64,000 nt of DNA. It comes from Echinarachnius parma. Its lineage: Eukaryota; Echinodermata; Echinoidea; Clypeasteroida; Echinarachniidae. Where the stretch lies: positions 199,001 to 263,000 of the forward strand of contig JBAMJV010003250.1 in assembly GCA_037951105.1 (NCBI GenBank), read 5' to 3'. The notes under the pieces are model-generated. The model did not search any database. It worked only from the letters and a program-made list of their open reading frames with translations, and was not told the DNA's origin. Both the position numbers and the translations under genes were made by a program. Below are positions 1 to 64,000 of this stretch, one piece after another (position 1 is the stretch's first letter; each line of letters starts with the position of its first letter).

Positions 1-1519
1 GGCCTTATAGCGCTACTCGTGTCTCTCTCTCTCTCTCTCTTATAGCTCCGTCTGCTATATACGTACTGTGCTGTAGCAGCGCGCGCACACAAGCGATTTT
101 CAAGATTTTCTCTGCTTGCTGCGATATATCGCAGATGCGATCAATAAGAGAATCGTTAAGTGGTATCGTTATCGGAACTGCGCTGACAGAATGAGTGATA
201 TGCGATATTAAAAATGATTCCCTAGCAATGTAGAAATACTTTCAGGATCACAGACTTGTTTTGTATGTTCATTTGGGATATGTCTTTGATGTAAGAGAGC
301 TAAATCTCTGTCCGGAGGTACCCTTTAAAGTGGCCATGCAAACCAAATGCATGTTGACTTCTGTTTATCTGTATCAGTGTACACATCAAATATTTGTACT
401 TTGTAATTTGTTAGACCTAAATGAATACGACTCACACACACCTTCAATTTCAATAGCAGTTGCTTTATCAGAAAAGCTCAACCATAATTAGGACAAGTAA
501 GGCACTGCCTTATGCCTAGGTCACAAATGCACTGGGTGACGCACGATTTGTCTACGTACGGCGCACTTTCTACGATTTTGGGAAGTTGGGATATCGTAAA
601 ATGTCTGTGGTATCTTTGTGTAGCAGTTACATATTTGCCGGGGTACGTACGTGCGATAACTTTGGGAGTAAAAGCAAAAGTAAATCGCACGGCTCCAGTG
701 TACACCATCTTGGCGCCCAAACAGACGCCTTACGGGGCTCGTACACTCTTACGATAAATTTTAAATCTTACATCTACCGTACGGTTTGAGTGACCCAAAA
801 TTCAGTCTCAAAATCGTACAATTCGTAGTGAAGTGTGTTGAAGATACGATCGGTCACTGAGATCATTAATGTCCTATTCTCGTCAGAAATGTCGTAATCA
901 AGGTAAATTTGAACATCATGTTAACATAATTCCGTTAAAATCATGTCAGAAATGCTAAAAATATAATTCATTTACAATTTTGCTGTATTTTAGAAGATGA
1001 TTTATTGTCATAAATGCGCTCAATTTTTGTCACTTGAATGAACATGATAACTCTTGCGTTCAATGAGGGGACTTCCCCTTTTTCGGGATATCGAGTATTG
1101 ACTTTTGCGCCCGGGACTCAACATTTTTCGGCGGGACCCGGGTACCCGTGACTCGTCAACAGCCTTTCAAAGTCTCTGCATGTAAGCCATGCAGATTCGT
1201 ACTTTGAACTCCGTGTTGCAGTCTTCTTGTGATGTCATGACCCGGGTGGCACATGCGCGCTCCGCTATAAATAACTTTTTTAGGAGCATGGAACGCCGAT
1301 GCGAAAAAAAGCAAAAAAGTTGCATGAAATTTACCTTTTTTGCGATAAATCGCGCAGGAAGCTTGCTCTTGAATACTAGTGCATAACTATTCAGACGCGT
1401 CCGTATATTGCGCTATTCGATCCCTGAGTCTTTGCTCCACCGCCTCGCTCGCCGCCGCGACGAAACACGTGTTATTCTATGAGAACCCGATTTGCTTTGC
1501 GATGGGATTTTATAGCGCG
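1..1519. other. No gene recognised; repeat-like DNA
   Basis: A CT microsatellite (24-40), segments rich in TACG and CGTACG (540-830) and a GC-rich block with GGGACCCGGGTACCCG (1130-1150). Open frames are short and without family resemblance. Confidence 0.6.
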
Positions 1520-1845
1520 TTGTAAGGCGTGCACGCTTTGGACGTAATAATCGATATATATATGAAGGGCGTATTTACTCAAAATACAAATTTACTAAAT
1601 AGTCTCCTTTTAAGAATTTGAATAGTTTACCTTCCGATTTCATTAAGTCGAGTGTGATCAAACTTGAAATGTCACAAATCTGAACGATGATGATCAGACT
1701 AAAATTAATAAAATCCGAATGTAAACTATTCCTAGTCTTAAATTGAGACTATTTAGCAGATTTGTATTTTGAGCAAATAGGCCCTTCATAAGGCTTTATA
1801 TATCGATACACTGTACAACATCCGAAGCGCGCGAGCCTTACGCAT
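1520..1845. mobile_element. Hairpin MITE
   Basis: Inverted arms: ATGAAGGGCGTATTTACTC and further bases pair with the block ending near 1800 (GAGCAAATAGGCCCTTCAT). Pairing with mismatches extends outward to about 1520 and 1845. No ORF. Confidence 0.75.
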
Positions 1846-4439
1846 CGGTTAAATTAATCAGTTATGTGCTATGAAATCTTATATTGTAGCGGCGATTAAA
1901 CAAGAACTCAGAGATCGAAAAACACAAATTACGGACGCGTCTAAATGGTCGTAGCTGGCGCACTGTTTTTTGTGTACATATGTTAATAATGTACACATGC
2001 AGATGCAGACTTTCAGCGTGCAGTGACCACTCATTTTTTCCAGAGAAAAGGACATTAGGAACAGCATATTTGGTAAGCATAGTAGTTTAACTTTGTTATT
2101 TTGGTCATATAAATTCATTTAAACTAATTCTTAAACCCTAAATACTAACAAATCGGGCTTCAACATTTCGTCAATAGAGATATGTAATAACCATTGCCAA
2201 TGGACCTATGTGTGCGCGTATTCAGAGTTGCGAAACTGCAAATAGATCACGACGGTAGCCATGCCAGAGTACGGGGACGGTCACAGCTGATTCAATTCAG
2301 CGTATTCAGCGCTCCTGTCGCATTTGCGAAAACAGCCTAGAATACATGTACCGTAGCTACACAACGGATCACCTACCCAATTTGATGCGTAAAGACGTTT
2401 GTGACTATATAATTGTTTTAATTTTCATAGGAATGTGAATCTAATACCAACTTTATCATCTCCTTTTTAAAAGTGATACACCTCAGTTCCATGATCATCG
2501 TGCAAAAGTGAGAAATTAGCCTTCAAAATAGTGTCATCAAACTTGACAAAATGTACATGATTTCAGATTTTCAAGAATTGTTTTTATATATATTTTTTTA
2601 ATAAGATGTTTAAAAAACAAAAATATGCCGACGGATCTAGAATTTATATATTATTTACACAGAAAGATGTTCTGGTATACAACCCACAACATTTTCCGGG
2701 AGTTTGGGTGCAGGCTTATAGTAAAAAAAAGGCAAATTTTAATGTATAATTACAGCAGAAATTATCTACACCAGTAACGGATCACCCATTTTCAAATCCT
2801 TATAAAAACAAAAAACAAAATCAAATGAATTTTGCTGTAACAATGTATTTCACTAGAATCTGTGATATTTCTAACTTAAAAATCGGAAATTACTTGGATA
2901 TTTTGGTGTGATTTTTGCTAACATTTCATAAGGATCATGTGTGGCAGAATTCAATTCTTCATAACTAAATAAGGAAGCACGTTTAAGAAGTAATATTTTT
3001 CCTGGATATTAATTGCTAATTGGCAAACACATCAATAAAAAAATTCAGATAATTGGTCAATCTATCTATATATTATAATAGGACGGTGCTCGTGTCTGTC
3101 GCCAAGATTTGTCCAGAATGCGCTGTTTTTAAGCCATGTATGGGCAATAAATCGCGATGCAGCTTCTACCGGCCCATTACGTGCGTGCGAAAAAAACCCC
3201 ATAATGCGTTTTTACTATCCGAAGTGATACCTCAAACATTGAACAAATTTGACAGCACCTCCCGTACGAACGCTATGCACTGGTACAGTATAAAATGTGC
3301 AGCTGCATGTATTACGTACTACGGGTCATCAGGCGCTGAGCGCGAGTCTGCGATAAGCTTTCGTCTGGAGCAGGTCTGGAGCACCTCATTGTTGTTTACG
3401 AGTTGACCGCTATTGAAGTGCCTTGGAAAAACTGCCGTATCTCTCTTCAAACCTTACCAAAATTAACATTTCATATATATACCAAATGAAAGAAGAATAT
3501 ACCTATTTTTACTGATAAATATAATATTTAAACAAAATACTGTGGGAAAATATTGAAAAATAGGCATGATCCATACCGGAAAAAAAAAATTTAAAGCTTC
3601 AGAAAAGTAGAAAATTTCATTATTTACCACCCGTGGGCAAAACCGAAACTTAAATATGATAATCATACATTTATAAAACTTCACACCAAATATCCTGTCA
3701 AATTTTTTTTTTTACAGGGTTATGTCGGAAAAAATCCCAGACAATGTCGATTACGAGCCTGCGAGTAACTGTCTGGCGCTGCGAGACAGTGGCAGTCCCA
3801 ACAGTACATTTTCATGTAGTGTACTGTGTTGTGCGACTTCCAAGTATAATTCACTGTACCGGTAGTGACTAATTCACACTGCAAAACGAGTGTCAATTTC
3901 TAACTCTGGGAACAGAATTAAGAAGTAGCAAGACAATTAAATCGTTCTTTTTGTGATGTCTGGAAAAAAAGGGTAGCTGCATTTCTGCACCTGCATGAGT
4001 GACTAACTTAATTAATTTTGATCTGATCGTGCATTTTGTTTACTATGCCGATGTTTGATGCGTGTAGTTGAGAGAAAAACATTTTTTTTGAAACAGGAGA
4101 TCCTTTTGTGAAGGGCTACCGAAATGTGTTGTTCACTTGCATTTTAAATATTTAGAAAGGCTTTTTGTGAATGTCTACTCGAAGTGCATACGTATTTGTT
4201 TTGCACTCAAGTATAAAACAGGTGTGTTTGTAAAATAATGTGTAAACTATAGAAGTGCAATTATTAAAGTTAATTTCCCTTGCCAATTCGTACAGGATTT
4301 GTATAACCAAGTATGGTGATTAAAGTGGGTTTTAAATAGTTTTCTGAAAATAAACTTACAAATTCACCACCGTGCAGGCTGGGCGAAGGGGGGAAGGGGG
4401 GAGCAATAATGTTTATCTCATTTTTGCATTCAATAGGAT
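1846..4439. other. No gene recognised
   Basis: A 117-codon open frame at 3053-3406 begins beside ATATATTATAATAGGACGG, a start seen in dispersed repeats of many animals. Fragments with GTAACGGATCACC occur near 2360 and 2775. Nothing else is supported. Confidence 0.5.
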
Positions 4440-4863
4440 GGCGCAGCGTGGATTGACTGATGCACTGGGGGGGTTCAAACCCCCCCCCTCTAAAAAATCT
4501 TCACCGACAGCCGAAAACCCCTCGAAATATCTTAACCGACAGCACCACATCGAAAAATCCTTTCCGACACCCCCCTCGAAAATTCTTCAATAACACCCCC
4601 CACCCTTAAAAAAAATCCTGGGTACGCCACTGACTACTACTACTACTATACTACTACCTAATACTACTACTATTCAGTGGCGTACCAGGATTTTTTAAAG
4701 GGGGGGGGGGGGGAGGAGGGTAGTCATTGAAAATTGTTGGCTGAGACCAAGAACGTTCAAAATTTTAGAGACCGAGACCGTGAATAATTTTAGACATTTT
4801 TGAGGCCGAGACTCGCACTTTTCGAGGCCAAGACCAAGACCCAGTGGCTGAAATTCCGATAAG

Positions 4864-4895
<32 letters not shown>

Positions 4896-5020
4896 CTTGG
4901 AAATTTGGTCTTGGGACCAGTTAAAATTTGAAAAGGGGGGAATTCAAACCCCCCTAAAAAAAAATTTGGTCAAAGGGGGGGGGGGGGTTTGAACTCCCCT
5001 CCCCACCACTGGGTGGTGCT
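4440..5020. repeat. G-homopolymer-associated dispersed repeat
   Basis: It contains the motif CCTGGGTACGCCACTG (near 4616) and its inverse near 4676, which recurs near 8488 and in part near 23024 and 25486. G or C runs follow, including 30 Gs at 4865-4894. Degenerate GGCCGAGACCGAGA units fill the rest. Confidence 0.7.
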
Positions 5021-5023
5021 GGT

Positions 5024-5603
<580 letters not shown>

Positions 5604-5984
5604 GGCAATTCCATAAATATGTCAACCAGTAAGCCCAAAATTTCAAAATCATCATATTGGTCCAAATGATACATCAATTTGAAGGTAATAATGTGAACTG
5701 TCAAAAACCATTCATTAAAAAAAAATTGATCAAGGTCAAGGTCATGAGACCCTTCCAAATCAAGGCATACTGAAGTTGCTGATTTTTCTTTGCTGTAACA
5801 TACCATTTGATCTTTTTATGTATTTCAATTAAAATAGACTGAATAATTAATTGACCATGATAGATGTACACAGTATAACTTTCTGAATCCATTACCACAC
5901 ATAAATTAGAACCAGAACGTCAATGACGTAGCGCTCATCCGGCATCTCGCAACATCAAATATCGCAAATTTCATGTCGTACACT

Positions 5985-6165
5985 TTTCAACTGGTCCAAA
6001 AATAAAAATTTGATGCCCTGGAAGGGACATAAAAAAAATTTAAAAAATTAGAGTGAACAAAATATAAATTTGACGCCCCGGAAGGGACATGGGGGAAAAA
6101 AAAAAAAAAATAAATAAATAAATAAATAGGCCTAAAATAAAATATATAAAAAAAAAAATAAAAAA

Positions 6166-6201
<36 letters not shown>

Positions 6202-6285
6202 TAAACAAAAAAAAATAAATAAATAAAAAAATTAATAAATAAATAAATAAATAAATAAATACAAAATTACCATAATTAATTAATG
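5985..6285. repeat. Low-complexity A/T region with two 60-bp direct repeats
   Basis: Two copies of a unit ending CCCTGGAAGGGACAT or CCCCGGAAGGGACAT (near 6015 and 6075) are followed by AAT and AAAT microsatellites. Confidence 0.75.
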
Positions 6286-6655
6286 GAGAAAATTTTCAAA
6301 ATTCTGTGCAGAAGTTTAGTGTACCAAAGTTAGCTCTACCAGATAAAGCAAACCAAATCAAAATCAGTCGAGAAATGAAGGAGAAGAAGCATTTTTTGTG
6401 ATTTCGAATAAATTTGCATAAACTTTGCATAGATAATGAATTTCACGATTCTGTGTAGAAGTTTTAAATCCCCCTCCTAGCCCTATCTTATGAAACAATC
6501 AGAATCAAAATCGGTTGAAAAATAACGAAGAAGAAGCATTTTGAAAACTGTGGACGGACGGACGGAAGGACGGACGGACGGATGGACGACACGCCATGGC
6601 ATAGGCTCATCGGGCCCTTCGGGCCGTATGAGCTAAAAATGCTCTTTTAATTACG
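6286..6655. mobile_element. Dispersed element with (GACG)n tail
   Basis: The unit AGAAGAAGCATTTT occurs twice (near 6383 and 6530), each preceded by a related block with AATCAAAATC. It ends in GGACGGACGG units and a hairpin, GGGCCCTTCGGGCC, before ATGAGCTAAAAATGCTC. Repeats of this form are common in marine invertebrate genomes. No ORF. Confidence 0.55.
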
Positions 6656-7418
6656 ATTTGTAGTTAATTAATATCAGGACTATTTTTGTCATGTACGTCC
6701 GACACGGAAAAACACTTATTTTCAATTTCACGAAAAGACAAAGAACCCAATAAAGGGCAGGATGCACCCCTACAAGACAAGGGGTTAACAGCATGCTGCA
6801 TTAACCCCTTACTCCATTGCCTGGTCAAAAAAGCCTGATAGTCAGCTGCCCTCATTGTCCAAGTAAACACTGGGGAATTCCCCTGTCTACCTAGCCTTAA
6901 ACTAGATGTTTTCACACTATTGATCAATTTGATGTCTGTATAAATTGCATAATATGGCTTTGGCCTTTGTTCAACAAACAATTATAGCATGTCTTCATTG
7001 AATCATGGTGTTAATCTTAAGTAGTTCAAAGCTGGTTGTAAAGAATTCCTTAGAGTCACAAATTGACCTACATTCATTGTATATACTTTGGAATGCAATA
7101 CAAAAGCCACATGTATTGTTTTGTCCAGACACCTATTGAAAATCTACATTCACATCCCTACAATGTACAAGTCAGAGTACTTTGCAGAACCAATTGTCAG
7201 TTAGGTCATTCAGACACTAATCTCTTAAATAATCCCTTCGGCCTTTTGATAATAATGGCTGGTAGACAAGCCTAAACATGTAAACAGCTGTTCTAAAACT
7301 TGTGGTTGAGTGCTGCACAGTCAGAAAGCTCATAAACGGATTGGGTCTTCAAGTCATAGATCAGATATTTAAAAACTGGAATTTAAAGTGCTTCTGACAT
7401 TGGAAAGCTCATATAAGT

Positions 7419-7600
7419 TTGAAATGGCTTGGTACGAACAGTCACGTCACGTTCACGTTCACGTCACGTGAAGGTTTTGTACCTTTTGTGAAACAGGTCA
7501 CCCAAATCTACGAAGTGTCACGTTCAGGTTCTGTACCTTTTGTGAAACAGGTCACCCAAATCTACGAAGTGTTGGGTTACGTGACCCAACAGTTTGTAGA
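7419..7600 (+). repeat. Left copy of an inverted pair, with an internal 60-bp duplication
   Basis: The unit TACCTTTTGTGAAACAGG plus TCACCCAAATCTACGAAG is present twice in tandem. The inverted partner is at about 10100-10270, where the unit occurs once. Both have CACGTTCACGTTCA next to GGTACGAACAGTCA. Confidence 0.85.
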
Positions 7601-7789
7601 TATACTATATGCAATTCATGAAAGCTCACGTAAATTGGCGCTTGCGTAAAACAAATTAATGTAAATTGTCGTTGAGAAGAGACTAATTCTCGGTAAATTT
7701 AATCGTGAACGAACCCGTCCTACCTATACTGTAATATACAATTATAGGCATACACAGGCCATCGGGGCTGGGGAGTGGACACCCCCTAC

Positions 7790-8500
7790 CCCAAGGGCGT
7801 CGATTTCTTCTCATGGTTGGGGGGGATGATCACATTTTCACTTGGCAGCCCAAGGGGGGGGGGGGGTTAAACCCCCTAAACCCTCCCCCCCCCCCCCCCC
7901 CCCCCGTAGATCCGAGCCTGGGGGGGGGGGTGGGTGTGGGAGGGGGGTGTCCCCCCTCCCACGGTAGGAAGCTTTTGCATTTTGGGGCTTGAAATTGTGC
8001 AATCTGGAGCATACCTAAGGCATCAGTTTCACGTTTTATAAACTTGTTTCTGAGTTACCGTGTTATAGATAAACACAATTAATGAAATCAAGTTTGCAGA
8101 AAACCAAAGGGCGGATCGCACTTCTTGTTTTGCCTATGGTAGCCTCTTCCACAATTACATGCGCCAGTATACTTTTTTTTTTTTTTTTTACCCTCCCAAA
8201 TATTGGGGGGATGATAATACAGGCCATCCCCCCACCTCAAATATTGGGGGGATATATCCCCCCCATCCCCCCGTGATCGACGCCCCTGCCCTACCCCCAT
8301 CCCCACCCCCTTACATAATTCAAGAAATGTCTTGGTCTCGGCCTCAAAATTTGTGACCGGTCCTGGTCTCGTCCTCGGCTGCGGTCATTTTCTACGGACA
8401 CCCCCTACCCACACTCCCCCCGCTTACTTCAATTTGTCAGACGAAATATTCCCCCCCCCCCCCCCTACACCCACCCCTTGAAAAAATCCTGGGTACGCCA
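7790..8500. repeat. G/C-run repeat cluster
   Basis: GGGCGTCGAT-type ends (near 7796 and, inverted, 8276), several long G or C runs, and an inverted pair around ATTGGGGGGATGATAAT (8203 onward). The end, TGGGTACGCCACTGCC near 8490, is shared with the 4.6-kb repeat. Confidence 0.65.
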
Positions 8501-9061
8501 CTGCCTACAAGTAGCTAGTTCGAATGTCAAATACATTAATTGATTTATTTAATATTGATTGGTTGGTGTGATTGTTTCATTATAATGATTGACTGATTAA
8601 TTGATTGTTTATTAGATTAAATGACTGACTTATAGATTGACTCAATTCAATAACCATAAATAAACACTATTACTCAAATCATTGTTTTATTACTTTTAAA
8701 CTCATTGATCACTGCTGCCAGTCACTCACTCACTCACTCACTCACTTTCACAGGCATGCACATACAACGCCGTTATAAGGGCCAGTACGCGCAGACGTCG
8801 AGCACGGGAACTTCAGGCATATGCGAACTGAATTGTCCGCTGCGTGTAGCAATTCAGCTGGAAATCAACATTTGCCAAAATCCACGCACGACACGTCTTT
8901 AGAAATACTCCAATAACAAGACAAATAATGCAAGTGGTATGGTTGTACATTACCTAAATGACAGCACTGCATATTATCGTCTCAGATTACTCTGAATTAT
9001 GCACGTATGTACATATTATAAACATAATGATTGAAAAGATTTGATAAGGGGGTATATCGGC

Positions 9062-9990
9062 CAGGGTTGCCAGATCGCGGCTAGTCTTGACGGCCAGACT
9101 CTTTACGTTTCACGGCCAAATTCGGCCAAACTTTTTTTTTCACGGCCAACTTTCACGGCCAAATCATATCTACATAAAAAAAAGCAGTATATAGGTATAC
9201 CCCCATGCAAAATCTCTAAAAAGTCAGGCTCTCGACACACTGTCATACATTTCCTAATGTTTAAATAATGCCTATGCAGATCTTAGTAAGAAAACAGCAA
9301 GATTTATAAGAAAAAGGGAAAACAAGTTTGGATATAAAATACACTCGGGTCTGACATAGATGTCATGGCCAAGGGGAATAGGTCTAATACTATAGAAATA
9401 GTTATGTCAAATGTGTACGTGCTGGTCACGTGAATAGAGGGGTATGGGAGTTTAGGCTTACCATTATCTCCCAAAAATAATATTCTTATAAATGAACACC
9501 TTTAGTAGTCCACTCTATCAACAAATTCACAAAAATATGTTTCCAGAAAAAATATATACAAAAACGCATTGTTCATGTGTCTGAATTACGAACAAGACTA
9601 ATTTGTCCAGAGCGCGTGTTTATATCAACGCGCCCTGTCCGTACGTCCAGATCGAGCGAACGAATCGTCCGGGATTCTCTCCAAACACATACGCGTGAAT
9701 AACATTGGCGCACTGCACTTGCAAATGTTTGGCCCGTTCTCGCTCGCATGGCAAATGATAGGAATGTTGTTTCAAGTTTTATTACATTTAAAAATAGTTT
9801 TAAGGATATATTTTCTGTTTAATTATGAAAAAGGCCAGAAATGAAAATTCACGGCCAGATTTTCTTTTTACGGCCAAAATTCGGCCAAATTTGTTTGGCC
9901 GTGAAGTTATTTTTTTTCACGGCCAAACTAAATTTTATTCGGCCAGATTTCTGGAATCTGGCCGAAAAAAAAGGCCAAATGGCAACCCTG
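9062..9990. mobile_element. Non-autonomous hAT-like element
   Basis: The termini are CAGGGTTGCCA and, inverted, TGGCAACCCTG. Subterminal parts are full of ACGGCCAAA and ATTCGGCCAAA units on both sides. Flanks ATATCGGC (9054-9061) and GTATCGGC (9991-9998) form an 8-bp target duplication with one mismatch. CA(G)GG termini and 8-bp duplications are typical of hAT. No transposase is present. Confidence 0.85.
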
Positions 9991-10099
9991 GTATCGGCAT
10001 TTTCGTCGACATTTTAAAATCTCTTTGTGCGTGTATGTCTAGTCTTAGTAACAAGCGTTTGCAATTTTAAAAATCTTCATTAAACGCTCACGTCACGAT

Positions 10100-10270
10100 T
10101 TGGTTAACGCGACACTTCGAGTTTTACCGGCATGGAAAACGACAAATTGTTGGGTCACTTTACCGTACACTTCGTAGATTTGGGTGACCTGTTTCACAAA
10201 AGGTACATAACCGTTCACGTGACATGAACGTGAACGTGACATGACTGTTCGTACCAAGCCGTTTGAAATT
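10100..10270 (-). repeat. Right copy of the inverted pair
   Basis: Reverse complement of 7419-7600 with one unit instead of two. The pair encloses about 2.5 kb that includes the hAT-like element and G-run repeats, so it may mark the ends of a larger composite element. Confidence 0.85.
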
Positions 10271-11727
10271 ATATTCAATTCTAACCCCCTCTCATGTTAA
10301 GTTTGATTAATTGGTGAGATTTTAGCTAGAAATGTTTTTTATGATTTTTGCCAGTCTTACAAATTTATTTACTGCAGCCTGCCTATGAGAGCATCCCCAT
10401 TACATGTGGGTACCTATACAGGTACCCACATCCCCACCTACATCAAAACGTAAGGTAGGGTTTCTCCCCGTTCATTCATTCCACTTATGACATGACATTT
10501 GTAATCTATAAGGTGAAATTAAATCATTGAAAGATGTGTTTTTGATACTTACCCACTTTTCTTGCTATGAATCAGCCAATATTTCACGTTCATTTGCCAT
10601 GCAGTCGCGTCGAGCGCTGATCATCGCACAGGCTTGCGACGGAAGTACCGTGAAAAGTGTGTTGCTGAAATGACCTTTCGCCATGAATTGATACGTTGTA
10701 AATTACTTACGCACATTATTGTATGCCTGTCAAATCGGAAATAAAGTGTGTGCCACTGAGTGCGCTTGAGATGAAACTACCGTATTTTGCTTGCGAATTG
10801 TTGTTTTTCAAACTTTTAAAGAATATGGATTTAAAAATTGTAACGACTGATTTTTGAATAGAATTAAATAAAATACGATGGAATATATTTATTTTTTATG
10901 AAAAAACGTACACACATTAAATTAAATTATACATTTTTACTTTGCAGTTTTAACAGTTGATGATGAGCCTTGCTTCCGACCAAAACAAGTTCGTATGATT
11001 GATGACGTAATAAAATTTGCGCTAGCTACACGGTGAACGCCATTATTACGTGTGCGGTGATGCTGGATTGACGTGCAGTTCAGGACCAACGAACAAAATT
11101 GTAGCCCATTTCAATTTAGCTAGGGGCAACGTGACGCCTCCAAATGGAGGATTTTAAACCTGTCATCTAGCACGATCTGCAAAGTTAGGTGAGAAAATAA
11201 AAAAACACACAGTGATTAATTTAACGTCATATACAGTCCTACAACAAAAAAACGGGGGTTAGTGAAGTCACTACTGCTATACGGCAGTGTGACTTTTGGG
11301 CATACTTGGGCATACTTGGCCATACAGTTTCCCATTCGCTAGTGTACATCGCAACGCAGGCGTGTATGAGAGTGGCCCCAGAGTGCCCCTTAACTCCCGT
11401 TTCAGGGTTTTTGTAGCTCCTAAGACCCTATATTTTGTGCTTGTAGTCAGCTCTTCAGAACCTATTTCAGAGTTCCGTGCGGCACACCCCCGTCAAAAAA
11501 TAATTTGAGTGCCCCCCCCCCCCCCCCCCCCCCCCCGGGATTATAACCATACAAACAGAGAATCCACTAATTAATTAACCAAAATAATGTTTTTCTACAG
11601 GACAGATACAAAAAATAATGAGTTACAAAAACACAACATAATTATATCTCACTCAAAGATCTGGTGACAGGTAAATTGCACCCCTGCAAATTGCTAGTTA
11701 TTTTAAAAATAAAGCCAGGTGATCCGT
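10271..11727. other. No gene recognised
   Basis: A short hairpin, ATGTGGGTACC and its inverse, at 10403-10430, and a 26-C run at about 11511-11536. No exon signals with coding support. Confidence 0.55.
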
Positions 11728-12545
11728 AACCTAACCAGGCGCCGTCCGTAGGACGGCGCCTGGCATTCTGAGCTGTGCATACCGTGATGGAAACACTTTA
11801 TAGGCTTTAACGGCAAACACACTTGTACAAAACCATAAAATATCATACTTTAAATAACATATCTCGGTTCATACTTACGAATTATGTTATGCACGGACAT
11901 CAATGCTCCAACTGGTAAAACGTCTGATGCTCCATTCGTTTGATTTATCCTGAAATTTACTATAAAACTGGCAAGATTACAGAAGTGACGAAAATGGTAT
12001 CCGAATTTGTTCGCTGCATGCAATATCAGGTGATCGAAAACTTGTCGGCAATGCGCGAGGTCGCAGGTCAAACTTTGGCGTACGAGCCTGGATGTGCGCG
12101 CGTTCTGTACAGCGATTGATCTATATATTTCTGCGTGCGCGATACACTCCTATCGATCCTGTACACGGTATGTGACATGTCAGTCCCTGGCTTATTGTCA
12201 ACCGATCGCCACTTACGCGCGGATCACCTCCTATCCTGCGCATGCGCTATGCATTGCCGACGAGTTTTCGGTCACCTGACATTGCATGCAGCGAACAAAG
12301 ACGAAGGAAATAACAGTCATCATCATCATCATCATCAATTTGAGGTAAGTTATCATTCTTTTGCAACAAATTAAATATCAAGCAAGGTAGGTTGAATGTT
12401 TAATTAATGTCTAGAACTAAAAAAAAAATAATAATAATAGATGGAAAGTTCTTGAAACCACCCGTCGGCAAATTTCCTACAAATTTTTTAACGTTTCGTC
12501 TTCACAGCGCCGTCCTACGGACGGCGCTGATCACAGTTAGGTGAT
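11728..12545. mobile_element. Foldback-like element with GC-rich palindromic ends
   Basis: Ends begin CCTAACCAGG on the left and, inverted, CCTAACTGTGATCAG on the right. Next to each is the palindrome GCGCCGTCCGTAGGACGGCGC. Internally TGCATGCAATATCAGGTGA (12015 on) is inverted near 12280. A second copy in opposite orientation is at 62020-62795. The open stretches inside have no recognisable protein. Confidence 0.75.
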
Positions 12546-12781
12546 CCGTTACTGGTGATCGTGATCCGTTACAGGTGCAGCGTAAGGGGTTCGTAAAACG
12601 CACAGTGATTTGCCTATTAGTGACAGAATGAGTTTGAATTTACAATATTCGTAATCTGCAGCATTTTAGCTTTCCAACGATGTATGATAGTCCATGAAAA
12701 ATATTTTGTCTTAGCAAGAAATTGTATCCACAAAAAAGTGATCCGTTACTGGGGTAGCTACGCCTACGGTACCGGTACTAC

Positions 12782-12855
12782 TGATCATGATGATGGTGAT
12801 GATGAAATGTCTGGATGGCCATCCAGACATTTCATCATCACCATCATCATGATCA
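12782..12855. repeat. Perfect 74-bp palindrome
   Basis: Two 37-bp arms with no spacer, centred on GGATGGCCATCC. The outer arms contain GATGATGG steps. Every base pairs when checked by hand. It lies about 60 bp from the donor of the Sushi-like exon. Confidence 0.97.
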
Positions 12856-12915
12856 TAAACAATTGCGTCACTCAATAACACTTTGTATGTATACCTGAAG
12901 TTTCACAATACTTAC

Positions 12916-13221
12916 GGGAACAAGTCAGTAGATCGCCTGCAGCAACAAAAGGATCAAGCGTTTCGAAACTGACATCTCCACCATTGTCCCGATCGTCATC
13001 GAAGTATCCTATGTTTATCCATACACCGCCGCTATAACATGCTCTGAACGCATCACCCTTGTCTGCCTTCCAACCATCAAACATATCAGGACACGTTAGA
13101 AAACAGAATGTTCCAAAGGGCAAGGGCTCGGTGTTTCCAGGCTTACAAAGGGGATCTTCGTAAAACGACGGGAGCAAAGAGGAGATCGCTGGGCTGTAGT
13201 CGGGTAGAGGTTCGCAAAATA
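12916..13221 (-). CDS. Orphan Sushi/CCP-like exon
   Basis: On the minus strand an acceptor (TTTCTCCAG) and a donor (GTAAGT) bound 306 nt open in one frame. It reads CEPLPDYSP, then CKPGN, FGTFCFLTCPD, RACYSGGVW and a final TCS. The order Cys, Phe-Gly-Thr-x-Cys, Cys, Cys-x-x-Gly-x-Trp, Cys fits a Sushi (CCP) module with a long acidic insert before the last cysteine. Such modules occur in secreted or membrane adhesion and complement-type proteins. No other exon of this gene was found nearby, so it may be part of a gene with large introns or a stranded exon. Confidence 0.55.
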
Positions 13222-13359
13222 CTGGAGAAAAAAAAACAGAGAGAGAGGGAGATGACAGCTATTCAAGATGAGGCTGGCTATGGGCCGTATGCATGGGGTC
13301 CCTTAAATAATACATGACGTCATGGAGAGGTAAATGATATGTATACAACCGTCGGAAAT

Positions 13360-13560
13360 AAGAGACTGATAGATAGATAGATAGATATATCGGTATTTAT
13401 TGAACAAAATTAACAAGACTGTAGTCCGAAGACTAAAATGCCTTGCGTACATGAACATATGAACATACATGAATAAATAAATTACAACACAATACAAATA
13501 TAATTTAACATCAAAATTATACATATTTATGAATGCATTTGGCAAGAAAGGCACTATTAT
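13360..13560 (-). mobile_element. Possible LINE 3' end with (ATCT)n tail
   Basis: On the minus strand the sequence runs through GGCATTTTAGTCTTCGGACT to AATAAATACCGATAT and ends in ATCT repeats (13370-13388). A microsatellite instead of poly(A) is a known form of tail in some non-LTR retrotransposons. No reverse transcriptase part remains. Confidence 0.4.
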
Positions 13561-15204
13561 AATATGCATATTCTCATTTAATTTTAATTTGAATATAACA
13601 ATAACAAAGAACCAATTTACTAATTTGTTACTTACTTTTAAATATGTAATACTAACTAAATATCGAATCTAACAAAGTGTAAATTAATACAGTACATGTA
13701 TATCTTTTGAAAAATCACAAAAATGCAAAAATAAGAGCATGGAAATTATTTAATTAAAGGTATTTATCTGTATATACGGGAATACAATATGTATGAGTTA
13801 TATGAAGAAAACATGCAAAAATTGTATACATGTTTCGCGGTAATAAAGGCATTGGACATTAGTATCACCGCTCCATCGACTATTTATAATAAGACTCAGA
13901 CCGTGTAAAATGGTAGGGAACAATACTAAAGCAAAGATGCGTATCAAATAATTGCAACTGTATGGCCTAATTGTGAGTCAAAATGAGCCTATTGAACAGA
14001 GAGGATAGACGACTTTAAAAGGAATAAATTAATGAATGATTCTAACAATTAACGTGGTTCATATATTATGGATATAAGGAATATATATTATGAATGAGTT
14101 ATAAAAAGTAAACATGCTTTGCTCTACATATGTTTCGAGGTAATAAGGGCATAGCCTAGGGAGTATTACCGCTCCCTCGACTATTTATGATAAGACCTAG
14201 TATAAAGGAACAACACTAAAGCGAAGTTGCATAATTGCAACTTAATGACCTTGATAGCCAAATCAGCCTATTGAACAGATAGACGACTTTAAAAGGAAAA
14301 GGAATGCAGGGAAAGGTGAAAGAATAGCAGCATCTTTGACACTAGATGGCAGACTGTTCCAGACTCTAGGCAAAACGACGAGATGGCGAATAAAAAAGAG
14401 ATTGTGTTCTAGAAGTTAGATGCTGAAATGTCAAACTGTCGATCAGGGTGTCGAGGATTCACAATAATGTTTCCAGAGAGCATTGAACAGTTACATATAC
14501 CAGATAGACATTTGAATGAAAAGTGGACTAAACTATTCATGATCGAGCATTGTATTCGTCCGATCAAAAGAACACATTCGCTGCAGTGTAAAAACATAGA
14601 TAGGCGCATAGTGAGGGGCGCACGTCACAAATTGGTGCATTGTGGGATAGAACAAGCTCGCTCGCGAATTGTGTCATTAGAATTTCAAAGCCAATTATAA
14701 GAACCCACAATCATACTTTTTTCACACAAAATTGTGTTTATTGACCTAGAATATCTGTCTTTCAATCATTAGAAGCTTGAAATCGTGTGGAATTCCACTT
14801 TAAGTGCTGGGTCATTCTTCGATAAGTGTATAGTTTTGCGTCCCGCTACTTTGGTGTCGCATAGAAAAAAAATTAAAGCTTTTTTGTTGTTATCTCTTTG
14901 TTTTGACTTACAAGTAAGTAAAAAATCAATTAATACAAAAAAAAGTAAAGTGATAACTCTTATACTTTTTTTTATATTATTTTTTTTAATGTTCCACCCC
15001 CCTCAAACTCGCATGTCACGATGGCATCATGTAAAAATATCATAATATAGCATTTCAAAAAAGATGCATATTTTTTGTCCTAATATACCTTAATAAATTC
15101 AATTTTATGAGTTGACTACGAATACCAAGATTAAATACGCACACATGCAACGATTAAAAAAAAAAAAAGAAAAAAGGAATCTGTTTTGTGTGTCCCGATG
15201 TTTT
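13561..15204. other. No gene recognised
   Basis: Two diverged direct copies of about 150 bp with GCATGGAC or GCATAGCC followed by TTACCGCTCC.TCGACTATTTAT (13850-13900 and 14150-14200) suggest an old duplication. Open frames near 14430 are unsupported. Confidence 0.5.
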
Positions 15205-16368
15205 GCGTCATCTCCGTCACGCATTTTGAGTCCGTCATCTACGGTACAAAAATATGCTAAATTTGAGTGATCGTGGTGGCAACATGTCGGGTGACTAGGT
15301 AGTAGAAAGAAGAGACACGTTTTTTCCCCGGTCTATAGGTAAGTAACATTGTTTTTTTGAGATCTTTGTCAAAAACCAGGTCCGTACCTTTATTAAGCGT
15401 CATCTCCGAACGCTTGATATTAGCTAGATAAAGATATTAGATTGAATTTCTAATCATTTGTATGAATGTGCCCGCGGAACAACTATACAACACCGTCGCT
15501 TATTTGTATTGCATACATTGCTATAAGCTATCAGCGATTTAAATGTGTCTGAATGTCATCTCCGTCACGCATCATCTCCGTCACGTTTTTTTCGTGACGG
15601 AGATGATGATTATCATCTCCGAACGATTGATATTAGCTAGATAAAGATGTTAGATTGAATTTCTAATCATTTGTATGAATGTGCCCACGGAACAACCGTA
15701 CATCACTATCGCTCATTTGTATTAAATACATTGCCATTAGCTATCGGCGCTTTAAATGTGTCTGATAGTCATCTCCGTCACGCGTCATCTCCGTCACGGC
15801 TCTTTTGTGACTGAGATGATGAGTTTTAGTTGGATTGTCAACTCGGTTAATTGACACACAATGTTGTTCAAAATTGACAAATATTCTATGACAAAGCTTA
15901 GTTTGCATGAATTTTAGATTATTATATAACATGTGATTATAATGTATTCTTAAACATGTTAAATACACGCTTCAGTCATCTCCGTCACGCTTCAGTCATC
16001 TCCGTCACGCTGAGTTCAAATGCATAAATTTCAACAAAGATTAAACTCTGGTAAAAAATATTTGTATTGGTATTTTTAGCGATCTATTTACTCATAATCA
16101 TGTACCTCTCTTCATCCTAATTTCCTGAGAAAATTTCATCACACTGATTGAAAGCAAAACTATTTGGCAAAATTCACTATTTATTCAGCAAGGCAAGTAT
16201 AAATGGTGGCTCTAGAGGGAAAAATGTGATTATGGTTGACCAATGTTTTTTTTTTCTTTTCTCAGTCACCCTTTCTTTCCAAACAAAGATTGAATAAGAA
16301 GTGAATTATGTTCTTCAGATAAAATGCGACGATCTAGTTGTGCAAAAATGTTGTGACGGAGATGACGC
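15205..16368. mobile_element. Element built on a 16-bp motif (GTCATCTCCGTCACGC)
   Basis: GCGTCATCTCCGTCAC starts at 15205 and its inverse ends at 16368, forming terminal repeats. Between them the motif or its inverse recurs about ten times (for example near 15554, 15571, 15590, 15770, 15786, 15974, 15993). A block of about 205 bp is tandemly duplicated (15398-15600 and 15615-15815). No ORF of note. Confidence 0.75.
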
Positions 16369-17207
16369 ATTAACAGTGTACATGTTAATAAAACCCCCCA
16401 AAATATTACATAGCCCCATTAAAGATCGCGCCAAACAATATTTCCCTAATCTACAGATGTTAACATATATTAAACGCACAGAAAGAAAGTGGAGAAACAG
16501 TTTTGATTTTCACGACCTCACGATGGTCGAAAATATACACTTATCGAAGAATGACCCACATGCTCACACAACAAAAGGTACTTTTTAAAATGCGTATTCA
16601 TGATTTTATCATTGGAGTCATTATAAAGTGTTTATTAAAGTTAATGTGTTTTTATAAAAAGAGATCGATTACCGGCCGTGGTTTTAAACTGCAGTGCAAA
16701 TAGTACCATATTTGTATAGTTTATTATTCTTATTTGTGATTATGTTGAAAATATCATATCTGTTGAAGTATTGGTGTTTTTAGATGTACTATTATTTTCC
16801 AACTTTGAAATATAATAAAGCACTCCTAGCCTAAGCTAAATCTTTATCTTCTTTAACACTGTGGCGTCTAAATCCATATGGCGTCTAAATCCATATTGCG
16901 CTCTAAATTCCGATCACGGGAAAACTGTTCAATGGAGAAAATCACGCATATGTTTGAATGCACCATGAGCGGCATTAATTTATACGATAATACGCTCATA
17001 GAAAAGACTCAGAGCACAAGCGATTACTGTATGCAGGATCCAATGCGCGCGCGCACAGCGTCGCGGAGAGGCGCTTGGCAACTAGCATAACAAATATTGC
17101 CTATGATATGTTCCGTGTTCCATTACATTATGTTTTGCTTCATTTTATGAGTTAACACATTTGTAGTTTATATTGAGAAACATGTATTTCTCTTGTTGTC
17201 TACCAAG

Positions 17208-17958
17208 CTTGTCCGTCTGTCAGTGGCTAACTGTAGTCGGTACACCACGTGTGATGAGTGTATCGGACCAGACGGGGCACAAGATGGCGACCCGTACTGC
17301 GGCTGGTGCACGCTGGAAGATAGGTACGAGGAATATCCGATTGTGTTCAATAATTTTACATTTCATTACATTTAAGATTAGATTCAATAAACCCGTTCAC
17401 TGCTAGGTTTTGAAATCCTCATCTAGAGTTCATACAGGGCCCACCAGATTTCGTAGGCAATGGTTTTAATTTAATTATTTTACCCACTGCCGTCAGTACA
17501 CAATCAAGTATGTTGAAACAATAATTCATAATTGTAATTTTGGTATAAAATAATGTTGCAACATTCATTCATTGCCCTTTTTAATGTAAATTCTGACTAT
17601 TATAATAATGTTCTCTATTCACTAAAGGTGCATAGAAAAATTACGCTATTGTAATTGTGGTCGTACACATAATGTGTTAGCTGCCGTACAGTTCAGAATA
17701 GTGTATGAGCAAAACTAGCACCTCTGTTGGCTTGCCACTCAATTTTCTTTTTTCCCTTTTTATCACTATTGCAAATTCTAAAATTTTCACTACTGTTCTC
17801 TGTCCATGCACCACAGATGCACAAGGTACCGCGACTGTGGTCGTATGGACGAACCTATGTTTGGTTGGTTGCCATACAGTGCAGAGCGGCAGCGGTGCAT
17901 CAACCTAACAGGTATATGTATGGCATTCAATGTTCCTGCATCCACCACTTCGCAACAG
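17208..17958 (+). CDS. PSI domain, copy 1 (exons 17208-17323 and 17817-17958)
   Basis: The first exon (phase 0 in, 2 out) encodes NCSRYTTCDECI and then DPYCGWC, the hallmark of plexin/semaphorin PSI domains. The second (phase 2 in, 0 out) encodes RCTRYRDC, a WL pair and the last cysteine. Together they give eight cysteines in PSI spacing. The acceptor at 17206-17207 follows a pyrimidine-rich tract, and the donors are GTACGA and GTCAGT. A donor-like GTATAT inside the second exon (after codon ACA) would give phase 1 and meets a stop in the next exon, so the later donor is preferred. In plexins and MET this small domain lies between the Sema propeller and the IPT repeats and orients the ectodomain. 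Confidence 0.8.
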
Positions 17959-20900
17959 GTCAGTCCATGCTTTGTTTCATCTTCCTCACAAAAATCCCAA
18001 CATTCATACATATCGGGTAAGAGTGAGAGAGCATTAAGTCGATTTGTTGTTAAGTTAAATGTTGCATTTTGCATACCTCTATTTGATGTCAAATTGTCTG
18101 ATATCAGGTATTTCTAATTTTGGGAATATTCATTACACAGAAATTTGCTAAATAAGCTTAATACGAGACTCCCAAGCTTCTTGCATGATTATCTCTTGAA
18201 GTACATGTACAAATATTCACTTAACGCCCTTCTGTCTCCCAACCAATATCTTATCAATGTTGAGAGTTTGTGTTTTTGGATATGTAGACCTACATACTAT
18301 ATTTTATTTTGTATTTGTATCAATGTTATCTATTTTTATGTTTTTTGTTTTGTTAAACAATGTTAAATGTCACATTCTATCGTTTGGTATTCTAATGGCG
18401 TCTAAATCCATATTGCGCTCTAAATTCCGATCACGGGAAAACTGTTCAATGGAGAAAATCACGCATATGTTTGAATGCACCATGAGCGGCATTAATTTAT
18501 ACGATAATACGCTCATAGAAAAGACTCAGAGCACAAGCGATTACTGTATGCAGATCCAATGCGCGCGCGCACAGCGTAGCGGAGAGGCGCTTGGCAACTA
18601 GCATAACAAATATTGCCTATGATATGTTCCCTGTTCCATTACATTATGTTTTGCTTCATTTTATGAGTTAACACATTTGTAGTTTATATTGAGAAACATG
18701 TATTTCTCTTTTTGTCTACCAAGCTTGTCCGTCTGTCAGTGGCTAACTGTAGTCGGTACACCACGTGTGATGAGTGTATCGGACCAGACGGGGCACAAGA
18801 TGGCGACCCGTACTGCGGCTGGTGCACGCTGGAAGATAGGTACGAGGAATATCCGATTGTGTTCAATAATTTTACATTTCATTACATTTAAGATTAGATT
18901 CAATAAACCCGTTCACTGCTAGGTTTTGAAATCCTCATCTAGAGTTCATACAGGGCCCACCAGATTTCGTAGGCAATGGTTTAATTTAATTATTTTACCC
19001 ACTGCCGTCAGTACACAATCAAGTATGTTGAAACAATAATTCATAATTGTAATTTTGGTATAAAATAATGTTGCAACATTCATTCATTGCCCTTTTTAAT
19101 GTAAATTCTGACTATTATAATAATGTTCTCTATTCACTAAAGGTGCATAGAAAAATTACGCTATTGTAATTGTGGTCGTACACATAATGTGTTAGCTGCC
19201 GTACAGTTCAGAATAGTGTATGAGCAAAACTAGCACCTCTGTTGGCTTGCCACTCAATTTTCTTTTTTCCCTTTTTATCACTATTGCAAATTCTAAAATT
19301 TTCACTACTGTTCTCTGTCCATGCACCACAGATGCACAAGGTACCGCGACTGTGGTCGTATGGACGAACCTATGTTTGGTTGGTTGCCATACAGTGCAGA
19401 GCGGCAGCGGTGCATCAACCTAACGGGTATATGTATGGCATTCAATGTTCCTGCATCCACCCCTTCGCAACAGGTCAGTCCATGCTTTGTTTCATCTTCC
19501 TCACAAAAATCCCAACATTCATACATATCGGGTAAGAGTGAGAGAGCATTAAGTCGATTTGTTGTTAAGTTAAATGTTGCATTTTGCATACCTCTATTTG
19601 ATGTCAAATTGTTTGATATCAGGTATTTCTAATTTTGGGAATATTCATTACACAGAAATTTGCTAAATAAGCTTAATACGAGACTCCCAAGCTCTTGCAT
19701 GATTATCTCTTGAAGTACATGTACAAATATTCACTTAACGCCCTTCTGTCTCCCAACCAATATCTTATCAATGTTGAGAGTTTGTGTTTCTGGATATGTA
19801 GGTCTACATACTATATTTTATTTTGTATTTGTAACAATGTTATCTATTTTTATGTTTTTTGTTTTGTTAAACAATGTTAAATGTCACATTCTATCGTTTG
19901 GTATTCAGCTTTGTTACCATTGACAACTTGATAGTCAGCACATTGCACAGCAAGCAGTTTTGTTGTTTATGTATGTAAACTATTCAAAATATGTCTTTAT
20001 GCCATATGTCACTGGATGCAGTGATAGCTGATCAGTTTCATTCTAAATGCAAATGCATATCAGTCACATAATATCGCCATATAGACGTATATTAATATTA
20101 TTCACATTTTAATAGGTATTTAGACAAATACGTACAATGAAAAGATGTTAACTTCATTATACGCAGATCTCCACGAGCCAGTTCCCTGCGCTGAACGAGG
20201 GGGCAAGTTATAGTACCATCCCATCCCCGGGAGATATCCCTGCCATACCATGCATACCAGCAGGCCAATGTGAGTACTTTAACCCCTTGCGTACGGGGAC
20301 ATTGTAGTCTATGTACGAAGTATATGTTGATTTCAGAATCACGAAGGGAACGGGTTAATACTGACTTATCTAGGTATTGGTATTTCAGCTCTTTCTGAAC
20401 CAAATTTGATAAAATCAAGTTTGTTCAGTCACTAAAATGGTATGCGCTTTTAAATTTGAGAGTCAGTTTTTCATTATCTCAAAACATTTGTTATTTCTCT
20501 TTAAACATTTTGTGGGTCAAACACACTTTATTTGCACAATGCAAATTGTTATGTTTTGTTTACTTTAACCATGCTTATATTTAACCTAAGTCTGATAACT
20601 TTACTTTGCTAATGACCAAGTGCTATTTCAATAACAAACTCAGTGTACTATTCATATCCTTATCATTTTGTTTCCGACTTGATTTCGTTGTAATAATGTA
20701 TTTACTAAAGGGATCTAGTTAATTTGTTGACATGTGCACAAGTGTTGAGTAGTTGATACAATGTACATGTATATGTTGTTATATGATATGTCCATTGGGT
20801 GTCGTGTGAAAATTTCAAGTTAAATGGACGTTGGCCGAGTAATGAGCGAAAATGCAAAGTGGTTTTCACCAACTCATTGCACTCACTTTGTACATGGTTT

Positions 20901-23900
20901 TCGCGGTCCAGTGGAATTTTAACCTCTGAACACTATTGTTAATATACAGGGTGGGCCAAAAAAAAAACGGAACGGGGCACTTCCAAATATATAGTACCAA
21001 ACTATTTATGTCCATCAGATAGGGTGTCTTTTCCAATGAAAAACGATACCAAGAACAGTAATTTTGGACGTGTAGTTTTTGTTTTAGGACGCTGTGAGTG
21101 AGACCATGTCAGGTGCCAATTTTTGTCAATTTTTACCTATTCATGGCCAGTAAAACCGCACTCACTGCCCGTAATACCATGCCCATTATCTCGGAACACG
21201 GCGTAATACCATGCCCATTATCTCGGAACACGGCTGAGTGCACACTGTCAATGGCGCGCTAAGTATACGGTATGAAAGGTGGTGCGTGCGGTTTTACTGG
21301 CCCTGACTAGGTAGAAATTGACAAAAAACGGAACCTGACATCATGTCACTAACAGCGCCCTAGAACAAAAACTACTCAACCAAAATCACTGTTCTTGGTA
21401 TCATTTTTCATTGGAAAGGACACCCTATCCATTGGACATAATATTTGTGTTGCTGTATTTTGGGAAGTGCCCCGTTCCGTTTTTTTTGGGGCCACCCTGT
21501 ATTGTTTAATAACAAAAGAGATATTTGAAAAACCAAAACCGTTCCAATGATTTTATTGTTAATACGAATACAACAAGGTTTTAGGGAACCGGTATAATTA
21601 CGATCGGATTTTGAGGATTTGTTCAATGTTACTATATGTTAATAGACGGGGAAATACAGTAGACAACAACACATTCATACAAATGGGTGGTTGGAGGCTT
21701 TGTTTGACCTCAACTGTATTAAAGGGAATTGTGTTCTTATACAATAAACTTTGAACTTGCTGAATGGTTTATTAGAAACGGTTAATGATGAGGGAATGTT
21801 TTATGCCCGTTATTAAAACTATACATATCGGGCTACGCTAATAAACTGTAAAAATATGCTGTATTTGTGTTCATATTTCAATGCAAAATACATACATTGG
21901 CCTACTTTGAAATGACTCTCAAATACTGTAATTATATTATTAGCATACCATCATATTGTATTATTATATTATATCGTTATAATTTATCAATAATATGCCA
22001 TCTTGTTTTTAAAAAGTTCGGTTCACCTTTATGCAGATGACACCGTAAAATTTGTTCAGATAAAGACCCTTGTAATATTAAAATTATTTTGGATCTTGGA
22101 TTGCATAAGTTATATTGTTTGATTAATTGTAATAAGTTTCAAATAAATTGACCTATGAGTTTCATTATACTTATAGGCATTACATTTAATGTGTAATAGG
22201 CACAGTAGGTTGAACTTAAGAGTGGACAACTATAAAATTGCTCAAGTGGACAAATCTACACATAATTCGATATTTGTACTGATTGTAAACTAAAATGGAA
22301 TGAACACATTAATCAATTATGTAAAAGATTTGACAAATATAAGTTTATAAGGAAGAATGAGTAATTATTTGAATAAGAATGGTGTAAAACTTAAATATAA
22401 TGCGGCATGTATGCCACATTTTGATAATGGTGATGTGTTATGGCATTTGGCACTATAATACTAAGTAGACATATTACAAAATTAGAAAACAGGGCTGAAA
22501 TAATTATTCTTAAAATCAAATAATCTGAACATAAACAAATAAGTGAAATTCATGATAATTCAAATTGGGAAACAAATTGGGAAAGTGATTCTAATGCCCC
22601 TGTGACACTTCTCCGACTTCATGAATCGGCATGGTTTCCGACTTGACCGAAACCATGCGGGACGGTTGCGTGGCCCGTATCGTCACGTCATGTTTCCGCC
22701 CTGTTTCCGACACATTTCGGCACTCTTCACGCATTGTCCCGTCATGTTTACACCACCTTTCCGAATTCGTCGTTTTGGTCATTGTTCTACGATACTTCTT
22801 TCAACTGGTCACCGTTGATCGGTCACAGTGTAGCAATCATTCACATAAATGACCATGCAGGTATATAAATGGGCACATCATTTCATATGATCTCCAGATG
22901 AATTATAACCACCTTTTATTGATGTCGTGTCCATTAATACCTATTGTTCAGCGGGAGATTAATGAATAGATTACCCCATTCCCGTGAGCAGTATATCAAT
23001 TACAAATCGACGCCCATTTTATAGCGTACCCAGGATTTGAAGGGGGGGGGGGGTTATTTCGTCGGTAAACATTTCGAAGGCCGAGGCCGAGACCGAGAAG
23101 AAGAATACCTCGGGTTATTTTGTTGTTGTTGTTGCTTGTTTTAGTTGTTCGTTTGTTTGTTTGTTTGTTTGTTTGTGTGTTTTTTTGTTATTGTTGGGGG
23201 GGGGGGGGGGGGGGGGAGTAATCGCCCGGGGTTAATAGTCACTTAAAGGGACTTAGTAACATTGTCTAAATCCTCAAAATAAATTTTCGTTCTAGCGGTT
23301 CCCTCATAACTTGTTGTATTCGTTTTAACAATAAAATCATGGGACAGGTTTCGGTTTTTCAAATTTCCCTTTCATTACAAAGATATGTACGATTGAAGTA
23401 TTCAGATAAGAAAAACTCCGGGCGAGTTTTTCATCCCTGTACAAAGTGAATGCAGTGAGTGAGTGAATATCACCCAATATCACTTTGCATTTTCGCTCAT
23501 TACTTGGCCATGCAATGTCCATTTGACTTGAAATTTTCACACAATACCCTGTGGACATATGAGATAACAACACTATACATTGCATCAACCCTTCATCACT
23601 TTTTGCACATGTGAACAAAGTTACTAGATCCCTTTAACCGTTAAAGGGATCTAGTAACTTTGTTGACATGTGCAAAAAGTGATAGTTGGTTGATATAATG
23701 TATATTGTTGTTATCTATTATGTCCACAGGGTATTGTGTGAAAATGTCAAGTCAAATGGATGCCAAATGGCCGAGTAATGAGCAAAAATGCAAAGTGATA
23801 TTCACTAACTCACAGCACTCAGCAACTCAAATCCACCGTGTTTTTTCGGCAATGCATAGGATTTATAAATACATGTCATTAAATAAAAAGTTGGGCCTAA

Positions 23901-26900
23901 ACAATAATTCTTATTAATCGCATGTATTTATGAATATTTCCGCTGTTTCTGATCCGGTTTTGATCAAATTGTTTATTCTGTCTTTTAAATATGTGCCTTT
24001 TTTTCAAATATAACACATGAGTTGTGATTACCTTTAAGAAAACAAGGATTTAGAGCGCCCTAAAATCAGAACTGTACTATCTATGTAATATTTGTTTCAT
24101 TTAAACTTGGCCAAAAATAATCATGTCTTCGTTTCTTGATCAAGTACTGCGAGTGCGTAAACTATTCGGGAACCATGCCGAAACCATTCCGAAACTGTGC
24201 GGAATCATGTCGGAATCTTTTCGGAAACTGTGCGGAACCTTGTCGTGAACCAGGCGGGCCACAATGCCGATGATCCGCCTTGTCAAGGCTAGTTTCGGCA
24301 TAGTTTCGGTATTGTTTCGGCACTCTTCCCGACAAATTTAGTCGTGAACTAGTTGGAAGCAAATCTTGAACATTTTCAAGATTTCGTTCCGCCTTTTGCC
24401 CCTGTGACACTTCTCCGACTTCATGATTCGGCATGGTTTCCGACTTGACCGAAACCATGCGGGAAGGAAGCGGGACACTTGACCGAAACCAGTCGGGAGG
24501 ATGCGGAAAGGCGGAACGAAATCTTGAAAATGTTCAAGATTTGCTTCCGACTAGTTCACGACTAAATTTGTCGGGAACAGTGCCGAAACAATACCGAAAC
24601 TATGCCGAAACTAGCCTTGACAAGGCGGATCATCGGCATTGTGGCCCGCCTGGTTCACGACAAGGTTCCGCACAGTTTCCGACAAGATTCCGACATGATT
24701 CCGCACAGTTTCGGAATGGTTTCGGCATGGTTCCCGAATAGTTTACGCACTCGCAGTACTTGATCAAGAAACGAAGACATGATTATTTTTGGCCAAGTTT
24801 AAATGAAACAAATATTACATAGATAGTACAGTTCTGATTTTAGGGCGCTCTAAATCCTTGTTTTCTTAAAGGTAATCACAACTCATGTGTTATATTTGAA
24901 AAAAGGCACATATTTAAAAGATTTAAAAGAATAAATAATTTGATCAAAACCGGATCAGAAACAGCGGAAATATTCATAAATATATGCGATTAATAAGAAT
25001 TATTGTTTAGGCCCAACTTTTATTTAATGACATGTATTTATAAATCCTATGCATTGCTGAAAAAAGACGGTGGATTTGAGTTGCTGAGTGCTGTGAGTTA
25101 GTGAATATCACTTTGCATTTTTGCTCATTACTCGGCCATTTGGCATCCATTTGACTTGAAATTTTCACACAATACCCTGTGGACATAATAGATAACAACA
25201 ATATACATTATATCAACCAATCATCACTTTTTGCACATGTCAACAAAGTTATTAGATCCCTTTAACGGTTATGTGACTATTAACCCCGGGCGATTACTCC
25301 CCCCCCCCCCCCCCCCCCCCCCCCCCAACAACAAAAAAAACACACAAATAAACAAACAAACAAACAAACGAACAACCAAAACAAGCAACAACAAAAAAAA
25401 AATAACCCGAGGTATTCTTCTTCTCGGTCTCGGCCTCGGCCTCGGAAATGTTTACCGACGAAATAACACCCCCCCTTCAAATCCTGGGTACGCTATAAAA
25501 TGGGCGTCGATTTGTAATTGATATATATACTGCTCACGGGAATGGGTTAATCTATTCATTAATCCCCCGCTGAACAATAGGTATTAATGGACACGACATC
25601 AATAAAAGGTGGTCATAATTCATCTGGAGATCATATGAAATGATGTGCCCTTTTATATACCTGCATGGTCATTTATGTGAATGATTGCTACACTGTGACC
25701 GATCAACGGTGACCAGTTGAAAGAAGTATCGTAGAACAATGACCAAAACGACGAATGCAGAAAGGTGGCGTAAACATGACGGGACAATGCGTGAAGAGTG
25801 CCGAAATTTGTCGGAAACAGGGCGGAAACATGACGTGACCATACGGGCCACGCAACCGTACCGCATGGTTTCGGTCAAGTCGGAAACCATGCCGATTCAT
25901 GAAGTCGGAGAAGTGTCACAGGGGCATTTCCGCATCCTCCCGACTGGTTTCGGTCAAGTGTCCCGCTTCATTCCCGCATGGTTTCGATCAGGTCGGAAAC
26001 CATGCAGAATCATGAAGTCGGAGAAGTGTCACAGGGGCATAAGACTATAAACTATGCCCTTAGAAGTACTAATTTAATTTGTCCAGAACCGAAAACACAG
26101 AACTGTATACGTACTTTGTTCAGTTTTATCGCCGAAGTAAAATGTCTAAAGGATTATCTATGCATAGAGAAATGTGATAAATTATTTAATAACACCCATG
26201 TATTATTGTAAATAAAACCATTATTATTTGTTATATTATACCCTGAAGGACTTGGGAAGGAGTACGTGGTGGAGGGAGGGGGGGGGGGGGGGGATGGGGT
26301 GGGTTTGACATAAGGAGTGGTGAGGAGAGGGCGGGACCGATAAGTAGGGGGGATGGAGGGGGATGGGTGCCGTGGTTTTGCTTTTTAACCCCATGGAAAA
26401 ACAGGACCATTCTGAAAATAGTCATGAAATGTGGTTTCAAACCGCTTGTCTATACAAAAAGCCATGCATCTGTGATTTTAATATAGCACCTCATACTAAT
26501 AAGATGCTTTATCTATTTATTAAAGGGATCTAGTAGCTTTTCAAAAAGTGCTGAGTGGTTCATACAATAATATATTGTTGTTATCTGATATGTCCACTAG
26601 GTGTTGTGTGAACATTTCAAGTTAAATGGACTTTATATGGCCAAGTAATGAGCAGAAATGCAAAGTGACATTCACTAACTCATTGCATTCTCTTTGTACA
26701 CGGTTCTGACGATCCGTTATTTTGACCTCTGAACACTTTTAATCGTAAATATCTTTTTAACGAAAGGGAAATTTGAAAAACCAACACCTGTCCCATGCTT
26801 TGTTTGTTCATACGAGCACAACAAGGTATGAGAGAACCGCTATAATTCCAATTGGAATTTGAGGATTTTGACAATGTTACTAAAGTCTCTTTAATACAAT

Positions 26901-29900
26901 TATTGATTGATTGTTTCATTTATTTTTTTTCTCAATCATATGGAGATGGTCTAAATTCCGAAGCAAAAGCTGGTTTCGCTATTATATCCCTTCTATTGGC
27001 TACATCACTGGCTGCAAACGTCTGCCTGGTGATTTTACTGAGAAGAAAAGGGTCAAGTAAGTTGAAAAATATATATATTGATTCTCTTTTGAACGAATAA
27101 TCCACACTAAAAGCGAACAACAGTTTGTGTGAAATAACTTACATGTGGAAGTGTTCATTAACAGCTAACTGTTATAATTCAACGATGCATGAATGATCGA
27201 AAACAAAATATAAACGGCTAAGTAACAGGATTGTTTTTATTCAAAACGTACCAGTTAATACAGGAGGGCGCCAGACACATCAGCTTTCAACCATATTTTA
27301 ATATAAAAATTGAATGTTATGTTACGTTATAATAATTATTCAACATTTCGTTATATTTTCACAAATGTGTACGATTTATCAAAAAAATAATTCTACAATT
27401 ATTTAATAAAGGTTGGTGACCAACTTGTATTGCAAGCAGAAAAATGCATTGAAATTTGAGCTGTTTCTAAACTGACTTTTGTAAAATAAATTGTGCGCTC
27501 TGGCAAACTATACTTAATATGTTCATTAAATCACAAAAAGGAATCTATTAAAGCGCCCTCTAAATCAAAACTAGACGATCACTTTAAACACATTATAAGT
27601 AATTTCTCAAGTATAGGTTTTCCCGCTCAATTTTGCACTTTTTTCAATCGAATTCATTTAGGGTCATTCGAATTCGTGCGTTGTGGCGTAATCGTTGGTA
27701 TCGGTCTTCCAAATTCCGAATAAGTGCATGCGAATTCATGCAAACACACACGCTTTCGTGAATAGGCACAGAAGTTCATTTATAGGCATTCGAATTCGCG
27801 AATGTGCAGTCAACAGTCAACTGCCCTTTCGCGAATTCGAATGACCATTGATGAAAAGGTATGCACTTTGTGCAAATTCACTTGCTCCTACGTGATTTTG
27901 AACGACTATTTATGAATTCGAATGCTGCTTTGGTACGGCGATCGCAAATCGCGCGAATTCGATTGCTCCTATTATCAATTCGATTGACACAATCGCGAAA
28001 TTGAGCGGGAAAACCTATATTTGTTTTAAGAAGAAAAGTTCACAATGACTATTCTTAATCTCTTTTCAGTTCAAGGCAGTAGTATGTACATCAATGTTGG
28101 ACAGAATTAAAGGAATAATTGTTATAGTTATGATAAAACAGAGTAAAACGTCTCAGTCATCGTTATACGTCAAACGAATAGTAGAAATACGCACGGCTAG
28201 GTTGAAGGGATGTGTTTGTTTAAAAGGTAAACAGGTGTTAACACAATAGTGCAAGACATATTTACATAGACATTGAAAATAATTTAACCTCATACTTGTG
28301 GACATTCTGGTTATGGAAAACAAAGTACGATTAAATATTATTGAAAAAGTGTACATTTGGGTTTTAAATCATTTCAAAGCAATGTATTTGTGTAATTGTA
28401 ATTTTCTCACGCTGCTACAGAACTGAAACAGACTGCTACAGAAACGAATGATGACAGAAAATCTAGGTATGTAAAATCATCAGATTGTAGATTGTAAAAT
28501 ATAACTAAATACAGTATATATAATGGCAACTTAATCATTCTTTACATTTAGATTATGATTTATGTTAGAATCAAATAACATTGCATTCTAATTGACATTT
28601 TTTAGATATAATCATGTAGCATATTGAAACATTTGCCGTCGTTTCCCCTCCTGGATCGAGTTCGAATGAGTTGATTGATAAAACTGTCGTATATAAATGT
28701 TATAGTTCTGTGCATCGGGGTCAGTAGGGCAGATAAACTAAGTTAGCCCAACTCCGCGCGAGTTTTGAATCAGGCGATAATCAACATGCTGGCAAAAATA
28801 CCTCATATTACATTTTACACTAGGAATTTCCCCTTATATTCTGTAATTTGGTGTAGCCTACAATTATTTAATAGGAGGAGGGGGACGTGCCCTCCGCGAT
28901 AGCTACACCGATTTCTACTTTCTTTTTTTTTTTTTTCAGGAGTGAGGTGAACACTGACGACGGAGCAGACGACATCCAACTTTATGAAATGATTGCACCT
29001 GGGACAAGTAGTAAGTGGATTTCCTCTAAGCTTTTACATTTCGTATCATTTGCAAGTGATTTTTCTAGAAAAGGGTGTCTAAATTTGATTTTAAAAAGTT
29101 GAAAAGAAAATTAATCCTTTCAATGGAAAGCATTAACAAGTGATTATAATTAGAAAGTCTTGCCAGAAGTATTGTATTTATTCATAAAAATGGATAATAC
29201 ATTTATATTTCTGACAAAAATTGTCATAATACAAATGAATATTTCTCATCAATGCAGCTGATTCAACATACACTGAGATTCAACATGACTTCAAAGGAGA
29301 TGGACCCGTGTCGATATCTGCTGCAAATGTCTCATTCTTAACCAGATTGGGTCCGATCGGGAGTGGGGAGTTCGGTGATGTGTGGAAAGGGGAACTTAAT
29401 TCACCCCAAGGGCGTACTGCAATAACTATCCAGCAGATACGAGGTAGGAAAATAATGTAGTTGAATGAACTATTATTACTTTTGTTGTTAAAGTGATATA
29501 TTATAATCATAATTTTCACCGAAAGTGGCATTTGAATATTCAATCGTATACCCAATATCAATGTAATTCACTTAAATTTGAATGATATGTAATTTATAAT
29601 TTCAAAGAAAAACAATGCCTTTAATCTAGAGAAAAATGATAACAAGTTACTGTCATATTTTACCATCCACTATCTATTAATTCTGACGACAATCGAAAGG
29701 CGTTCCGGATCGCTTTTGAATTGAATCATGCTAATATCCATAATTATTAACATTAATATATCCAATACTTACCAAATCAAAACCTATTTTATTCATCTGA
29801 TATACAATAAGCAAAACATTAACGTACAAAAGATATATGATGATCCACGTGATTCTTATATATACTATATATGTATGACAAAGTTTATAGATCACTTAAG

Positions 29901-30735
29901 TATCAATATTATTTTATACCAAAAAAAGTGTACAGCATATCACTGTTCCCGAAAGAACATAAACATTTTTATATAGCACTCTTTAAACTCATCCATGAAT
30001 TGTCTGAAAATTACAAGGGGGTGTTTTCTGAGCAGAAAAAAGGTTAACAATTTCGTTTCTTAGTTGTCATTATAATGGTAAACGGATACCCAATATCAAT
30101 CCAGCAGACGTAGAGCACTTAACCACTTCACTCTATCGAGAGCATTTTAGTCAGTCATATGTTATGCTCCAGAGTGCTAGGGAACCTTGTTTTTCAACCT
30201 ATTTGTAGACGTGTGTACCCATCTAGAATAAGACATTTTAAAATATCTATCTATCTATATATATATTTATATACGTAGAGGAATATTTGAGGGTAATAAA
30301 GTTGCATTCGGAAGCTGCATACATTTTGGTGTAATGTCTCTTGTTACATAATGAAATTGTATGTTATGTGGTCAGTGTATTTCTAATTGACTTTGTCTTT
30401 TGTACATAACAACATTTCGATTAATTTAAATGTAAACTTAAATTTGTTGAAAAAAGTGTTCCCTACAATTAAACATTAAAAGTACTACCGTACAATTATG
30501 ATAGGTGTTATAAGGAAAACAAACTATTTCCTCAAAGTGTTACAGTTAAACGTACGCAATATTATATGTGGACAAATAAAATTATAAGCAATTTCCACGA
30601 TGTTGACCGTATTTCCCTATTTTGTCACATAACGATTGTTTTACTTATACAGGAAAAGAATACTACCTTGACACCTTCCTTTTACTGGCGTAGCGAGGGG
30701 GGGGGGTTCATGGGCCTTAGACCCCCCCCCCCCCG

Positions 30736-30788
<53 letters not shown>

Positions 30789-33700
30789 TTCGTGTTTTTT
30801 TCTTTTTAGCCAGTAGAGTTTAATTGGAGATTTGAACAGCTTATAATATAAAAGCTTCCGGGTGTTCCGCCCCCGCACTCCTGTCAGAAGCCCTAAGACA
30901 TGCCCCAAACGACTCGTAGGTCGGAGAACCCCCCCCCCCCCCCCCCCCACACCCACCTATTTCAAAGTTCCTGGCTACATCACTGCTTCCTTAAAGGGAT
31001 AGTTGAGTTCTGGTAAAGAGAGTACAGTTTTGATCAAACTGAATGTTAGTAACCAAAACCTGCACCATAACATTACAAACTAATAGTTAAAACTCTACCC
31101 TGCTTGAAAGGAATTCAAAATTACAAACGACTACTAAAGCCTGTTATCATTCAAACAGAGCCGATCAAACTAAAGATGGCGCTCTCTAAAAAGTCATTGG
31201 TTTAAACCATTTTAAATAACATATTGTGTATGTGAAGTTTCGTAAAAATGGTGATAATATAGAGAGATAATCAACGACTATCAACAAACTTCTTTTGACA
31301 ATTTTTGAAAAGAGGAAGCATTTAAACAAAAAATTCACGGTTGGTTCAAAATGATTAAATAATTGTGGGGCCCCACATTTATTACATTTATGGATATTTC
31401 ATCCGTTTCTGAACTGATTTTGATCAAATAAAGTTTATTCTGTCTTTAAAATATTATGCTCTTTCAAATTTTACACTCAGTTTGTCAATACCAATACTCA
31501 ACTATCCCTTTAATTCAGATTTTTCCCTCTGAACAAGTTACCATAGCGACACTCGACCAGGATACATGTTATACATGAATTGAATAACTTTAGGCGTTCA
31601 AGTAGAAGGTACTTCCTTATGGTGTTAGTGACACATACGTTGCACACGATGATGTGCATGTAGGCCTACATATGAAACGTCAAGCTATATTATATTACTG
31701 TTGTTCATATTTAGTTATACAAGTTATCTATCCTTTGAAATTTTGAATGCATGTGCCATTTTGAATAGACTGACAATTAATTCAAATACAACTAAGTACG
31801 TACATACTTTGTCTAACTAAACGTAGAATTTTTGTAATTTCGCGTCAGTTTTCAATTAATGAAAATAATACACAAGTCTGTAGTTTTGGCACCATTTATT
31901 GGCATTCTTATTGTCGAAAAAAAAAACTTCGAAAAAACATCAATAATGTGTGCAATTTAGCCCGTTAAAAGAAATTTATATCAAATAAGACGTTTTGTTT
32001 CAAGGAAGATGTTAGTTATGTTTTTCAATGCATTTTGTATACATCATGTAACTTATTTGTTAGAAGTGTTAGGTGCAGCAAACAAGACAAATTTAAATTC
32101 TGTCTTGCCTCCTCGGAATCGAATCGCAGGAATGTTAAATAAAAATATTATAGTTGTTGCTAGGTGTCAGTGTTATGTATTTGATGTCGATAAAGCGTTT
32201 TTAAAAGATTAAACAGACATATTGATATTGATATTGAGTTGCTCTAATGACTTTGATGATGAAAATGTATTATCTCTTTATTTGCTATAAATATATTCAG
32301 GCAATAAGCAAGAGTCATCGACCATCTCGAGTGCTGTCCAAACCCTCAGCAGTTTGACTGGACATCACAATGTTGTGGCATGTATTGGATACTGCCCTGA
32401 GCAACGTAAGCTTTTTTCTTTCTTTTTTTTTTTTTTTTTTTTTGGGGGGGGGGGGGGGGGATATTCAATGATGTAGCGTGGTCGGAATCATTTGGGTCTC
32501 ACATTAGTGTAGGGGGTGGGGGACATACCTTATATTGTTCTTTTGTTTATTTAAAGTCTCCCCTTTTGTTTCTTTCATTGAATGTCCTTTACATACTTAA
32601 TCATAATATTGAATATTTATAAAGCGCAATATCCACCTAATAAGGTGCTCAAAGCGCTTATTATTATCCCTGGTCATTTGGTACAGTTCAGACCCGCACA
32701 ATTATCTTGTACACATTCTCAACTCCCCGGGGAGCATGCTAGCGGCGGGCAACCCTATAGGTGTACCAAGCTAATGTTCACCTGACCAGGTACCCATTTA
32801 TACACCTGGGTAGAGAGCTGAAGGGCAAACGGATCGAGCAGGGTTTGAACTCGGGGTCTCACGATCAGAAAGCACGCGCTCCACCGATCTTGCCACACCA
32901 CTTCCTCATATACTTGCGAATGTAAGAGTAGGATGTAAACAGTTACAGCTCCTTGTATAATATAATTATGGACTACTTCGTTTACTTTATAGATAAGTTA
33001 CTTTAAAGAAAATACAAACTTTTACATTAATTCATTGTCATCTTATGTCACGTTATTCTTACTGTATACTGGTCCACATGCAGCATCTTGTACGAACTCG
33101 TGGGGATACTGCTTGCTGATCTACAGTCCAATGGCGCCTACGGCCAGAGTACAAACAAATCAAACATAAATAATATGTTAGTAACTACAATAATATAAGC
33201 AAAACAAAGGACAAAGGACAAAGCCAACCAGACTCCAGAGCAAAAAGGTATATTATATATGTTCATAATCATACCCTTACGTATCCTTATAGAAAGTATC
33301 TTGTACGAGTTCGTATCCGAGCAATCCCTGCTCACCCACCTACAGACAAATGGCGCCCACGGCCAGAGCACATACGGGAATATCAAGGGAAGCAAGAGTC
33401 GGCTGGATGAGACATCTCTCCTCAAGTTTGCCTGCCAGGTTGCAAATGGCATGGACTTTCTCTCCTCTCGAAAGGTGAAACGCATTAGCAATATATATAT
33501 ATTTTGTTGAACTATTTTTAACTTAATAATAAACGGATCAATCGTTCGTTTACTGTTCGTTAATTATGAACAACATACTAATGTACATGCTATACAAATT
33601 ATCCGTGAATGAGAAGTAACAGCGTAGGATATTATCTAATTATGACCCGACTTCTTTGACTGGAACTATTATTTTGGGGTACATGTTTTTGCGTATAATT

Positions 33701-36700
33701 ATTAGTAAGTTAGTACCATGTACAGTATGTAATGTGCATGCGCGTGTTTGTGTGGGACGTTAAAATGTGTTTGATTGCATATTGAATTTGCATTTTTTTT
33801 TTTCGAAGGAATAAGAAAAAAAACGGGTACCTGAATATTATGTTTTATAATAGTTTGATTCCCATCTTGCTTCTATAAGATCACTCATGGCTCGCTGTGT
33901 GCTCACAATATTCTGATGACCGAGAAGAACGAGTGCAAGATATCTGACTACGGACTGGTCTCCATGGCAACGGGACAGAAGCCGGTGAGTAACGCAATAC
34001 ACAGACCAATACATCATCAGGAACAAAATGTAAGAATATAATTGAAATATTATTTCTGAAAAAGAATTATAATCCTAACTTGTTATGATTACATTGCATT
34101 TGTGGCAATCATTGACCCTCTGTACTTCACGTTTGGTTGCATTTGAAGTGCACTCCCTCAATTCCCTCGAGGGGTGTACCTCTTACAGGTGCTCACACCC
34201 TCCAGTTCTGCCGAGTACACAATTATACACCAGGGTGTAGCAAATGTGGATACATTTTCTTGTTGAGTACGAATGAGATGACTAGGAAGGCTCGCTCTAC
34301 CGCCTTATAATACTTGGGGAAATTTGTACTCCCGCTTAAACCCCCTCTGGTTTGAACCTGGGGTGTGCCATGAAATCAACAGCGAAGGGTGTTCAATCAA
34401 CAATTCATTTACAATCAATTCAAACCATTGATCTATTAAATACCATTAAAAACGCGCGCAAGATTATATCATGAATACATCAATAGAAAATAAATATTTT
34501 ACAGCCCATACAAGATAAGGGAATTTAAGCACAAACAACTAATAGTAATTTCCCAGTAAGGTAAATGAAGTAGCAGGTTAAGACTCTTCTGTAGAATATT
34601 CGACTTGTTCAAACTTGACAGTTTATAAATGTGGCTATTATTGTGATAACTTACAGAAACCAACGCGATGGTCCTCGCCAGAGACTATGATGAACGGCGC
34701 ATGCTCAGTAGAGAGTGATGTCTGGTCCTTTGGCATCGTTCTCTGGGAGATTGTAACTCTAGGTGCGTCACACTTTACCCTAAAATGCTCCAAAGGGAGT
34801 GGAAATTGCACCAATAGTATGATGGGCTATAAAATGTCTGGTGCTGGTGGAAGTAATTGCATTTAATTACCATTTAAGTATGTTGTGCAATCTATTGGAG
34901 ATTGTAAGACATGACGAGTCCCCATTAATTGATGGAATGTCACCAAGGGAGTGGTGTACGTATTAGTTCACTATGAACGGGGTGATACCATTGACTTTGC
35001 TGAATGGAAACGTATGGTATTTTCTGAGCTGAATAGTAAAAACATTGTATAAAACACTGGGTAAGTCGGAGCTAAAAAGGATTTAGTAACTTTGTTGGCA
35101 TGATGAATAGTTGGTATAATGTGTAGTTTTGTGATCTTATAAATATGTCCTCTCAGTACTGTGTGAACATTTTACGTTTAATTAGCTTTTGTATGGCCGG
35201 GTAGTGAGCGAAAATGCAACACTTTAATCGTAAATATTTTTACGAAAGGAAACTTCGAAAAAAAAAAAACCTGTTTCATGCTTCTATTGGTAATACAAAT
35301 ACAACAATGTATGAGAGAACAGATACTTAGATTTCTAATGAAGTTTTGAGGATTCGGATAGTTTTACTAGATCCCTTTAAGACGGAATGCTCCCATTATA
35401 ATGGAAGTGATTACAATTTGTCATCGACATCATCTAATCGTTATAAGTACGCTATCAGTATAATAAAGTCAAATTTACTGTTGATGTTATAATACATTAG
35501 CTAATGTTGCTTTTTAGATTCTAATTCGTTTCGTTATTATGGTTTGTTCCATTACTGTTTTCATTAAAAATATCACAATTGCAGGTGCAAAGCCGTACCC
35601 CGGTATGAACTTCACCGCAGTCAAGCAGGTGGTAACCTATGGTTACAAGATGCCACGCCCCCGTCACTGTGGACAACCACTGTAAGACTTGTGATTGGTT
35701 TGCATTTTTATTTTGATAACATCAGAAATTTAAAGTGTAATCACATAGTTGGCGCATAGAAATGTGCAAATTTGGGACCATTTTTTAAAAGAACTATCAT
35801 CACTACCTGAAACAAAACAGAAATAAATAATTCGCATTTAAATGTGTGAGTTTGAAAGGTTCTCTGGAATAATCTATTTGTTTTCAAACCATCTCAATAA
35901 TGATGCCATCTAAGGTATTTTGAGTATAAAGGGTGCGTACACCCAAAGCAAGAAAATAGGTAATTAATTAATTGCGTACACCCCACGCAAGAAAATTGGT
36001 AATTAACTGATTAAAAAAAATAAGATGTATCGACCAATTTTACCTGGAATGAAAGAACATTGACGTGATTATAATGAACACCGTTAAAAAATGACAATTT
36101 ATGCCAGACTTTATCACCTACTGTTAATTAACATTCGTACAATTTAAATGCATTCTTGGACGTGTTTTTTTTTTCGATTTCGGGAACAATTTGATTTAAA
36201 ACAAAACCAATTATATTGCTAGTATTATGTTACCATATGCAAAACAAGAATGTACAAGAAAATGTGAAAGCTCCAAGTGATTTTAGTTGAATTTGACCAA
36301 GTTAAAGGATCACTTTGAATTTCCAGAAATATTTCATCAGAATTCGTAAACTGAAAATGAGTCTGAACAACCATTCGATTGTCTAGAATGAATTATCTAT
36401 ATCTTCAAAGCATTATCGTACATTCATCTTCTGCCATGGACCTGGGTTTCAACCCTTCTTTGTAGCTTTCGATTGATTTGAATAAATAAAGATGATTTAT
36501 ATATAATAACTAAATAAAACATTTCATTAGCTTTTTATCAGTTTATGGAAATGATCTGCATTTAATTTACAATTTGCAATATGTATACATATGTTTCATG
36601 TGGTGAACATTCGATAATAGTAATGGATTAATTTGATTTTCCATAAATATTTCATCAGAATTTGCAAACTGACAATTCAAACAATCATTCGAGTATTTAT

Positions 36701-38653
36701 TTGTAAATGAGTAAATTCAAAATATTGGGTAAAGCTTGGATACATAAGTGCCCTCATTGATGGGTAAACCCAAACTGGGCATTTCTATGCCCAACTGCAT
36801 AATACTTTGTCCAATTATTGTTCATTCTTACCCAATTACGGGTCATTTTGGGTAAGAACGAGCAATAATTGGACAAAATATTATACAGTTGGGCATAGAA
36901 ATGCCCAGTTTGGGTTTACCCATCAATGAGGGCACTTATGTATCCAAGCTTTACCCAATATTTCTAAGAGTACATGGGTACAGAATAGATATTCATTTTT
37001 GTTTGTGTCATATTGTGGAAATGAAGTGAATTTGAATGTTTAATTTAAAATTCATATACATGTATCACATTTTGTTTCATGTTAGGTATGACATAATGAG
37101 TGAGTGCTGGGAGAACGCTCCAACAAAACGAACGACTTTCAACCAGACACTTCGGAATCTTGAGCAGATGTTGGAACAAGCACAGGTAAACAACTTTTGT
37201 GTGCACGTTTGTTTGTAGTTTCGTTGTATAACACAGAATTGAAACAATGTGTAAGGTAGAAGCAAAAATGCAAGGTTCTATCTGCTAGGTTTAATCAATT
37301 TCAAACATTTCAATCTTGTATTATCGAAAGAGAAATTCGGGAATCCCAAACCTGTTTTATGCTTATATTGATAATATGAATAAAATAAGGTGTATGAAAA
37401 CCGCTAGAATTCTTAGAAAGTCGATTTAGATGGATCTTACTAGATGCCTTTGAAACTCTTTATTCGAAGTCGAGATGTAATGGCCATGGTTTATACAGTG
37501 CAATTTCCCAACCTTTAAGATGATACTAATATCAATGGCCCGAATTATCATCAGTGACTCAACTTGAGCCTGGCCTAACAAGACAAGACTACTGGTAACA
37601 CTTTGCACCAGTAGACCAATTGTCTCGTTACTATATGTGACCTCGCACCACAAAACGACCAATAAGTTGGGACAAATGATTGTGCTAATGTTTACATGAT
37701 AGTAAAGTAGAAGTCAATACCTTTAAAATTTGTCATATTTGGACTAAGCGAACCCTCTCAAAATGAACAGCCAAAATTTGGAACATGGCTGAATCAGTTT
37801 TGAAGTTAGGGAGAAAAGGGCCAGTTTCAAAGATCGGCGTCCATTCAACATGTTCAAGCACTGTAATCTGATAATATTTATTTGATTAAACATGATTTCT
37901 GACGCTCAAAATTTCACAAAAGATATATTATAATACCCTCATTCGGGAAATACCAAAATCTTGAATTTCATATTTTAAACAAAATTTGGCTATATCAGCT
38001 CATAACAGACAAACTACCACAGCGACATAACGGTCGTTTTATGGTGTAAGGTCACATATGGTCCCCGGAAATGTTATAATGGTATCCTTTCATTATCAAG
38101 TCAATCACTTGAGAGCTGCTTATACGCATCAGGACAATGGGCCCTTTGAAATTCAGTCATATTATAACAGGTCACCAGCAGTTCAATGTCCAGGATGATC
38201 CAGGACGCAATTTGAATGATGACAGAATATGTCTAAATTTCAAAGGGCCCATTGTCTTGATGCTTATAAGCAGCTCTCAAGGGATTGACTTGATAATGAA
38301 AGGAAACCATTATAATATCTCCGGGGACCATAGTAACGAGACAACAGGTATATTGGTGCAAAATGGGTTAACTGGTTACCGGTAGTCTTTGTTATTTTTA
38401 GGCCGGGCGCATGTTGAGCCACTGATGAGAATTCGGGCCAATGTGTATATTTATCGATTCATAAAGTCCGGTTTCCCTTTGTTTTACTCATACTGTGTAC
38501 TATGCACTATGTTATGTTCTATTGCAAACAATGTTATGATACAATTATGAAAACCACACGTTCGTTATTGTATTTTTTTTTCTTGTACAGGACTACATAT
38601 CCATGGATGAACTTGACGCAGAATTGTACCAGGAATATGAAGACACCGTGTAA
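17208..38653 (+). CDS. PSI-domain receptor with tyrosine pseudokinase domain (5' incomplete)
   Basis: Exons read from splice signals: 17208-17323, 17817-17958, 18724-18839, 19332-19473, 20167-20269, 26946-27056, optional 28070-28081, 28421-28466, 28940-29010, 29258-29443, 32301-32405, 33293-33474, 33880-33984, 34657-34762, 35585-35681, 37086-37185, 38591-38653. All phases join and the sum is 1803 nt (600 residues plus stop). Order: two eight-cysteine PSI domains resembling those of plexins, a stalk of about 35 residues, one transmembrane helix with a basic stop-transfer, a juxtamembrane region and a full receptor-tyrosine-kinase fold. The glycine loop (GSGEFG) and DxG (DYG) remain, but the beta3 lysine is Gln and HRD is HGS, so catalysis is unlikely. 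The tail ends with DYISM. PSI next to a kinase recalls MET/RON, but no Sema or IPT exons were found. A start codon is missing, so the gene probably begins upstream of 17.2 kb. Exon joining is inference from phase; the domain calls are by eye. Confidence 0.8.
18724..19473 (+). CDS. PSI domain, copy 2 (exons 18724-18839 and 19332-19473)
   Basis: This is a near-identical copy of the preceding PSI exon pair, offset by about 1515 bp. The few differences include one coding change near the end of the second exon (ACT to CCT, Thr to Pro). The pair starts and ends in phase 0, so including it adds a second PSI domain without a frameshift. Splice sites are conserved in both copies. Whether both copies are used in one transcript, or one of them is skipped, cannot be told from DNA. 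Confidence 0.75.
20167..20269 (+). CDS. Receptor stalk exon after PSI
   Basis: The exon is bounded by an acceptor (ACGCAG) and a strong donor (GTGAGT), phase 0 in and phase 1 out, and encodes 34 residues starting ISTSQFPALNEGAS and ending PAIPCIPAGQ. The phase matches the end of either PSI copy. Its last base plus the next exon restores a Tyr codon directly before the transmembrane exon. It is rich in Pro and Ser, as expected of an extracellular stalk. More ectodomain exons could hide in the 6.7-kb intron that follows, but I see none. Confidence 0.65.
20704..21640. mobile_element. TTAA-type MITE interrupted by a mariner-type MITE
   Basis: The left end TAAAGGGATCTAGTTAATTT and a degenerate right end near 21630 belong to the 390-bp family seen at 23243, 26520 and 35072. 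The two halves are separated by the 20947-21499 insertion; joined, they match the intact copies. Confidence 0.75.
20947..21499. mobile_element. Mariner-type palindromic MITE
   Basis: It starts CAGGGTGGGCC and ends GGCCACCCTG, with an A-rich tract and CGGAAC next to the left end. Arms of about 200 bp pair. TA dinucleotides flank both sides (20945-20946 and 21500-21501), as expected for Tc1/mariner. Confidence 0.85.
22000..22595 (+). pseudogene. Degenerate non-LTR reverse transcriptase, left part
   Basis: With frameshifts and stops, the plus strand still reads DDTVKFV, KWNEHINQLCKRFDKYKF and NAACMPHF..GDVLWH, the order seen after the catalytic core of Jockey/CR1-type reverse transcriptases. 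The reading stops at the palindromic element at 22596 and resumes at 26039. Confidence 0.55.
22596..26038. mobile_element. 3.4-kb palindromic (foldback) element
   Basis: The left arm (22596 to about 24395) and right arm (about 24500-25935) are near-perfect reverse complements. A spacer of about 105 bp (24396-24499) carries the same unit as the extra block at the right end (about 25920-26038). The end is GCCCCTGTGACACTTC, present at both termini and in the spacer. Arms contain TTTCCGAC/CGGAAAC-type repeats, G/C homopolymers (21 Gs left, 28 Cs right) and a partial TTAA-type MITE. The left arm has one extra MITE (23243-23637). Flanking AT on both sides may be a 2-bp duplication. No transposase. 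Confidence 0.88.
23243..23637 (-). mobile_element. TTAA-flanked MITE in the left arm only
   Basis: TTAA at 23243-23246 and 23634-23637 flank AAGGGA...CTAGATCCCTT. The corresponding site in the right arm (near 25260) is empty, with one substitution. Target TTAA is typical of the piggyBac group. Confidence 0.85.
26039..26225 (+). pseudogene. Degenerate non-LTR reverse transcriptase, right part
   Basis: It reads LICPEPKTQNCIRTLFSF and ends in a Phe/Leu segment, the C-terminal pattern (P-x-x-T...R-T-x-F-S-F) of the same class, followed by an AATAAA (26211). It continues the relic at 22000-22595 across the 3.4-kb insertion. Confidence 0.6.
26520..26894 (+). mobile_element. TTAA-type MITE copy
   Basis: Bounded by TTAA, with ends AAAGGGATCTAGTAG and CTAAAGTCTCTTTAA. 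Internal match to 20704-21640 and 23243-23637. It ends just 50 bp before the transmembrane exon. Confidence 0.8.
26946..27056 (+). CDS. Transmembrane exon of the receptor
   Basis: The exon (phase 1 to 1) encodes GLNSEAKA and then a hydrophobic stretch of about 22 residues beginning GFAIISLLLATSLAAN, followed by RRKG as a cytoplasmic stop-transfer signal. The donor is GTAAGT. A single helix with basic residues on the C-terminal side fits a type I receptor. Confidence 0.8.
27612..28019. mobile_element. GAATTC-rich MITE
   Basis: Terminal inverted repeats TATAGGTTTTCCCGCTCAAT and its inverse. The 408 bp between carry at least six GAATTC sites, mostly within (C/A)GAATTCGAAT contexts facing both ways. 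Confidence 0.75.
28070..28081 (+). CDS. Possible 12-nt microexon, juxtamembrane
   Basis: A good acceptor (TCTTTTCAG) is followed after 12 bases by a good donor (GTATGT). The phase is 1 in and 1 out, so it can be included or skipped without breaking the frame and would add four residues (IQGS with the borrowed base). Support is only the splice signals and phase. Confidence 0.35.
28421..29010 (+). CDS. Juxtamembrane exons (28421-28466, 28940-29010)
   Basis: The first exon gives a short polar segment (KLKQTATETNDDRKS, phase 1 to 2). The second (phase 2 to 1), preceded by a long T tract and CAG, gives an acidic segment ending DDIQLYEMIAPG. The LYEMI tyrosine is a candidate phosphosite. Both join in frame with the transmembrane and kinase exons. 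Confidence 0.7.
29258..32405 (+). CDS. Pseudokinase N-lobe exons (29258-29443, 32301-32405)
   Basis: The first exon carries the glycine-rich loop GPIGSGEFGDVWKG, intact as G-x-G-x-F-G. The beta3 strand reads TAITIQQI where active kinases have a V-A-V-K pattern, so the ATP-anchoring lysine is Gln. The second exon gives helix C and beta4 (HHNVVACIGYC, matching the HPNIV..LG pattern). The position expected for the helix-C Glu appears to be Ala. Phases are 1-1 and 1-1. Confidence 0.8.
30650..30985. repeat. G/C-run repeat with (CA)n
   Basis: TGGCGTAGCGAGG then a G run, inverted later as a C run, and a CA microsatellite of about 24 units (30737-30784). A second C run is at about 30930. Confidence 0.7.
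30991..31513. mobile_element. TTAA-flanked MITE, second family
   Basis: Ends TTAAAGGGATAGTTGAGT and its inverse ACTCAACTATCCCTTTAA. A second full copy is at 45172-45692 and a split one at 38752-39495. Confidence 0.85.
32583..32908 (-). mobile_element. tRNA-derived SINE
   Basis: On the minus strand it begins with a tRNA-like head: TGGCAAGATCGGTGGAGC (A-box-like), a loop region, then GAGTTCAAACCC (B-box-like). The body contains TACCCAGGTGTATAAATGG and ends ATTTATAAATATTC. Similar SINEs are widespread in marine invertebrates. Confidence 0.7.
33084..33160 (+). pseudogene. Partial duplicate of the hinge exon, decayed or alternative
   Basis: About 77 bp downstream of a CAG at 33081-33083 resemble the start of the 33293 exon: CATCTTGTACGA versus TATCTTGTACGA, and TCCAATGGCGCCTACGGCC versus ACAAATGGCGCCCACGGCC. 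In frame it reads ILYELVG and GAYGQST, then runs to a stop. It lacks the second half of the exon and has no clear donor, so it is most likely a relic of an exon duplication. Confidence 0.6.
33293..33984 (+). CDS. Pseudokinase hinge, helix E and catalytic-loop exons (33293-33474, 33880-33984)
   Basis: The first exon encodes the hinge (SILYEFVSEQSLLTHL), a Gly/Ser-rich kinase insert and helix E (FACQVANGMDFLSS), phase 1 to 0. The second encodes HGSLCAHN in place of HRDLAARN, so the catalytic Asp is Ser, followed by KISDYGLV, where the metal-binding Asp is kept. HG(S/N)xCA(H/K)N also occurs in the JAK JH2 pseudokinase domains, which I take as convergence. The activation segment is short and has no tyrosine. 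Confidence 0.8.
34657..35681 (+). CDS. Pseudokinase C-lobe exons (34657-34762, 35585-35681)
   Basis: They encode the P+1 and APE region as TRWSSPE, then SDVWSFGIVLWEIVTLG, a textbook tyrosine-kinase helix F, and AKPYPGMN with YGYKMPRP, the helix-G segment typical of receptor tyrosine kinases. Phases are 0-1 and 1-2. The preserved SPE and DVWSFG show that the fold is under constraint even though catalytic residues are lost. Confidence 0.82.
35072..35380 (+). mobile_element. TTAA-type MITE copy, diverged
   Basis: It shares AGTAACTTTGTTGGCATG at the left and TACTAGATCCCTTTAA at the right with the family, with an internal deletion. It lies in a kinase-domain intron. Confidence 0.7.
36720..36963. 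mobile_element. Hairpin MITE
   Basis: 244 bp with arms of about 110 bp: AAATATTGGGTAAAGCTTGG pairs with its inverse at the right end. The centre holds TACCCAATTACGGGTCATTT. In a kinase-gene intron. Confidence 0.9.
37086..38653 (+). CDS. Pseudokinase helix H/I exon and C-terminal tail exon (37086-37185, 38591-38653)
   Basis: The first exon encodes YDIMSECWENAPTKRTTF, the conserved M..CW....R.TF kinase end, then a Gln/Glu-rich helix. The last exon encodes DYISMDELDAELYQEYEDTV and a TAA stop. YISM fits the YxxM consensus bound by PI3-kinase p85 SH2 domains, and two further tyrosines sit in acidic context. The tail is only about 20 residues long. A possible AATAAA lies at about 38824. Confidence 0.8.
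37262..37452 (+). mobile_element. TTAA-type MITE fragment
   Basis: Right half of the same family (CCCAAACCTGTTTTATGC ... CTTACTAGATGCCTTTG), diverged and lacking its left end. Confidence 0.5.
37536..38440. mobile_element. Palindromic element with nested insertion
   Basis: The arms pair from GGCCCGAATTATCATCAG on the left to CTGATGAGAATTCGGGCC on the right. A 423-bp element with ATGTGACCT ends sits in the left arm at 37635-38057 and is absent from the right arm. Confidence 0.8.
37635..38057. mobile_element. Nested 423-bp element
   Basis: Ends ATGTGACC and GGTCACAT, with CACCA(C/T)AAAACGACC inside each. AT lies on both sides; the empty right-arm site keeps one AT. Confidence 0.8.
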
Positions 38654-38751
38654 TTATTTCCATGATGTACGGTCACCGGCCGTGGGCAGACATGGAAAAC
38701 ATGTTTGACCCCGGTAATTTAAAGGGATCTAGTATGAGTGGGGATGAGTGA

Positions 38752-39495
38752 TTAAAGGGGTACTTCAGTTTTGGTATAGAGGGCGCTGCACGAAAAAAAA
38801 AATTGTGAGATAATGAAAAAAAGAAATAAATGTATAGAATTCAATTTCGTTTATTAAACCATAAAATTAATTTACATGTACATAAAAATGAGCATACATC
38901 ATAATTACCATAATATAGTAAGGTCACCCTTATAAGCAGAATGCTTGTGTTGGGGCCTTAAAAGGAAAATAAACTACACATAATTGATACAATTTAAATG
39001 CTTTCAAATGATGCACATACACACAGAAATTCAAAATATCCTCCTCTGCTCAAACATTTTTACATAAATCATTTAATAATAAGTGTGTACATCGTACTTT
39101 AAATCGGGATAGAGTTGAACTTTCCTTAATGTCATTACTCAAATTCTTCCATTCAATAATGCCATTTACATTGAAATAATTTTGAGCATTTGTCCTGCGA
39201 ACTTTAAATAAATGTACATTATTTTTCTGACGAGTAGAATACGAATGAATATTATTATAATTAACAAAGTTTAAATTATTTACGCCTAAAAAAGGCGATT
39301 TTGATACTTAAACATGAATATGCCAGTATTAAATTGATTCAATTCATAAATTGGGAGTATGTTTGAAAGTGAATAAATTTGAAAGAGCATACAATTTGTA
39401 TGACGGATAAACTTCATTTGATGATAATCGGTTCAGAAACGGCTGAAATATCAATAAAAATATCCGATCGGAATAAATCTGGGCCCCAGATTTAT
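38752..39495 (-). mobile_element. Second-family MITE split by a LINE fragment
   Basis: 38752-38825 matches the inverted end of the family and about 39370-39495 its middle (CGGTTCAGAAACGGCTGAAA). The part between is the retrotransposon fragment listed separately. Confidence 0.65.
38826..39370 (-). mobile_element. 5'-truncated LINE, reverse transcriptase C-terminus
   Basis: The minus strand reads HSYSTRQKNNVHLFKVRRTN, then an EWKNLS segment and LSRFKVRCTHLLLNDLC before a stop. This is the C-terminal pattern of Jockey/CR1-type ORF2. A short 3' UTR with AATAAA follows, then an A/T-rich end in the MITE. It lies just after the stop of the receptor gene. Confidence 0.65.
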
Positions 39496-39532
39496 TCGAT
39501 ATTTTTTTTTTTAATTACAAATACAACACGAT

Positions 39533-39741
39533 AATAGATCAATCAGAATGATATTTCAGGGTAGGAAACGCGTCATAACACATTGTGTTCACGCGTTATG
39601 AACGAAAATGGACACATGACATGATTGACAAAAGATCCTCATTGTCCATGATCACTGAAGCAAATCGAATAGGGTTTTCTGCAAGATGTAGGTAATAAGT
39701 TATAGTTTTATACCCTGAAATATCATTCTGATTGATCTACT
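39533..39741. mobile_element. Short MITE
   Basis: TAGATCAATCAGAATGATAT and further bases to GGGTA are inverted near 39711-39739. About 205 bp in all. Confidence 0.7.
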
Positions 39742-42117
39742 ATTTTAAAGTTATCGTTGCAGAAAGTCCCGTTGTAATTTATTCTGGACATGTTGTATGA
39801 TTACACTTTTTCAAAAATGTCAAAGGAGGTTTGTAAATAGTTTTATCCTGATGTTTGCTCATGTGCAGGATTGGGGCATGATTGAGAAAAAATGAGATAA
39901 GAATAATATTAATTTCGGAGCCCCTTTTTGTGGGTTAAAGGTCCATTTACAAACAAAACAATTATGAGGGAGTTAAAATAAATAACCGGCACATTTCTTT
40001 ACTAGGATGTTGGATGCAAACTACTATGTGTTACGTTGCCTCGGTGATCTACGAAGTCCTTATTTCATTCGTCGATCACCTCGGCACGTACACATACCAT
40101 CACCCTCCCAGCCATCCCAGCTATCCACTGTCCATACAAATTGAGTTAATGAATGATATATCTACATGTATAATCTACGTAGCTATCTACGAATCCACAT
40201 TTTACGACAAATAACTCACTCAAAATCAAAATATAGAAAGTTAAATTGTCATATTCCCATAGGCACGTGTAAAAAGTGGGACAAAGAAACCTGTTTTCCT
40301 CGGAAGTTGAAAAAGTAGATTTAGCGCCTTTTGGTTGAAAGCTCTTCATATGGACTATGGTACTAAAATGTTAACTTGTGTTGTGTTAAAGAAAACATGA
40401 CAGTGATCACTATTAAAATTTGATATGCATTTATGTGTATTATGTATTAAATATATACTTGTAATATTTACCATGTTTACTATGTTATCTATGTACGAAA
40501 ACGTTACTTTGTTGTTTTGAAGAAAACATGAAAGTGATCAAAATAACCCTTCAACTTATGATTAGAAATGTATATGCATATGTGTATTATCCATTAAATA
40601 TGTATTTATAATATTTACCATGACATAAATAATGGCATTATTTCACAATTATTATGATTTTGAAGTGAAACATGACATAACATTGACATTTGTATAGTGG
40701 ATTTCAATAGTTACTTCAAATAAATGTATTTTCTCACAATCAACTTACTTGTTTTAGCTTGACGTTTCGAACATCTTCGTTGTTCTTCAGAAGGATTGTT
40801 GTTCTTCATCTTATCAAGGATTTAAATAGTGTTACAAAGCGCACCACATGAAACTGAATGCATTTCAATTACAGATAATGCAATGCAAAACTAAAAAAAA
40901 AAAATATAATTATATAGGCTATATTGTATAATTAGAATCCAAATAGCAGAACAAGAACCAAAACCTGACATCACATACACAGACACACAGTAGTACACGT
41001 CATTCAAGCTGCATAACAAATACTATGTAATTACATCTTGTATACAAACGTGACTTAGGCATCTAATTTAATAAAGACAGAGGAAGATATTGCTTCAAAA
41101 TATGTAACTATGTATAAGAAAGTGTAACTGTATTTAGATGGATGTAATGATAATAACTATGAGCATGTAATTCAACAAAATATACAGAGGAATATATTGC
41201 TTCAAAATATTATGTAAATATGTATAAGAAATATAACTGCAATTAAAAGGATATCATATATAATGATAATGACCATGTACTAATTTAAAACATGCATAGG
41301 CGTACGAGACAGCGTGGGGTGATATAAAGGGTAAGAGCCTTATCCTACCTCTCCCCCCCCCCCCCCCCCCCCCCCCGGGGGTCAAAACCAGCTCACTTTC
41401 TGACAGAACCACCTCATATTCGGACATTCCCGTACAGATTGAAATAATTACATGGATCCAACGTTTTGTACTATATAACATAGTCACAATTATAGTTTCA
41501 TTATGTTGTTCTTTAACTTATATACAGTATCTATCTTTTCTATTGACGCAGTATCGTATTTTTGTAAAATTGTTATATTGTACATTATTATTTGTCTTTG
41601 TGATAGTAGCTATCAGATAAAGTTCATGTATTTAACATATATATATTTAATACATTTAACATAGTGTTCAATATTGATAATGCTGGTAATCTTCTCAAAA
41701 CATAATTTAAATTGAATGCATGAGAAAGTAATTTTTGCTTATAATCATGGAAGCATGGAGCAAACATAATATGATTCAATCATCTTATCTATAATGGGTT
41801 CATACATTGTTTGTTCTTCCATTCATCATGTTCAATGTTTAATGTCTTTTCAAACTTCCGTATTACTATTAGTTTCATATGTAGTTTTAAAATCATTGTT
41901 ACATTATGTTTTCAGCATGAAATGATTATGTGGTAATAATATAATTGTATAATTGACTTTGTTATGTTTGGGTCGATAACTAGAATAATGTTAACTGCAT
42001 CTTCTACTGTTAAATGTATTGTAAGTCGTAGTTTAAAGTTTTTGTATGCAAATAAATTCTATATCATGTAACAGATATACAGTATAACCTAAACTATGTT
42101 TTTTTTGTTTTACTTTA
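39742..42117. other. Intergenic spacer
   Basis: AT-rich. A fragment GCTTGACGTTTCGAACATC with TTCTTCAGAAGGA (40757-40800) resembles parts of Penelope-type elements, weakly. A 24-C run is at 41353. No exon found. Confidence 0.5.
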
Positions 42118-42295
42118 TACACTCTAAAAACACCCGGGTCAGACTGACCCGGAAAAAGAGTCCGTTTGGGCCACACTCCATTCCGGGTCAAAAAACTTAC
42201 TCGGAATAGGGTCACGAAGACCCGGAATGGGGTCACATCTGACCCCATTCCGAGTCATTTTTGAACCGGAATGGAGTGTTGATATATCAACTTGA
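42118..42295. repeat. Repeat of GGGTCA/TGACCC units
   Basis: Begins ACACTCTAAAAACACCCGGG and contains palindromes such as GGGTCAGACTGACCC and several CCGGAATGG units. Ends near GAATGGAGTGT. Probably a short MITE. Confidence 0.5.
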
Positions 42296-42479
42296 TATAT
42301 CAAGTTGTGTTTTATGTAATTGTTTTATTTTTATTTAGTGAATAAACCATTTTGATTAGATTGAACACGTGTAAACTGCATCACTTTCCTTTATATTGTT
42401 TTGAAAGGGGGGGGGGGTAGGGAAGTTCAATGTTCAATGTTCAATGTTCAAAGTAGTATGAGCGCGCATTTCTTTTTGT

Positions 42480-42742
42480 CAGATGCGCATCCAATAAGCG
42501 CGTCCCCCCTATTATAATTATTGTTTTACATGGCGCGTTTCATACTATGACGTCACTCACTAGTTGTTGGATACACAATCCACGTGTTAAAATTCACAGA
42601 GACAAACAAAATACAAGGGAATAACAATAACATGGAACAAGCTGTCCAAATCACGGAGGGGAGTAGATCTTGAACTTGTTATGGGACGACCGCCATCTTT
42701 GCAGTGAAGATTTCATCTTGATTTCTTTGCCGTTCGGAGATT
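42480..42742 (+). promoter_or_regulatory. Putative promoter and 5' UTR with CRE and uORF
   Basis: A perfect cAMP-response element TGACGTCA lies at 42548-42555, about 190 bp before the predicted start codon. A short upstream ORF of eight codons (42681-42707, starting MGRPP) precedes the main ATG and ends 35 bp before it. The transcription start is not known. Confidence 0.4.
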
Positions 42743-45700
42743 ATGGGATGCTGTCCTAATAAACACAAACATGTGAAAGGTGAGTGCAAGTATGAATTTA
42801 TAATGGATATTTGAAATTGGCCTGCACGTTAATAGCCACCATTTGGTGATTTGTGCGGTATTGACAAGACAAGACAAAACAAGACAATACATTTTATATT
42901 TGATTTTGTTTTGCTATCAGACGATTGCTAGACACAGACACCATGTAAACAAGCACACTCATCATACATTTGTCACGTTTCTCTCAGTAGAAAGGACCGG
43001 AGGCCTCGCACCCGCCAACACCTCACTGATACTATATCCAAAGTAACACGATTTGCAACTGCTTTTCTTTGCATGCCCCCGGACAATTCCATTTGCGAAT
43101 TCACCGCCAGCCAACAAAATAATAAAACGCGCCTGAAAAAGGAGAAATATAATGCTTAGCCTGGCTTGATTTCGCGCAGGCCTGCACGTATATAGTCACA
43201 ATATGGAGGCGATATATTATGTAGTATTGACGAGGCAAGACAAGACAAGACGAAGGGAAAGGGAATTTTCAGTGGCGCCAGAACTATACTCACTTGCCTA
43301 ACCTAACCAGATACACGCCAACAACGTCATTTTATTTCATCAGAGTAATCAAAAACACCCTTTGGTACAATCCTTTGTTATTTCCATTCTCTGTATAATT
43401 ATGTACAAGTAAACTGTATTAAAACCACTTTCATGTTTTCATCGAAACATCATTGAAAGCTTGAAATTAACTTGAACATTCATGGCTGTTATAATAACAG
43501 GAGTATTTCAAATTCAAGGATGTATTTGTCTTATTTGTCCAGTTGCGCCATTACCAGCATACCATCAAAAGACAGTTGGCGGAAAAGATGTGGTGGACAG
43601 ATCGACGCTTGTAAGTTGAATATCTTTTTCTTCTAATTTGTTTTGGTTATAATATAGTCTGCCTCCTTCGAACTTGAAGATTCTTGCAAACCGTAGGGGG
43701 TGGCAACTGCATGGAGATAAGCAGTGAGCAGTGATGTTAGGCACAGTTTTCAGACCTTAGTGAAAACTGTGCATGATACATTTACTAAATAAACCGCTAC
43801 TCAACACTTATTATGGCAAAAGAAAAGAAGAACAGAGGATTCGAACCCATGTTATCAAGAAAGTGTTGAAGTCTCTGTGTTGAAAAACTCTGTGGACCCC
43901 TTTGAAAATCAGCTGTGCTGAAAGGGCCATCCACCCTATGAGAGTAAATTAATAGATAAATAAATAAGTCCACAGCATGACCATTAGGCCACGTAAATTG
44001 CTGATGGTCAGAACGGTCTCATTGTGATTATAATCCTCAAAATCACCCAACCCCTAATCTAAGTTATGAATATTCATGAGTAGCCCTTGACCTACATAGC
44101 TGCTTATGAATAATTCATCAATCTCCAGTTGCCATCATACGGTTTAAAAATTCGCGGGGGGGGGGGGGGGGGACATTTGACAAAACTATAGAAAACATAT
44201 TTATAAGGGGAAATCTGTGCAAAATTAGGAAATAATACATAAGGTGTGCCCCCAGTCAGTCCGACCACGCTACGCCACTCAGTATATAATGAAATAAAGG
44301 AAGGAGTCTCATAGTCAAAACAACATGTTAGCATGTGCATTGGTCGATCTGTATGAACTATGTTATTATCATGATGTTGATGTCCGAATGAATCAAAGAT
44401 ATATTACAAAATAATTAAGTTTGTTATTATTGTGTTAATTGATAGGGCTAATTGGACGTATTCCCTGCACTATATCCCGCACATTCCTCGTTCATGTCGT
44501 CCGTTATATTTTGTTTTCTTAATATTCCTTGCTTATTGTTCTCATATTTCGAATGTCTCCATTTATTAATAGACGCACTAAAATACTAAATACTGTATAA
44601 ATAGTCAACGCTACTATGTAAATAGGTCAATTATCGTAGACTAACGATTTTATTGGCCAATCTCTGAAGGGTTTTATTGATAAAAAGTAATGCATGTTCA
44701 GATAATGTCGATGTTTAATGACTTGGCACACAGTATTATAAGCGGTACTATTTCACAAATTATCAAGAATTCCGTAATGAAATCAAGAAGGATAATACAT
44801 CTAAGAAAATATCTACAATGTAGTATATACAAATTTCCTTTCAGGCATTTCTTTTCTCTTATTTAATTCCCTTTTCTGTAGACGTCATCATCGGAGCATA
44901 AACAAACAGGTGAGTCAGTAAACTCAAATTTATTTTGTTTTATTGTCCAGTTTTTTGTTTTTATATGTGTGCACGATTGCCTTGATACCCCTCGGAATAT
45001 TTGTTTGAACATGTGTTCTCGTAATTGGTTTAAAAGACATGCCTAGCATTATCATGACCAAGTGGCTTGCTAATTTAATCGATCAATATAAATCCCATAG
45101 TTTTATTTGATTATGATTAAGGACTGACTTATATAGGTAACTATATGAAAAGTGTAGTTTGAATGATTGCCTTAAAGGGGTAGTTTAGTTTTGGTAAGGC
45201 TGAACTTTAATAACCAAACCTGGACAGTAACCTTATAAACTAATAGTAATAACTCCACCATGCTCAAAAGTAATACAAAATTACAAACGACTAAGTAAAA
45301 AGCACGTTATCATTCAAAAAGAGCCATTTAAACACAAGAGGTTTCAACCATTTTCCATACAAAATTATGCATGTGCTGTTTGATTGAAATAATGATTAAA
45401 TAGAGAAATCATCAACAAATAATTAAAAAACGATTTTGAAAATGTTTGTAAAAGTGCTAGCATTTTTAATTTTTTTTGAAAAAAACGTCTAATTATTTGG
45501 GCCCCAAATAATTATAAGATCAGATAGATTTATTGATATTTCAGCCGTTTCTGGGTCGATTTTGACCAAATAAAGTTTATTCTGCCATTAAAATTGCATG
45601 TTCTCTCAAATTCGACACTCAGTTTTTCATTACCTCACAAAAAAATTGTGATGTGCAGCGCCCTCTCTACCAAAACTAAACTACCCCTTTAAATTGAAAA

Positions 45701-48700
45701 CAAAGGCGTAATTATGATGTTAATAACCATATTGCTTTAATAATTTGTGGGAACCCAGCTCGATTTGAATCCCATGTAGTTATCTATAATCAAAAAAACT
45801 AAAATCTTGTAATACTTAGTAATTTTCAGAAGTTGTTTTGTTTAGTTGAAATTGCTATAGAAGCTCTGTTCATATATCTTGATCGAGGTGAACATATTGA
45901 ATGAACTGAGATTACAAATGTTGCAGATAATAACGTTGAACATGTTCATCGCAACATATCACACCGGAACCAGCCATACGGGTAAGAAAAGCAGCCGGAT
46001 AGGATCGGGCCAACTGCAAAACTATTACGTTATCAGTCGGCCCAATAAATAATATGCACTAAAGATTTTATATATTATTTTTGAAACAAACGATGCAGAT
46101 AATGAAGTCGGGCATGGCCAACGCGTCACATCTCATGGGAACCCCACGGACGGGCAGGAAAGCCAACCAAAGAGAATCGGTCCAACTACCAAACTATTAC
46201 GTAATCAGTCGGCCCAGACCAGTTCGTCTTTAGAAGTGGTGTTCCACAGAACAAAAGTAGGTATACAAATTCAAATTAGCATTTACATAGCTGCAGGGCT
46301 ATGTAATGATCGACAAACTTTGCTTTCTGGTGGATCCCTTATTTCCATCGAAAGTTCATCTTGCATTAATAACATTGATTGAAATATACACTTTTAACCA
46401 AATTGTGTGTAAAGTTAACTTTAAACTTAAAAAAACAACGCATCACGTACGTATGCAAATTAATGATATGTACATTTATTTTGTAATATTTTGTATTTTA
46501 CTTTTGCCGAATAAATTCAATTTAACTAAATGTTTTTTTTTTATAAGACTACCCACGCAGTAAGGCCTTCAAAGGGCAGATAGCTGGATAGTGGAACATC
46601 CCCTCAGACCTATATCGTCGAATCTGTTTAAAATTTAATTATTTAATCTGTTTGCTCATTCCCAATATTACTTTGTTTCTCAAACACACTATTCTAAAAT
46701 GTTGGTTGTGTATTATATTCCAGCTGTCCTTGGAGCTCCTGCCTCCACGCTATCCCAATTTGTTTCTGTGCAATGTCATCATGTAGGCATGTCGGATGGG
46801 ATAACGTGCCACTTTCTTTTCAATATTTATTCTGGAAAGACCAAAAGCACGGCCTGGGACCTGCTATTAAGTACTCAACTTGGCTATCTTGTATTATGGT
46901 TGACCAAAGAGGTACATGCACCAATGCCTAGGCAATCAGCTCTTCATGCCTCAGTTCCTCCCTATAAATTATGTCCTTCATATATCTCTGCTTCTCTGGC
47001 CATAAAACTATGTTTCCTGGCTTATTTAGAATATTATTCGTGTTTTTAGAGTGGATCAGCAGGATTCGGGTGTTGTTTTTGCTTCCTTCTAGGATGTGGA
47101 CCGTTCCGTATACCTTGCCCGGCCTCTATTTCCCTAGTCATATTTGGGTCTGTGAACTGAGTGAACATCTTTCAGCAATATTTCTGTATCCCTTTTCTTG
47201 ATAAACAGTTAGCAGTTATACAGGGTCCCACCCGTTACCATATACATATGTAACACAACTGATTGTCTCTTATCTTAATTTAGAAAAAGGGACACGTCAG
47301 CGATGGAGCTCACCACAGTACCGCCATGGGGACCCAAACCAACTCTTGCTCAGAGGTCACTTTGCAAACACGCGAACATCGGCAACAAGAAATACAAAGA
47401 CCACACAAATTAGAGAAGACGATGACGGGCAGAATCGCGCGGGAAAAGAAAGGCGATGCCGCAGTCGTCCAGCTTCCAGATGTTGAAACAGTCACAACCG
47501 AACCAAAGACCTATGATGATTTGGTTGTCGAGAACATCGAGGATGACGATGATGGTGTGATCTTTTTGGATCACCTGCCATCTGACATAATCCTCGTAAC
47601 AGGTAGCTATTCTATGTTGGTACAAATGATCCCATTAAATTTCCATACTCCAAAACAGCGGGTAAATTTAGCCCTTATTTATCTCGCATTATTTTATATT
47701 GCTCATTTTCAATCATTTAAAACGTTACTTTACTTTTTGTTCGCTTTAGCCAGTTTGTTATTCCATAATCTGCCCTTTTCTGTCTTAGTAATAGATTCAT
47801 CTGGACAGTGTTAAGTTAGGAGAACGCATTAACAATACATTAGGCTGATTGAGTTTTTATGTTGTACTCTCACTTCAAATTTGAATACAATGTATTTATA
47901 ATTATGTTCACATACAAACATGACTTTTATGTTGGTAAAGTATGAAGCAAATGCAGCTGGTTGGTTGACATACCGTACACTGCTTGATTCAAGCAATAAC
48001 CCACTTTCAATTCCATTCAATTCAACAGTTGCACCTATTGAGGACCAGGCAAGAAGTGATAAAGCTGTTCCTATTGCGGTCGAAAATGCCGTACAGGATG
48101 CCCGACAACAGAATACAACATCACCTCAAGGCAAGCGTCTCAAAGAGGACGGAAATGTGCGTGAGGATATCAATGAAACAGGTGTTCATAGACAGCAGAA
48201 TGTCGGCATCTCTTCTCCAAAACAGAGCCATGTAGTTGAACTCCAAACTGAGATCAGCACAGAAACAGAGAATAACCAACAAGATGTCACCACCTCTCCA
48301 GAACATTTATTTGAAAGTCCCACTGAGGGCACCACTGATTCACAGGGTAACCAAGAACACGGTGTTGATGTTTTTTCACAAGAAATTCCACAAGCAGTTG
48401 ATAGTGGAATAACACAAGAAACCGACGAAAAAACAGTTGAAACTTCTATGTTAGTGGTACTAGCAGCTCTAATCGCGGAAGATGACACGAACCAGCCAAG
48501 TTCAGAGGATGCCAAGGTAGACACTAATGTCCCAGATACGATGCCTTCAAGCAAGGATACCAACGATAGTGCTGATCCGAAAGTGGTAGAATTAGAAACA
48601 AATACGTCAAATACAAGTGAAATTCAGACAACCGGGACACCTTCGAAAAATTACATCGATATTAAGGATAAGCATAATCTATCATCAACCCTATCATCAG

Positions 48701-51700
48701 GCAAAGAACAAACTATAGATATAGATGTCATCTGTTCTGATGAAAGGCAGTCAAAAGCAACTGACATCAAACCTGACCAGGGGGAAGTTGATGAAAAGGA
48801 AGTTATCAAAACTGTGTCTATGACGAGCTTGACTGTTAAAGATGACAAAGTATTGGAAGCACATGAAAAAAATCCTCGGGTTCAGTCAGATACAACGTAC
48901 TTGTCGACTGCCAGTCACGAAGTAGAATCTGCAAGGAAAGTCATATCGGATACTAGAATACAACATACCCCTGCTTTCGAGTTACAAGTTGACCAACAGC
49001 GAGAAGCAACTTCTTCAGGACAAACAGACAAAGTTGTTGAACATCCTATCAAGGATAATATACACACAGGTGATATTCCATCTGGTGATGGACAGACGAA
49101 ATCCACTGAGGACGACAATCTACCTGGGCACGAGCTAGACAAGGAGGTTATTAAAACCGTGTCGATGACGAGCCTGACTGTCGTAGATGATAAGGTATTG
49201 GAAGCACCTAAAAAGAATCCCAGGGTTCAATCAGATACGACGGATTTGCCAACTGCTATTCATGACATTGAATCTTCAAAGAAAGCCCTATCGGATTCTA
49301 GAATACAACATACCCCTGCTTTCGATGTACAAGGTGACCAACAGCGATCAGCAAACTCTTCAAGGCAGCCAGACCAAGATGTTGAACGTTATATTAAGGA
49401 TACTATACAAACAGGTGAAATTGCATCTGGTGATGGACAGACGAAATCAACTGGGGTCGACAACCTTTCTGGACGTGAGGTAGAAAAAGAGGTTATTAAA
49501 ACCGTGTCGATGACGAGCTTGACTGTGGTAGATGACAAACTATTGGAAGCACCTGAAGAGAATCCAAGAGTTCAATCTGATACGACTTACTTGTCAACTG
49601 CTATTCATGACATTGAATCTTCAAAGAAAGCCCTATCGGATTCTAAAATACAACATGCCCCTGCTTTCAATGTACAAGGTGACCAACAGCGACCAGCAAA
49701 CTCTTCAGGGCAGCCATACCAAGATGTTGAACGTTCTATTAAGGATACTATACACACAGGTGATATTGCATCTAGTGATGGACAGATGGAATCAGCTGTG
49801 GTCGACAACCTTTCTAGGCGTGAGGTAGAAAAGGAGGTTATTAAAACCGTGTCGATGACGAGCTTGACTGTCGTAGACAACAAAGTACTGGAAGCACATG
49901 AAAAGAATCCCAGGGTTCAATCAGATAAGACGGACTTGTCGACTGCCAGTCACGAAGTAGAATCTGCAAGGAAAGCCCTATCAGATACTAGACTACCACA
50001 TAACCCTGCTTTCGAGTTACAAGTTGACCAACAGCGAGATCCAACTTCTTCAGGACGGACAGACCAAGATGTTGAACGTTCTATTAAGGATACTATACGC
50101 ACAGGTGAAATTGCATCTAGTGATGGACAGACGAAATCAGCTGGGGTCGACAAACTTTCTGGGCATGAGGTAGAAAAGGAGGTTATTAAAACCGTGTCCA
50201 TGACAAGCTTGACTGTCGTAGACAACAAAGTACTGGAGGCACCTGAAAAGAATCCCAGGGTTCAATCAGATACAACCGACTTGTCGACTGCCAGTTACGA
50301 AGTAGAATCTGCCAGGAAAGCCCTATCAGATACTAGACTACCACATACCCCTGCTTTCGAATTACAAGGTGACCAACAGCGAGATCCAACTTCTTCAGGA
50401 CGGACAGACCAAGATGTTGAACGTCCTATCAAGGATAGTATACACACAGATGAAATTTCATCTGGTGGTGGACAGACGAAATCAGCTGGGGTCGACAACG
50501 TTTCTGAGCAAGAGGTAGAAAAAGAGGTTATTAAAACCGTGTCGATGACGAGCCTGACTGTTGTAGATGACAAAGTATTGGAAGCACCTGAAAAGAATCC
50601 TCGGGTTCAGTCAGATACAACGGACTTGTCGACTGCCAGTCACGAAGTAGAATCTGCAAGGAAAGCCCTATCAGATACTAGACTACCACATACCCCTGCT
50701 TTCGAGTTACAAGGTGACCAACAGCAAGAAGCAACTTCTTCAGGACAGACAGAACAAGATGTTGAACATCCTATCGAGGATAATATACACACAGGTGATA
50801 TTCCATCTGGTGATGGACAGACGGAATCCACTAAGGACGACAACCTTTCTGGGCGTGAGGTAGAAAAGGAGGTTATTAAAACCGTGTCGATGACGAGCTT
50901 AACTGTGGTAGATGACAAAGTGTTGGAAGCACCTGAGAAGAATCCAAGAGTTCAATCAGATACGACCGACTTGTCAACTGCTATTCATGACGTGGACATG
51001 TCTAAGAAAGCTGTATCAGATAGTAGAATACAACATACCCCAGTGTTCGCTTCCAAACAGCGTGGACAACAGTCCGAAACCACCCCACCGGTACAGAAAA
51101 ACAAAGATACCATAGATGAATCAGAGGAACAACGAGAAAAAGAAGTAATCACATCTGGAGATGAGCTATTGAAACGCAGTGACATCGACAACCAACAATT
51201 AGATGTCAAAGAAGTAATCAAAACGGTTTCTATGACAAGTATAACTGTCGTAGATGACAAGGTAATAGAAAAGACAGGTCGGAACCCCAAAGTCCAGTCG
51301 GACATTTCGGATCTGACGACCGCTGTTCGAGAAATCGATTCTGGAAAGAAAGCCCTATCGGACACTGGAGTGCCGCACTCTGCTGCATTCACTTTAGAAC
51401 AGGAAAGTGTTGCTGAAGCCCTACCCACAGTTGCTGCACCACATGATCCGACGGACAGACCAACAGGGATTGAATCAGATACATGTACTAGTAATATTAA
51501 TCATAAGAACTCTACACATCCACAACGAAGTGGTGTAAGGGTTCCACCAAAAGAAGTCAACATTGAAAAGCTTGACAAAGAAACGACCCCGATGCAAACA
51601 GGCTCGCAACATTCCGAACAGCCCGAGACAAACGTCAATCTTGATGATGAAACACAGGGTGATCTCGACCAAAATGGACCTAAACCTGCAGAATCCGTTA

Positions 51701-52311
51701 AACAACAGACAAAAGCCATTCAAGAAAAGAGTAGAACAAGTATTCGGCAACCAGAAGAGCCTCTTTTAAAAAATAAACAAAGCATCCCTGATAAAGGGGA
51801 CGATAGGGAGAAGAAAGGACTGGATGATGAAGTCGAGGAAAATAATGTAGAAACAGTTGATGGTGTTAAGGCACATGATGAAGAATCTGATACTCCTTCT
51901 GCTGTAGCACCTAAAAACATAACAACTGTTGCTGTGTGGAATCCACCAATTTTCAGTGCTTTTAAACCTTTCCATGATGTTAATACACTTCAGCCTGAAG
52001 ATCTGCATAACGGAAATGTTGAGGGTAGTCCTGCAGAGAAACCTGACACAACTGAAGATCAGTACCCTATTGAATCTGATAAAGATGCTGATGTTAATGG
52101 TGGAAACAAAGTTGCCCCTACAGAACAACATTCTAAAAACGATCATAATTTATCAGAGAATGAACAATCTGAACGATCATCAGAAAAGAAAGGGGACTCG
52201 GTGAGAAATATTACTGATGGTCAGCAGTATACATTCGTGCCCATAAAACCAGCATCGTCCTCCGTGTCTAATGGTGCCAAAATGACAAACGAGCCCTATG
52301 CGGATGGATAG
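42743..52311 (+). CDS. Acylation-signal protein with eight 115-residue repeats (novel family)
   Basis: Exons 42743-42779, 43543-43610, 44882-44909, 46099-46256, 47284-47602 and 48029-52311 join in phase (1, 0, 1, 0, 1) for 4893 nt, 1630 residues. The N-terminus MGCCPNKHKHVK has Gly2 for N-myristoylation, Cys3 and Cys4 for palmitoylation and a basic patch, so membrane attachment is likely. The middle (APLPAYHQKTVGG..., then an acidic DDDD stretch near the end of exon 5) is polar. The large last exon holds eight repeats starting KEVIKTVSMTSLTV from 48796, then a charged tail to the TAG. The composition is mostly Ser, Thr, Asp, Glu, Gln and Lys, with few aromatics, as in disordered scaffolds. 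I recognise no catalytic domain and no named family. An AATAAA at 52390 fits a 3' end. The large exon is certain; the upstream exons rest on splice signals and phase. Confidence 0.8.
45172..45692. mobile_element. TTAA-flanked MITE, second family
   Basis: Ends TTAAAGGGGTAGTTTAG and its inverse. Shares ATTACAAACGACTA and TTTCAGCCGTTTCTG-type blocks with 30991-31513. It lies in an intron of the repeat-protein gene. Confidence 0.85.
45927..45981 (+). other. Duplicated exon with frame-breaking phase (possible poison exon)
   Basis: The segment after GTTGCAG resembles the start of the 46099 exon (both begin ATAAT after CAG). Its downstream 'intron' still resembles the 3' half of that exon (CAAACTATTACG..ATCAGTCGGCCCA in both). 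It has an acceptor and a donor (GTAAGA), enters in phase 1 and leaves in phase 2, so inclusion before 46099 produces an immediate stop. Without the donor it also hits TAA. Confidence 0.55.
46690..47210. other. Unexplained moderately GC-rich segment in an intron
   Basis: A 116-codon open frame (46699-47049) runs through it but matches no family I know, and no splice signals tie it to the host gene. It may be a retroelement fragment. Confidence 0.4.
48796..51410 (+). repeat. Eight tandem 345-bp coding repeats
   Basis: Units start at 48796, 49141, 49486, 49831, 50176, 50521, 50866 and 51208, an exact 345-bp period except the seventh (342 bp). Each begins KEVIKTVSMTS and continues with NPRVQSD, a helical SARKALSD segment, HTPAF, a variable Gln/Ser part and an acidic end. 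Units 4 to 6 are the most alike; unit 8 keeps only the first 65 residues or so. KALSDT preceded by a basic residue looks like a basophilic-kinase site, and HTP like a proline-directed site. Confidence 0.97.
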
Positions 52312-52389
52312 GAGTCTGAACAAAAATAATTCATGAATATGAACAAGTTAGGATTTAGTCCATCATGTACATAGATGTTATGATTTTGG

Positions 52390-52395
52390 TAATAA
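52390..52395 (+). terminator. Polyadenylation signal of the repeat-protein gene
   Basis: AATAAA lies 79 bp after the TAG stop at 52309-52311, in AT-rich context. No other gene is near on this strand. Confidence 0.55.
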
Positions 52396-52679
52396 AATGT
52401 GGTTATAGCCTACATGTAAGTTTAGTTTATGTTATTTTCCATTTATTTCAATGAATATAAGGATGGAAAGGAGTCTGAATTTCATGACAAATTATTGATG
52501 ATAAATAATACATTATTTGTATCCAGAGGATAAGTAGTACTTTTTTCTTTTTTTGGGGGGGGGGGGGGGGGGGGCGGGGTTCACAAATATCCCAAAACGA
52601 ACTTAACACTAAGATGACTTTTAAAGTATGGAACGCCATTAGTATCTTTGTAAAATTGGTAAACAAGTTATTTTATTAA

Positions 52680-53312
52680 CAGGCATACAAGTTTCATTAC
52701 GATCATTAATATTTGATTTCATCAAAATGACTTTGAGGGATGTATTTTTATGAAGTTTCAAATAATTATTACCATTTAGGCTCTTGAATATATTTCATTA
52801 CGAAGCACGGATGGCCTACCATAGTTCTAAGTCCATTTTAAGATTTAAATTTGACTTGAGATCTTTGTGATCACCCGGTGATAAGTAATTGCACGATATG
52901 TTTATGTGAGTGTATCAATGTTAGTATATTAGTGTGGTTGCGTGCATGTATAGTAAACATCAAATGGAGGTGAAATGAACAGTGTGGATTATTCAGCTCC
53001 ATTTAAAATGACCCATTATCTTTAAATCTTCTGCCAAAAGTAATATTTGAGGCTTCAATCATATACCAAATTTGTTGTTAGATTCTTCAGAATGATACAC
53101 ATGTATGAGATTTTTATAGAAAAAGAATGTTTACCTAGAAAAAAATTAAAATTACCTTTCGCTTTCAAGTTCAATCTTAAATATCTCCATAATAATAGGG
53201 AGACATTTGAAAAATCAAAATCTGTTACCACAAGCCAAACAACGTACAAGAGACGTGGGAAAGCTGCATGTAATTTTGGTTGAATTTTACAAAGTTAACG
53301 GATCACTTTAAC
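52680..53312. repeat. Dispersed repeat, third family
   Basis: ACATTTGAAAAATC, AGCCAAACAACGTACAAGAG and TTAACGGATCACTTTAA recur in 58630-59200 and in part near 36255-36320. Probably a MITE of several hundred bp. Confidence 0.55.
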
Positions 53313-55899
53313 TTGCTACATATTACACCTACTTTTGTCACTTTACACATTGAAGCAAGACACGCAACACGTAAATATATATATAAATGTCATCTCTAAT
53401 TATCTTTTATTCACTTTTGGAAATAAACAATGCTACCAAAACCAGACTCGCATTTAGATTTTATACTACAAAATATCAAATATACCAATGTAATTTCAAT
53501 GAGCCCAGGTGTTAGAATTAATGAGGTTTCACTGTATTGTGCTTTAAATAGAATTGCATCAAAAGTTTATTACCTTGTACGTACAGAAGAAGTCTGAATT
53601 GGTAGGATTGCATTCATACTTTACGATAAACATAAGCATATTTATGAGAATAAACAGTACAATGGGTGTTTCACAAGCAATGGAATGCAATAACGAAATG
53701 GTATTGCTTATCAATCCATGTGTCCTGTTTGCAGAAAGAGATACAATCGATGGTAAGTTACAATATTGAATGTAAGTCAGAAAATGTGCGTGTTTCAATC
53801 AATCAGATTTGCGCATTTAGAACACGAGATCCGACTTACAATTAATTGCAACTAACAATCAATTGTATCTCTTCCTGCAACGGGCCCATGTGTATTTCAT
53901 AAAATACAAAAACACAATACCATATATGCCCACATTTCTATTAAGCTTTCAGGAAGGATTAATACAGAAATCAGGGAGGTTTCTAACAATTGCATACAGC
54001 ATAACTGGAATAATCTCTTGAAAAATCACAGAGCCATTTAAATTAGTGTGGTGTTAAGTATTACAAAAACAAATCAAAAATCCTCCCTGAAACTCAGGGA
54101 GGGTTGGCATCTCTGCAATACTACAATTTCATCAAAAACAAATGTCTTTCCCTGAACCTAAATAAGGTAAGATTTTATTTGAAAATACAAACTGAGCTTC
54201 AAATTTAATTTTATAAAGACAGCTGGAAATGCAGAAGTAAAACATATGCTAACTTGTGAACCATTCTGTATTATACATTCAGTAATGCCGCTATTTCTCA
54301 AAATGTAAATTGGAATAAGGCATTCTCTATGAAAGTTATCCCACGACCCGGGGGGTGTATTTTGAAAACGATTTTTAAGTTAAAATTTATTTCATCTACG
54401 TCAACCAAAGAACCAATGCTCCTGTACGTATACATCCTTCATACCATGCATTAGTTATTTTAGTCATGCATGCCTAAGTCCTATCACTATAATCATGGTA
54501 AATCTTCTATTGGCAATTGCTAACAATATATCTTTTTTTTAAAGATTACTTATTAATTAGGCCTTTTAATCTTACAAATTAAATGAAACACATTGCAGTC
54601 TGGATGGTATAGATCATATAGGACATTTGGAGAACCGTATTAGAGATGATACACTCAAATTATTTAAAGGGCAAAGTAATTTCACATTATAATATAAAAC
54701 AAAAAGGCAAGTAAAATTGTTTTAAAAAGACAGGAAAAAAATGTGAACAAGAGCATTAAAAATCGTAATAAAGAATTGATCAACCCTCATGGTGGTGATT
54801 GTGTTTTTTAAAATATCAGACTTAACAAATTCAATCATTGTTATTTACTGTTCATTTTCAGAGGATGCGTGAATAAATCGACCTGCAGGTGTGCTTCAAA
54901 CGACGCACCCTTTCACTGTCGACGTGGAAGTGTGCTCCAAATGACGCACCCGATTTTGTTTTGGCTTTATAATAGCTAAATGGGATTTTATAATAACGGG
55001 CTCAGCGTTCCAAGTAGTATTATTAACCCTGATTATTAACATTATACATGTTGCTCTGTCTAGCCATATTACTTTCAGCTAGTTTCATGCATGATAGTGA
55101 AGTAGGTGTTCTTCTAACCTCTAATATAATGTACTATTTGAGCAAGATCAATTTGGTTCATCAATATAATAACATTATCAATTCCTCATAATAATCATCT
55201 TATATAACAAATAGTACATGCTTCTTGTCGTTAAATATTCCACAATACACACCTCTTCATTTTGAATATCATTCGTGCAATTATTATATTGCACTCGGTC
55301 TGCGACCTCGATGCAATATTAAATGCATTCGAGAAATTCAAAATGTATCGGTCTCTATTCTAGTTTATAAAACGGCTCCGGTAAATTCAGTAACGTGATT
55401 GGCTAATACCGATCACGTGGGCATTGATTACTTTTCACCAACTGCACTACCGTGCCGATAATGCGCAACCATCGTGCCGATACCGCGCAACCAACGTGCC
55501 GAAGGTGTGAAACCCCAGGACGTCACAATGCTTGTTTACATAGTTCTACGAAGACAAACTTGCGAAAGTGATTTTAAAAAAGATGGAAAAAGCTTCATTT
55601 TGTAAATTATCTGTATTGTAGTAAATAAATCTTAGCAGTTTCGTAAATTATATGGTATGTGGTTTGATATTGGTAAGTTTTGGAATGGAAATGCATAAAA
55701 TGCTTTGATAATTCTCATTTTTACGGGAATCTGCTGAGCTTCACATTCAGTGAAGCGAGTGCAGTACATCGGATGGTGAATTTTGTAAATTCATATTCAC
55801 ACTCTAGAGGGTAGATAGACTGGGTTACTAATTGTGGCAAGTCTGTTTTCATAAATCCAGCAAAATAAACGATTCCGTGGTTGAGCTCGTTTTATAAAA
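53313..55899. other. Intergenic spacer
   Basis: AT-rich with no open frame of interest. A repeat of GCTTCAAACGACGCACCC and GCTCCAAATGACGCACCC lies at 54892-54950. Confidence 0.5.
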
Positions 55900-56069
55900 C
55901 AAATAATACACGGTCTCAATTATTGTGCATCATGTAAATGCATCGCGCTCTCGGCTCTGTTAGCTGTGCGTTGCGCACTAGGCTACGCCTCGTGCACAAC
56001 GCACAGCTATAAACAGAGCCTCGCGTGCGATGCATTTACACAATGCACTCTAGACCGTGTATTATTTGT
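55900..56069. repeat. 170-bp hairpin
   Basis: CAAATAATACACGGTCT pairs with AGACCGTGTATTATTTG, and TAGCTGTGCGTTGCGCAC pairs with GTGCACAACGCACAGCTA. A small loop contains GGCTACGCC. Confidence 0.9.
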
Positions 56070-56362
56070 ATAATATTCAACTCCAAACCATGCACTATTT
56101 GTATAATATGGTACATGTAGTGTGTGGATTGGTAATACAAATTGATGATTTACACAATCAAGCCATTGAGAAAAAGGAAAATGTATGCACGACTAGTATT
56201 TTTTCTTCCACCTTTTCCACACATGGTTGTATTTGGTTTTGACTGGTCACTTTTATAAACAACAATCGGTGATTAAAAAATTCAATTAATGAAAAAAATA
56301 AAAAAATTGATTACTTCATAAAAAAAAAATTCTTAAAAAAAATCAGTCCATCCTTCCTAGAT

Positions 56363-59300
56363 TCAACTATGATACTGTCTGCGTTGGTGTCTTGAATCGT
56401 CGTAACCTCTCCTATCATAACTCTCCCTGCTCCCTGATCTATCACGATAGCGATCAGTGACACGAGACGGGCGATCATGCTCCGACCGGCTCTCTCGACC
56501 ACGGTGCCCACCGTACCCGCCACGATCCTCATACTGCCCTCTATCGTGCCCCTGGTAACGACTGGAGTCGGAATCATAAGAAGAGTTTCGTCCCCGCCTC
56601 TCCATGTCCGTGTTTCGATCTCGGTCTCGTCCCCTCCCCGACGGTGTTTCGTAATGCGAGTCACTATCATGATCACCTCGACTTGCATTGCCAAGCCGCG
56701 AGCTGCCCTCCGGCCGGTCAAGATAGTGATCGTCATTACTCCGCTGGTGCGGCGAAACATAACTGCAGGAAAATAAACAAAATAAAATGTTATTTCTGTT
56801 TTTAAGGAATCTAGTAACATTGTCCAAATCCACAAAACTTCCTCAGAAATCTAGTGGTTCTCTCATAGCTTGTTGTATTCCTATCACCAATAGAAATGTG
56901 GAACAGGTTTTTGGTTTTTCGGATTTCCATTTGGTTAGAAAGATATTTACGATTGAAGTGGTCAGATTTGTAGCTATCCACTGGATAGTCATAACTGTGT
57001 ACAAAAGATGTGTGCTATGATTGATGGCCCATGGCCATAGGGCCAGTGCTAATTGTTGAGCCCTGCCATACCCATACCTGTTATGAGGAGAATCCCCCCG
57101 ACTGGAATGCAGGTGACCCTGCGGCATCGGACTCTGGTTCCCTTGGCTATAGCCTGAAAATGCTGCTCCCTGCGAAAATGGCGTTCCTGTTGAAAAAAAG
57201 AAAAATATGTAAGGTAGATGAATAATATATAACATTCACCCATTCAAGATACCCATTTAAGATCAAACTTAACCTGAAATATAATTTTTACTTTTCAATG
57301 GGTTCAGACTTAATCAAAAAACAATTTTCCACAAAGCATGAAGGTCTAAAATCCAGTATTTATATAAACAATTATTCTATAGATGTGACAGGTTAACCGC
57401 TTTTACTAAATTACAGACAAAATACAGAACAAAAATTTACACTTGCTTGCCAGCTACAAGTAATAATTTATGTTGGGCAACTTTCATTTCTGATCAAGGA
57501 CGGAGTCCCACATATTTGTGGGTTGGTAGTCCTACACTTCAGCAAGAAGATACAAAGTTATATAAAGTATACAAGGAGAAAGAGCATAAATTTCTTTATT
57601 TTTAGAGCCCTATTTTGTTACTCTACCTGCTTTAGTTATTTTGTAATGATTTGTACTATTGCGTAAATCGCTATAATTTAGGAAAATCCTTAAATTGGCA
57701 ACACATTGTGATATTTAAAAACAGATTTTGGCCTTCAAATTGGCAACTTTGCGGCAAAGTCACTTCATATTTGTCTTAAATTGTAATTACTAAATATTTT
57801 CAACCTATTTTTATGTCATTAAAAGGTCTAACAAAATTAGGAGTTGCCAATTTGTAGAGGAAAACAATGATCAATTTTGCCTTAAAACAGCTCTCGTCCT
57901 TGATGGGAATGAGATCAAATGTAATGTAACAAATCTCATATATAAGTTAATGGGCGAGTTAATTTACTTGGGCAACTAACATTCATGTTCAATAATGAGA
58001 TCGGAAGTTGAATGAACTTAGAAATTATGGAAAGCCATTTAACAAATGTTTGTAAAAGTTCTTTTCAAAGGCACAAAATGTTGATTTAAATCATTAATAT
58101 GTTATATTATCAAGGAGATTTCATGTTCTTGATGAAAAATTTATAAAAAGTCTAAAATACTTGCACTTTTATTTTTGAATAATGTGTTCCAAGGCTATAA
58201 TGGCTTATCATAATGTTTTAAGTCCAACTTATATAGTAAAGTTCAACTTATGATCTTTGTAAAACACCCCCTGGAGTGATATAAGGTAGGGTAGAGAAAT
58301 GCCCCATCACTGTACCTGGAGGCAGTCCAACTGGTGTCATCATTGGCATCTGTTGCAGGCGATGGTTTGGCGGTCCTGCGCCCATCAAGCTCAGCGGAGC
58401 ACCCCCCTGGAAATCCTGGCCCAGTTTGGAGAGGGCATCAGGGGCGGAGGCAGAGCGATGGATTGGAGGGGGCATCATGTTCCTGGCCCCCATGCCTGGA
58501 ACAGCTCCTGGTGGGCCCATGGGTGGAGTCTGGCCAATGGGTGGTGTGCCCATGTTACCTTGGGCTGTAAAACAAAAAACAAAAAGAAATGTTTTTTACA
58601 CTTTAAATATTTATTAATTTTTCATTTAAAGTGATCCCTGTAAAGTGTCAGATATTGCACAAAATGACATTTGAGACTTCAATCCTATATCAATACCATT
58701 GTAAAATACAATTGAAAGATTTGTGAAAGTTTGAAAGAGTGAAAAAGTGAAAAAAGTGAAAAAAACGAATATTGAGTTCATATTTTATCACCGAATACTG
58801 ATGGCCTGCCGTAGATTTGTCTCCGTAATAATCATCCGTTTGATCTTGACGATATCCGCACCCGTGTATACAGATGGTACGGAATTCATGGAATTTGCTT
58901 ACAGATGGTACGGAATTCATGGAATTTGCGCACGCTCAGCTTAACAGTCGGGTCGGGAAGGTTTCCCACGCGCGCTGGACGGACGTGTTCAGCTACGACA
59001 ATTGTACTTTTTATCAAAAGCGTTAGCAACGCTTTAGAAATAATGATTTTCAATGATAAATATCTTTATACTAAAGGGACATTTGAAAAAATCTAACCCT
59101 ATTTTATTCTTCTCTTACCATAAGCTAAACAACACGTCAGAAGAGAAACGAGGAAGCTCCAAGTATTTTTCGTGGAGTTAGACACTTAACCTGTACCACT
59201 TTAATATTTATTTCAATTTATTGCCTTTTACTGATTTCTTTTAATTTGATATCATTTAATTTCTTTAAAATTATATATTTTTTCTTTTTAATTCAATGTT

Positions 59301-59920
59301 TATTAAATTGCATTGCCTTACATTAAGGAATCAGGTACCCATGGATGAAATAAATACCTGTCGATCAGTATTTAGGATTTTGTTTGTACATCAAACTGCC
59401 AAAAAAAGCACTTTCTGTTGGAATGAAAAACATTTCATCAGAAGTTGCCAATTTCGCTTTGAAAAATCAGGGAATGGATTCACTATCCAGGATACTGGAT
59501 GCATCTGGGCAGCGATATCACAGACCAGTTCTAATACCACTAAGTTATTTGTACCTTGCAGGGACAAAATTTAGAAGAAAAACAATTTGGGGGCTACTTT
59601 CAACCTTGCCTGCAGGAAAATAACATTCCGAAATTGAAATTGCATTCTCTATGCAAATTTTTGGGGGTATCTTCATGATTTTTAGGGGCATTTCTGGGGC
59701 GCAATTCGCTGACCAGTTCTAATACTACTAAATTATTTGTACCTTGGTGCTTGCTCCCGCTACGGAACTGGAGACGCAGGCTGCGGCCAAACAGAGCCAA
59801 CCCACTCATGAGCTGCTGGGCGTAGGGGACGGAGACATCATGCTTGAATTCCACAAACGCAAAGCTCTTTTGTCTGCCCTCCCGGTCCTTTGGTATGTTG
59901 ACGTGCTTGAGGGGACCAGC
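56363..59920 (-). CDS. RBM7-like: RBM7/RBM11-type RNA-binding protein (5' incomplete)
   Basis: Minus-strand exons 59920-59743, 58564-58316, 57186-57078 and 56762-56363 join in phase (1, 1, 2) to 936 nt, 311 residues plus stop. The first encodes the second half of an RRM: AGPLKHVNIPKDREG, the RNP1 octamer KSFAFVEF, and then HDVSVPYAQQLMSG and LQFRSGS, the pattern of vertebrate RBM7. RBM7 is the RNA-binding subunit of the nuclear exosome targeting (NEXT) complex with ZCCHC8 and MTR4, acting on promoter upstream transcripts and snRNA in the nucleus. The next exons are Pro/Met/Gly-rich with HRSASAPDAL, which aligns with the phosphorylated RSFSSPE site of human RBM7. The last is rich in Arg, Asp, Ser and Tyr. 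The RNP2 half of the RRM and the start codon are missing, presumably in an exon beyond 64000. RBM11 is the alternative paralogue. Confidence 0.88.
56802..57018 (-). mobile_element. TTAA-type MITE fragment in the RBM7-like gene
   Basis: Reverse-orientation part: AAGGAATCTAGTAACATTG, then GTTCTCTCATAGCTTGTTG. It fills most of the last intron. Confidence 0.6.
58630..59205. repeat. Dispersed repeat, third family, in the RBM7-like gene
   Basis: Related to 52680-53312 (GATGGCCTGCCGTAGATTT, ACATTTGAAAAAATC, AAGCTAAACAACACG). Internal 30-bp duplication of TACAGATGGTACGGAATTCA (near 58867 and 58898). Confidence 0.6.
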
Positions 59921-60549
59921 CTAGGAAAAATATAGAAAGGAAATATGTTTATATCATAATCAAATTTACCAGGGGAAAAAATTAACAATTATTTAATTGT
60001 TTTCTTTATTTATTATCATTATTATTATTTTATTTTTTTGGAGGGGGGGGGGGGGGTCTGCTCTTCAAGCTTGCCTGCATAAAAATAGTGGTCAATCTAA
60101 TTTTTCATAAGAGTAATTTGTATAAGAATAAGATCAGCAAATCAAAGCGCCAAACATCAAGACCCCATGTCATTACCCCCCTCCCCCCCCCACAAAAAAA
60201 AAAATAAAATAAATAAATAAAAAATAAATAAAATAAAAAAATTAAAAAATAATAATAATAATACATTAATAAATACAAAAGTATGAAATTTGCATGCGTT
60301 GTTTCATTTGGCGGCGATTCTAAAAGGTTACTAAGCTCAGTCCCATGTGATTAATTTGGCGTAACCTTTCAGAAAGTAATTTTTTTAAAAGGAGAGGTAA
60401 TCAGTTGGAAATGAAAGCATACCCATACAAGATTACCTTGGGCTTATTCATATAGATATATGTTGCTTTGGTATTCATTTATTTTCCCAAAATATGTTTT
60501 TTGGGATCATTTTCCAAAGAAAAAAAAAAGTTTTTTTGTTTTTTTTCTG

Positions 60550-61985
60550 CTGATTTTTTTACCGATTTCGATCATTGATCAGATTTTGCCGATCCGATCA
60601 ACCGATCCGATCATCAAGGTCAGTTACAGCACTATTTTCTACCGAGAAAATGTATTTCTCGTAACCGGATCGGATCCGGCTCGGAAGCGATTATCGCCGG
60701 GAAATCGGATCGTTCCCGGATCGGATAACAGCATTACTCTCAAGTGACAAGTTTCAGATTGTTTTCACTTTCTGTAAAGTTCTTCAAAATTCTAGAATTT
60801 AGTGCTTTTTTTGGCGCTAATGCAGTTTCGAACCCCTTTTTTTTTTTTGTTTTTTTTTTCTCCAACGCTTTATTTGTCTTTAAACCCAACTAAATTAGTT
60901 CATATTACTCACTGCACTTTGTCCTTATCCCTCGATGGTCTGTTGTAATAGTTTGGTCAACATTTAAGCCCTTTTTTTTGGCAACTTTAATCAATGGTTT
61001 TGAAAGCGTCGCGGCACCAGCTTCGCGGTCGCAAAAATCGAAATAGCTGGACTTCACAAGCAGCTATGCTGGTGACATGAACGTGGAGAGAGTACCGAAC
61101 TCCTGCGCGCGCCGTACCAGTTACGTCCATATGTATGGTGGCTATAAATCTGAAAGGTAATCAATTGATCAAGCGGGTGGCCGTATGATCGTGTTTTTTT
61201 TAGTTAGCCATATTTAGAGCCACCATACATCGCTTCAGCTATGGATGTAACCGGTACGTCGCGTGCGAGCACGTACAACTGGAGTACGGTACTCTCTCCA
61301 CGTTCAAGTCACCGGTAGCTAACTGCATAGCTATGTAGCTGCTCGTGGCTCGTGGCTTTCAAAGCCATTGATTAAAGTCGCCAAAAAAGGGCTTAAATGT
61401 TGACCAAAATATTACAACAGACCATCGAGGGATAAGGACAAAGTGCAGTGAGTAATACAAACTGATTTAGTTGAGTTTAACTTGACAAATAAAGTGTTGG
61501 AAAAAAAAAAAAAAAAAAAAAAAGGGGTACGAAACTGCATTAGCGCCGTTTTTTTTGGAAGATCCTGGGTTCATGAGGTGTTCCCCAAATGATGAGTCAA
61601 TATAATAAAGATAATAAGGAAAATTGAGTTCTAGAGTAGAATTAATGTACAACAAAAATTGTCAATTGGCAATTTTCGTCAGTTTGAAGTGAACACTTTC
61701 TTCCTTGTTCATGTTCAGTCACTTCAGACTCAAGTTCAGGCCTTCACTCTTCAGCGTGCCAAAATAAGCATCACACAAGTTGATCGGATCGTTTGATCGG
61801 ATCGGCAAAAATCGATCGATGAAAATCGGATCGAAAAAAAAGTTTTTTGGGATCATTTTCCAATGAAAATTCAATGAAATTCAATGAAAATATTTGTTTG
61901 TTTGTTTGTTTGTTTTTTTCCGATCAACCATGATCGGATCGGGATCGGCATGCCGATCCGATGATCCGTTACAGCATTACCGGTG
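60550..61985. mobile_element. Nested palindromic composite with GATCGGATCGG ends
   Basis: Outer parts are rich in GATCGGATCGG and ATCCGATC (60570-60730, 61775-61970), each near a CAGCATTAC sequence. Inside, arms 60895-61160 and 61195-61475 form a second palindrome (for example CTTTGTCCTTATCCCTCGAT and its inverse). Poly-T/A tracts lie at the transitions. Confidence 0.7.
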
Positions 61986-62019
61986 ACGGTGTAAATTCTT
62001 CTACTTCCCTAACTGTGAT

Positions 62020-62795
62020 CAGCGCCGCGCTGTGAAGACGAGACGTTAACAAATGTTGAGAAATTTTGCGACGAGTGGTTTCAACAACTTTATATCTATT
62101 ATTATTTTTTTTTTTTTAGTTCTAGACATGAATTAAACCTTCAACCTACCTTGCATGCTATTTAATTTGTTGCAAAAGAATGATAACTTACCTCAAATTG
62201 ATGATGATGATGATGATGACTGTTATTTCCTTCGTCTTTGTTCGCTGCATGCAATGTCAGGTGACCGAAAACTCGTCGGCAATGCATGCTGGGATAGGAG
62301 GTATTCCGCGCGTAAGTGGCGATCGGTTGACTAATAAGCCAGGGACTGTACCGTACTCACACGTACGTGTACAGGGGTGTATCGCGCACGCAGAAATAGA
62401 TAGTCGTAGCAGACGACGAACTATCAATTGCTGTACAGAACGCGCGCACATCCAGGCTCGTACGCCAAAGTTTGACCTGCGACCTCGCGCATTGCCGACA
62501 AGTTTTCGATCACCTGATATTGCATGCAGCAAACAAATTTGGATACCATTTTCGTCACTTCTGTAATCTTGCCAGTTTTATAGTAAATTTCAGGATAAAT
62601 CAAACGAATGGAGCATCAGACGTTTTACAATTTGGATCATTGATGTCCATGCATAACATAATTTGTAAGTATGAACCGAGATATGTTATTTAAAGTATGA
62701 TATTGTTTTTTTTTTTATAAACTTGTGTGTTTGCCGTTATAGCCTATAAAGTGTTAGCATCACGGTATACACACCTCAGTATGCCAGACCTGGTT
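62020..62795. mobile_element. Second copy of the foldback-like element, inverted
   Basis: It is the reverse complement of most of 11728-12545, including the CATCATCATCAT stretch, the TTCGCTGCATGCAA core and the end CCTGGTTAGG. The terminal palindrome is reduced (GCGCCGCGC). Differences are scattered, so the two are related copies of a dispersed family, not a recent segmental duplication. Confidence 0.8.
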
Positions 62796-63726
62796 AGGTT
62801 ACTACTTCCCCTACAAAACTAAGCACAGAAAAAGAAAACTTAGAAAAGGTTTGAGGTAACATTAATAATTGTCAAGACTCAAGGTAGGCATCGTCATTCG
62901 GCGTTACATGGCGCGCGCACATGGACCATATTTTTGTACACGTAGTTTGCGCAATATTTGGCTGTGGGCAATGCAACTTCGCTATTGCAAGGGTGGAGGG
63001 ATATACTATTTTTCCAAATGTAATGCGGTCAAACAGCTGATTGAACCACGTACTATGCATGTGAAGTATAATACACAAGATATACTAGCAATAATCATAG
63101 ATCCGGTTCGTGTTTTGAATCGAGAAACTCGATCAATTTCAACCTCCGTAAGTCATTTTTTGCCGCATTTTCGCAGTGAACTTTGTTGAAATCTCAAATT
63201 TTCGAGCAATCGGCAGTAGTCCGCACTTTGGAAACTTACATTTTTGGATAATTCAGGTGTTTTTACAATATATTCTCGGAAGATTTGTCCGCCTCAAGCA
63301 GTCTCACATAATCATTTTGATGCTCGAACAGTGGTTTTGGGGCTTCGATTCAGTGATTTTAGCCGTCGTCGCCGAGGCCCGCCGCGTGTGCTGTCGCGCG
63401 AGCGGGTATTCAAATTGCGTGCAGAGATAGTGGGAGCGCACGCCGCGTGCGAGCCGGAGACCAAGCGAGCGACATCGGTCGGGAACGCAAAAGGTAAGCT
63501 CGCAGCGCGCCATTAAGTGAATGGCAAAAAAAAAAAAAATGGGTAAAATACCATATTTTGGCAAAATATCGGTATTTGTTTGGATTTTAAAGGGCATAAT
63601 GATCTACATTAGGTCAGTCCCGACTCATAGAATATAATTTGCATTAATTTCGCGCAATTTTCATTTGGTGATGCCTACTCAAGGAGTCAAGAGTCGAGAC
63701 AAACTTCCAAACGACAGATGCACCTG

Positions 63727-63828
63727 CAGTAGATTGACAAATCTATCGCTTTCATGGCCTTTTTGACATTATTATTGTTATTTTCACTGTCGGCATTCTA
63801 GAATGATAGATTTGTCGATCTACAGTTG
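63727..63828. repeat. Small stem-loop
   Basis: GTAGATTGACAAATCTATC is inverted as GATAGATTTGTCGATCTAC with a loop of about 60 bp. Confidence 0.75.
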
Positions 63829-64000
63829 GGCAATTCCACTGAAATTGTTCACTTGCGTAAAAAAAAAAAGTTGAGAGAAAGGCTTGGCAATACTTAAAAT
63901 CTTGAAGGATATAGTCCAAACCATCATATTTTACTTGAAACACAAGTAATCAACTCGCTTTTGTTCGTTTTTTATGCTGATGAACATGATACACTAAAAT

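What the first reader, a model, noticed from the sequence alone, without database searches (positions are those of the whole stretch)
42743..52311. Undescribed membrane-anchored giant repeat protein
MGCCPN with following basic residues predicts myristoylation plus palmitoylation, and the large last exon holds eight long repeats in a charged, disordered protein. I know no family with this unit.
Basis: partly seen in the sequence, partly recalled or inferred. Interest (0 to 1): 0.75.

Follow-up and report, generated by a model that had tools for sequence, protein, structure and literature searches.

The report
Lipid-anchored echinoderm repeat-scaffold gene
A marine animal, probably of the starfish and sea urchin group, carries a real gene for a long floppy protein, probably pinned to the inner face of the cell membrane, built from 8 copies of one module on one chromosome copy and 14 on what is probably its partner; its function is unknown but it looks like a multi-site binding scaffold.

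Summary
Six exons (42743-52311, +) join into 1,630 codons starting MGCCPNKHKHVK; the last exon holds eight ~115-aa repeats. A seventh exon-like block is a decayed exon duplicate. Mitochondrial code and gene order point to an echinoderm. One other copy was found in the assembly, on a contig collinear with the window and most likely the other haplotype: same exons and phases, MGCCPT start, intact frame, 2,324 aa, fourteen repeats. Each repeat splits into a 62-aa core under purifying selection (pN/pS about 0.25) and a ~53-aa linker near neutrality (0.8-1.4). Three basic-x-x-Ser sites per core are kept in 21-22 of 22 copies. No Pfam, NCBIfam, PHROG or PDB match passes; no eukaryotic proteome was searchable, so 'new family' stays provisional. 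Best reading: a dual-acylated, mostly disordered, membrane-tethered multivalent scaffold whose cores are phospho-switchable docking sites and whose valence differs between alleles. Gene, repeats and core constraint are shown; acylation is predicted; docking and phosphorylation are inferred.

The parts
42443..42742 (+). Conserved block upstream of the start codon: probable promoter and 5'UTR
   Evidence: 287 identities, 11 mismatches, 4 gap columns against the other copy; the 300 bp further upstream give 159, 62 and 158. In-frame TGA 24 nt before the ATG.
42743..42779 (+). Exon 1: MGCCPNKHKHVK, predicted N-myristoylation (Gly2) and S-palmitoylation (Cys3, Cys4)
   Evidence: donor GTGAGT. Other copy reads MGCCPT; both fit the PROSITE-type N-myristoylation pattern as I recall it.
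43543..43610 (+). Exon 2
   Evidence: AG/GT borders, in frame; kept in other copy.
44882..44909 (+). Exon 3
45914..46044 (+). Decayed tandem duplicate of the exon 5 region (not coding); exon-like block 4 lies inside it
   Evidence: 74% identical to 46086-46216; frame has stops in the window and in the other copy.
46099..46256 (+). Exon 5
47284..47602 (+). Exon 6; its end contributes most of the most hydrophobic stretch of the protein (VIFLDHLPSDIILVT)
   Evidence: from VVQLPDVETV to the exon end the residues are identical in both copies.
48029..52311 (+). Last coding exon (1,426 complete codons and stop)
48793..51549 (+). Array of eight repeats: starts 48793, 49138, 49483, 49828, 50173, 50518, 50863, 51205
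51205..51390 (+). Core of repeat 8, the most diverged copy; retains the core motif but not the linker
   Evidence: pS 0.757, pN 0.215 against repeats 1-7.
52391..52396 (+). AATAAA, possible polyadenylation signal
   Evidence: further candidates at 53145 (ATTAAA) and 53422 (AATAAA).

Best explanation
An echinoderm gene at a single locus encodes a membrane-tethered multivalent scaffold. (1) Translation starts at MGCC; N-myristoyltransferase and palmitoyltransferases fix the N-terminus to the cytoplasmic face of a membrane (predicted). (2) A mostly disordered chain of 1,630 or 2,324 residues extends into the cytosol (composition-based). (3) Eight or fourteen copies of a constrained 62-aa core (KEVIKTVSMTSLTVVDDKVLE...NPRVQSD...TA...KKALSD...H..AF), spaced by acidic, nearly unconstrained linkers, act as repeated docking sites for one partner (core/linker contrast shown; binding inferred). 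(4) Three basic-x-x-Ser sites per core, and in 15 of 22 copies a Thr-Pro, are kinase targets that switch docking (inferred). (5) Unequal exchange within the array changes the number of sites, so alleles differ in valence (8 against 14 shown; mechanism and allelism inferred).
For: In-frame six-exon model with consensus splice sites; same exon set, phases and an intact frame in the second copy. The 3 coding gaps outside the array are 3, 6 and 3 nt; of 89 gaps in introns 1-4, 67 are not multiples of three. N part dN/dS 0.033/0.071, C part 0.038/0.057. Core pN/pS 0.25 (bootstrap 0.15-0.44) against linker 1.37 (0.85-3.44) in repeats 1-6 of 8; 0.27 (0.14-0.49) against 0.82 (0.51-1.57) in repeats 1-12 of 14; the difference was reached in 0 and 1 of 500 column permutations. 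Repeat 8 core keeps its motif at large synonymous distance (pS 0.757, pN 0.215). Basic residue at -3 of three invariant Ser in 22, 22 and 21 of 22 copies; Thr-Pro counted from the same listing. 4 of 5 control genes lie on two or more contigs, so the assembly largely holds both haplotypes.
Against: No binding partner, expression, lipidation or phosphorylation datum. No structure prediction (tool off). No relative in another eukaryote could be sought, so constraint is inferred from repeats that may exchange sequence with each other. Synonymous divergence is itself lower in linkers than in cores (0.115 against 0.302 in the window copy, 0.142 against 0.210 in the other), which I cannot explain and which inflates the ratio contrast; pN alone still about doubles in linkers. 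[RK]xx[ST] sites over the whole protein are barely above shuffled sequence (41 against a mean of 36).
Confidence: 0.5

Rival explanations
1. Entropic spacer or membrane brush: the repeats only provide length and charge at the membrane, and no residue in them binds anything.
For: High charge, few aromatic residues and Cys, predicted disorder; repeat number differs between copies.
Against: Cores are under clear purifying selection while linkers are not, and repeat 8 keeps the core motif at large synonymous distance. A pure spacer would not be expected to conserve KEVIKTVS.TS.T or NP.VQSD.
Confidence: 0.15
2. Membrane-anchored kinase scaffold in the manner of A-kinase anchoring proteins such as smAKAP: it brings a kinase to the membrane and the repeats are its substrate sites.
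For: Dual-acylation start like smAKAP (PMC13025221, passages); repeated basic-x-x-Ser sites.
Against: The AKAP helix consensus (recalled) occurs 4 times in the protein, against a mean of 0.87 and a maximum of 6 in 500 shuffles, and none of the 4 lies in the repeats; no family hit over cut-off.
Confidence: 0.15
3. Phosphoinositide-sequestering protein of the MARCKS/GAP43/BASP1 type.
For: Acylation motif at the N-terminus, acidic disordered chain.
Against: No lysine-rich effector segment: the best 25-residue window has a net charge of only +5.
Confidence: 0.05
4. The first exon belongs to something else; the product is a soluble protein that starts downstream, for example at an internal Met.
For: The gene model rests on sequence only; exons 1-3 are short.
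Against: Exon 1 reading frame and donor, and a 300-bp upstream block, are conserved between copies; an in-frame stop precedes the ATG.
Confidence: 0.1
5. The 14-repeat copy is a recent paralogue in a segmental duplication rather than the other allele.
For: Identity is uneven (blocks of about 78-99%) and collinearity was not found to the left of window position about 16.5 kb; the one match from C3249:150-160 kb is out of order (only part of both contigs was fetched). 1 of 5 control genes lies on a single contig.
Against: 4 of 5 control genes also lie on two or more contigs (their DNA was not compared), and the copies are collinear in the stretches sampled over some 110 kb, including the neighbouring gene.
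Confidence: 0.12

Closest known systems
PYCO1 and EPYC1 (algal Rubisco linker proteins)
   Same: Mostly disordered repeat proteins in which a conserved motif of each repeat acts as a sticker; PYCO1 has six repeats of about 80 aa with a highly conserved N-terminal half (PMC10288592, listing and passages).
   Different: Those bind Rubisco in the pyrenoid, are positively charged, and PYCO1 uses aromatic stickers; neither has a lipid anchor as far as I know (recalled). The present core consensus has one Phe and no Trp or Tyr, and the protein is acidic. Analogy only.
smAKAP (C2orf88, AKAP19)
   Same: [quoted passage not shown] phosphorylation of a Ser regulates its docking helix (PMC13025221, passages).
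   Different: smAKAP is a small protein that binds PKA-RI through one helix; no such helix is shown here.
ERICH5 (glutamate-rich protein 5)
   Same: MGC start (recalled); human NMT1/2 substrate, labelling lost in the G2A mutant (PMC8689648, passages).
   Different: Resemblance is limited to the start and general composition (recalled); no alignment was made.
AKAP12/gravin, MARCKS, GAP43, BASP1 (recalled)
   Same: Acylated N-terminus on a long, largely acidic disordered chain (recalled).
   Different: No Pfam match over cut-off; no Lys-rich effector domain.

Membership tests
N-myristoylated/palmitoylated proteins | Initiator Met followed by Gly and a permissive hexapeptide (pattern recalled), Cys nearby | tested here: met
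   MGCCPNK and MGCCPTK both match.
N-myristoylated/palmitoylated proteins | Lipid actually attached | not testable with these tools
   Needs metabolic labelling and a Gly2-to-Ala form.
A-kinase anchoring proteins | Amphipathic RI/RII-binding helix (consensus recalled) | tested here: inconclusive
   4 loose matches; 500 shuffles gave a mean of 0.87 and a maximum of 6.
MARCKS/GAP43/BASP1-type PIP2 proteins | Lys-rich effector segment | tested here: not met
   Maximum net charge +5 in 25 residues.
Sticker-and-spacer repeat scaffolds (functional class of EPYC1/PYCO1) | Several copies of a conserved motif separated by variable, predicted-disordered linkers | tested here: met
   Core/linker contrast in both copies; linker composition.
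Sticker-and-spacer repeat scaffolds (functional class of EPYC1/PYCO1) | Motif binds a partner, giving a cross-linked network | not testable with these tools
   No partner known.
Any Pfam, NCBIfam or PHROG family | Profile score above the curated cut-off (Pfam, NCBIfam) or E 0.01 (PHROGs) | tested here: not met
   Pfam and NCBIfam: N-terminal 458 aa, last exon and two repeats, Pfam also with all eight repeats; PHROGs: last exon only. Sub-threshold: Pfam SNURF E 0.16; NCBIfam ZapA E 1.1e-6 (28.4 bits, cut-off 80), HpnA E 1.9e-6 (27 against 368), TolC E 0.031 (13.3 against 225); taken as chance on a repetitive query.
Any protein with a solved structure | Sequence match in the PDB | tested here: not met
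   None up to E 10 for the last exon; the repeat profile gives only ribosomal L20 at E 0.69-0.70. The N-terminal exons were not searched in the PDB.
ERICH5 | Sequence homology | not tested
   No sequence of ERICH5 was compared.

The most novel reading that the evidence does not exclude
A protein family so far without a name, perhaps restricted to echinoderms, in which a lipid-anchored scaffold carries a kinase-switchable 62-aa docking module, and in which the number of docking sites (8 against 14 in one assembly) is a naturally varying allele that tunes clustering at the membrane.
Probability: 0.3. Interest if true: 0.7.

Novelty: new variant of a known kind. Interest (0 to 1): 0.45.

Why it matters
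If right, natural alleles of one gene vary scaffold valence from 8 to 14 sites, giving a ready-made experiment on how multivalency at a membrane affects signalling or clustering. The sharp boundary between constrained core and free linker also defines a 62-residue peptide to use as bait. At the least it shows that this repeat lies in a real, selected coding gene.

Tried and rejected
Chance ORF or pseudogene: rejected. Dispersed repeat or transposon: the repeat and the N part were found at only two loci of a 1.2-Gb assembly (22 and 10 matches, all on contigs C3249 and C6623; only the best candidates are scored, so the tool calls counts of repeats lower bounds). Exon 4 as a real alternative exon: rejected, stops in both copies and no GT at that donor in the second. 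AKAP-type helix: not clearly above chance. MARCKS-type effector: absent. LC8-type TQT motif in exon 6 (MGTQTNS; motif recalled): one copy, not tested. Transmembrane segment: best 19-residue hydropathy 1.67, with charged residues inside, not taken as one. Relatives in viral and prokaryotic contigs: none confirmed from 183 and 108 pattern matches. Text searches: 'MGCCPN' 0 papers; others (10 of 15 listed; 5 of 5) showed nothing on this gene in titles or abstract starts; some searches were for background. Organism: mitochondrial COX1 reads well with AAA as Asn (table 9), and the order is cox1-trnR-nad4L-cox2-trnK (nad4L named by eye; that these mark echinoderms is recalled); class and species not resolved.

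Full report
Observation. The stated coordinates are exact. A start codon at 42743 opens MGCCPNKHKHVK, and GT/AG borders join exons 42743-42779, 43543-43610, 44882-44909, 46099-46256, 47284-47602 and 48029-52311 into one frame of 1,630 codons plus stop. The last exon holds eight repeats, seven of 345 nt and one of 342, from 48793 to 51549. Tandem Repeats Finder reports 6.5 copies; repeats 7 and 8 are more diverged. The block at 45914-46044 is a damaged tandem copy of the exon 5 region; its frame has stops in the window and in the second copy.

Host and second copy. The window is part of a 1.2-Gb assembly of 14,790 contigs. Its mitochondrial contig gives a COX1 that reads well with AAA as Asn and has the order cox1, trnR, nad4L-like frame, cox2, trnK, which I recall as echinoderm features. 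The repeat finds 22 places, all on two contigs: eight on the window's contig C3249 and fourteen on C6623 (counted again). The N-terminal 458 residues find 10 places at E up to 10, on the same two contigs only. No further paralogue was detected; a profile search of the genome was not possible.

Allele or paralogue. C6623 is collinear, inverted, with the window from about 16.5 to 60 kb and with fetched stretches of C3249 up to 330 kb, in blocks of about 78-99% identity broken by many indels. Left of that, no ordered match was found: window 1-16.5 kb and C3249 130-140 and 150-160 kb gave only scattered matches, one of 794 bp out of order. Only parts of both contigs were fetched. As a control for a two-haplotype assembly, RNA polymerase beta-type matches fall on two contig pairs with the same profile ranges, and of three Nop-domain genes two lie on two or three contigs and one on a single contig: 4 of 5 genes doubled, without comparing their DNA. 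I take C6623 as the other haplotype at about 0.88.

The gene is real. In the second copy the same six coding exons, phases and splice sites give an intact 2,324-aa protein starting MGCCPT. Outside the array the three coding gaps between copies are 3, 6 and 3 nt; in introns 1-4, 67 of 89 gaps are not multiples of three, and in intron 5, 5 of 7. dN/dS is 0.46 for the N part (21 silent, 34 replacement changes) and 0.67 for the C part (13.5 and 31.5), so the flanks are under weak constraint. The ATG has an in-frame stop 24 nt before it, and the 300 bp upstream are conserved (287 identities, 11 mismatches, 4 gap columns) while the next 300 bp align poorly, which points to a true 5' end at exon 1.

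The repeat. Over all 22 copies, the first 62 residues form a core with 26 invariant positions. For the core/linker test I left out the last two repeats of each array, whose linkers do not align, using repeats 1-6 of 8 and 1-12 of 14. Core pN/pS is 0.25 and 0.27; linker pN/pS is 1.37 and 0.82; shuffling codon columns reached the difference in 0 of 500 and 1 of 500 trials. With all eight and fourteen repeats the core ratio is 0.26 in both copies. Against this, synonymous divergence is lower in linkers (0.115 against 0.302; 0.142 against 0.210), which is unexplained and sharpens the ratios; pN itself is about twice as high in linkers. Repeat 8 differs from repeats 1-7 at pS 0.757 but pN 0.215 in the core, so the core motif predates the recent homogenisation. 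Repeats 7 and 8 match repeats 13 and 14 of the second copy at 98 and 97%, and repeat 2 matches its repeat 2 at 96%; the other inner repeats have no clear one-to-one partner, as expected from unequal exchange inside the array.

Within the core, three of the four invariant Ser have a basic residue at -3 in 22, 22 and 21 of 22 copies; with 8 basic residues in 62 the chance of three or more of four is about 0.008, a test chosen after seeing the data. Over the whole protein such sites are hardly enriched (41 against 36 in shuffles). Kinase identity is not known.

Mechanism. Shown: gene, repeats, core constraint, 8 and 14 copies. Predicted: acylation, disorder. Inferred: docking, phospho-switching, valence variation as function. 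The closest working analogue is the sticker-and-spacer scaffold, such as PYCO1 with six repeats of about 80 aa with a highly conserved N-terminal half (PMC10288592, passages), here placed on a lipid anchor of the smAKAP or ERICH5 kind (PMC13025221 and PMC8689648, passages). It is not filed as a member of any of these.

Known families. Pfam, NCBIfam, PHROGs and PDB give nothing over cut-off (the N-terminal exons were searched in Pfam and NCBIfam only); viral and prokaryotic contigs gave no confirmed relative. No eukaryotic proteome was on hand, so the gene may well exist as a predicted protein without a name in other echinoderms. The neighbour on the other strand is RBM7-like.

Verdict. A genuine, selected repeat gene without a family match, with a well-supported start and a striking difference in repeat number between two copies; ordinary in kind, unusual in its unit and in its between-copy variation.

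Noticed in passing
59600-59920 (-), with further exons probably down to about 56300: Minus-strand neighbour encodes an RRM closest to RNA-binding protein 7 (PDB 5iqq, E 7.9e-21), with Pro-rich and Arg/Ser/Asp-rich frames near it; it lies tail to tail with the repeat gene, in blocks 91-98% identical between the two copies.
   Followed up: partly
5017-5603: A perfect (CTA)147 microsatellite of 441 bp directly beside a (TGC)49 tract of 90% matches.
   Followed up: no
17782-18117 and 19297-19632: Nearly identical 111-aa frames about 1.5 kb apart, pointing to a recent tandem duplication.
   Followed up: no
45914-46216: Tandem duplication of the exon 5 region with decay of the first copy; in the second haplotype the first copy lacks the GT donor but keeps a longer open stretch.
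   Followed up: partly
48793-50862: Synonymous divergence between repeats is higher in cores than in linkers (0.302 against 0.115), which simple homogenisation of whole units does not explain.
   Followed up: no
12872-13258 (-): A Cys-containing 128-aa frame that by eye resembles a sushi-type secreted domain (recalled, not searched).
   Followed up: no
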